Positions 1-34,745 of a DNA stretch of 34,745 nucleotides are shown here, in pieces (position 1 is the first letter of the stretch; each line of letters opens with the position of its first letter). Location: the IMG/VR virus record IMGVR_UViG_3300029319_000205, positions 1-34,745 of that record. One strand, written 5' to 3'. The notes under the pieces are model-generated. The model ran no database searches. It worked only from the letters and a program-made list of their open reading frames with translations, and was not told the origin of the DNA. Made by a program: the position numbers and the translations under genes. This DNA is from a virus.

Positions 1-1
1 C

Positions 2-31
2 GGTGGTAAGTTTAGAATCCTAAAGAACTAA
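2..31 (+). CDS. possible 3' end of an upstream gene (partial)
   Basis: An open frame from base 2 reads GGKFRILKN and stops at TAA 29-31, one base before the next ATG at 33. The tight spacing is typical of the gene junctions in this window, so this is probably the tail of a gene that starts outside the left edge. It is in phase with the unfinished gene at the right edge if the two ends are joined (the leftover AA plus base 1 gives an AAC codon). Too short for identification by itself. Confidence 0.4.
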   Translation, partial: GGKFRILKN

Positions 32-32
32 C

Positions 33-161
33 ATGAAAGAAGAAGACGACATCAGCTTCCTCAATCCCGAGCGGGTGAAGAAGACCGAAGAGAAACTCGA
101 GAGCGGGGAGATCACTTGTAACATCGATTCCCCTGAGGACTGCGAATCCTGCAGCGGGTAA
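33..161 (+). CDS. small acidic protein with Cys-rich C-terminus, 42 aa
   Basis: An ATG at 33 opens a 42-codon frame ending in TAA 159-161. The product begins MKEEDDISFLNPERVKK and ends with three closely spaced cysteines (positions 29, 37 and 40) in a CNIDSPEDCESC context. It is very charged, has no signal peptide or membrane segment, and I recognise no family. Its support is positional: it starts one base after a stop codon and fills the gap up to the promoter before the next gene. The cysteine pattern could hold a metal, but that is only a guess. It could also be a chance frame. Confidence 0.5.
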   Translation: MKEEDDISFLNPERVKKTEEKLESGEITCNIDSPEDCESCSG

Positions 162-167
162 TCATAT

Positions 168-175
168 TATATTTG
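168..175 (+). promoter_or_regulatory. Bacteroidota-type -7 promoter element TATATTTG
   Basis: TATATTTG matches TAnnTTTG, the -7 element used by the primary sigma factor of Bacteroidota. Exactly four bases separate the final G from the ATG at 180, so transcription would begin at or next to the start codon, giving a leaderless message. No clear -33 TTG is visible. The same word and spacing recur before other genes in this window. Confidence 0.6.
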
Positions 176-179
176 TAGC

Positions 180-650
180 ATGGCAACACTTACAGTATCT
201 CTCACGGAAGAGCTAGAGCTCAACGGCAAGAATCGCGGTGGGGAGCACACGTTCAGCATCGGGAGCATCACCCAGGCGTACACCCGCGTGGTGACGTGCC
301 CAGCAAACAACGACACCACCGTCGCGACCTTCCAGACGGCAGTGCATACTGCAGACAACGCCATCGATCTCGAAGACTGCAAGTACATCCGAGTCACGAA
401 CCTAGACGCTTCTAACGAAGTGGTGCTGTCTTTGCAGATCTCCAACAACGAGAACGGAACTGCAGACGGGAGCACCAGTATTTTGCTAGCTGCAGGTCAG
501 AGCTACATGATGGGGGTGCCTCACGAAGGCATCGCTTGTGATGACGATGCGGCCACCCCGATCACAGACACTGCCCTGCACGATCTAGAGTCTATCCTTG
601 TAGACCCCAAGACCAACGCCGTTAGCATAGAAGTGTTCGTGGCTAGCTGA
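180..650 (+). CDS. beta-rich virion-associated protein candidate, 156 aa
   Basis: The product starts MATLTVSLTEELELNGKN and is a Thr/Val/Asp-rich protein with alternating hydrophobic residues, as expected for a small beta-sandwich. There is no signal peptide or membrane helix. Its opening (MAT, then alternating Thr/Val and a Leu-rich strand), a central YIRVTN segment and an acidic C-terminal half resemble the two adjacent proteins at 18737 and 19132, which have YIKN in the same relative place. I infer a paralogous family of phage structural proteins, perhaps decoration or neck/tail proteins. It has its own leaderless promoter just upstream, so it may be highly expressed. The exact role is not recognised. 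Confidence 0.75.
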   Translation: MATLTVSLTEELELNGKNRGGEHTFSIGSITQAYTRVVTCPANNDTTVATFQTAVHTADNAIDLEDCKYIRVTNLDASNEVVLSLQISNNENGTADGSTSILLAAGQSYMMGVPHEGIACDDDAATPITDTALHDLESILVDPKTNAVSIEVFVAS

Positions 651-796
651 TGGGGAGTAAAGGATACTTCAACCCTAGACTAAAGAAATTCAATGAACTT
701 AAAAGAGCCAAGCTTGCAGCTAGAGGTAGTACGCTTCAGCAGCGAGAAAGACAGCACCAACGGACTTCTGTTCGATATCACAGGGGACCATCGTGA
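650..796 (+). CDS. possible short basic overlapping gene, 48 aa
   Basis: The stop of the previous gene overlaps an ATG (TGATG, 648-652), an arrangement used repeatedly here for translational coupling. The resulting frame begins MGSKGYFNPRLKKFNELKRA, is strongly basic, and runs 48 codons to TGA 794-796. It overlaps the next gene (start 693) for about 100 bases in another frame. The first 14 codons lie outside that overlap and read like a real basic peptide; the overlapping portion could be fortuitous. It may be a short coupling peptide, a genuine basic virion protein, or noise. Confidence 0.35.
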   Translation: MGSKGYFNPRLKKFNELKRAKLAARGSTLQQRERQHQRTSVRYHRGPS

Positions 797-1181
797 GTTT
801 TTATGTTACACCTTAGAAGATGAGCTCAGAGACCAAAAAATCAAAGGGGAGACTAGAATCCCTGAAGGAGAATATGAAATCACGCTACGCACGTTTGGTG
901 GATTTCATGATCGATACAAAACACGATTCGCTGATATTCATGTGGGAATGCTGTGGGTACGTGACGTCCCTGAGTTCTCGGATATTCTCATTCATTGTGG
1001 AAATACTGACGAAGACACGTCGGGCTGTCTCCTCGTGGGTGACTCGCAAGAAAACAACCAAGTAAAGAAGAACGGCTTCATCGGGCACTCCACCCGCGCC
1101 TACTTCCGACTCTACCCGCTGATCGCAGACCAGCTCCGCAACGGCAATCGCGTGACGATCAAGTACACAGACTTCAGTTAA
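693..1181 (+). CDS. DUF5675-like phage protein, 162 aa
   Basis: The sequence carries the hallmarks I associate with the DUF5675 family of phage proteins: a LEDELRDQKIKGETRIPEGE segment (residues 41-60) and an IHCGNTDEDTSGCLLVGD block (100-117), with His101 and Cys112. The spacing of that His and Cys recalls the HX(n)GC active site of L,D-transpeptidase-like folds, so a cell-wall-related role such as lysis or peptidoglycan modification is an inference, not established. There is no signal peptide, so it would need a holin or act from inside. The stop overlaps by four bases with the stop of the convergent minus-strand gene (1178-1600). Confidence 0.8.
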   Translation: MNLKEPSLQLEVVRFSSEKDSTNGLLFDITGDHREFLCYTLEDELRDQKIKGETRIPEGEYEITLRTFGGFHDRYKTRFADIHVGMLWVRDVPEFSDILIHCGNTDEDTSGCLLVGDSQENNQVKKNGFIGHSTRAYFRLYPLIADQLRNGNRVTIKYTDFS

Positions 1182-1600
1182 GACTCTAGTTTGTTGTAGA
1201 AGCGCTGTACCATCAGCCTCCCTTTCTGTGACAGGGCATATCTGACCCTGTAGTTATACTTCGTCTCCTCCCGAAACAGGTGATCCTCCATAGTAACGGA
1301 CGGGGTCATCTTATCGAAGTGCTTGTACAGGTACCCTTCGTTGACTAGAGGGTATACGATCCTGTCCCCCATCTTCTTCTTGTGCATCCCGTAGTCTTGG
1401 GCGGCGAAGTCTAGCGTCCAAAACTCTAGGTCATATGCCCACAGCATGAAGTAGATCTCTTTTTGGAATACTTCGTGCTGGTTTTGGCACCACAGGAGCG
1501 TCTCTCTCAGGCGCTTCAGGTGGTTCTTTTTTACGTATTTTTGGGGGAGGGGCGAGAAGTCCCTGAACATCCTCTCCTTTTTAACAGTACTGCGCGGCAT
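1178..1600 (-). CDS. winged-helix DNA-binding protein candidate, 140 aa
   Basis: This is the only convincing minus-strand gene. The product is basic at its N-terminus and then has a layout like a MarR/PadR-type winged helix: a helical run with KEIYFMLWAYDLEFW (about 47-61), a helix-turn-helix-like stretch DFAAQDYGMHKKKMGDR to VNEGYLY (about 64-92), a charged wing, and a closing RYALSQKGRLM strand-helix (about 120-130). That last block corresponds to the 'LT..G' signature of such regulators. A regulator of the flanking operons is the simplest reading. Its ATG (complement of CAT 1598-1600) shares bases with the ATG of the divergent gene at 1599, and a later in-frame start at Met11 is possible. 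Family assignment is by pattern only. Confidence 0.7.
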   Translation of the reverse strand: MPRSTVKKERMFRDFSPLPQKYVKKNHLKRLRETLLWCQNQHEVFQKEIYFMLWAYDLEFWTLDFAAQDYGMHKKKMGDRIVYPLVNEGYLYKHFDKMTPSVTMEDHLFREETKYNYRVRYALSQKGRLMVQRFYNKLES

Positions 1601-1919
1601 GAATAACAGAGAAAAATTTTTGATCGAGGTTCAGAAGCTGCACATCCTGTTGGACGCGATCACCCGAAAATACGACATGCAAGAGGAAGTGGTCAATATC
1701 ATGCTGACGGGGATAATCGATACCGACGAGATGGGGGAGCCCGTCCTCAAGGCCGTCTACACTCTAGATGTCGGTAGCGAGGAGTTGCTGATGGAGGCTT
1801 TCGACTTCTTACACTTCTCTTTCGAGTCCCCTGTCCCGACCAACGATGAGTTGGAGGCGAATACATGGTACAGGGACATTCTCGACGAACTGAACGATAT
1901 TGACCCGTCACTGAACTGA
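1599..1919 (+). CDS. hypothetical acidic protein, 106 aa
   Basis: The product starts MNNREKFLIEVQKLHILLDA, is acidic and largely helical by eye, and ends in the acidic stretch NDELEANTWYRDILDELND. There is no membrane segment or recognisable motif. Its start codon overlaps head-to-head with that of the minus-strand regulator (palindromic CATG at 1598-1601), so its promoter must lie within the other gene's coding region or transcription must come through from further left. Met27 is an alternative start. The stop overlaps the next ATG as TGATG, indicating co-translation with the next gene. Confidence 0.65.
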   Translation: MNNREKFLIEVQKLHILLDAITRKYDMQEEVVNIMLTGIIDTDEMGEPVLKAVYTLDVGSEELLMEAFDFLHFSFESPVPTNDELEANTWYRDILDELNDIDPSLN

Positions 1920-2155
1920 TGGAAGGTCTGATTAGGAAGATTGTCATCGGGCGAGACCCGAAGGACGCCATGGCATACTATGTCGGCATGCGAGCTGGCA
2001 GCGGACAGGTTGCGGCCATCGTACTCGACGATGCCCACTTGCATCGCTACGGTAAAATGCGATACCTAGTCTATCTGGATATAGACGACGCACAGGTGCT
2101 GTGGAAGGCAGTCGACGATATGCCATGTATACTTGAATACGATTTGAATTTTTAA
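1919..2155 (+). CDS. hypothetical protein, 78 aa
   Basis: A compact mixed alpha/beta protein starting MEGLIRKIVIGRDPKDAMAY, with a central GMRAGSGQVAAIVLDDAHLH segment and a final beta-like LVYLDIDDAQVLWKAVDD stretch. It has no cysteine motif, signal peptide or membrane helix. It is coupled to the preceding gene by TGATG (1917-1921) and followed two bases later by the next ATG at 2158. I do not recognise a family. The coding case rests on the full use of the space, the start/stop overlap and the balanced composition. Confidence 0.65.
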   Translation: MEGLIRKIVIGRDPKDAMAYYVGMRAGSGQVAAIVLDDAHLHRYGKMRYLVYLDIDDAQVLWKAVDDMPCILEYDLNF

Positions 2156-2157
2156 TT

Positions 2158-2397
2158 ATGGAAGAGAATCTCTTTACAGAGGGTGGGGAGTTCCGAAAGC
2201 TCAATGGAGAAGAGTATATCGGACCCTACCACGTCCACCCCGAGCAGGGCCCGATGATTGGGCCGTACCACCTCCCTACGCCTCACGAGCGCCTGATCCC
2301 GATCAGCACACGTCAACCCTTTAGGCAAGCGATGAGTTCCACCCCTCCTTCGCCACCTAGCGGAGGGTCTAGTGGAGGATCTAGCGGAGGGTACTGA
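2158..2397 (+). CDS. small Gly/His/Pro virion-type protein with GGSS tail, 79 aa
   Basis: The N-terminal half has a duplicated motif, EYIGPYHVHPEQGPM followed by GPYHLPTPHERL. Short proteins with 'Y.GPYHxH...GPM.G..H....H..L' patterns are common in marine phage genomes next to virion genes, though their role is unsettled to my knowledge. The C-terminus is an unusual flexible tail of repeated GGSS units ending GGY, encoded by 12-base repeats. The histidines could bind metal in a small trimeric tip-like fold, which is inference. It overlaps the next gene by TGATG (2395-2399). Confidence 0.65.
   Translation: MEENLFTEGGEFRKLNGEEYIGPYHVHPEQGPMIGPYHLPTPHERLIPISTRQPFRQAMSSTPPSPPSGGSSGGSSGGY
2358..2393 (+). 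repeat. three tandem 12-base repeats encoding a GGSS linker
   Basis: Three consecutive 12-base units (2358-2369, 2370-2381, 2382-2393) of the form TAGYGGAGGRTM differ at only a few bases and encode the Ser/Gly tail of the gene at 2158. The unit length keeps the frame, so copy number could vary without breaking the protein. Confidence 0.75.
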
Positions 2398-2969
2398 TGA
2401 AGATGCTTTACTACTTCGTCGTGGAGCTGCCTAGCAAGTTTCACGATGAGATCGACTTTGCGGACACCACCCTGAAGATCGACACGAAGTTCAACGAGTT
2501 TGAGCACAGGGTAAACGAAGGGGAGGTCGTTTCTGTCCCACACAAGTTTGAGACGGGGGTGGAGCCTGGGGACACCCTGTACTTCCATCACCTGGTTGTG
2601 ATCAACGGCGGCATGCCCCTTGTAGGTTATGAGAACAGATACCTAGTTGCATACGACCCGAAAGTAGAAATCAACTCTCACGCCTTTGCGTATCGCCCTA
2701 AAGGCAGTGAAGAGATCATACCGCTTCCTGGGTGGTCGGTTCTCTCCCCAGTTTTCGAAGATGCGCTAGAATCTATCCTAGAGGTAGTGGAGTTAGAAAA
2801 GCCCCTGCCGACTAGAGGGGAGGTGGCGTATGACAGCGACGAGCTGAAGGAGCTTGGGGTGCAGGTTGGTGACGTAGTGGGGTTCAAGAAGAACAGGGAC
2901 TACAGGTTCAAGATTGACGGGGAGGAGTTTTATCGCACTAGAGTTCAAGACCTCCTGTATGCCGTCTAA
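2397..2969 (+). CDS. tandem GroES-like co-chaperonin, 190 aa
   Basis: Two successive Cpn10-like halves can be read. The first has GEVVSVP (42-48), VEPGDTLYFHHLVV (55-68) and YLVAYDPKVEIN (82-93). The second has LPGWSVLSPVF (110-120), GEVAYDSDEL (141-150), VQVGDVVGFKKN (155-166) and IDGEEFYRTRVQDLLYAV (173-190), which matches the GroES ending of 'kvGd.Vlf ... dgeey... DilAvv'. Regions at about 16-29 and 121-138 would be the mobile loops that touch GroEL. A normal GroES is about 97 residues, so this is double length, as in plastid Cpn20. Phage co-chaperonins such as T4 gp31 replace GroES to help GroEL fold capsid protein, and a similar role is likely here. It is cytoplasmic. Confidence 0.8.
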   Translation: MKMLYYFVVELPSKFHDEIDFADTTLKIDTKFNEFEHRVNEGEVVSVPHKFETGVEPGDTLYFHHLVVINGGMPLVGYENRYLVAYDPKVEINSHAFAYRPKGSEEIIPLPGWSVLSPVFEDALESILEVVELEKPLPTRGEVAYDSDELKELGVQVGDVVGFKKNRDYRFKIDGEEFYRTRVQDLLYAV

Positions 2970-3252
2970 GAATTTTACCACGATCGATGCTGCTAGCCGT
3001 CTGATGCGCAGCATGGAAATCGCGATCGACAATATGATCGAGGAGATCAAGAAACCCGTTGACTCTGAGGTCAATGGGAGCGCTAGGAAAGCTGAATTGC
3101 AATCCATCAAGCAGACAGCAGTCGACTGCAAAGAGTTGCTTGTGGAAAGGCAGAAGTTGGAGCAGATGATGAAGGACCTTACTTTGGGCAACGACGTCGC
3201 CGAGGGTAAAGACTACACGGGCGGCTTCGCAGAAAAATTCAGTAAAAAATGA
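2959..3252 (+). CDS. helical coiled-coil protein, terminase small subunit candidate, 97 aa
   Basis: I place the start at ATG 2959, which overlaps the co-chaperonin end by 11 bases and begins MPSKNFTTIDAASRLMRS. The rest is almost entirely helical and charged, with two long heptad-rich segments (about 15-45 and 52-80, including DCKELLVERQKLEQMMKDL) and a flexible GKDYTGGFAEKFSKK tail. Its size, helicity, basic ends and position upstream of the large terminase would suit a terminase small subunit or another oligomeric DNA-packaging accessory, but I see no helix-turn-helix signature that settles it. Confidence 0.65.
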   Translation: MPSKNFTTIDAASRLMRSMEIAIDNMIEEIKKPVDSEVNGSARKAELQSIKQTAVDCKELLVERQKLEQMMKDLTLGNDVAEGKDYTGGFAEKFSKK

Positions 3253-3533
3253 AAAATGACGACTGGCTCCTCCAAGCCTTAGAAGAAAACGAGTGTCTCC
3301 TAGCCGATGGTTTTGACAGCGCCCTGATAGGAATCACTTCGGGCATCAACCCCGTAGCTGTGTACGATATCAATCAGATGCTTACCATTCTAGTGAAAAG
3401 AGACAAGATGAATGTGGAGGATGCGCTAGAGCATCTTGACTTCAATGTCATCGGGGCGTATGTCGGAGAGAAGACTACCATATACATGGACCTAGACAAG
3501 ATTAGAGCATGCGCGTATGTACAGGATTATTGA
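3249..3533 (+). CDS. conserved phage hypothetical protein, 94 aa
   Basis: The product starts MKNDDWLLQALEENECLL, and its central block runs YDINQMLTILVKRDKMNVED followed by EHLDFNVIGAYVGEKT. This 'YD...iL..rdkM..edA.e...FNviGAYVGe.TP' pattern is one I recognise from many phage genomes as a conserved protein of unknown function. It is small, soluble and acidic. The start overlaps the previous stop as ATGA. Its last 25 bases overlap the signal-peptide region of the T9SS type B gene in another frame, which argues that the secreted gene is fully integrated in the phage operon. Confidence 0.75.
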   Translation: MKNDDWLLQALEENECLLADGFDSALIGITSGINPVAVYDINQMLTILVKRDKMNVEDALEHLDFNVIGAYVGEKTTIYMDLDKIRACAYVQDY

Positions 3534-4831
3534 TACTGCTTTGGATCGCTCCTCGATCCTATGCGCAGTGTGACCTAGAGATTTTAGAGTTTGACCCCGT
3601 AGGTGGTACAATCACCGTCGCGTTCAACAACACTCAGAGTTGCGGGGGTACTGGAGGGCCTGACGGTGTCTCTGAACTCCAGTTCGGTTTTCAGGCATTA
3701 GACGGGGACTGCAGCGCCATCAACCAGGGGTGGGAGTTTCCTTGGGGCCTCACTACATCTGACGACAGCAATCACCCTGGTTGGATTTTTTCTGCCACCA
3801 CCACAGAGTCGCAGACTAACTGGACCAACCTCGACTTCTGGGCAGAATACGACATATCCCCTCCTTACTATGCTGGGGACACTGTGGTATTCCCTCTGGA
3901 CGATTTCTATCAATCTAGTGGGACTAGCCTGTATGCCAATCTCCTGAACGCTTTCGACTTCTGGCTAGATCAAGACCTGAGTATACAGGCCGTGATTTGG
4001 CAGATCAGCTATGGTCCCACTATGTACGCTGACAACGGGGGGTGGGCAGAAGTCGGAAGCCTAGGTGGGGGTATCACCCCTCCCTGTTGCGGGATATATG
4101 ATGACGACAACTTCTTAGACAACTGGGTGATCGTAGGCCCATGCGGAGATCTCATCCCTGAGGTAGTGTATGACACGGTCTATGTCGAGCTACCACCAGA
4201 TACCGTAACTGTGTTAGAGGTGGATACAGTGTATGTCAACCTGCCGCCAGACACCGTAGTCATCTATGAGTACGACACGATACCCGTTGCGATCAATTGG
4301 TATTTCTACGACACCACCTATGTGTACTCCACTGATACGCTCTATGTAACTGAGTATCTTACAGATACAATCTACGTACCCTACTATGTATATGACACAG
4401 CATGGGTGGATCAGTATATATACGACACAACCTATGTCTATATACTTGACACTGTACTATCCACAGAATATGTATATGACACCGTATCCACCTATGAATA
4501 TGACTTGGTCGGTGTAGAGTGCGACACAGGGCTCCCGTGCTTAGAGCCCATCCCTGACTGCCCTATCTACCTCCCGAATGCGTTCACCCCAGACAACGAC
4601 GGGACGAACGATGTGTGGGGGGCTGAGACCAACCAGTCTTGCTGGTTAAGCTGGCTGCTTCGCGTATACTCTCGATATGGCGATGTAGTTTGGGAAAGCG
4701 AAGACCCGAGCGACGTGTGGTTAGGTGGCGATGAATACTATGTCCCTAGCGATGTATACAACTATCAACTGCAGTGCTCTATGCCTGGCAGCTCTTACGT
4801 CATCCAGGGATACGTAACGATAGTGCGATGA
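3509..4831 (+). CDS. secreted protein with T9SS type B (CHU_C) sorting domain, 440 aa
   Basis: The N-terminus MRVCTGLLILLWIAPRSYAQ is a Sec signal peptide (Arg, hydrophobic core, likely cleavage after Ala19). Residues 20-215 form a Cys-, Trp- and Asp-containing domain I cannot name. Residues 219-332 are a degenerate repeat of YDTVYV and LPPDTV units. Residues about 350-440 match the gliding-motility-associated C-terminal (CHU_C, T9SS type B) domain: YLPNAFTPDNDGTNDVW (354-370), VYSRYGDVVWES (386-397), PSDVYNYQLQC and final GYVTIVR. In Bacteroidota this directs export across the outer membrane, with host SprA/PorV/PorU-type components. It sits between a small phage gene (25-base overlap) and the terminase, so it is a phage gene and not flanking host DNA. 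Likely role: cell-surface or virion adhesin; unproven. Confidence 0.88.
   Translation: MRVCTGLLILLWIAPRSYAQCDLEILEFDPVGGTITVAFNNTQSCGGTGGPDGVSELQFGFQALDGDCSAINQGWEFPWGLTTSDDSNHPGWIFSATTTESQTNWTNLDFWAEYDISPPYYAGDTVVFPLDDFYQSSGTSLYANLLNAFDFWLDQDLSIQAVIWQISYGPTMYADNGGWAEVGSLGGGITPPCCGIYDDDNFLDNWVIVGPCGDLIPEVVYDTVYVELPPDTVTVLEVDTVYVNLPPDTVVIYEYDTIPVAINWYFYDTTYVYSTDTLYVTEYLTDTIYVPYYVYDTAWVDQYIYDTTYVYILDTVLSTEYVYDTVSTYEYDLVGVECDTGLPCLEPIPDCPIYLPNAFTPDNDGTNDVWGAETNQSCWLSWLLRVYSRYGDVVWESEDPSDVWLGGDEYYVPSDVYNYQLQCSMPGSSYVIQGYVTIVR
4163..4504 (+). repeat. degenerate YDTVYV-encoding repeat tract
   Basis: Roughly a dozen short units encode Tyr-Asp-Thr-(Val/Ile/Thr)-Tyr-Val and Leu-Pro-Pro-Asp-Thr-Val, giving a Tyr/Thr/Val/Asp-rich stalk between the N-terminal domain and the sorting domain of the secreted protein. 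At DNA level the words TATGACAC and ATACGACAC recur with variable spacing, so the tract is degenerate and not a clean satellite. Confidence 0.75.
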
Positions 4832-4840
4832 TTCCCGTGT

Positions 4841-6958
4841 ATGTTAGTTGACGTAAAAGGATATGCAGAAAAAGCGGTGGCGATTTGTCCCAACGGCACG
4901 ATTGGTGACCACGTCGAAATCGGTGGCCTTCTCATTGTGCTTCCGAAGCCCCCTAAAGTCAAAGAGATCCTCTACTGCGATCTACCCGTGCAGGATCAGC
5001 ACTGGAGGAGAGCTGATCTACCCGCAGAGATATCGCGTATTCGTTCTATGGATGAGTGGGCGGAGATGCCTCGGGAGTTTCGAGAGAAGTTTCGTCCATA
5101 CATCGAAGAAGAATTTCGCCGTCGGCGTGAGGGCGTTTGGTTTTATAACCGAGGTGACGCTACATACATCACGGGGCGTCACTACATGATGCTGCAGTGG
5201 TCGGTGCTAGACATCGGAGCGCCGTACTACCTTGAGTTTCAAAGAGATATCTTCTTACATTTAGCTGCGTGTGAGGCGGACCCTCGTTGTATTGGACAGC
5301 TATATACCAAGTGCCGTAGATCAGGATACACCAACATATGTTCTTCAGTCATTGTAGACGAAGCCACGCAAGTCAAAGACAAGCTGGTCGGGATACAGAG
5401 CAAGACAGGTAAGGATGCTCAGGAAAACATCTTCATGAAGAAGGTGGTGACCATGTTCCGTAAGTACCCTTTCTTCTTCAAGCCCATCCAAGACGGCACC
5501 ACCAACCCCCGCATGGAGTTGGCTTTCCGTGAACCGTCTAAGAAGATTACCAAGAACAACAAAACGGCTGTGGTGGGAGATGCCCTGAACACTGTCATCA
5601 ACTGGAAGAACACCACCAACAACGCATACGACGGAGAGAAGCTACACCTACTGTATCTAGACGAGGCAGGGAAATGGGAAAAACCCACAGACATAAGGGA
5701 GGCGTGGAGAATCCAGAGGACGTGTTTGATCGTCGGAAGAAAAATCGTGGGGAAGGCCATGGTCGGAAGCACGGTCAACCCCATGGCAAAAGGGGGAAGC
5801 GAGTACAAGGACCTATGGGAAGACTCGGACCCTGGGGAGAGGAACAAGAATGGGAGGACTAGGTCTGGCCTGTACAGGCTGTTCATCCCAGCATACGAAT
5901 CCCTAGAAGGTTTCTTCGATGTCTATGGCAGGGCGATAGTAGAGGACCCTGCCGAGCACACCGAGGGGATCGACGGAGAGTACGTCCACATGGGGGCAAA
6001 GACCTTTCTGAAGAACGAAAGGGACAGCCTGAAGCACGATGCCTCGGAACTGAACGAGGTAATCCGTCAGTTTCCGTTTACTACTGACGAAGCTTTCAGA
6101 GACAGTATCGAAAGGAGCCTGTTCAACATCGGTCAGATCTATGAGCAGGTAGAACACAACGACAACCTATTCCCCAACCCCGTCGTTGCTGGTCGACTTT
6201 CTTGGAAGGGTGGGGTGCAGGATAGCGAGGTGGTTTTCACCCCAGACCCTGCAGGTAGATTCAAGATAGCTTGGATGCCCCCACCAGAACTGCGAAACAT
6301 AAAGGTCTATGAGCGAACAAAAAGAATCGCGCCTCATGCTCACCTTGGTTGTGGTGGCGTGGATAGCTACGATCTCGATGCTACTGTGGATGGCAGAGGA
6401 TCCAAAGGTGCGCTCCATCTGTACAACAAGTTCAATATGGAGGTTCCTGCTAACATGTTTGTTCTTGAGTACGCTTCCCGTCCGCCGCTGGCTTCGATAT
6501 TTTACGAAGATGTTCTTATGGCGGCGGTCTTCTATGGGTACCCCATCCTAATCGAGAACAACAAGTACGGGATCGCTAGATACTTTGAGCAGCGTGGATA
6601 CGACGGGTATCTGATGGACAGGCCCAAACATCTGTTTGCGGCAAATACGAATGTGAAGGTGAAGACCAAGGGGATACCGTCGAACTCGGTAGACGTAATC
6701 CAGTCTCACGCCCAGGCTATCGAAGCGTACATCCATGATCACGTAGGCGTGAACAGGGAGACAGGAGAGGTGGGGAGCATGTACTTCAACCGTACCCTAG
6801 AGGATTGGATTGGATACGACATTAGCAACCGAACTAAGTTTGACTTGACCATTAGCTCTGGCTTGGCTTTGCTGGCCGCACAGAAGGTGAAGCAAAAAAA
6901 GAAGGAGTCTAACTTCTCAGAGAAGCGCTTCTTCAGGCGATATAAGGTCAGGGGTTGA
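4841..6958 (+). CDS. terL: terminase large subunit (TerL), 705 aa
   Basis: This is the ATP-driven packaging motor and nuclease. After an N-terminal adaptor with 'GVWFYNRGDATYITGRHYMM' (98-117), an ATPase domain shows a Walker A-like KCRRSGYT (157-164), which lacks a classic GKT but fits the RR.G.T/S type seen in many phages, a Walker B LLYLDEA with Asp274-Glu275, and a coupling motif VGST (308-311). The nuclease half has GCGGVDSYDLD with candidate acid Asp508, and EYASRPP plus later acidic patches near PSNSVDVIQS. The length is typical of crAss-like TerL proteins. The start at 4841 follows the previous stop by nine bases, and the gene is followed by its own promoter for the portal gene. Confidence 0.92.
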   Translation: MLVDVKGYAEKAVAICPNGTIGDHVEIGGLLIVLPKPPKVKEILYCDLPVQDQHWRRADLPAEISRIRSMDEWAEMPREFREKFRPYIEEEFRRRREGVWFYNRGDATYITGRHYMMLQWSVLDIGAPYYLEFQRDIFLHLAACEADPRCIGQLYTKCRRSGYTNICSSVIVDEATQVKDKLVGIQSKTGKDAQENIFMKKVVTMFRKYPFFFKPIQDGTTNPRMELAFREPSKKITKNNKTAVVGDALNTVINWKNTTNNAYDGEKLHLLYLDEAGKWEKPTDIREAWRIQRTCLIVGRKIVGKAMVGSTVNPMAKGGSEYKDLWEDSDPGERNKNGRTRSGLYRLFIPAYESLEGFFDVYGRAIVEDPAEHTEGIDGEYVHMGAKTFLKNERDSLKHDASELNEVIRQFPFTTDEAFRDSIERSLFNIGQIYEQVEHNDNLFPNPVVAGRLSWKGGVQDSEVVFTPDPAGRFKIAWMPPPELRNIKVYERTKRIAPHAHLGCGGVDSYDLDATVDGRGSKGALHLYNKFNMEVPANMFVLEYASRPPLASIFYEDVLMAAVFYGYPILIENNKYGIARYFEQRGYDGYLMDRPKHLFAANTNVKVKTKGIPSNSVDVIQSHAQAIEAYIHDHVGVNRETGEVGSMYFNRTLEDWIGYDISNRTKFDLTISSGLALLAAQKVKQKKKESNFSEKRFFRRYKVRG

Positions 6959-6963
6959 TTTAT

Positions 6964-6971
6964 TATATTTG
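6964..6971 (+). promoter_or_regulatory. Bacteroidota-type -7 promoter element before portal
   Basis: TATATTTG sits just after the terminase stop codon, with 24 bases to the portal ATG at 6996. It is preceded by TTGATTTAT, an arrangement nearly repeated before the gene at 13471. This copy would give a short 5' leader, unlike the leaderless copies elsewhere. Confidence 0.6.
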
Positions 6972-6995
6972 TGGGTATTAATTACTTGACCCCAC

Positions 6996-9428
6996 ATGTA
7001 TAACAGTAAGAGTGACCAGTCAGGTGGTTTCCCCGATCCCTTGGCCCCATACGAAGAGAAGATCTCTCAAGAGTATGGGCTGAAGTATGCCAAGGCCATC
7101 GAAGGACAGTGGGGGAGCACCGACAGCACGTCTTCAACTTACGGGGGTAGGAAAAACATCTTTGCTCGAAATAGAGACTACGCCAACGGCACTCAAGACA
7201 CGAGTATCTACAAGCAGCTTCTCAACGCCCTTGACCCAAACAACGGCGATGGTAGCTTGATGAACTTGGACTTTACGTCGGTCCCTATCCTCCCTAAGTT
7301 CGTTCGCATCGTAGTCAACAAGATTCTCTCTAGGAATCCCTACCCGAATCTTGAGGCTGTGGACCCCCTGTCCTCTTCTGAGAAGAACCGAGAGAAGAAC
7401 AGGATCAAGAATCAAATCAAGCTCCGCCCCCAGTTGCAGAAGCTGAAAGAGTTGACGGGAGAGGTGCTAGTAGGCGAGGACCCCGACATGCTCCCCGAAA
7501 CCATTGAGGAAGCAGAAATCTTGATGGACACAAACATCAAGACCGACGCAGAAATTGCGGCCCAGGTGGCTACGGATATGACTTTGTCCTGGAACAACTT
7601 CGAGGACAACACCTTCCGCCGCTGCGTTAATGATCTTGCAGCCCTAGGCATGAGCGTGGTGAAGCGCACGAACGACTCCAACTACGGCATTCGCGTAGAG
7701 TATGTCGACCCTGTCAACTTCGTCCACAGCTACACTGACGATCCGAACTTGGACGATATCGTATATGCAGGTCACGTAAAAGAGATTCCTCTGCAGGAGC
7801 TGAAGCGATTGGCAGGGGACCAGTTGACAGAGGAAGACCTGAAGAAGATCACGAAGAACGCCAAGCGTGCGTCTTCTAACAGGTCGATGAAGGCCCCTTA
7901 CTACCCGTCTAAAATTGACAAGAGTCAGTACGGTGGGTATACCGTGGAGGTGCTAGAGTTCGAGTTCAAGTCAGTCGATTGCATGTTCTTTGAGGAAAAG
8001 GAGAATCGTTTCGGCAATACGGGATTCTTCTTTCAGGGGATGAAGTACAAGGAGCGGGCAGGCAGCGTTTACCAGCGCACCCCGCACAAGATGGAGATCG
8101 AGACGGTATACTCTGGAATGTACATCTTGGGGACAGATCACCTGTTGAACTACGGGCGGTCCGCCAACGTCCCGAAAAACATCCACGACATCTCTCGGGC
8201 TAGGCTGTCTTACTCTGCGGTTGCAGTCAATCTCAACGAGCAGCTCCCAAAGTCTATGGTGGATAGCTGCGTGGGGTTTGCCGATATGTTGCAGCTTACC
8301 CATTTGAAGCTGCAGCAGGCTATCGCCAAGGCCAAGCCCGACGGACTGATCATCGATATCGAAGGGCTGGAGAACGTGCAGCTCGGTAAGGGCGGGGAGT
8401 TGCAACCGCTTGAGCTCCACGACATCTACGAACAGACAGGGGTCTTCTACTACCGCAGTAAGAACCCCGAGGGCGGATTCCAGAACCCCCCTGTTCGAGA
8501 GATCGGCAACAGCATCCGTAACATCAACGAGCTCATTGCTCTGTACAATCACTACCTGCGTATGATCCGTGACACCACGGGAATCAACGAGGTGGTCGAT
8601 GCCTCTACTCCAAAGAGCGATGCGCTAGTTGGGGTTCGCGAGCAGGCTATCGCGGCTAGCAACAACGCCACCTATGACGTCACCAACGCAGCTATGATCC
8701 TCTACAAGAAAGTGTGTGAGGACGTAGTCAAGTGCCTGCAGATCCTGCCTCCTGAGTCGGTGATCTTCAAAGCGTATGAGAACGCTATCGGAGAAACGAA
8801 CATGGGGGTGTTGTCTTCGTTCAGCGACCTTCCGATGTACAACTTCGGTGTTCACGTGCAGAGAGAGATGGAGGACAAGGACAGGGTGTATCTCGAACAG
8901 AACATCCAGATCGCTTTGTCACAGAAAGAGCTTGACCTAGAGGACGCTATGGCTGTGCGGGCTATGAAGGACGTCAACCAAGCGGAACAACTGCTGATGG
9001 TCAGGCGCAAGAAGCGCATGAAGAAGCAGCAAGAAATCGCTATGCAGAACTCGCAGATGCAGTCTCAGCAGGCTCAACAGGCCGCCCTGGTTGCATCGCA
9101 AGCGAAGCAGCAAGAAATGCAGATGACTGCGCAGCTCGATGCGCAGAAGATTCAGCTTGAAACCGAAGCTGAGATTGCTATCGCCCGTGTCAAGCACGAG
9201 ATGCAAAAAGAGATCGAGCAGTTGCGCCTTCTGAATCGCAGTGCCGACAAGACTGCCGATCAAATGAACCGACTAGAAGTAGAAAAGCAGAAAGACGATA
9301 GGAAGGACGAGCGGGTCAAGAAGCAAGCTGTCGAGCAAAGCAAGCTGATTGCTCAGCGTAAAGGTGAGCGTGGCGCCTTAGAAGAGGAGGGAGCTGGAGG
9401 ATTTGACATCTCACAACTACTACAATAA
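6996..9428 (+). CDS. portal protein, 810 aa
   Basis: The portal is the dodecameric DNA gate at the capsid vertex. The protein follows the terminase directly and has features of crAss-like portals: an N-terminal ARNRDYANGTQDTSIYK stretch (about 57-73), PKFVRIVVNKILSRNPY (about 100-116), a long alpha/beta core, and a stem-like segment RDTTGINEVVDASTPKSD (about 525-542), whose 'GIN' element is typical of portals. From about residue 631 to 790 the sequence is a Gln/Lys/Glu-rich coiled coil (the barrel/crown region), ending in an acidic GGFDISQLLQ tail. There is no signal peptide. The stop overlaps the next ATG as TAATG. Confidence 0.88.
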   Translation: MYNSKSDQSGGFPDPLAPYEEKISQEYGLKYAKAIEGQWGSTDSTSSTYGGRKNIFARNRDYANGTQDTSIYKQLLNALDPNNGDGSLMNLDFTSVPILPKFVRIVVNKILSRNPYPNLEAVDPLSSSEKNREKNRIKNQIKLRPQLQKLKELTGEVLVGEDPDMLPETIEEAEILMDTNIKTDAEIAAQVATDMTLSWNNFEDNTFRRCVNDLAALGMSVVKRTNDSNYGIRVEYVDPVNFVHSYTDDPNLDDIVYAGHVKEIPLQELKRLAGDQLTEEDLKKITKNAKRASSNRSMKAPYYPSKIDKSQYGGYTVEVLEFEFKSVDCMFFEEKENRFGNTGFFFQGMKYKERAGSVYQRTPHKMEIETVYSGMYILGTDHLLNYGRSANVPKNIHDISRARLSYSAVAVNLNEQLPKSMVDSCVGFADMLQLTHLKLQQAIAKAKPDGLIIDIEGLENVQLGKGGELQPLELHDIYEQTGVFYYRSKNPEGGFQNPPVREIGNSIRNINELIALYNHYLRMIRDTTGINEVVDASTPKSDALVGVREQAIAASNNATYDVTNAAMILYKKVCEDVVKCLQILPPESVIFKAYENAIGETNMGVLSSFSDLPMYNFGVHVQREMEDKDRVYLEQNIQIALSQKELDLEDAMAVRAMKDVNQAEQLLMVRRKKRMKKQQEIAMQNSQMQSQQAQQAALVASQAKQQEMQMTAQLDAQKIQLETEAEIAIARVKHEMQKEIEQLRLLNRSADKTADQMNRLEVEKQKDDRKDERVKKQAVEQSKLIAQRKGERGALEEEGAGGFDISQLLQ

Positions 9429-9841
9429 TGGCTAGTAAAGTAAATCTTGATGTCTCAGACAAACTAGACATCACGTGTAGAAAGGGTGACACATTTAATC
9501 TGAAGCTGTTGCTCAAAGATTCAACGGGTACAGCTTTGACCTTGACCACTTCGGGGTACGAATTCTTGATGCAGGTAAGAGGTAGGCAGAAGGTTCAAGG
9601 AGAGCGCAAACTTGTGATTGGAAGCGTAAATCGTGGCAAGGCTGCCGAGGATGGAATCAACTTCTCCTTCACCACTGACGACTCGGGTAATCTCACGATT
9701 ACAGCCAGCGACTCTATCATGAGGCAAGTTTCAGCGGGAAGATATGTCTATGACTTGCAGCAGATTTTGGATGGAGTTTCCACTACGATTTTGAGAGGAA
9801 GCTTTATTGTAAACGACGACATCTCTGAAGCTCTCGCCTAA
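9428..9841 (+). CDS. BppU-N-like baseplate or fibre-adaptor protein, 137 aa
   Basis: The product starts MASKVNLDVSDKLDITCRKGDTFN. The 'D.LDI..rkGDTF...L.lkDstGtaltLt' opening and following 'fLMQVRG' resemble the N-terminal beta domain of phage BppU-type receptor-binding or neck proteins, which anchor fibres. Later strands are Thr/Ser/Asp-rich and end in GSFIVNDDISEALA. It is coupled to the collagen-like fibre gene by TAATG (9839-9843), so a role as attachment domain or partner of that fibre is a reasonable inference. Confidence 0.7.
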   Translation: MASKVNLDVSDKLDITCRKGDTFNLKLLLKDSTGTALTLTTSGYEFLMQVRGRQKVQGERKLVIGSVNRGKAAEDGINFSFTTDDSGNLTITASDSIMRQVSAGRYVYDLQQILDGVSTTILRGSFIVNDDISEALA

Positions 9842-12237
9842 TGTCAACCACGATTACAGTAAGTGATGGGACTACCGTAACGGTAACTCAACCTGCGTCT
9901 AGCAGCATCTCTGTTTCTAGTCCAGGCGCAAAGGGCGATAAAGGAGATAAGGGAGACACGGGCGATACGGGGGCCACTGGCCCTGCAGGTGCTACGGGTG
10001 CCACGGGCGCTACAGGAGCTACAGGAGCTCAGGGGCCGCAAGGTCCACAAGGTGACACAGGACCAGCGGGATCAGACGGGGCAGACGGCACCTCACCCAA
10101 TGCGTTCACTACAATTGCTGTCTCTGGGCAAGACAATGTTGTGGCTGATGGGACGGCTGATACGCTCACGCTAGCGGAAGGCTCTAACATAACCCTTACT
10201 ACGAACGCCTCTAGTGACACAATCACCATTGCATCTACTGACACCAACACCCAGTTGAGCACTGAAGAGGTGCAAGACATTGTTGGGGCGATGTTCAGCT
10301 CCAACACGGAGACACGTATTTCTGCCACCTATCAGGACGCCGATGGTACAATTGACTTAGTGGTCGATGATATGACCGCTAATGATAATACGCAGAACAC
10401 CTATGCTATCTCGTGCGTAGATGGAGACAACTCCGACGAGGAAAAGATCAGGTTGACCCAGGGTGGTGCTGATGGGGTGGCAACAGACGATATTGTACTA
10501 GAGGCAGGCACGGGTCTTAGCATTGCTCGTAGTGGTGACAAGATTACGTTCACCAATACTGTCAGTGATACAAACACCCAATTGACAACTGAGCAAGTCC
10601 AAGACATTGTCGGGGCTATGTTCAGCTCGAATACCGAGACTAGAATTAGCGTTACCTATCAAGACGCTGACGGGACAATTGACTTAGTAGTCGATGACAT
10701 GACTGCTAACGACAACACGCAGAATACGTATGCTATTTCGTGTGTCGACGGAGATAACTCTGACGAAGAAAAGATTAGGTTGACGCAGGGCGGTGCGGAC
10801 GGCGTTGCAACAGATGATGTTGTCTTAGAGGCAGGCACAGGTCTTAGTATTGCTCGCAGCGGCGATAAGATTACGTTTACGAACACAGTCACGGACACCA
10901 ATACACAGTTGAGCACCGAGCAGGTGCAAGACATTGTGGGTGCGATGTTCAGCTCAAATACGGAGACACGTATTTCTGCCACCTATCAAGACGGTGACGG
11001 CACGATTGATTTGGTAGTCGACGACATGACGGCCAATGACAACACAACCTATAGTGTGTCTTGCGTCGATGGTGACAACTCTGATGAGGAGAAGATCCGA
11101 CTTACCGATAGTAGCGGTACTACGGATGACGTGGTGTTGGAAGCGGGGACGGGACTGAGTATCGCTCGTAGCGGAGACAAGATCACCTTTACCAATACCG
11201 TCAGTGACACCAACACTCAGTTGAGCACTGAAGAGGTACAAGATATTGTAGGAGCTATGTTTAGCTCCAACACGGAGACACGTATTTCTGCCACCTATCA
11301 GGATGGTGACGGTACGATCGACTTGGTGGTCGATGATATGACTGCCAACGATAACACCACTTATGGATTGTCTTGTGTAGACGGAGATAACTCTGATGAA
11401 GAGAAAATTCGTCTAACTGACAGCGGTGGCACTACGGATGACGTCGTTCTAGAGGCGGGCACGGGATTGAGTATAGCGCGTAGCGGAGACAAAATTACGT
11501 TTACGAATACCGTTAGTGACACCAATACTCAGTTGAGTACCGAGGAAGTTCAAGACATAGCTGGTGCTATGTTCAGCAGCAACACCGAGAGCGGTGTCAC
11601 TGCAACCTACCAAGACGCTGATGGCACCATCGACTTGGAGATCGACGCGGCTCAGACCACAATTACTTCCATTATCAACAGCAGTCTGACCAAAATTGGA
11701 ACAGCTACTGATCAGGAGTACATTGACTTCAGCACCGCTAATGAGGTGAACATTAAGGTTAATGACACTGAGCAGTTGAGTGCCACTAGCTCAGGTATCG
11801 ACATCAGGACTGAGTTGAACACGGCAAAGAATGTGTTTGCCAAGACAGCTAACACAGACTTCAGCGTTCAGGGAGATATTGTGAAGATTGGGACGGGAAG
11901 CACCACTCAGGGTGAGCTATGCTACTACAAGTCCGATGGCAGTTGGGCAGCGGCAGATGCGGACGCGGCTGCTACTTCGGGTGGATGCCTTCTGGCCATC
12001 GCACTGGGTACAGACCCAGACTCAGACGGCATGCTGCTCAGGGGGATGTTCACCTTGGACCACGACCCAGGAACTGTGGGAGACGTGCTATATGTGTCTA
12101 CCACGGCGGGTGATATAACCAGCACGGCACCTAGTGGCAATGGAGATATCGTGAGGATTGTGGGGTACTGCCTAGACAGTTCTAATGGACAGATCTGGTT
12201 CAATCCATCTAACGACTTCATTGAGATAACCGCGTAA
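9841..12237 (+). CDS. collagen-like tail fibre with large internal repeats, 798 aa
   Basis: Order of domains: a short beta N-terminus (1-28); 18 perfect Gly-X-Y triplets (29-82), which would form a trimeric collagen-like rod; a linker; then four near-identical units of 109, 109, 104 and 104 residues plus a fifth partial unit (about 134-600), each built around TNTQLSTEEVQDIVGAMFSS, a DGTIDLVVDDMTANDN segment, VDGDNSDEEKIRLT and GTGLSIARSGDKITFTNTV; and a C-terminal head with GDVLYVSTTAGDITST and WFNPSNDFIE, seen in phage fibre tips. It is Asp/Thr-rich with few aromatics in the shaft, typical of trimeric fibres. It probably mediates host attachment. The shaft length can change by repeat gain or loss. 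Confidence 0.88.
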   Translation: MSTTITVSDGTTVTVTQPASSSISVSSPGAKGDKGDKGDTGDTGATGPAGATGATGATGATGAQGPQGPQGDTGPAGSDGADGTSPNAFTTIAVSGQDNVVADGTADTLTLAEGSNITLTTNASSDTITIASTDTNTQLSTEEVQDIVGAMFSSNTETRISATYQDADGTIDLVVDDMTANDNTQNTYAISCVDGDNSDEEKIRLTQGGADGVATDDIVLEAGTGLSIARSGDKITFTNTVSDTNTQLTTEQVQDIVGAMFSSNTETRISVTYQDADGTIDLVVDDMTANDNTQNTYAISCVDGDNSDEEKIRLTQGGADGVATDDVVLEAGTGLSIARSGDKITFTNTVTDTNTQLSTEQVQDIVGAMFSSNTETRISATYQDGDGTIDLVVDDMTANDNTTYSVSCVDGDNSDEEKIRLTDSSGTTDDVVLEAGTGLSIARSGDKITFTNTVSDTNTQLSTEEVQDIVGAMFSSNTETRISATYQDGDGTIDLVVDDMTANDNTTYGLSCVDGDNSDEEKIRLTDSGGTTDDVVLEAGTGLSIARSGDKITFTNTVSDTNTQLSTEEVQDIAGAMFSSNTESGVTATYQDADGTIDLEIDAAQTTITSIINSSLTKIGTATDQEYIDFSTANEVNIKVNDTEQLSATSSGIDIRTELNTAKNVFAKTANTDFSVQGDIVKIGTGSTTQGELCYYKSDGSWAAADADAAATSGGCLLAIALGTDPDSDGMLLRGMFTLDHDPGTVGDVLYVSTTAGDITSTAPSGNGDIVRIVGYCLDSSNGQIWFNPSNDFIEITA
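9925..10086 (+). repeat. collagen-like Gly-X-Y repeat, 18 triplets
   Basis: Eighteen consecutive nine-base units encode Gly-X-Y with no break (GAKGDKGDKGDTGDTG at the start, GDTGPAGSDGAD at the end). The GCTACGGG/GCTACAGG words vary synonymously. Such tracts in phage fibres form stable triple helices even without hydroxyproline. Confidence 0.92.
10240..11640 (+). repeat. large tandem protein repeats in the fibre shaft (327/327/312/312 bases plus partial)
   Basis: Units start at 10240, 10567, 10894, 11206 and 11518 (partial, to about 11640), each at the codon for Asp in DTNTQL. The first two units carry an extra five residues relative to the next two. The encoded units are almost identical, but the DNA differs at many third positions between units. 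An exception is a 28-base block that is identical in units 1, 3 and 4 (10307-10334, 10961-10988, 11273-11300) but recoded in unit 2. Confidence 0.9.
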
Positions 12238-12238
12238 T

Positions 12239-13207
12239 ATGCCAGATATATCAAAGGTCAGTGGTGTCGCTGCTGATTCTGTGCAAAAAATTGACGGGGT
12301 TGCAAAAGCAAGTATTGGGAAGCTGAATGAGTTGTCTTTTGCTTCTACACTCTCTATAGTCACAACAAACCTTGTCCACCATCTCGATGCTGCAAATTCA
12401 AGCAGCTATCCTGGATCTGGATCGACATGGTTTGACTTGACGTCTAATAACATAGACGGAACGTTTAGGGGATCTCCTACGTACAGCTCATCAGATGGCG
12501 GTGGATCTTTCTTTTTCGACGGGGTTGATGACGGAATTAAGTTTGACTACGATGATGCTGCTGACCTGAGAGTAGGCGAGGAATCTGGGGAGTTAAATGC
12601 TGTTGGAGGCTCAGGAATTAGTAGAACATATGGGAACCTATCTAGCTTCGGTGGCTTTACTTATCAAGCTTGGGTAAAAATTCAAGCTGGTACGAGTGAT
12701 GTGTTCTGGATGTTTGCCAACAATGGCTCCGTGACTACCAGTGAGGCTGCATCTAATACTTATTTGTATTATCAAGGGCTCGAGTTTCTAGTGAACGGAA
12801 ACAATGGTCGTATAGTTTGTTTTGTCTTCGACGGAAATGGAAGCAACACTCAGAATGACAGAAGGAGATTTATGACCCCGACAAGCACTATACCCTCAAA
12901 TGGGACCTGGATGAATGTAGCCTATACTCTACCAAACGACAGCCCTGTTCCGCTTACAGGCGGCAAGATATATTTGAATGGATCTGAAGTGTCCAACCTC
13001 GAGTATAGCAATGGACTTGGTTCAGGTCTAGGATACAGAGCGAAGTTTAATTCATCTCAGTCAAATAAGTATCACGCAGGAATAGCGTTGCGCAGGGGTA
13101 GTTTTCGAAGGGGGTTTTTAGGCGAGCATGTTTTGTACAACGACGTGCTAACGGATGCAGAGATTCTGCAAAATTACAACGCAACAAAAACTAGATATGG
13201 ATTCTAA
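12239..13207 (+). CDS. LamG/ConA-like lectin tail protein, 322 aa
   Basis: Residues 1-45 form an adaptor with a repeated hydrophobic pattern (VSGVAADSVQKIDGVAKASI). From about residue 45 a LamG-like jelly roll is evident: LVHHLDAANSSSYPGSGSTW, then DGTF, FFFDGVDDGIKF, an inner strand FTYQAWVKIQ, and the closing signature GEHVLYNDVLTDAEILQNYN (about 292-313), typical of carbohydrate-binding concanavalin-like domains in phage tail proteins. It likely binds a surface glycan as receptor or sits on the fibre tip. Base composition looks more A/T-rich than that of the fibre gene before it, hinting at separate origin. It starts one base after the previous stop. Confidence 0.8.
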   Translation: MPDISKVSGVAADSVQKIDGVAKASIGKLNELSFASTLSIVTTNLVHHLDAANSSSYPGSGSTWFDLTSNNIDGTFRGSPTYSSSDGGGSFFFDGVDDGIKFDYDDAADLRVGEESGELNAVGGSGISRTYGNLSSFGGFTYQAWVKIQAGTSDVFWMFANNGSVTTSEAASNTYLYYQGLEFLVNGNNGRIVCFVFDGNGSNTQNDRRRFMTPTSTIPSNGTWMNVAYTLPNDSPVPLTGGKIYLNGSEVSNLEYSNGLGSGLGYRAKFNSSQSNKYHAGIALRRGSFRRGFLGEHVLYNDVLTDAEILQNYNATKTRYGF

Positions 13208-13454
13208 TTCCAATAGAACTTATGTTATCCTATCATCTTCAGATTTACCTCAGGTAAACTTTGAGGATGTTTTAGAGCATCAAGATTACCTGCGATACTC
13301 TATCGATGGGGAGAGAGTTGTATTAAAGTATGAGGGTCAAAACCCAGCGAGCATCACCGCGCTGACTTCCACCTTCTACACGTATGAAGAGATAATGAAC
13401 ATAATCAGTGGTACTGACTGGACGCCAGTCGAGGAACCTGGGTTAGAGTATTGA
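13197..13454 (+). CDS. small fibre-associated protein, 85 aa
   Basis: The start at ATG 13197 overlaps the lectin gene by 11 bases and gives MDSNSNRTYVILSSSDLPQV. The body has 'vNFEDVLEHQDYLRYSIDGERVVLKYEG' spread over residues 20-48 and a closing YTYEEIMNIISGTDW. I recall small proteins with this 'ilS.dels.idF..VLE....LRyS.DG...vkweg' layout beside tail-fibre genes in marine phages. Function unknown; a fibre chaperone or tip partner is possible. It is soluble and acidic and ends the fibre operon before the next promoter. Confidence 0.7.
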   Translation: MDSNSNRTYVILSSSDLPQVNFEDVLEHQDYLRYSIDGERVVLKYEGQNPASITALTSTFYTYEEIMNIISGTDWTPVEEPGLEY

Positions 13455-13458
13455 TTTA

Positions 13459-13466
13459 TATATTTG
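13459..13466 (+). promoter_or_regulatory. Bacteroidota-type -7 element, leaderless spacing
   Basis: TATATTTG is followed by exactly four bases (TGTA) and the ATG at 13471. It overlaps the stop region of the previous gene (TTGATTTA context shared with the promoter at 6964). It probably drives the envelope cassette 13471-18709 as one leaderless-start transcript. Confidence 0.65.
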
Positions 13467-13470
13467 TGTA

Positions 13471-16158
13471 ATGTCCTCAGAGTCAATACGAAACAGGATC
13501 AAGAGGCTTCTCAAAAAGCATGGTCTGAAGGGCGTCAATAAGCCAAAGCGCACTCCTCAGCACCCGAAGAAGTCCCACATCGTACTAGCCAAAGAGGGAA
13601 ACAAAGTGAAGCTGATCCGATACGGTCAGCAGGGGGCAAAGACAGCGGGTAAACCAAAAGCGGGGGAGAGCGATCGCATGAAGAAGAAGCGTGCAAGCTT
13701 CAAGGCTCGCCATCGGCGCAACATCAAGAAGGGTAAGATGAGTGCGGCATACTGGGCCAATAAGTCTAAGTGGTGTCTACTCTTCCCGATCCTGTCTCTG
13801 CAGGCTCAGAGTTGGTTGAACGTAGAGTTTGTTTCGGATCAGTATGCAGCGGAGAGTAGCTGGGAGATTCTAGCAGACACCAACGTCGTGGCTTCGGGTG
13901 TAGCAGGAGAGACTTTGGTCAACCTGCCGCCTGGTCCGTATACGTTCGTAGCCTACGACAGCTTTGGCGATGGTATTTGTTGCGAGTATGGAGAGGGGTA
14001 TATCGTCTTGAGCAATGCATGTGGTTTAGATATCGAAGTCTTAGACTTCAACACCGCACAGCTTGACATCCCGATCAACCTATTGCCTTGTCCGCCGCCT
14101 GTGTTAGGGTGTATGGATCAGCAGGCCACCAACTACAACCCAGAGGCCATCTTCGAGGGGGAGCCTTGTTTGTATGAGGTTACGTTTAGGCTAGACTTGA
14201 ATGGCCCACACCCAGAGGGGATTGTAACGCCCGAGGTCAACTCAGACTACTTCGGTTGGTGCGGGTCATGTGTTCCGATGGAGGACGCTAATGGTGACGG
14301 GGTGTGGGAGGTCACTGTCTCTATGGCTGCTGGGCAGTATCTGTGGAAGTTTTCTGCAGATAACTGGACGTATCAAGAACTGCCTGTCGGCGTTGCCGAG
14401 TCCCCGTGTTTTATTTTCGATGAGTTTGGGTATGTAAACCGACCTCTGAACGTACAGGGCCCTATGGCCCTCCCGCCTTTCTGTTGGGAGAGTTGCCTGC
14501 CCTGCGGAGCTATCCCAGGCTGCACAAACCCCGAGGCAATCAACTGGAACCCGTGGGCCAACTTCGATCAGAACTGCAACATTCTAGAGTCAGCCGACTG
14601 CGACCTCACCGAAACGGAGGTTATGGTGGTTATTGTCCCTGACAACTACCCAGGGGAAACGGGCTGGTCGCTGGTAGATGTGACCAACGATGAAATCCTT
14701 GCCGCTGTTTTGGCTGGCGAATACGCAGGAGAACCTACAGGAATCCCGATCTTCAGTAGTGTCTGTGCTCCCATTGGCAGTCAGCTCTCGTTTACCATCA
14801 GCGATGTTTATGGTGACGGAGTCAACGGCGCCCAGTGGGGTGGAGAGGACGGCGGGTTTGGTCTCCTTGCTTGCGGGGAGGAGGTCTATGCCATGGACCC
14901 TGCACAGGCCAACTTCGGATACAACTTCCAGCACCTCTTCCAGGCTCCTGCTTGCCTAGAGATAGAGGATATCGTTGGCTGTGGCGATCCCGACTATCTC
15001 GAGTATAACCCGAACGCGACGGTATTCCTTGACTTGTTGTGCGAGACCCCCGTGGTATACGGCTGTATTGACAGCGCGTACTACAACTACGACTCGCTTG
15101 CAAACGTAGAGCTACAGCCCGACTCTTGCTTCTATACGCTGACGCTCACTGACGGTGCTGCTGACGGATGGTTCGGTAGCTGGCTGGGAGTGCGTCAGGG
15201 TGAGTGGTTGTCCCCACAGTATAAGATGGGACCAGAGGATGGATTGGAAGAGTCCTTTGAGCTGTATTTGTCTAGCGACGAAGAAGTAGAGTTGTACTTC
15301 TTCCCTACCCCGCAGTCTATGTTCACCGTGGCTCAGTGTGGCTTCATGCTCGAAGGGCCAACAGGAGACACCCTCGTCAACGTGCCACAGTGGAGCATCA
15401 TCCCCTTCCCGTACACGTACAAGGCCACAACATACTGTGGGAACTTTTGTGAAGAGTTTGCCTACGGATGCTTAGACACTTTGGCTCAAAACTACGATGC
15501 CTATGCCAACAGCCCTGACAGCAGTTGTTACTACGCTGCAGGGTGCATGCAAGCTGGATATTTAGAGTACTACACTCAAGGGTACGAGGCTGACTATGAC
15601 GATGGGTCTTGTTTAACGTTGGCGGTATTTGGTTGCACAGACTCTACTGCATTGAACTTTGACGCGGGGGCCAACGTAGACAACGGAAGTTGCATCCCCG
15701 TTGTAGTAGGGTGCATGGATCTGTCCGCATACAACTACAATGCGGAAGCCAATACCGAAGGTGATTGCCTGTATGATGCGGGGTGCGCTACAGGTCCAGG
15801 CGTCCCGTACTGGCTGAACGACTCTTGCTACGCTTGGGTCATCGAGGTCGACCCGTATTGCTGCGAGGCAGAGTGGGATGGGGGGTGTATCGGGCTGTAC
15901 GATTACTGTCAGCAGGGGTGGCCTACGGGTATTCCTGAGTTAGCAGACGAGGTTACGATCCGCCCGACGGTAGTTGAGCACAAGTTCTATGTGGACTCCC
16001 CATACCCGTTTGTATTGACTGTCTTCGATGCCACTGGCAGGGAGGTGTTGAGATCGTCAAGGGCTACGCAGGACGCATCGGATTGGCCTGTCGGGACATA
16101 TCACCTGGTAGTAGTTTCTGACAATCGCATGTTCAAGCAAACTATCGTCAAGCTATGA
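13471..16158 (+). CDS. fusion of a basic phage domain and a secreted T9SS type A surface protein, 895 aa
   Basis: Residues 1-101 are a Lys/Arg-rich domain with KSHIVLAKEGNKVKLIRYGQ, ASFKARHRRNIKKGKMSAAY and WANKSKW; stand-alone phage proteins of this type (I recall DUF6321, to be verified) usually end right there. Here the frame continues into CLLFPILSLQAQS (102-114), a signal-peptide core, and then an extracellular protein. That part has two 'DSFGDGICCEYG'-like domains (about 115-206 and 380-495), a CBM-like domain with WCGSCVPMEDANGDGVWEV (263-282) and WTYQELPVG, eight GC.D..A.NYN..AN...C repeats, a VDPYCCEAEWDGGC module (793-806) and a C-terminal T9SS type A sorting domain (about 828-895: VFDATGREVL, WPVGTYHLVV, FKQTIVKL). 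An internal Met90 could start a normal secretory precursor. The stop overlaps the next ATG. Confidence 0.88.
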   Translation: MSSESIRNRIKRLLKKHGLKGVNKPKRTPQHPKKSHIVLAKEGNKVKLIRYGQQGAKTAGKPKAGESDRMKKKRASFKARHRRNIKKGKMSAAYWANKSKWCLLFPILSLQAQSWLNVEFVSDQYAAESSWEILADTNVVASGVAGETLVNLPPGPYTFVAYDSFGDGICCEYGEGYIVLSNACGLDIEVLDFNTAQLDIPINLLPCPPPVLGCMDQQATNYNPEAIFEGEPCLYEVTFRLDLNGPHPEGIVTPEVNSDYFGWCGSCVPMEDANGDGVWEVTVSMAAGQYLWKFSADNWTYQELPVGVAESPCFIFDEFGYVNRPLNVQGPMALPPFCWESCLPCGAIPGCTNPEAINWNPWANFDQNCNILESADCDLTETEVMVVIVPDNYPGETGWSLVDVTNDEILAAVLAGEYAGEPTGIPIFSSVCAPIGSQLSFTISDVYGDGVNGAQWGGEDGGFGLLACGEEVYAMDPAQANFGYNFQHLFQAPACLEIEDIVGCGDPDYLEYNPNATVFLDLLCETPVVYGCIDSAYYNYDSLANVELQPDSCFYTLTLTDGAADGWFGSWLGVRQGEWLSPQYKMGPEDGLEESFELYLSSDEEVELYFFPTPQSMFTVAQCGFMLEGPTGDTLVNVPQWSIIPFPYTYKATTYCGNFCEEFAYGCLDTLAQNYDAYANSPDSSCYYAAGCMQAGYLEYYTQGYEADYDDGSCLTLAVFGCTDSTALNFDAGANVDNGSCIPVVVGCMDLSAYNYNAEANTEGDCLYDAGCATGPGVPYWLNDSCYAWVIEVDPYCCEAEWDGGCIGLYDYCQQGWPTGIPELADEVTIRPTVVEHKFYVDSPYPFVLTVFDATGREVLRSSRATQDASDWPVGTYHLVVVSDNRMFKQTIVKL
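13738..13806 (+). other. internal start and embedded signal peptide within the fusion gene
   Basis: ATG 13738 (Met90) would give MSAAYWANKSKW, then the hydrophobic core CLLFPILSLQA, then cleavage before Gln113-Ser114. This is a normal Sec signal peptide of 23 residues whose n-region consists of the last residues of the basic phage domain. Whether translation really starts here is not visible from sequence. Confidence 0.5.
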
Positions 16159-17189
16159 GGTTTCTGTTAGTTCTACTCCTGTGCATCCCACTAGCGAGTG
16201 GGGCTCAGACACTGAAAAAGGCGTTTCGGTTCTCGACTTTCTATGCGGCTGTCAACGGAAACAACTCGCTTTCTGACTACAAGACTTATTCGGTTGTCAA
16301 TGGTCCTCTGTCTACAGACATCGTAGAGACTCCGTTCGACTACTCTTTGACTCTTGGTATCCGCAAGATCGCTAGGTTCAAGTACGAGAACAGGGCCAAC
16401 GTCTTCTACAACGGCGAGGAGCACTCCTATTCCGATGCAGCTACGATCGGCACGGTCAAAGGTTTCGAGTTTCTGTTCGAAAGCGACTACCGCAGGCAGC
16501 AGGGGGTTCTGTACCTAGACCAGAACCACTTTCTGAGATATGTTGGGGGTAGGTTCGTAGGGAAAGTGGAGTATGTACAGGACGGCTTTGCTGACGTGAG
16601 CTACCTAGAGGCTTCCCAGAGATTGCGTATCAACTCTAAGGGTAAGCTGTCTTTCAATATCGGTGCAGCTCAGCGCATCTCGGAGCCGTATGGGTACAAC
16701 CCACTGAAGCAATGGGAGTTGCCAAACGGAAGTTTACACTACACGCAACTTGCTTTCAGTCAAGGCTATAGCTACGACTTCTCTACGGGGGAGTACATGG
16801 ACCCCGACGGGACAGTTGTCGCTAGTAGCTTCGAGGTGTGGCGGGAGGTTGTCATTCCCCAGGTCCTTGACGACTACGTACAGCTCAAGCGTAGCGAGTT
16901 AGACACAGAGTGGAACTATTCTCTGGTCGCGGGCTTTGACTACTACCACTACACCAAAGACTTTTGGTTGCACTCGTGGGGTAATGTCTTGCCTCGGCAT
17001 TTAGATACGGGGTCAGAGTTTTCCTACTTCCAGCTCAACGGCGGGCAGTGGGTTGACTATAGTGGGGGATTGATTTTTGGTTGGAAGCTAAACAGATCCC
17101 TGGGCTGCTTCCTTGAGGGTAGATACAACAAGTATTGGAACAGGGAGTGGCACGACTTCTCGGTCGGGGTCAACTACGTAATATTCTAA
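16155..17189 (+). CDS. outer-membrane beta-barrel protein, 344 aa
   Basis: A signal peptide, MRFLLVLLLCIPLASGAQ, with cleavage likely after Ala17, leads a mature protein of alternating aromatic/polar strands (FRFSTFYAAVNG, YSLTLGIRKIARF, VEYVQDGFADVSY, WNYSLVAGFDYYHY) and short turns. The last residues, SVGVNYVIF, end in Phe, the terminal aromatic that BAM recognises on outer-membrane barrels. Length suits a 12-16-strand barrel. The start overlaps the stop of the T9SS fusion gene (ATGA), so the two are translated together. It may anchor or expose the secreted protein, modify the host surface, or be a virion protein; barrels of this kind recur in marine phage genomes as far as I recall. Confidence 0.78.
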   Translation: MRFLLVLLLCIPLASGAQTLKKAFRFSTFYAAVNGNNSLSDYKTYSVVNGPLSTDIVETPFDYSLTLGIRKIARFKYENRANVFYNGEEHSYSDAATIGTVKGFEFLFESDYRRQQGVLYLDQNHFLRYVGGRFVGKVEYVQDGFADVSYLEASQRLRINSKGKLSFNIGAAQRISEPYGYNPLKQWELPNGSLHYTQLAFSQGYSYDFSTGEYMDPDGTVVASSFEVWREVVIPQVLDDYVQLKRSELDTEWNYSLVAGFDYYHYTKDFWLHSWGNVLPRHLDTGSEFSYFQLNGGQWVDYSGGLIFGWKLNRSLGCFLEGRYNKYWNREWHDFSVGVNYVIF

Positions 17190-17191
17190 TT

Positions 17192-17476
17192 ATGGCAAAA
17201 GAGATCAACGAGGATATGGGGTTCAACGTCAGCCTGAAAACTTTGGCTGGTATTGGAGTCGGGATGGCGTCTCTCATCGGAATGTGGTTTACCCTGCAGG
17301 CCGATATCGCTGAGGCGAAGGAGCTCCCAGCCCCTCTGCCCTCAGAAGTTTCGCGCATGGAGTTCGACATGAAGGACCAACTGATCCGTCAGACGATTAT
17401 GTCTACCCAGGAGGATGTGGGGGAGATCAAAGAGGACATCAAGCGTATTGAAGAAAAAATCGATAAACTCAAATAA
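17192..17476 (+). CDS. membrane-anchored coiled-coil protein, lysis candidate, 94 aa
   Basis: I choose ATG 17192, two bases after the barrel gene's stop. The product has one hydrophobic segment at about 15-37 (LKTLAGIGVGMASLIGMWF), a Pro-rich hinge (KELPAPLPSEV), then a long amphipathic coiled coil (about 54-94) ending IKRIEEKIDKLK. One transmembrane helix plus a coiled coil is a layout seen in holins of the XhlA kind (in reverse order) and in inner-membrane spanin subunits. A lysis role is plausible next to envelope genes but is not shown by any specific motif; a membrane tether for phage assembly is the alternative. Confidence 0.7.
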   Translation: MAKEINEDMGFNVSLKTLAGIGVGMASLIGMWFTLQADIAEAKELPAPLPSEVSRMEFDMKDQLIRQTIMSTQEDVGEIKEDIKRIEEKIDKLK

Positions 17477-17484
17477 GATGAACA

Positions 17485-17850
17485 ATGAAAAGTGTGCTTG
17501 CCCTCTTTGTCTTGTCTGCTCTGTTCTCGGCCACTGTCTTTGTGGCTGCGCCTGCGGACAGTGAAGTGTGCGAGTCTGGCGTTTGCGTTGTAGAGTTCAA
17601 CGCAAGTTTCAACGCCACCAACAGTGTCCCGTGGATTGAGAAGTTGAGCGACTGTTCGACGTCTCGTGTAGATATTGTCTCAAGCCCTGATCTACAGCAG
17701 AAACATAAGATCGTAGTAGTCCCTACTATTATTATCTTTAACGACGGAGAGGAAGTAGAAAGATTTCAGGCAAACATTATGATGGCTATCGAAGCCTCTA
17801 AATCTGATGTCCAAGAGGCTGTAGATGAAATCCTAATGAGCTCGTTCTGA
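17485..17850 (+). CDS. exported thioredoxin-fold protein lacking CXXC, 121 aa
   Basis: A signal sequence, MKSVLALFVLSALFSATVFV, gives export. The mature domain follows the thioredoxin order: strand VVEFNASF (35-42), a helix where the active site would be, strand RVDIVSSPDL, then the cis-proline strand KIVVVPTIIIFNDGEEVERF (75-94) with Pro80, and a C-terminal helix. The site equivalent to WCGPC reads SFNATNS, so the redox cysteines are gone; instead a separate CESGVC pair lies at 29-34 before the first strand, plus Cys57. It is therefore likely a binding or folding scaffold, or uses unusual cysteines. It lies in the periplasm, beside the coiled-coil membrane protein and the barrel. Confidence 0.75.
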   Translation: MKSVLALFVLSALFSATVFVAAPADSEVCESGVCVVEFNASFNATNSVPWIEKLSDCSTSRVDIVSSPDLQQKHKIVVVPTIIIFNDGEEVERFQANIMMAIEASKSDVQEAVDEILMSSF

Positions 17851-18035
17851 TGAAGACAGTCAAGTACAACAAAGGCGGTAAGTTGAAAATTAGTCAGAAG
17901 ACTGCTACCGTAGATCCGCCAGCAGGTCATCACTGGATGCTCGAAAACGGACGGTACTTCCTGATGAAAGGGGAATACAAGCCGCATCCTGGTGCTGTCA
18001 AGAAGGCCAAGTTCAAGTTAGTTAGCCATGGCTAA
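17850..18035 (+). CDS. small basic phage protein, 61 aa
   Basis: The product starts MKTVKYNKGGKLKISQKTAT and contains the block AGHHWMLENGRYFLMKGEYK followed by PHPGAVKKAKFKLVSHG. This 'P..G.HWM.e.GRYyLMkG.Y.PHpGAvkkAkFK' layout is one I recognise from phage genomes of marine Bacteroidota-type viruses, function unknown. It is coupled by TGATG to the thioredoxin-like gene and overlaps the next gene by eight bases. Its high Lys content and the three similar neighbours suggest virion proteins that touch DNA. Confidence 0.7.
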   Translation: MKTVKYNKGGKLKISQKTATVDPPAGHHWMLENGRYFLMKGEYKPHPGAVKKAKFKLVSHG

Positions 18036-18297
18036 AAGCGCTGCACAACAAGCTGCCATAGCTATCGCTATGAAGAAAGCAGGTAAAAAACCGAAGTCGG
18101 CTAAAAAGGGGATGAAGTTCAACCCAAAGTACACCAAGGGTAGCTCGAATGTAGCGGAGCGTAAGAAACTGATGGCCCAGATTGCTGCGATCTACGATAA
18201 GTACAGAGGCACGAAAAGCAAAAGAAAAAAGAAAGGATTTCCGCCCGCAGTAGAGGCGAGACTAAAAAAACTTATGAAAAGAAGAGATCAGATATGA
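18028..18297 (+). CDS. Lys-rich small phage protein, 89 aa
   Basis: The product starts MAKSAAQQAAIAIAMKKAGK and is more than a quarter Lys/Arg. An N-terminal Ala-rich helix precedes a flexible KKPKSAKKGMKFNPKY linker, a helical VAERKKLMAQIAAIYDKYRG segment and a basic C-terminus with a second short helix (EARLKKLMKRRDQI). Small, soluble and nucleic-acid-binding by composition. It overlaps its upstream neighbour by eight bases and the next gene by ATGA. No named family is recognised; packaged internal DNA-condensing protein is an inference. Confidence 0.7.
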   Translation: MAKSAAQQAAIAIAMKKAGKKPKSAKKGMKFNPKYTKGSSNVAERKKLMAQIAAIYDKYRGTKSKRKKKGFPPAVEARLKKLMKRRDQI

Positions 18298-18500
18298 AGC
18301 ACTTGAAAAAAGAAATGCCCAAGATGATGAAGGGCGATAAGATGCAAAAGATGCCAGGCGGTGGCATGATGAAGAAAGACAAGATGCCCATGTACATGTA
18401 CGGGGGCAAGGTCTTTGCTGAAAAAGGAGCTATGCTGAAGGCAATCTTGAAAGACCCTGCACAGGCTAGGATGGCCCGCAAGGAACTTGGGATGAAATGA
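18294..18500 (+). CDS. Met/Lys-rich small phage protein, 68 aa
   Basis: About a fifth of residues are Met and a quarter Lys. The N-terminal half (KKEMPKMMKGDKMQKM, then GGGMMKKDKMPMYMYGGK) is probably disordered, followed by a short helix (LKAILKDPAQARMARKELGMK). Such Met/Lys-rich proteins with GGK motifs appear in phage virion gene clusters, but no activity is known to me. It is coupled by ATGA on both sides. The methionine-rich part could bind soft metals or simply be a disordered DNA-contacting tail. Confidence 0.65.
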   Translation: MKHLKKEMPKMMKGDKMQKMPGGGMMKKDKMPMYMYGGKVFAEKGAMLKAILKDPAQARMARKELGMK

Positions 18501-18709
18501 AGGTCCTGAAGAAAGGCGGAATGGCTGGCTTGGACGCTGCGCAAAAGCAAGTGTACAAGCGAGGGTTGGCCGCCTACATGTCTTCGGGTAACCGCCCGAA
18601 GGTTTCTCAGCACGCTTGGGCTATGGCTCGGGTCAAGTCTGCCTTCGGAAAACGAGAGGCAGCAAAGATTCGTGCGGGCAAAGGAAAGAAAAAGGGCAAG
18701 AAGAAATAG
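18497..18709 (+). CDS. small basic protein with putative helical DNA-contact domain, 70 aa
   Basis: The product starts MKVLKKGGMAGLDAAQKQVY, has a helical middle (QVYKRGLAAYMSSG, then HAWAMARVKSAF) and a polylysine end (GKREAAKIRAGKGKKKGKKK). The 'AYMSSGNRPKVSQHAWAMARV.S' block suggests a compact two-helix domain that precedes a nucleic-acid-binding tail. Last gene of the cassette before a new promoter. Function unknown; a structural or DNA-associated role fits composition and location. Confidence 0.68.
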   Translation: MKVLKKGGMAGLDAAQKQVYKRGLAAYMSSGNRPKVSQHAWAMARVKSAFGKREAAKIRAGKGKKKGKKK

Positions 18710-18712
18710 TAT

Positions 18713-18720
18713 TATATTTG
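18713..18720 (+). promoter_or_regulatory. Bacteroidota-type -7 element before capsid operon
   Basis: TATATTTG lies three bases after the preceding stop codon, with 16 bases to the ATG at 18737, so a leader of roughly ten bases is expected. It probably drives the beta-protein, scaffold and capsid genes. Confidence 0.6.
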
Positions 18721-18736
18721 CTGTAAATAAAGAATA

Positions 18737-19132
18737 ATGGCTACCACCACTGCAACAATTACGCTTTCTAGTGCGGACCTGACGGGTGACGCGCTCTCGC
18801 TGTCCACGACCGCTACGCTTACGAAGGCGGGCACTTTGACTGGCCTGGATCAAACCACGGGTGTGGGTCGGAAGACGACCACGTCTAGCTCTCAGTACAC
18901 TCTTGTTGACAAAGCTGACTACTCCGACGACAAAGCCCACAAGGTGTACATTAAGAACACCAGCACTGTGGCTACGGAGAATGCTGCGATTACTGTGGAG
19001 TCCCAACTTCTTGGCCGCCTCTACGCAGGCGACTGGTGCCTTCTCCCGTACAACGGAGACCAGGATATTAAGATCACCCCCAGTGTGGCTACGGCTTTCA
19101 CTATTGAGTTCCTAGTCATCTACGAAGCCTGA
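18737..19132 (+). CDS. beta-rich virion protein, paralogue A, 131 aa
   Basis: The product starts MATTTATITLSSADLTGDAL and is dominated by Thr, Ser, Ala and Val in alternating patterns, with AHKVYIKNTSTV and GRLYAGDWCLLPYNGDQDIK near the end, as expected of a small beta-sandwich. The order of motifs (MAT..A...L.SA.L...LSLS, then YIKN, then a YAGDW/GGEFAFIP turn) is shared with the next gene, so the two look like tandem duplicates, with a third, more distant copy at 180. Position before scaffold and capsid suggests a virion or decoration protein. It is linked to the next gene by TGATG. Confidence 0.75.
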   Translation: MATTTATITLSSADLTGDALSLSTTATLTKAGTLTGLDQTTGVGRKTTTSSSQYTLVDKADYSDDKAHKVYIKNTSTVATENAAITVESQLLGRLYAGDWCLLPYNGDQDIKITPSVATAFTIEFLVIYEA

Positions 19133-19539
19133 TGGCAACGATAAAGGCTAACCTTACTTTGACCAGCGCGGCGGTGTTGACATCGCCCCTGTCCTTGAGC
19201 GTCAGCGCAGATTTGCTTGTTGACTCGGGTAGCCTGATTCGCCAGAAGGTGAAAGGCACGGCTGCAGACACGAACGACTTGGCTATCTACATTGCCAATC
19301 AGTGTTCTGAGCGGGCTTACGTCTACATCAAGAACCTCGAGACAGAGCTAGAGAACTACATCTACATCCACAACGATACCGATACAGGTCTGGTAGCTAA
19401 GATCGGTGGTGGAGAGTTCGCGTTCATCCCTGTCTCACCTGACAAGAAGTACGAAGTGTACGGTACTCGCGTCGATCAGATGATCGAGTACGGTGTGTTC
19501 GGTAACGACAACTCTGCTAATCCTTACGGGGGCAGCTAA
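19132..19539 (+). CDS. beta-rich virion protein, paralogue B, 135 aa
   Basis: The product starts MATIKANLTLTSAAVLTSPL, parallel to the previous gene, with a central RAYVYIKNLETELENYIYIH (about 63-82), GGGEFAFIPVSPDKKYEVYG and a C-terminal GVFGNDNSANPYGGS. It shares the LSLS strand, YIKN and terminal Ile/Val-rich strand with paralogue A but is otherwise diverged. Two such proteins side by side may form a hetero-oligomer on the capsid or neck; that is inference. It is acidic, with no signal peptide. The 16-base gap to the scaffold gene has no obvious promoter. Confidence 0.75.
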   Translation: MATIKANLTLTSAAVLTSPLSLSVSADLLVDSGSLIRQKVKGTAADTNDLAIYIANQCSERAYVYIKNLETELENYIYIHNDTDTGLVAKIGGGEFAFIPVSPDKKYEVYGTRVDQMIEYGVFGNDNSANPYGGS

Positions 19540-19555
19540 TACATAATTAAATACA

Positions 19556-20698
19556 ATGGAACAAGAAGTTCAGCAAGAAGCGCCTGCCGTAGAGCAGGCG
19601 TCTGCACAAGAGGCTCCTGCACAGGAGCAACCGAAGATTCAAATCTTTGACAACCCGCAAGACCTCGCGGCTAGCTTCCAACAGGAAGCCGCTGCCGCTC
19701 CCGATACTCCCGATACCAGTGCTCCCCCCGTGCCAGAAGAAGTGCCAGGGGAAGTGCTCAACATGCCCGAACAAGGGCAAGTAGAAACTCCAGTTCAAGA
19801 GCAGGCTATGCAGCCTGAGCCTGAACAGGTGCAGTACAGCCAAGAAGACGTAGAGGGTGCTGTGTTCTCATATCTCAGCGAGAGGCTGGGGAGAGACATC
19901 ACCTCATTCGACGAATTGGCTGCGCCGCAACAGCTCGACGAGGGGCTAGAAGTCATCGCCAAGTTCGTACAGGACACGGGGCGGAGACCTGAAGATTGGT
20001 TTGCATACCAGCAGTTGAATCCGTCTGAGATGGACGACTTCACCGCGTTGCGTGTGCAGATGGCTTCGGATCACCCGAACCTCAGTGGCGAGGAAGTCAA
20101 CCTCTTGCTCAAGAGCAAATACAAGTTGGACCCCGACGTTCATACCGAACAGGAGATTCAGCTTTCACAGCTTCAGCTCAAGATGGATGGGCAGAAGGCA
20201 AAAGACAGCATCGAAGCTCTGCGCTCGGGGTATATCGCCCCGCAGCAGCCAGAGGCTCAAGAGGCGGAGGCCCCGCTTATCGACGAGTCCTGGGTAGCTG
20301 AGATGGCATACAACGTAGATGCACTGACGGGATTGGAGTTCGATCTCGGTGGTGAGAAGACTTTTACGTTCGGTCTTGACGATGCCTACAAGGGAGAGTT
20401 GAAGCAAAAGAACGCCCAGCTAGAGAACTACTTTGACCCTTACGTCAGAGAGGATGGGAGCTGGGACTATGACCTGCTGTCTTCACACCGCGCTGTCGTT
20501 GACAACATCGATACAATCGTGCAGTCTGCCTATCGGCAGGGCATGAGCGATGGTCAACGTGGGGTGGTGACGAATGCAGCAAACGTACAGGCTGCAGCAC
20601 CTAACGATGCTAGCGGTCAAAATCAAACTAACCCTCTCGCCGATCAGGTGAGACAGATTTTGCAACAAGGAAGAAGCAAAGTCACATTCAACATTTAA
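19556..20698 (+). CDS. capsid scaffolding protein candidate, 380 aa
   Basis: The N-terminal 100 residues are a disordered Gln/Glu/Pro/Ala tract (EQEVQQEAPAVEQ through EEVPGEVLNMPEQ). The middle is acidic and helical (FSYLSERLGRDITSFDELAA, LQLKMDGQKAKDSIEALRSG), and the C-terminus is a basic Gln-rich helix (LADQVRQILQQGRSKVTFNI). This disordered-helical-basic-tail layout and its position directly before the major capsid gene are typical for internal scaffolds, whose C-terminal helix contacts capsid protein. No protease motif is seen, so whether the scaffold is cleaved or released intact cannot be told. No signal peptide. Confidence 0.78.
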   Translation: MEQEVQQEAPAVEQASAQEAPAQEQPKIQIFDNPQDLAASFQQEAAAAPDTPDTSAPPVPEEVPGEVLNMPEQGQVETPVQEQAMQPEPEQVQYSQEDVEGAVFSYLSERLGRDITSFDELAAPQQLDEGLEVIAKFVQDTGRRPEDWFAYQQLNPSEMDDFTALRVQMASDHPNLSGEEVNLLLKSKYKLDPDVHTEQEIQLSQLQLKMDGQKAKDSIEALRSGYIAPQQPEAQEAEAPLIDESWVAEMAYNVDALTGLEFDLGGEKTFTFGLDDAYKGELKQKNAQLENYFDPYVREDGSWDYDLLSSHRAVVDNIDTIVQSAYRQGMSDGQRGVVTNAANVQAAAPNDASGQNQTNPLADQVRQILQQGRSKVTFNI

Positions 20699-20709
20699 CA
20701 TAGGAAAAT

Positions 20710-22146
20710 ATGGCTTCTATTGGAACCACGCGGGGAACCGATATCCCCGCACTCGACGCGGCTGGTTCGAATTTCCGAATCACCCCCGAAACTTATACGA
20801 CCATTGACAACCTGGTCAAGACCACTAAGGACCTCGTCATCCCTGAGTTGACGGAGACCTACGGCGATCAAGGCATCACGGGCTTTCTGAAACTGACTGG
20901 CGCTATCATCTCTGGTGGTAGTTCTGACCAGGTCGATTGGTGGGAAGTTGGTCGTCGGCACAAAAAGTTCGACTACACTACCTCCAGCGAGATCACGAAC
21001 AACACCACGAACATTGTCGTTAGCGACAGTGAGTTCAAGGCTGGCGTTCAGGTCAACGACGTTGTGATGGACAGCAGCACGGGAACGCGCTTCATTGTCC
21101 AGGCAGGCGGATTTGGCACGGGCACGGCTACGGATGTGACCTTGGTCCGCCTCGACGGTGGGACTCCTATCACCTCTGGAACTCACTACGACGCTAGCTC
21201 GGGTAGCTTTATCGTGCTCGGCAACATGTACGCTCAAGGCACGAACCAGCCCGTTGGCTTCCGTGAGACTGACGTCAAGCGTCACCGCAACCCCTTCATG
21301 ATTGTCAAGGGTCGTCACGAAGTGAACGGCTCTCAGGCTACGAACATCGGCTGGGTCAACACTGGTGGCGGTGAGTACCGTTGGTTCATGTACGCCGAGC
21401 AAGAGGCTCGCAAGCGTTTTGAGGACCAGCGTGAGATGATGATGCTCTTCGGTGAGGTTCGCTCAGGTGAGGTTGACGGTTCTTCCGACAGCTCCACGGG
21501 CGGTCTGGCAATGGGTAATGAGTTCGCAGGCTCTGAGGGCTACTTCAGCGCTATCGACGCGCGAGGCATCCAAGTTACTGGTGCCAACGCCAACCCGCTC
21601 GACAGCTTCTCCGAGATCGACGACATCATCATCGAGCTCGACAAGCAAGGTGCTCCTGGTGAGTACGCAATGTACCTGAACAGAAAGCAGGACCTCGCCA
21701 TTGACGACATGCTCGCTAGCGGTATCGCTACGGGTGTCACGGCTGGCCTGCCTGGACAGTTCGGCGCTTTCCAAAACAACGCTGACATGGCTGTGCAGCT
21801 CGGATTCAAGAGCTTCACCCGTGGTGGATACACGTTCCACAAGCACGACTGGAAGCTCCTGAACGATCCGACCCTGTTGGGTGCCAGCACGAAGTTCCAG
21901 GGTGTTATGACCCCGCTCGCCAACGTTGTTGACGCACGCACGGGTAACAGCACCCCTTCGCTGGCTCTGTACTACAAGGAGGCCAATGGCTACAGCCGCG
22001 AGATGGAGCACTGGGTGACTGGCGGTGGCGTCCTCGGACACACCAACAACGGTGACCTTGGAACCGACCAAGCGGTGTTCCACTACCGCTCTGAGGTTGC
22101 GCTCTGCGTCCGCGCTGCAAACCACCACGTTGTCCTGAAGGGCTAA
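20710..22146 (+). CDS. major capsid protein, 478 aa
   Basis: This shell subunit (HK97 fold expected) sits right after the scaffold and is followed by two small virion-like proteins. The start is supported by AGGAAA just upstream (20702-20707), one of the few Shine-Dalgarno-like sites here. The protein is Gly/Asn/Thr-rich, with a likely N-arm (1-60), an insertion-like beta region around residues 95-160 (VVSDSEFKAGVQVN, TDVTLVRLDGGTP), a spine-helix-like EYRWFMYAEQEARKRFEDQR (about 222-241), and conserved-looking DIIIELDKQGAPGEYAMYLN and THKHDW-type loops. Codon choice is dominated by C-ending codons (AAC, GGC, TTC, CGC), suggesting selection for high expression. It ends in HHVVLKG. Confidence 0.85.
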   Translation: MASIGTTRGTDIPALDAAGSNFRITPETYTTIDNLVKTTKDLVIPELTETYGDQGITGFLKLTGAIISGGSSDQVDWWEVGRRHKKFDYTTSSEITNNTTNIVVSDSEFKAGVQVNDVVMDSSTGTRFIVQAGGFGTGTATDVTLVRLDGGTPITSGTHYDASSGSFIVLGNMYAQGTNQPVGFRETDVKRHRNPFMIVKGRHEVNGSQATNIGWVNTGGGEYRWFMYAEQEARKRFEDQREMMMLFGEVRSGEVDGSSDSSTGGLAMGNEFAGSEGYFSAIDARGIQVTGANANPLDSFSEIDDIIIELDKQGAPGEYAMYLNRKQDLAIDDMLASGIATGVTAGLPGQFGAFQNNADMAVQLGFKSFTRGGYTFHKHDWKLLNDPTLLGASTKFQGVMTPLANVVDARTGNSTPSLALYYKEANGYSREMEHWVTGGGVLGHTNNGDLGTDQAVFHYRSEVALCVRAANHHVVLKG

Positions 22147-22159
22147 TAACTTGAAGTGA

Positions 22160-22187
22160 GAGAGAGGGCCCTTCGGGGTTCTCTCTC
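22160..22187 (+). terminator. 12-bp hairpin with TTCG loop after the capsid gene, no T-tract
   Basis: Bases 22160-22171 pair with 22176-22187 (12 pairs including two G-T), around a TTCG tetraloop (22172-22175). It lies 13 bases after the capsid stop codon. No run of T follows, so it does not fit a standard intrinsic terminator. It may instead stabilise the abundant capsid message, mark a processing site, or act as a weak attenuator that lowers expression of the following genes. Confidence 0.7.
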
Positions 22188-22209
22188 AACCTTCATAACG
22201 ATAATAGTT

Positions 22210-22665
22210 ATGGCTACATTCAAATTCGGATCTGGCGCCGTCACCGCTGCAAAAGTGGTGACTGTAAAAGACGCCGTTGTAAACGGCACTGACACAGCAT
22301 TTACTGTCGATCAACCCGCAAACACTTGCTTGACTGGTGTTTTCGTGAAGGTCACAGGGGCAGTTGATCTAGATTCTAATGGAACAATCGGCCTCGGTAT
22401 TGGAGATGCCGTCACTGAGACAGACATCTTCGGAGATAACGATTTGTTCTTGGGCTCTGGAGGACAGGAAATTCCTGTAGGAACTGTGTACAATATTCCT
22501 GCTTCAAGTTTGTCTTTGCAGGCTGCAGCTCAAAACGATCCTGCCGCCTCTAAAGGATTTTCAAGCACTGCTCGAAAGCTCCATGCGTTTATCGACAACC
22601 CTTCGGTTGCGGTGAGCCTGGCGGGGACTTTTGAAATTCACTTCCTTTTCACGCACTTCGCGTAA
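22210..22665 (+). CDS. virion protein candidate after capsid gene, 151 aa
   Basis: I choose ATG 22210, beyond the hairpin, giving MATFKFGSGAVTAAKVVTVK. The protein is Thr/Ala/Val/Asp-rich with repeated short strands (NGTDTAFTVDQ, TGVFVKVTGAVDLDSNG, GDNDLFLGSGGQEIPVGT) and ends AGTFEIHFLFTHFA. Its position directly after the major capsid gene suggests a decoration or cement protein, which is inference from order and composition. An in-frame ATG at 22156 inside the hairpin region would give a less likely, basic N-terminal extension. It has no signal peptide. The next gene starts after 22 bases. Confidence 0.75.
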   Translation: MATFKFGSGAVTAAKVVTVKDAVVNGTDTAFTVDQPANTCLTGVFVKVTGAVDLDSNGTIGLGIGDAVTETDIFGDNDLFLGSGGQEIPVGTVYNIPASSLSLQAAAQNDPAASKGFSSTARKLHAFIDNPSVAVSLAGTFEIHFLFTHFA

Positions 22666-22687
22666 ACACAACAAATATTTAGAAACT

Positions 22688-23215
22688 ATGAACGACTTGA
22701 TTCTTAGGAAGCTCGCTGTTGGCTCATTGACAGCACCCAATTTTTATACGAAGTCTGAGGTAATTACCGATGACGGCGATGCCGCTAGAACATTGACTGA
22801 TGGTGAGGCAGGCACTGTGTTCTTGATTGACGACGCAGCTCTTACAATCACTCTTCCAAACGTGAGTAATGAGTTGGTTGGGGCCAAGTACAAGTTCTTG
22901 TTGACAGACAAGGAAGCTACTGGGCTTGTCATCCAAAGCCAGGGCAATACTCACTTCTTTAATGGATATGCAGTTTGCCTCGTTAGCGCAGGCGCTCCAG
23001 AGCACTTTGTGCCAGACGGAAACTCTAACTCAAAGGTGACTTTGAATGGAGGTACTACAGGTGGCAACCTGACTGGAGAAACAGGAAACACCCTTCCTCA
23101 CAACTACATCGAGTGTACTTGTATTGGTAACGGTCCTGGCGCGGCATGGTTTGTTGAGGTTTACACTAGCGCTGCTGCTGGTGAGACTCAGGCAACTCCA
23201 TTTGCTGATCAGTGA
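22688..23215 (+). CDS. virion beta protein, 175 aa
   Basis: ATG 22688 gives MNDLILRKLAVGSLTAPNFY. The start of the body (about residues 20-60) reads ARTLTDGEAGTVFLIDDAAL then TITLPNVSNELVGAKYKFLL, a pattern of strands and turns common in phage head or fibre proteins that carry 'lt..dsG.vf.ld.a...iTLP....G..y.f'. The C-terminal half is Gly/Thr/Asn-rich (TLNGGTTGGNLTGETG) and ends in AAGETQATPFADQ. A head-fibre or decoration role is inferred. It closes the capsid operon and is followed 22 bases later by a strong terminator. Confidence 0.73.
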   Translation: MNDLILRKLAVGSLTAPNFYTKSEVITDDGDAARTLTDGEAGTVFLIDDAALTITLPNVSNELVGAKYKFLLTDKEATGLVIQSQGNTHFFNGYAVCLVSAGAPEHFVPDGNSNSKVTLNGGTTGGNLTGETGNTLPHNYIECTCIGNGPGAAWFVEVYTSAAAGETQATPFADQ

Positions 23216-23237
23216 TACTCAATACGTGATTATGAGA

Positions 23238-23261
23238 AAGGGGGCTTCGGCCCCCTTTTTT
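23238..23261 (+). terminator. intrinsic terminator
   Basis: A stem of eight pairs, AAGGGGGC (23238-23245) with GCCCCCTT (23250-23257), encloses a TTCG loop and runs into six T residues (23256-23261). This is a textbook Rho-independent terminator for the capsid operon, with the next promoter starting only nine bases further on. Confidence 0.92.
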
Positions 23262-23269
23262 ATTGTCGG

Positions 23270-23277
23270 TATATTTG
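23270..23277 (+). promoter_or_regulatory. Bacteroidota-type -7 element, leaderless spacing
   Basis: TATATTTG is followed by TAAT and the ATG at 23282, the same four-base spacing as at 168 and 13459. It is placed immediately after the terminator, giving a compact terminator-promoter boundary. Confidence 0.7.
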
Positions 23278-23281
23278 TAAT

Positions 23282-24547
23282 ATGAAGTTCTTCCTGTTCC
23301 GTAAAGAGGTTGTAAGCCTGTTTAGTGAGACTAAATCCAATACTGGCGATGGTATCTCTGTATTTGGAGTGCCTGCCGACAGCATTGCTAATATGACCGC
23401 TACTGTAGGGGCTGTACACTTGCTGTTCAAAGACGCTGGTGCGTACGACAACTTCAGTGGCGCTACCCAAGAGGGACTAGAAAAAGTTCGTGTTAGCGTC
23501 TCCTGCACAGAGGGAGAGGAGTTTGAACTCATACGAGAGATTATGGAGTTCATAGCTAGTGATAGCAAGAAGAGCGTGATGGTAATGGATGCGGTCAGCG
23601 GATTCTCCACTTTCAATCGTGCCTCCGACGGTGCTGTGCTCGCCACTATCCCCGCACAGCCTGTGATTCTAGCTACTGGGGACTCGGCACAAAACCCAGC
23701 GTCGACAGAAAAGACAGGGACGAGCACCACTTTGATTGCTGGTGTTACGTTCCCTTCTCAAACTCAACGCCCCACTATTGACTTCAACTCTCAGAGTTTG
23801 TCAGCAGCGGCAGATGGAGCTCGTGTGGGTAGTAGCGTGACATGGACGAACTCAGGCACCGACGGTAGCACTTTTGATATAGACGGGAACACTAACGATC
23901 CCTTGCTTCGGCCTACGTCTACAGTGAATCTAGCAGAACGCGCTGTGGAGTTTGCAAACAATCAGGCCGCTCACCTTGCTGCGGCTAAAACTGTAGAGGG
24001 CGACTACACGATGTACATGGTGTATAGCGACAATCAAGTTCGATCTGTAAATCAGATATATGGCAGTTCGGCGACGACCTCTAAAGGCTTTGGCAACGGC
24101 ACTACTGAGGATACGATGTTCTTCACTTTTGATGGCAACACGGGGGATCCTGCCGCGCTGAGCCTGGACACAACAGAGTTCAACACAAAACAGATTAAAA
24201 TTCAGGACCCAAAGTTAGACGACGTAAGTTCGGTAGGTGCTGCTTCGGCTGGCGCTCAAATTTGCTATGTTTGGGTAATTCGTAGGGACAAGAACTTCAA
24301 TATTATAGTTCATGACTACAAAGGAGATGTCGTAGGATACTTGCCTGCTAAGGTGGGTGGGGAGGCATCAGATCCAGGCCGCACCGACGGAGACCTAACT
24401 ATCGACAGGTTAGGTGGAGACGGGTCTAACACCTTGTGGGTGGGCAACATCGCTCGATTTGGTGTTATCGAAACAGACATCGGTAGATCACAAGCAGCAC
24501 GTATAGCTAGAGAGCTGTTTGATACCTACAATGCTTTCGTTTTTTGA
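23282..24547 (+). CDS. virion protein with C-terminal ConA-like domain, 421 aa
   Basis: Residues 1-125 form a compact domain (FFLFRKEVVSLFSETKSNTG, VFGVPADSIANMTATVG, EGLEKVRVSVSCTEGEEFEL, IMEFIASDSKKSVMVMDAVS) that I associate with phage head proteins of marine viruses, without a known role. After a Thr-rich linker, residues about 160-421 read like a concanavalin-like jelly roll: RPTIDFNSQSLS, the strand YTMYMVYSDNQVRS, TMFFTFDGNTGDP, QICYVWVIRRDKNF, and the ending WVGNIARFGVIETDIG then AARIARELFDTYN, the usual last strand and helix of these lectins. Suggested role: glycan-binding head fibre. It has its own leaderless promoter. Confidence 0.72.
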   Translation: MKFFLFRKEVVSLFSETKSNTGDGISVFGVPADSIANMTATVGAVHLLFKDAGAYDNFSGATQEGLEKVRVSVSCTEGEEFELIREIMEFIASDSKKSVMVMDAVSGFSTFNRASDGAVLATIPAQPVILATGDSAQNPASTEKTGTSTTLIAGVTFPSQTQRPTIDFNSQSLSAAADGARVGSSVTWTNSGTDGSTFDIDGNTNDPLLRPTSTVNLAERAVEFANNQAAHLAAAKTVEGDYTMYMVYSDNQVRSVNQIYGSSATTSKGFGNGTTEDTMFFTFDGNTGDPAALSLDTTEFNTKQIKIQDPKLDDVSSVGAASAGAQICYVWVIRRDKNFNIIVHDYKGDVVGYLPAKVGGEASDPGRTDGDLTIDRLGGDGSNTLWVGNIARFGVIETDIGRSQAARIARELFDTYNAFVF

Positions 24548-24555
24548 TATATTAG
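24548..24555 (+). promoter_or_regulatory. weak -7-like element TATATTAG
   Basis: TATATTAG overlaps the end of the previous gene's stop region, one base away from TAnnTTTG (A for T at position 7). The ATG at 24575 is 19 bases further. It could be a weak promoter or chance in an A/T-rich gap. Confidence 0.3.
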
Positions 24556-24574
24556 CAACACAATTCAATTTAGT

Positions 24575-25396
24575 ATGACTGAAACTAAACGTAGCCCTGG
24601 TCGGCCGAAAAAGACCGCTCCTGCTGCCCCGAAGGCAGCCCCTGTAAAAAAGCGCACTGTCGTGCGTAGAGAAGAGGCCCCTATCCAACACGCAGAATAC
24701 GAGGTTATCGGTGCAGGAGGTATCGTTACCATGCTCCCACAGAAAGGAGTCACAGTGTACGATGCGGAAGGTGACACAGTAAGAGAGATTCGCTACTGCC
24801 CCAACGAGCCTAGCATCTGGGCTGACGAGCAGGGTGATAGAGCCAAGAAAGAGGCGGTCGTTTTTCGTGATAAAAAACTGTTTGTCCCTCGCGACAAGCC
24901 GAACTTGCGGAAGTTCATGGACTTGCATCCGATGAACCAAGCTAATGGTGGCAACCTGTTTCGTCAGGTTGACAAAAACAGAGATGCTGAACAAGAGCTA
25001 CAGCAAGAGTTTCTGCTCAATGACGCTATCTCGATGGTGAGAGAGAAGTCCATTGAAGAGTTGCTTCCTGTCGCTATTTTCTTTGGGTTCAATGTCAACG
25101 CTCCGACCAGTGAGATCCGCTTCAACCTACTGAACATCGCCAAGAAGAAGCCTGCGGAGTTCATCCAGTCTTTTGACAACCCACAAGTCCAAGCTCGCTC
25201 GATTGTAAAGCAAGCGGCGGACTATCAATTCATCAACCTCAAGCCCGATGGGGCATACTGGTTTGACAGCAACACCCTGATCGTGTCTGTGCCTGCAGGT
25301 CAGGACCCGCTAGACGTTCTCACTCGGTTCTGTTTAACAGAGAAAGGTTCGGCGGTCTTCAGCAACTTGGAGGAGAAACTCTCTAAGCTAGGCTAA
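24575..25396 (+). CDS. phage structural/accessory protein with AT-hook-like N-terminus, 273 aa
   Basis: The start TETKRSPGRPKKTAPAAPKA has an AT-hook-like core (PGRPKK, 8-13) and an Ala/Pro/Lys tail that would bind DNA. The next section (EYEVIGAGGIVTMLPQKGVT, EIRYCPNEPSIWADEQGD, KKLFVPRDKPNLRKFMDLHP) is mixed alpha/beta. The C-terminal half is helical, with LPVAIFFGFNVNAPTSEIRF and AKKKPAEFIQSFDNPQVQAR, ending in a beta segment GAYWFDSNTLIVSVPAGQDP. I recall proteins of this kind between capsid and connector genes in marine phages, but no function. It likely contacts packaged DNA or the connector. It is followed by a strong terminator. Confidence 0.7.
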   Translation: MTETKRSPGRPKKTAPAAPKAAPVKKRTVVRREEAPIQHAEYEVIGAGGIVTMLPQKGVTVYDAEGDTVREIRYCPNEPSIWADEQGDRAKKEAVVFRDKKLFVPRDKPNLRKFMDLHPMNQANGGNLFRQVDKNRDAEQELQQEFLLNDAISMVREKSIEELLPVAIFFGFNVNAPTSEIRFNLLNIAKKKPAEFIQSFDNPQVQARSIVKQAADYQFINLKPDGAYWFDSNTLIVSVPAGQDPLDVLTRFCLTEKGSAVFSNLEEKLSKLG

Positions 25397-25416
25397 ACGC
25401 CTGCTACACAGAAGAT

Positions 25417-25446
25417 AAGGCCGCCTTGAGCGGCCTTTTCTTTTTT
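25417..25446 (+). terminator. intrinsic terminator
   Basis: Eight pairs, AAGGCCGC (25417-25424) with GCGGCCTT (25430-25437), close a five-base loop CTTGA and are followed by TTCTTTTTT. It is a strong Rho-independent terminator. The T-tract runs straight into the next promoter element, whose first T is base 25446. Confidence 0.92.
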
Positions 25447-25453
25447 ATATTTG
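25446..25453 (+). promoter_or_regulatory. Bacteroidota-type -7 element fused to terminator T-tract
   Basis: TATATTTG begins in the last T of the terminator run, and the ATG at 25459 follows after five bases, which again suggests a leaderless or near-leaderless message. A TTG in the terminator loop (25426-25428), 17 bases upstream, could serve as a -33 element. Confidence 0.68.
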
Positions 25454-25458
25454 TATCT

Positions 25459-26262
25459 ATGATTAGCGTACAGCGGGTATATGAGACGGTGAGGGAAATC
25501 TGTAACAAAGACCAGAAAGGGTTTGTTACTCCACTAGTCTTTGACACCTTGGCTCGAGTAGCACAACAGAACGTCTACAACGAGATGTTCAATGAGCTGA
25601 AGATTGCCAATGCTTTGCGAGCTGCAGGAAGGGATGCAGGGAGAGACAAGTCAGCTTATAAGATGGTAGAGGAGGATTTGGCGATGTTCATCCGTCAAGT
25701 AGGTATTGACGTTGCTAACGAGTCTGACGTCTATGAAGTGCAAATCACGGACGAAAATGGGGTTATCACTACAGAGGCCGTTGATCCCGAGGACGGCATT
25801 AGTTTTGTGAAGCCGCTGGATTTGTCCCGCATCATCAACATGTATGTTACGGGGACAAACACCTCTGTAGAGCTGATCTACGATGCAGAGAAAGCTCAGA
25901 GAGTGTTGCAAAGCAATCTTTCTACCCCCACGCAAGAGTTCCCTACTGCCCTAGTGATGGGCAACTACGTTCAGGTGTTTCCAGAGGCAGTAGAGGCGGT
26001 TACGTTGGTCTACTATCGTCAGCCACGCTCTAGAGTCATTGCAACTGACGCGGTGGATTTTGAGTCACACCCTACGTACTCTACTATTTCTGTAGATGCC
26101 GCTACGGGATTCACTATCTTCAATGAGTTCGACTCTCGCAACTTTGACTTGCCCGAGCATTACTTCAACGAAGTGGTGTCAGAGATTGTCAAGATGATCG
26201 GGGTCAGGCTCAGAGACACTACCCTTACCTCGTATGGGTTGCAACAAACGCAAGCTGAATAA
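25459..26262 (+). CDS. connector/ring-type protein, crAss-like, 267 aa
   Basis: The start is placed at ATG 25459 (MISVQRVYETVREICNKDQK); an upstream TTG at 25426 lies inside the terminator and is not credible. The N-terminal block, VYETVREICNKDQKGFVTPL then FDTLARVAQQNVYNEMFNEL, matches the opening I recall for crAss-like ring or portal-vertex proteins ('Vyeyvr.llnKdq.G.itP.eFn.lA..aQ...'). The middle contains DLSRIINMYV, a long beta region with EFPTALVMGNYVQVFPEAVE, and YYRQPRSRVIATD (typical of phage connector proteins, 'yyR.P..p'). A closing helix (HYFNEVVSEIVKMIGVRLRD) would pack in the ring. It forms part of the head-tail connector. Confidence 0.75.
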   Translation: MISVQRVYETVREICNKDQKGFVTPLVFDTLARVAQQNVYNEMFNELKIANALRAAGRDAGRDKSAYKMVEEDLAMFIRQVGIDVANESDVYEVQITDENGVITTEAVDPEDGISFVKPLDLSRIINMYVTGTNTSVELIYDAEKAQRVLQSNLSTPTQEFPTALVMGNYVQVFPEAVEAVTLVYYRQPRSRVIATDAVDFESHPTYSTISVDAATGFTIFNEFDSRNFDLPEHYFNEVVSEIVKMIGVRLRDTTLTSYGLQQTQAE

Positions 26263-27101
26263 TGGCACTATCTGACGGACAAAACTTTGTGACCCTGAGA
26301 CAGGTGGTGGATGACTTCATCATCACCATGGACAGCGACGACTTCATCAGCAACGTCAATGATGCAGCAATCAGGAACATCGCTCTGCGCGGTATCCGCG
26401 AGTTTGGCTTTGATGTCAGCTCTCGAGTTCGATCGTTGAAGCGCACGGTGGCTAGCAACAACACTGTCACTCTTCCTGACGACTATGTCGACCTGGTCAA
26501 GCTGGGTGTCGTAGGTGAAGATGGGGTGGTTCACATTCTGAGTCAAAACAAGAACATCAACTACTCTCAGAAGATGGAGTCTCCAGCCGTTACTACGGAT
26601 AGTGCTGATGGCCCGCTCAACATCGGGGCTAATCTTATCGGAGACCGCGAAGACGACAAGTCTGGCACATCAGGCACGGATAGCACGGACAACGACTTTG
26701 ACTACTACGTCTTCCAGAACTACCTGTACCAAGGTGGTCTGGGGAGGCTGTATGGTGTGGGGGGTGGACACTTGCGCGGAGAGTACCGCGTCAACCTCGA
26801 TCAGAACAGAATCGAGATCGACACTGAGTCGGGCGTTTCTGAGGTGGTCCTGGAGTACGTTGCCGATGAGGCACGCTCCACGAACCCCGTCATCCACGTG
26901 TATGCAGAGGAGGCTCTGCGTTGCTTCATGTACTACAAGCTGTGTGAACGCAAGTCCACTGTCCCAGCAAACGAGAAGATGCGAGCTCGGGCAGAGTACT
27001 ACAACGAGCGCCGCAAGGCCAAAGCTAGGTTGGGCAACTTCACTAAAGATGAGGCACTGAAGACCATCCGTAAGAACTTCAAGCAGGCTCCGAAGTACTG
27101 A
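26262..27101 (+). CDS. connector/ring-type protein 2, crAss-like, 279 aa
   Basis: The product starts MALSDGQNFVTLRQVVDDFI. It shows an N-terminal helical part (DAAIRNIALRGIREFGFDVS, residues 32-51), then LKRTVASNNTVTLPDDYVDLVKLGVVGEDG (59-88), where 'n.tv.LP.DYv.~vklG' is a signature I recognise from crAss-like ring proteins. A central insertion rich in Ser/Asp/Thr (DKSGTSGTDSTDNDFDYYVF) precedes a beta region with EYRVNLDQNRIEIDTESGVS and a C-terminal helix (EEALRCFMYYKLCERKST, AKARLGNFTKDEALKTIRKN). Consecutive with the previous gene (TAATG) and the next (TGATG). Likely part of the tail-portal interface. Confidence 0.75.
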   Translation: MALSDGQNFVTLRQVVDDFIITMDSDDFISNVNDAAIRNIALRGIREFGFDVSSRVRSLKRTVASNNTVTLPDDYVDLVKLGVVGEDGVVHILSQNKNINYSQKMESPAVTTDSADGPLNIGANLIGDREDDKSGTSGTDSTDNDFDYYVFQNYLYQGGLGRLYGVGGGHLRGEYRVNLDQNRIEIDTESGVSEVVLEYVADEARSTNPVIHVYAEEALRCFMYYKLCERKSTVPANEKMRARAEYYNERRKAKARLGNFTKDEALKTIRKNFKQAPKY

Positions 27102-30100
27102 TGATCGAGAAACTACTCCCAAGGGTCTTGAACTCTTCTAGCGACAACCGCCTGAAGAAAAAGACCGAGATGAACGACGCCTTGAATATCGTCGTCACTG
27201 AGGATTTTGAGGATTTCAACAGCGCAGACGACACGGGCAACGAGGGGGTCATCAAGCCTGTGAAAGGCAATGTGCATCAACAAAAAGTGCCTGAGACTTT
27301 GTTCACCGTTGGCGGAGGGCGCAGGGTCATAGGCAGTGTGTCTGATGTCAAAACAGGGGTGGTTTTTTTCTTTGTCTATTCTACGGTAGTCGAGGAGCAC
27401 GGGGTGTACGCATATGATACTCAGAACTATTTCGGGGAGGGAGCGGATGTATACTTGAGGGTCTACTCGACAAGTGAGTTCAACTTCCAGTCAAACGGGG
27501 TTGTGCAGGGCACCGTGGTGCATGTGGCAGGTGAAGCGGGGGGCTTTCGCCCGATGCTGTACTTCACAGATAATGTGAATGAGCCGCGCAAGCTAGATGT
27601 CTTGCGCGCTCGTGAAGACAATCCATACCAGTTTGACACGTTACAGGCAGACCGAAAGGACTTCATTACTGCCTGCCCTAAGACTCCTATGCATCCGATT
27701 GTATTTGAGTTCGGGACAGACCCCTCTCGTGCTATCAGCGACTTTCGGGATACGGAGGGTTTTCAGTTCGCGTTTCAATGCATCTATCGCAGCGGAGAGG
27801 AGTCAGCTTTGTCTACATATTCAGACATCGCAATCCCACCACAGTACCTTCAATACACTTCGGCCTCAACCCCCCCTTCTGTGGCTAACGTCTGCCAATT
27901 GCAGATCAACCCAGAGGTTTTTGGAGCCCCCAACTTCACTGACGAAACAGAGTCGGTCAGGATCTTGGCTAGACGGGGCAACACAGGTGCATTCTTTGTA
28001 ATCGAAGAGATTGACAACCCTGGCACAAACAATGTCATCTCCTACAGATTTTACAACGACCAAGTTGTAACAGCGATTACTACCGAAGAGGAGCAGAAAC
28101 AGTTTGACAGCCTTCCCCGAGTGGCTGAAGCTGTCGCTGTTGTTGAGGACAGACTGTTCTATGGCAACTACATCGAGGGTTTCGATGAGCCTACAATACA
28201 GGCGCAACTTACGGTTCAATATCAGCAGAGACCCACCGACCTATTGTTTGTCGACATTGAGGTCAACTCCACTTTGATCACTCTCGATCCTGACAGCACG
28301 GACTTGCAGGCTACTCAACTGGCGCAGCGTGTGACAGGGATGACGATAGATACTAGCGAAGTCCCCAACAATCTGCCTGCCAACACCTCCATTGGTTTTG
28401 AGGTGACGTTCAACCCAGGCCAAAGCTTTGACTTGTACGATGCGACAAACTCGTACCACCTAAATCGCCTGACTGACCCTTCTACTTTACAGACGGCCGC
28501 AGCCACCCTTGCTACTGACATTGCAGGAGATACTACTGTGGATAGGGCCATGCTTTTTGCTAGAAACGGTGGGGTCGGGACATCGAATCTTAGATGGAAG
28601 AATACGGAGCACCCAGGGGCGCAACAGCCTGGTAGTAGAAGAGTTACTATCGGCAGCTCTCCGACCTCTGCTTTGAAGTTCTCTGGTCAGCCCGTTACGT
28701 TTTCTTGTAACTTCAGGATCGTAGAGGCAATCGATGATGGTCCTGCCTTTGTATTGAATGCTATCGTTCAGTATCTGACTGGTGGTGGCGTAATCGCTGT
28801 AGACAACACGGAGCTCAACGACTTAAATTTTGCCCCTAGTTACACTTACAACTTAGGCTTTGTTGACCCTGATGCGCAGGAGTTAGATCCTGAAAGCCAA
28901 GATGACATCAATCTCAGCAATCTATCGCTAGATGGAACTAAGGCACGTGCAGCTACGGCAGCCATCCTGCCGAGAGAAGGAGGTTTGGACAACGCTAGAT
29001 TGATTTTCCCTATCAGTGACGATGAGGATCAAACATCTACCAGTGATTTTCAGCCGCTGTTCAAGCCTCCGACAGGATACGCTATTGTAAATCAGGCGAA
29101 CCTGTCTTTCAACCTAGTTGACTTCCCGCACCTTTTTGCAGACGACCCCTCGAAGACAGCCGTAGCGCTGGAGATAGCTGATGTCAGCGCCCTCGATGTG
29201 CGAAGCTGCATCCCTGTCATCACCGCTGACAAATTGAAGCTGAGAGGATATAGGGTGTTTAGTGCAGAGTATTTAGAGTCGCACAACATCCTCGATGTCG
29301 TCGAAGATGGGGAGGAGGTAGAGCCAGGATTGTTGAGTTACGTATTGCACAACCTGTCGGGGACAGAGACCGTTGGTGGCGAAAATATCTACGATCAAGA
29401 AGTCAGCGGCGAGCGCCGCAGGGTGGTGGGGTATCTGCATTCTGCGGGCCAGACAGGCTTGGACTCAACTGACTTGTTGACTACAAACGCAGCTCGTAGA
29501 GAAGCTGTGCAACAGTTTCAGCAGAACAACCCCGCAGTCCCTTTCAACCCGATTGCCGTCAGCACCGCAGGAATTTCCATGGTCGACGGGGAGGCGGGTT
29601 TGCAGGTGCTAGAAAAGAAAGTAGAGCTGGTCGAACAGTTCAGTGGGGGTGCTTTTGGTAGCAGTTCTACCAATGTTATTGGTATTACACTCAATCCTGT
29701 CCACGACGAGTCTGAGGCCGTTGACATCGGGTGTTTTGGATTTGAGCAGATCTTTGGCGGGCTAGCTGTATTCAAGAAGTACCTGTTGGGGTCGAGCACA
29801 AATCAATTCCATCACTTTGTTCAAGAGCTACCGCACCCAAACTCTTTTATCAGTGAGGGGGTACAGTTAGGTGCAGGAGGCAGAACCATCAGCAAGGCAA
29901 GGTGTCAGAACTTTGTCGACACGCTGGATGCAGAGACGGGAGAGACCCTAGAGACCACTTTGTCTTTTGCAGGAGCTTCTGATCAAGCGGAACTTTCGTC
30001 TGTACGCACGGCTATTGAGACCTTCTTTGCAGAGGGAGAGAGCTCAGGCGATTACAGAAGTTTCAAGACCAACGCCAATCATGACTTTGGGGTGGTGTAC

Positions 30101-32827
30101 TACGATGAGCGAGGACGTTCAGGGGTAGTAAATAGATTGGGCTCTGTATTTGTCGGGGGATACAACCCTTCCGATGGGGCTAGCGCCAACTCTCCAGGGC
30201 GGCAAGGCAATGCAGGGAGAGTAGAGGTAGAGATTCAGCTTGGACACGCTCCGCCTCCCTGGGCCCACAACTATCAAATTGTATATGCAGGGAACAGCTC
30301 TGTGCGAGACTTCATCCAGTTCAGTACAGCAGGCGCCTTCTTTGCCATTGATGGAGAATCGGTTGAGAATGACAACATCTACGTCTCTCTGAACTATTTG
30401 CAGGGCCACCCTACCACGTCATATACTAGCGGCTACGGGGCTAAAGCCAACGATGGGACACAGAACCTATACGTGTACTCTCCTGGAGACTTCCTGCGCG
30501 TCCTGTCCTACTACAGCACTGATACGCTTGCCAACTACCCCTCAAACCTGATATTCGAAATCGTAGACGTAGTCACCCTTGGCTCCGACTCCGATCAAAA
30601 CCCCCTTGTGCCAGACGGGTTAGAAGTGCCCGAGCACCTGCAGGGACAGTTCTTAGTGTTGAAGGACAACATCCAGGGCTTGAGCAGATTTTCTCATGCC
30701 GACGTGGTGGACGGAGCCAACGCGGCTACGACCTCTGAGCACGTTTGGAACAACCGCTGCATCGTAGAAATTATTTCTCCTCGCCGAGCTACAGACCCCG
30801 AGGATAGGGTGTACCATGAAATCAGTGAGGTATACAATGTTGGGGTAAATGACGACGGTGAACTTGTGCATCAGGCCCCTGTAGTTACTGTTTCTCGGGG
30901 GGATGTCTGGTGGCGACAGGTCCCTGTCAACATTACGGAGTTCAATACGGTTGACGCTACCTTTCAGCACCTCATCGAAGAAACAGATGGGAGCCCGATC
31001 GGTCCGCGTTTCCGCCCATACTACCTCGAAACTGACAGATTCAACGATACGATTGTCAACTCCGAGGTCAACGGCTTTGGTAAGCGCAAATTTGTCAGCA
31101 CTCTACGCAACGAGGTGAGGCGTTTTTCGTCTGTAACGTTCTCTGACAAGAACGACTACAGCACCAAAAGACTGAGGTTCACGTCATTCAACGCTTTCAA
31201 CGCCCCTTTCAAAGACTTGCCGAACGAACACGGAAGCATCAACGCCTTGCTCAACTACTCTGACTCGCTCTTTGTGGTGCAGCAGGATAAGGCTAGCGCC
31301 ATCCCTGTATCTCGCAATGTGCTCTCTGACGCCTTGGGTCAAGACACGTTGATCTCTACCAACAAAATTCTTGGTGACCAAGTATTCTATGCTGGAGCTT
31401 ACGGCTGTGACAACAACCCTGAGTCGGTGATCAAGGTCGACACCAACGTGTACTTCGCTCACAAGTCTCGCGGCGAGGTGTACAGATTCAACCCGTCTAA
31501 CGGACTGCAAGTTATTTCGCGTAAGGGGATGAACTCTTTCTTCCGCGACGCCTTCGAAGACGTGCTGAATGACGGGGCGGAGATCCGCATTGTCAGTGGC
31601 TACGACCCACTGAAAGACGAGTACCTGATTAGCATCGTCAACGTAGAATCTATTCCACAGACGGAGGACTTGCAGTATGTGCAGCCGCTCTTAGAGTTGA
31701 TCAGTGCTGAAGCTGAGATTGAAGTTGACTTCCCGTCAGACACGGGGGGTGACATCCCTGAGGTAGACCCTGAAGATGACGTTCCTGAAGACACTGAGGA
31801 CGAGACTACAGAGGTAGAAGAACCAGGCTCGCCTGCCGTAGAGGGTCTATTTGAGCAGCAGCTACTAGCTACATACTCTATGCGTCAGATCTTCAATGTG
31901 CCTCTTTCGATTCGTATTCGACACAGCTTTACGGAGGCTGAACAAGACATTGGTTTTGGAGAGGATGGGTATGTAGACCCTGCAGACATACAGGCGTTTA
32001 TCGATGCCGAGGGGGTGGGGCCATCCGCCATTCAGGTGATCACGTGGTACGATCAGACGGGCGGGGGTAACCATGCTTATCAAACTAACCCTTTGAGAGC
32101 GCCGCTCGTGGCCACAGAGGATGGTATTGTATACGGGGCGAACGGTCGGGTGGCGATTTTGTTTGACGTTCATGCCAATAGAAACAGTAGTGGTAAAAAG
32201 AATCTGATCAACAATCTGAATACCACGTTTGTAAACAGAGACTTCTTTTTTGCCTGGGAGAGAAGCCATGCGGGGAGCAACTATAACGACCCATCCCATC
32301 CCAACCCTTTCCAAGCGGGGGGTAATATGGGGACGCTTACGAGTCACAGTAACATCCCGCCTTTGGTTGGACCTGCGGAGAATCCTGCTCAAGAAACTGT
32401 GTATCAACGAGGGCATATCGAAGTGCATAGAGATAAGATTTTTGCTTTCGCTGTTCCCCCTAGCCAAGGGTTAGCGGACTTCGGAGAGGACGTGCCCGAG
32501 GCGAGGAGTGACTTTGCCGCCGCGATGGGCCCTGCACTAGTAAACGTTCACGTAAGCGCCGATGGAACAGACAAGAGCGCGAGCATCAACCAACACTCTG
32601 CAGACCTTACTGGTCCGATAAATGCAAATAGCAACTTTAATTTTGGTATTGGTATGGCGGGAATTGCAGGCAATAATTTTGGCGTGCTAGGGTTCATGCA
32701 AGAAGTAAGATTGTACGAAAGCCTGCCCACATCGCCTAGAAATACCATTAAGGATGAGATGAACGCTGCATGGGATTTGTACACGGACCCATCAGACACC
32801 ACCGATAACATTGAGGACGCAACGTAA
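27101..32827 (+). CDS. giant stabilisation-type tail/connector protein with C-terminal lectin domain, 1908 aa
   Basis: The N-terminus (MIEKLLPRVLNSSSDNRLKK, then MNDALNIVVTEDFEDFNSAD, VKGNVHQQK) matches openings of the large 'stabilisation protein' of crAss-like phages, followed by 'VIGSVSDVKTGVVFFFVYST' and many beta-propeller or blade-like units. Near residues 1395-1515 lie SFNAFNAPFKDLPNEHGSIN and VYFAHKSRGEVYRFNPSNG, a recurrent element of such proteins. Residues about 1536-1578 are a Glu/Asp linker. The C-terminal 330 residues resemble the arabinofuranosidase-B-like jelly roll: RIRHSFTEAEQDIGFGEDGY, ITWYDQTGGGNHAYQ, and QEVRLYESLPTS. The jelly roll probably binds host glycans. The protein is the hub joining connector to receptor binding. 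Confidence 0.8.
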   Translation: MIEKLLPRVLNSSSDNRLKKKTEMNDALNIVVTEDFEDFNSADDTGNEGVIKPVKGNVHQQKVPETLFTVGGGRRVIGSVSDVKTGVVFFFVYSTVVEEHGVYAYDTQNYFGEGADVYLRVYSTSEFNFQSNGVVQGTVVHVAGEAGGFRPMLYFTDNVNEPRKLDVLRAREDNPYQFDTLQADRKDFITACPKTPMHPIVFEFGTDPSRAISDFRDTEGFQFAFQCIYRSGEESALSTYSDIAIPPQYLQYTSASTPPSVANVCQLQINPEVFGAPNFTDETESVRILARRGNTGAFFVIEEIDNPGTNNVISYRFYNDQVVTAITTEEEQKQFDSLPRVAEAVAVVEDRLFYGNYIEGFDEPTIQAQLTVQYQQRPTDLLFVDIEVNSTLITLDPDSTDLQATQLAQRVTGMTIDTSEVPNNLPANTSIGFEVTFNPGQSFDLYDATNSYHLNRLTDPSTLQTAAATLATDIAGDTTVDRAMLFARNGGVGTSNLRWKNTEHPGAQQPGSRRVTIGSSPTSALKFSGQPVTFSCNFRIVEAIDDGPAFVLNAIVQYLTGGGVIAVDNTELNDLNFAPSYTYNLGFVDPDAQELDPESQDDINLSNLSLDGTKARAATAAILPREGGLDNARLIFPISDDEDQTSTSDFQPLFKPPTGYAIVNQANLSFNLVDFPHLFADDPSKTAVALEIADVSALDVRSCIPVITADKLKLRGYRVFSAEYLESHNILDVVEDGEEVEPGLLSYVLHNLSGTETVGGENIYDQEVSGERRRVVGYLHSAGQTGLDSTDLLTTNAARREAVQQFQQNNPAVPFNPIAVSTAGISMVDGEAGLQVLEKKVELVEQFSGGAFGSSSTNVIGITLNPVHDESEAVDIGCFGFEQIFGGLAVFKKYLLGSSTNQFHHFVQELPHPNSFISEGVQLGAGGRTISKARCQNFVDTLDAETGETLETTLSFAGASDQAELSSVRTAIETFFAEGESSGDYRSFKTNANHDFGVVYYDERGRSGVVNRLGSVFVGGYNPSDGASANSPGRQGNAGRVEVEIQLGHAPPPWAHNYQIVYAGNSSVRDFIQFSTAGAFFAIDGESVENDNIYVSLNYLQGHPTTSYTSGYGAKANDGTQNLYVYSPGDFLRVLSYYSTDTLANYPSNLIFEIVDVVTLGSDSDQNPLVPDGLEVPEHLQGQFLVLKDNIQGLSRFSHADVVDGANAATTSEHVWNNRCIVEIISPRRATDPEDRVYHEISEVYNVGVNDDGELVHQAPVVTVSRGDVWWRQVPVNITEFNTVDATFQHLIEETDGSPIGPRFRPYYLETDRFNDTIVNSEVNGFGKRKFVSTLRNEVRRFSSVTFSDKNDYSTKRLRFTSFNAFNAPFKDLPNEHGSINALLNYSDSLFVVQQDKASAIPVSRNVLSDALGQDTLISTNKILGDQVFYAGAYGCDNNPESVIKVDTNVYFAHKSRGEVYRFNPSNGLQVISRKGMNSFFRDAFEDVLNDGAEIRIVSGYDPLKDEYLISIVNVESIPQTEDLQYVQPLLELISAEAEIEVDFPSDTGGDIPEVDPEDDVPEDTEDETTEVEEPGSPAVEGLFEQQLLATYSMRQIFNVPLSIRIRHSFTEAEQDIGFGEDGYVDPADIQAFIDAEGVGPSAIQVITWYDQTGGGNHAYQTNPLRAPLVATEDGIVYGANGRVAILFDVHANRNSSGKKNLINNLNTTFVNRDFFFAWERSHAGSNYNDPSHPNPFQAGGNMGTLTSHSNIPPLVGPAENPAQETVYQRGHIEVHRDKIFAFAVPPSQGLADFGEDVPEARSDFAAAMGPALVNVHVSADGTDKSASINQHSADLTGPINANSNFNFGIGMAGIAGNNFGVLGFMQEVRLYESLPTSPRNTIKDEMNAAWDLYTDPSDTTDNIEDAT

Positions 32828-33822
32828 TGGCAGGAAAAACACTAGCATATAGCAACAGAGGTGGATTCTGGAAAACGCGGTACTCTTTCATGGCGTCTTG
32901 CTATGCGTTCATCGATCGGTGTTTGGTTTCCTCGCCGTTGAGTTTCGTGTCTGGTGCAATCTGGAAGCACGATCAGAACGAAGAAAGATGCACTTTTTAC
33001 GATGCCACGTACACCAGTGGACTGAGCGTTACATTCAATGAAAACCCCTCTGTCAACAAGGTATACAAGGCTTTCTCGTTAGAGTCTACGAACAACGTCG
33101 TAGGGAGCAACAGCTTTTTAGTCAACAACAGTTCTTCCCCCTCTCAACTGAAGACGGGAACGGCAGGCCCCTTGCAAGAGAAGGGTGGGATTATGTACGG
33201 GCACATCGGCCAGAGTGAAACCCCGAACGGGACTAGCATCAACCTTGTCGGTAGGATTACTAGAGTTGACAATGATGAAGCTGCAGGTGTTTCTATACAG
33301 TCATCTATAGCTAGTCAACCTTACCGCATTGTTTTTTCGGAAGGTGGGAAAAGCAACTTGAGTAACGATGGCATTAGCAACACCAAGTTCTTTATCTACA
33401 ACAACGATCCTGCGTCAGATGTGCAGTACTTCACTGTCAACAGCACCTCCCCTGTAGACATCAGCCTCGGGTATGCTGGGTTGCCGTCTGATCTTACTCT
33501 TTCTAGCGCTAGCAATGTGTTCAGCAACACTGCCCCTGGACTGATCAACTTACGGGTCGACTTTGAAAGCGCAGCAGACAACTCCGAGGGTCTTACGGCT
33601 GAGGACATGTACACTACGTGGTTTGAAGAAACTGCAACCGCTGGGGCAGACATCTATAGTGCAGGGGAATACCTGTTGTTTAGTGTCACCCCTGCAAGTA
33701 TTAACGGAGACGATCTGAAAGGGCAGACTGCAGACGCCACTGTGCTTCTTGGCAACCAGCCATATGAGCTGTATGCCTTGAATGTAGAGTACTCTCCGAC
33801 GGACCTCGATCACAGCAAGTAA
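32827..33822 (+). CDS. tail/stabilisation C-terminal-type protein, 331 aa
   Basis: The product starts MAGKTLAYSNRGGFWKTRYS and continues FMASCYAFIDRCLVSS, then 'GAIWKHDQNEERCTFYDATY' and 'LSVTFNENPSVNKVYKAFSL'. In relatives the sequence 'kgW.trySF.p......~l...n..~wkHd.n..r..FYg..y.s.i...fN..ps..K.yk....E' is, as I recall, the C-terminal portion of the large stabilisation protein. Here it is a separate gene after the lectin domain, joined by TAATG. The remaining 250 residues are beta-rich, with YAGLPSDLTLSSASNVF and a long acidic C-terminus. It likely completes the tail hub. Confidence 0.75.
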   Translation: MAGKTLAYSNRGGFWKTRYSFMASCYAFIDRCLVSSPLSFVSGAIWKHDQNEERCTFYDATYTSGLSVTFNENPSVNKVYKAFSLESTNNVVGSNSFLVNNSSSPSQLKTGTAGPLQEKGGIMYGHIGQSETPNGTSINLVGRITRVDNDEAAGVSIQSSIASQPYRIVFSEGGKSNLSNDGISNTKFFIYNNDPASDVQYFTVNSTSPVDISLGYAGLPSDLTLSSASNVFSNTAPGLINLRVDFESAADNSEGLTAEDMYTTWFEETATAGADIYSAGEYLLFSVTPASINGDDLKGQTADATVLLGNQPYELYALNVEYSPTDLDHSK

Positions 33823-33831
33823 CTTATTTCG

Positions 33832-33839
33832 TATTTTTG
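33832..33839 (+). promoter_or_regulatory. Bacteroidota-type -7 element TATTTTTG, leaderless spacing
   Basis: TATTTTTG fits TAnnTTTG, and the ATG at 33844 follows after four bases (AATT), the same spacing as the other leaderless candidates. It drives the last, incomplete gene of the window. Confidence 0.6.
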
Positions 33840-33843
33840 AATT

Positions 33844-34745
33844 ATGTCTGTACTTCTTAGTCTTGTCCCTTCAGTCTTGGGAACTGTCTCAGGTCTAGCC
33901 CAACAGAGGCGATTGCGCCAAGACCTAGCCGAAAGGCAACAAGAAGCTGAAGGGCAATTCGATCGTAGTCTACAGGCCATCCGCGATATCAGCTTCGAGC
34001 CGAGCCAGCAGCTCCGTGACGCCCGCATGTCTCAGCTTGAGGCAGGGAGGGCCATCGGCGATTTGGCGGCGCAGAGGACTGACGAAGCCCAAGCTCGGGC
34101 TATCGCAGCTTTGCGTGACTCCCCACGGGATTTGCAGTCAGTAGGGACGAGAGTAATCGACAGCGCCTTGGATGCACAGCAGCAGGCTGACATTGCAGGC
34201 ACGCAGCAGACTTTGGATGCAGAGCTTGGGATGGCAGAGGACGCCGAGGCAGCACGCATGCGGGGGATTCAGAGAGACCTGTCTCTAGAGCAGATGCTGA
34301 TGGGGAGGGCTGCTCAGGCTGGGGATGCTGCTCAGACGGGCATCTTTGCTAGCCAAGCGGCAGGAACAGAAGCGATTCAAGCGCTAGGAAATTTGGGCAC
34401 TCAGGCTCTACTTCAAGGAGTCAACTTCAAGAAAATACGAGGGGGTAAGGACTCGACTGACACAACGGGGATTGGTCTCACAGGTTTCGGGACTGTAGAT
34501 GCAGGTTTTGGCACAGGGGCCGCGAGCGGCATCGGCATGATGGGGACACAGTTGAATTTTGATGGGACCGTCAATTTTGATGGCAACCCAGCCACAGGCA
34601 ACGGATTAGAAAAAGGCGGTTATATCGGTGAAGAAGGTGGGGTGACCGAGGGGGAGTTTGACCACGACACCAACAAGAAGGCCATCATCGACGAGGAGAA
34701 CGGACAGAAAGAAGGGGAGCTGACAGGTGGGGAGATGGTGCTCAA
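33844..34745 (+). CDS. tail-associated coiled-coil protein, 3' end beyond the window
   Basis: The first 300 codons are present. A hydrophobic N-terminus (MSVLLSLVPSVLGTVSGLAQ, possibly a membrane-penetrating segment) precedes a long Ala/Gln/Arg/Glu-rich helical region (about 20-180), then Gly/Thr/Phe-rich turns (IGLTGFGTVDAGFGTGAASG) and finally YIGEEGGVTEGEFDHDTNKK, then KEGELTGGEMVLN. The last segment ('GEfDHdTNKKAIIDEenGqkegElTGGEmVlN') is one I associate with large phage virion proteins that are ejected or internal. No stop is reached. If the window ends are joined, it closes in frame with GGKFRILKN and a stop at base 31. Possible roles are internal or ejection protein; the head-to-tail order supports that. 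Confidence 0.75.
   Translation, partial: MSVLLSLVPSVLGTVSGLAQQRRLRQDLAERQQEAEGQFDRSLQAIRDISFEPSQQLRDARMSQLEAGRAIGDLAAQRTDEAQARAIAALRDSPRDLQSVGTRVIDSALDAQQQADIAGTQQTLDAELGMAEDAEAARMRGIQRDLSLEQMLMGRAAQAGDAAQTGIFASQAAGTEAIQALGNLGTQALLQGVNFKKIRGGKDSTDTTGIGLTGFGTVDAGFGTGAASGIGMMGTQLNFDGTVNFDGNPATGNGLEKGGYIGEEGGVTEGEFDHDTNKKAIIDEENGQKEGELTGGEMVL

Follow-up and report, generated by a model that had tools for sequence, protein, structure and literature searches.

Does a phage of Bacteroidota encode a small basic phage protein and a protein exported to the surface of its host within one reading frame, and how many products would such a frame deliver? The question is raised by an open reading frame (13471-16158, plus strand) in a viral contig of 34,745 nt, which we analyzed over its whole length and call the window. 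The original prediction described a lysine-rich phage domain running directly into a secreted protein of Bacteroidota style, with the end of the first domain serving as part of a signal peptide and a second product possibly starting at an internal ATG. The terminase of the window matches Flavobacterium and uncultured phages at 41-49%, with further matches in Cellulophaga phages. Portal and virion phrogs were matched as well, and in a comparison with Crassvirales-like phages a muzzle match was found at sub-threshold level only.

The fusion frame and its two parts

The features of the frame, with the basis of each assignment, are as follows:

13459..13466, plus strand: TATATTTG, predicted Bacteroidota -7 promoter box, separated by 4 nt from the ATG (spacing rule; conserved; enriched)
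13471..13773, plus strand: basic domain, residues 1-101, hereafter BASIC (phrog_7595 match; Lys/Arg-rich; usually a gene of its own ending KW-stop)
13738..13740, plus strand: Met90, the proposed internal start (sequence; no consistent start signature in its context)
13774..13806, plus strand: predicted signal-peptide hydrophobic core and c-region, residues 102-112, CLLFPILSLQA (hydropathy; pN/pS; Q at +1)
13807..16155, plus strand: SEC, predicted mature secreted protein from Gln113 to residue 895, containing repeats rich in Cys as well as beta domains (own signal peptide present in homologues)
15949..16155, plus strand: T9SS type A sorting domain, residues 827-895 (TIGR04183; fold match to T9SS C-terminal domains; PDB sequence matches)

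The frame is open over 895 codons with zero internal stops. Positions 6-96 of the 96 positions of the phrog_7595 profile align with residues 11-101 (E=2.2e-38), and since the match reaches the last position of the profile, the end of the stand-alone domain coincides with the fusion point. BASIC carries a net charge of +29. Past W101 the frame runs 794 residues further, whereas the nearest phrog_7595 copies end KW-stop: in our two main viral scans, each of the 130 stand-alone copies has its stop immediately behind W101, exactly where the original prediction had placed the end of the domain, and the only frames open past W101 are fusions to SEC. Broader pattern scans detected more distant BASIC lineages with 1-17 extra polar residues or with the domain embedded in large virion-like proteins, so the strict stop is limited to the nearer relatives. 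The frame is, therefore, a fusion containing a phrog_7595 domain and no plain member of this family, whose close relatives are small basic proteins in marine phages of Roseobacter, Synechococcus and others. A PDB sequence search with BASIC gave no match, and in Pfam no match passed the cut-off for the fusion, BASIC or the downstream barrel protein. Modelling of the fusion gave a structure of low overall confidence (mean pLDDT 62, pTM 0.27), which was used for the C-terminal domain only; it suggests a helical and beta-hairpin BASIC domain followed by a low-confidence join. In a fold search with the whole model, the C-terminal domain dominated the results, and the BASIC fold was barely probed.

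SEC is about 782 residues long, and its final 69 residues form the sorting domain. The C-terminus scores 23.2 bits against TIGR04183 (T9SS type A; cut-off 23), a profile matched by all 18 SEC relatives scanned (best E=9e-15). The modelled C-terminus superposes on 8glk_D, the NucA substrate in a T9SS complex, with Z 10.6 and an rmsd of 1.4 over 69 residues, and solved T9SS sorting-domain structures were also matched by sequence in PDB. Thus, profile, PDB sequence and fold agree on the predicted type A sorting domain, and SEC should reach the host surface. The predicted repeats are visible too, with about eight GC.D..NYN-like copies counted by eye. Elsewhere in the window, a second exported protein (3509-4831) has a Q-rule signal peptide and, at 34.5 bits, narrowly misses the cut-off of 35 for the T9SS type B sorting domain; its relatives lie beside the gene cassette described below in two contigs (L011, L016) and on the same contig in another (L027). 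A collagen-like, tandemly repeated gene at 9841-12237 appears fibre-like and matches virion structural and tail fibre families.

The same in-frame join was found in eight other contigs (L002-L009, all from IMG/VR), which together with the window represent nine fused contigs and seven distinct versions. The distance from W101 to S114 is exactly 12 residues in every one of them, and their SEC parts are 74-97% identical to that of the window. All data are metagenomic assemblies, so that a missed stop or a frameshift had to be considered, but recurrence of the join, in frame, in independent contigs excludes an assembly error, and we regard an artefact as vanishingly improbable. The observation of BASIC fused in frame to a SEC protein with predicted export signals is confirmed in phages of Bacteroidota. 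Nor are the two parts always separate genes, although they are separate among more distant homologues: SEC proteins at greater distance (41-57% identity) occur unfused, with a signal peptide of their own at the same place and, in most of them, Q there. Weak junction-spanning matches (L409-L426), where opened, turned out to be stand-alone copies, one of them (L413) with one extra residue.

BASIC genes with hydrophobic tails (L310, L333, L336, L349, L384, L367 and others) were considered as repeated signal-peptide fusions. This class was rejected, because the tails of the main group derive from intergenic DNA, which is conserved at third codon positions too, as well as from an overlap with the next gene in another frame. 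Downstream of BASIC in five of these contigs (L310, L333, L336, L349, L384) lies a conserved DNA motif, AAGTGGACAAT....C.AATTGGT.., which looks regulatory.

An inserted cassette and exchange at the join

Comparison with sister phages shows that SEC is the first gene of a four-gene cassette, inserted exactly between the last codon of BASIC and the former stop/start overlap. Downstream of SEC, the following genes complete the cassette and mark its border:

16155..17189, plus strand: outer-membrane beta-barrel protein with a Q-rule signal peptide; its start overlaps the SEC stop (ATGA)
17192..17476, plus strand: small membrane coiled-coil protein, made up of a single hydrophobic segment plus a coiled-coil-like tail (sequence; conservation within the cassette)
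17485..17850, plus strand: exported thioredoxin-like protein that lacks the usual CxxC; its gene closes the cassette (thioredoxin model below cut-off)
17850..18035, plus strand: resident gene, directly 3' of BASIC in sister phages, right border of the insert (sister-phage comparison)

In eight sister contigs (L082, L085, L086, L088, L090, L093, L096, L097) the empty site reads AAGTGG (or AAATGG) followed by TAATGA, in which the BASIC stop overlaps the start of the next gene; two further contigs (L032, L036) have TGATGA in place of TAATGA. At this position, the window, L002 and L007 read AAGTGG, then the insert from TGT to TTC, then T(A/G)ATGA. A crossing at the microhomology AAGTGGT is a plausible origin of the insertion. 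The cassette moves as a unit, with permuted order in L024-L028 and at another location in unfused phages. Signal-peptide-like N-termini are shared by three of the cassette proteins, namely SEC, the barrel and the thioredoxin-like protein. The barrel model (mean pLDDT 68) resembles generic porin and autotransporter barrels. The thioredoxin-like protein without a CxxC active site is conserved near a Cys-rich secreted protein. Scanning host genomes with SEC gave no match. With the barrel, five contigs from metagenome-assembled genomes (MAGs) were found, of which three carry further cassette genes and are probably phage sequence. Two MAG contigs labelled archaeal (L405, L406) have the barrel gene behind an open frame of more than 2500 residues in the place of SEC, and in L405 the membrane coiled-coil gene also lies behind this frame.

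The join is a recombination breakpoint. Between the window and L002, synonymous differences amount to about 74% up to codon 101, 10% in the join and 14% in SEC, with codon 99 as the last mismatch before a near-identical stretch; other pairs reverse this pattern (L003 and L006, with BASIC close and SEC distant). L437 (3965-6373) encodes a mosaic SEC, in which the N-terminal two thirds come from the fused clade, whereas the C-terminal domain is different; this N-terminal body is about 90% identical to that of the fused L004, and the protein has its own start and signal peptide. The opposed divergence patterns and this mosaic indicate that BASIC and SEC are exchanged as modules. Since the body of L437 is so similar to that of L004 despite its own start, the mature SEC body appears to be interchangeable between fused and unfused settings and may well work alike in both. 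In the BASIC tree, a single clade of fused copies is not rejected (p-AU 0.87); in the SEC tree, the fused proteins formed one clade until L437 fell inside.

Within BASIC, mean pN/pS is 0.22 over residues 1-89 and 0.06 over residues 90-101; the join has 0.11 and SEC 0.18. These values are individually rough, as many synonymous distances are saturated and the short segments have few sites. They leave no room for relaxed constraint on BASIC or on SEC: each is under strong purifying selection, and the two of them, like the signal core, are conserved at the protein level. This bears on the possibility that the fusion is an evolutionary accident, in which a lost stop joined two genes and either BASIC or the join has no function. 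The microhomology AAGTGGT may have given rise to such an insertion. Nevertheless, BASIC and the join have stayed under strong purifying selection in versions so diverged that synonymous sites approach saturation, and the frame is kept in nine of nine contigs, which makes a mere accident quite improbable.

One precursor or two starts

If both halves keep their function, strong selection on both implies that more than one product is probably needed. To this extent the predicted two products from one gene stand; the route proposed for the second product, initiation at Met90, is not specifically supported, for the reasons given below.

Directly after W101 follows CLLFPILSLQAQS, which is the hydropathy maximum of the N-terminus. 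With residues 90-101 as n-region and residues 102-112 as core and c-region, a putative signal peptide of 23 residues results, which overlaps the end of the first domain as predicted, and the cut is predicted between Ala112 and Gln113; the sequence LQA followed by Q is present in seven of seven fused versions. At the sequence level, Q at +1 matches the Bacteroidetes Q-rule, i.e., Gln at +1 of signal peptidase I substrates (PMC5837995). The candidate Sec signal peptide of SEC has a signal-like core and an A-Q cut site, yet it is internal to a long frame.

The predicted promoter lies four bases upstream of the BASIC start. For Flavobacterium johnsoniae, position -5 is reported to be the G of TAnnTTTG (PMC6847099), and the predicted transcript would, therefore, begin at the A of the BASIC ATG as a leaderless mRNA; such mRNAs are a minority in Bacteroidota hosts. 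A TATATTTG-type unit precedes BASIC in all seven fused versions. Counted over the seven fused phages together, an ATG follows at gap 4 for 17 of 50 boxes, compared to 0.47 in base-shuffled controls, which keep base composition only; the genomes are related, so that not all sites are independent. In the window, TA..TTTG-N4(5)-ATG units were found at 168-180, 13459-13471, 23270-23282, 25446-25459 and 33832-33844; besides BASIC, they precede genes starting at 180, 23282 and 33844 (gap 4) and at 25459 (gap 5). Such putatively leaderless TATATTTG-N4-ATG units bear on gene expression by Bacteroidota phages.

We prefer a single precursor, which signal peptidase I would cleave at the internal signal peptide, and give this reading an even chance of being correct. 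A four-gene surface cassette would have entered the genome behind the last codon of a small basic phage gene, and its first gene would have lost its own start to become an in-frame continuation of BASIC. A presumably leaderless mRNA would be read as one precursor, whose basic domain may remain in the cytoplasm, the presumed site of action of the stand-alone copies, while residues about 90-112 would form a Sec signal peptide inside the frame, its n-region supplied by the last residues of BASIC. Signal peptidase I would cut between Ala112 and Gln113, releasing BASIC with an 11-residue hydrophobic tail as well as SEC, which the host type IX secretion system would carry to the cell surface via the C-terminal domain. 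There, it might alter the surface of the infected cell, for instance by blocking a second phage.

The precursor is preferred because it explains the data with fewer assumptions: both products come from one start, the Q-rule fits, and no new start is needed. In its favor are a Gln directly behind the predicted cut, whether SEC is fused or not, the constant 12-residue join of the nine fused contigs, the low pN/pS of both halves and of the join, unfused SEC relatives with an ordinary signal peptide at the same place including the L437 body, and the leaderless unit before BASIC in every fused version, while Met90 has no consistent start signature. On the other hand, a very basic n-region of 100 residues would be atypical of signal peptides, and after the cut BASIC would be left with a tail of 11 additional residues; that the nearest stand-alone copies all stop after W101 suggests that a free C-terminus matters.

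The main alternative assumes two starts in one frame, with Met1 giving the long fusion and Met90 the secreted protein with the 23-residue signal peptide. Met90 does lie at 13738; it is present in every fused version, always with A at -3, and its signal peptide would have an ordinary length and a charge of +2. Further, two contigs appear to start SEC within an upstream gene: in L010 (6420-6554 and 6481-8952) and L017 (1068-1202 and 1129-3834), a small basic gene of 44 residues, behind a TATATTTG unit, overlaps SEC by 74 nt, and a usable SEC ATG and the start of the signal peptide lie inside it in another frame. Internal starts, therefore, probably occur in this family, which counts against the precursor. 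However, most stand-alone copies carry Met90 already, so it pre-dates the fusion and was not selected by it. Context and RNA structure at Met90 are mixed, being moderately start-like in the window, L003, L004 and L009 but not in L002 and L006; in L002, RNA structure at the site is stronger than at any of the starts listed for the window. Codons 90-101 have no excess synonymous constraint (pS 0.89), and free BASIC would still not be produced. Two starts are thus possible but in our view rather unlikely.

A precursor might also be exported and stay uncut, as a type II membrane protein whose cytoplasmic end is BASIC; single-span proteins of N-in topology that carry a cytoplasmic domain are common. 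As the c-region keeps the A-Q pattern of cleaved Bacteroidota substrates in all versions, and T9SS cargo must leave the inner membrane, this is very improbable.

Relation to known systems

T9SS type A cargo encoded by a phage has already been published for Cryophage (PMC7468147), T9SS cargo is also reported in crAss-like BACON phages (PMC6949934), and BFVD holds a 'Secretion system C-terminal sorting domain' protein of an uncultured virus. As far as these sources were consulted, they share sorting-domain cargo in a Bacteroidota phage with the window and mention no fusion of this kind; in the window, the cargo is the C-terminal part of a fusion, and the signal peptide uses the end of a basic protein. 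Q-rule signal peptides have been published for P. gingivalis phages (PMC10367356), and these substrates, like those of PMC5837995, likewise have Gln at +1, whereas the signal peptide of the window is internal, after a basic domain of 100 residues. For the Cryophage cargo, a surface change such as superinfection exclusion was proposed (PMC7468147), and by analogy a role of SEC in changing the surface of the infected cell, e.g., superinfection exclusion, is a natural guess.

In the open-access literature, we found no phage gene of this fused design and no such layout described for tailed phages. If the precursor reading is true, a single cut would hold the amounts of a cytoplasmic basic protein and of a host-surface protein in a fixed ratio. 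The locus also offers a natural case in which a cassette entered a genome by extending a resident gene in frame, and in which the join served again as a site of recombination.

A likeness in plan is found in unrelated viruses. In flaviviruses and hepatitis C virus, a basic capsid protein is followed by an internal signal peptide and an exported protein, separated by a signal peptidase cut. A tailed phage may follow the plan of this capsid-envelope junction by making a signal-peptidase-processed polyprotein, with a nucleic-acid-binding-like cytoplasmic protein and a T9SS cargo in one leaderless frame; we rate this full reading at slightly less than even.
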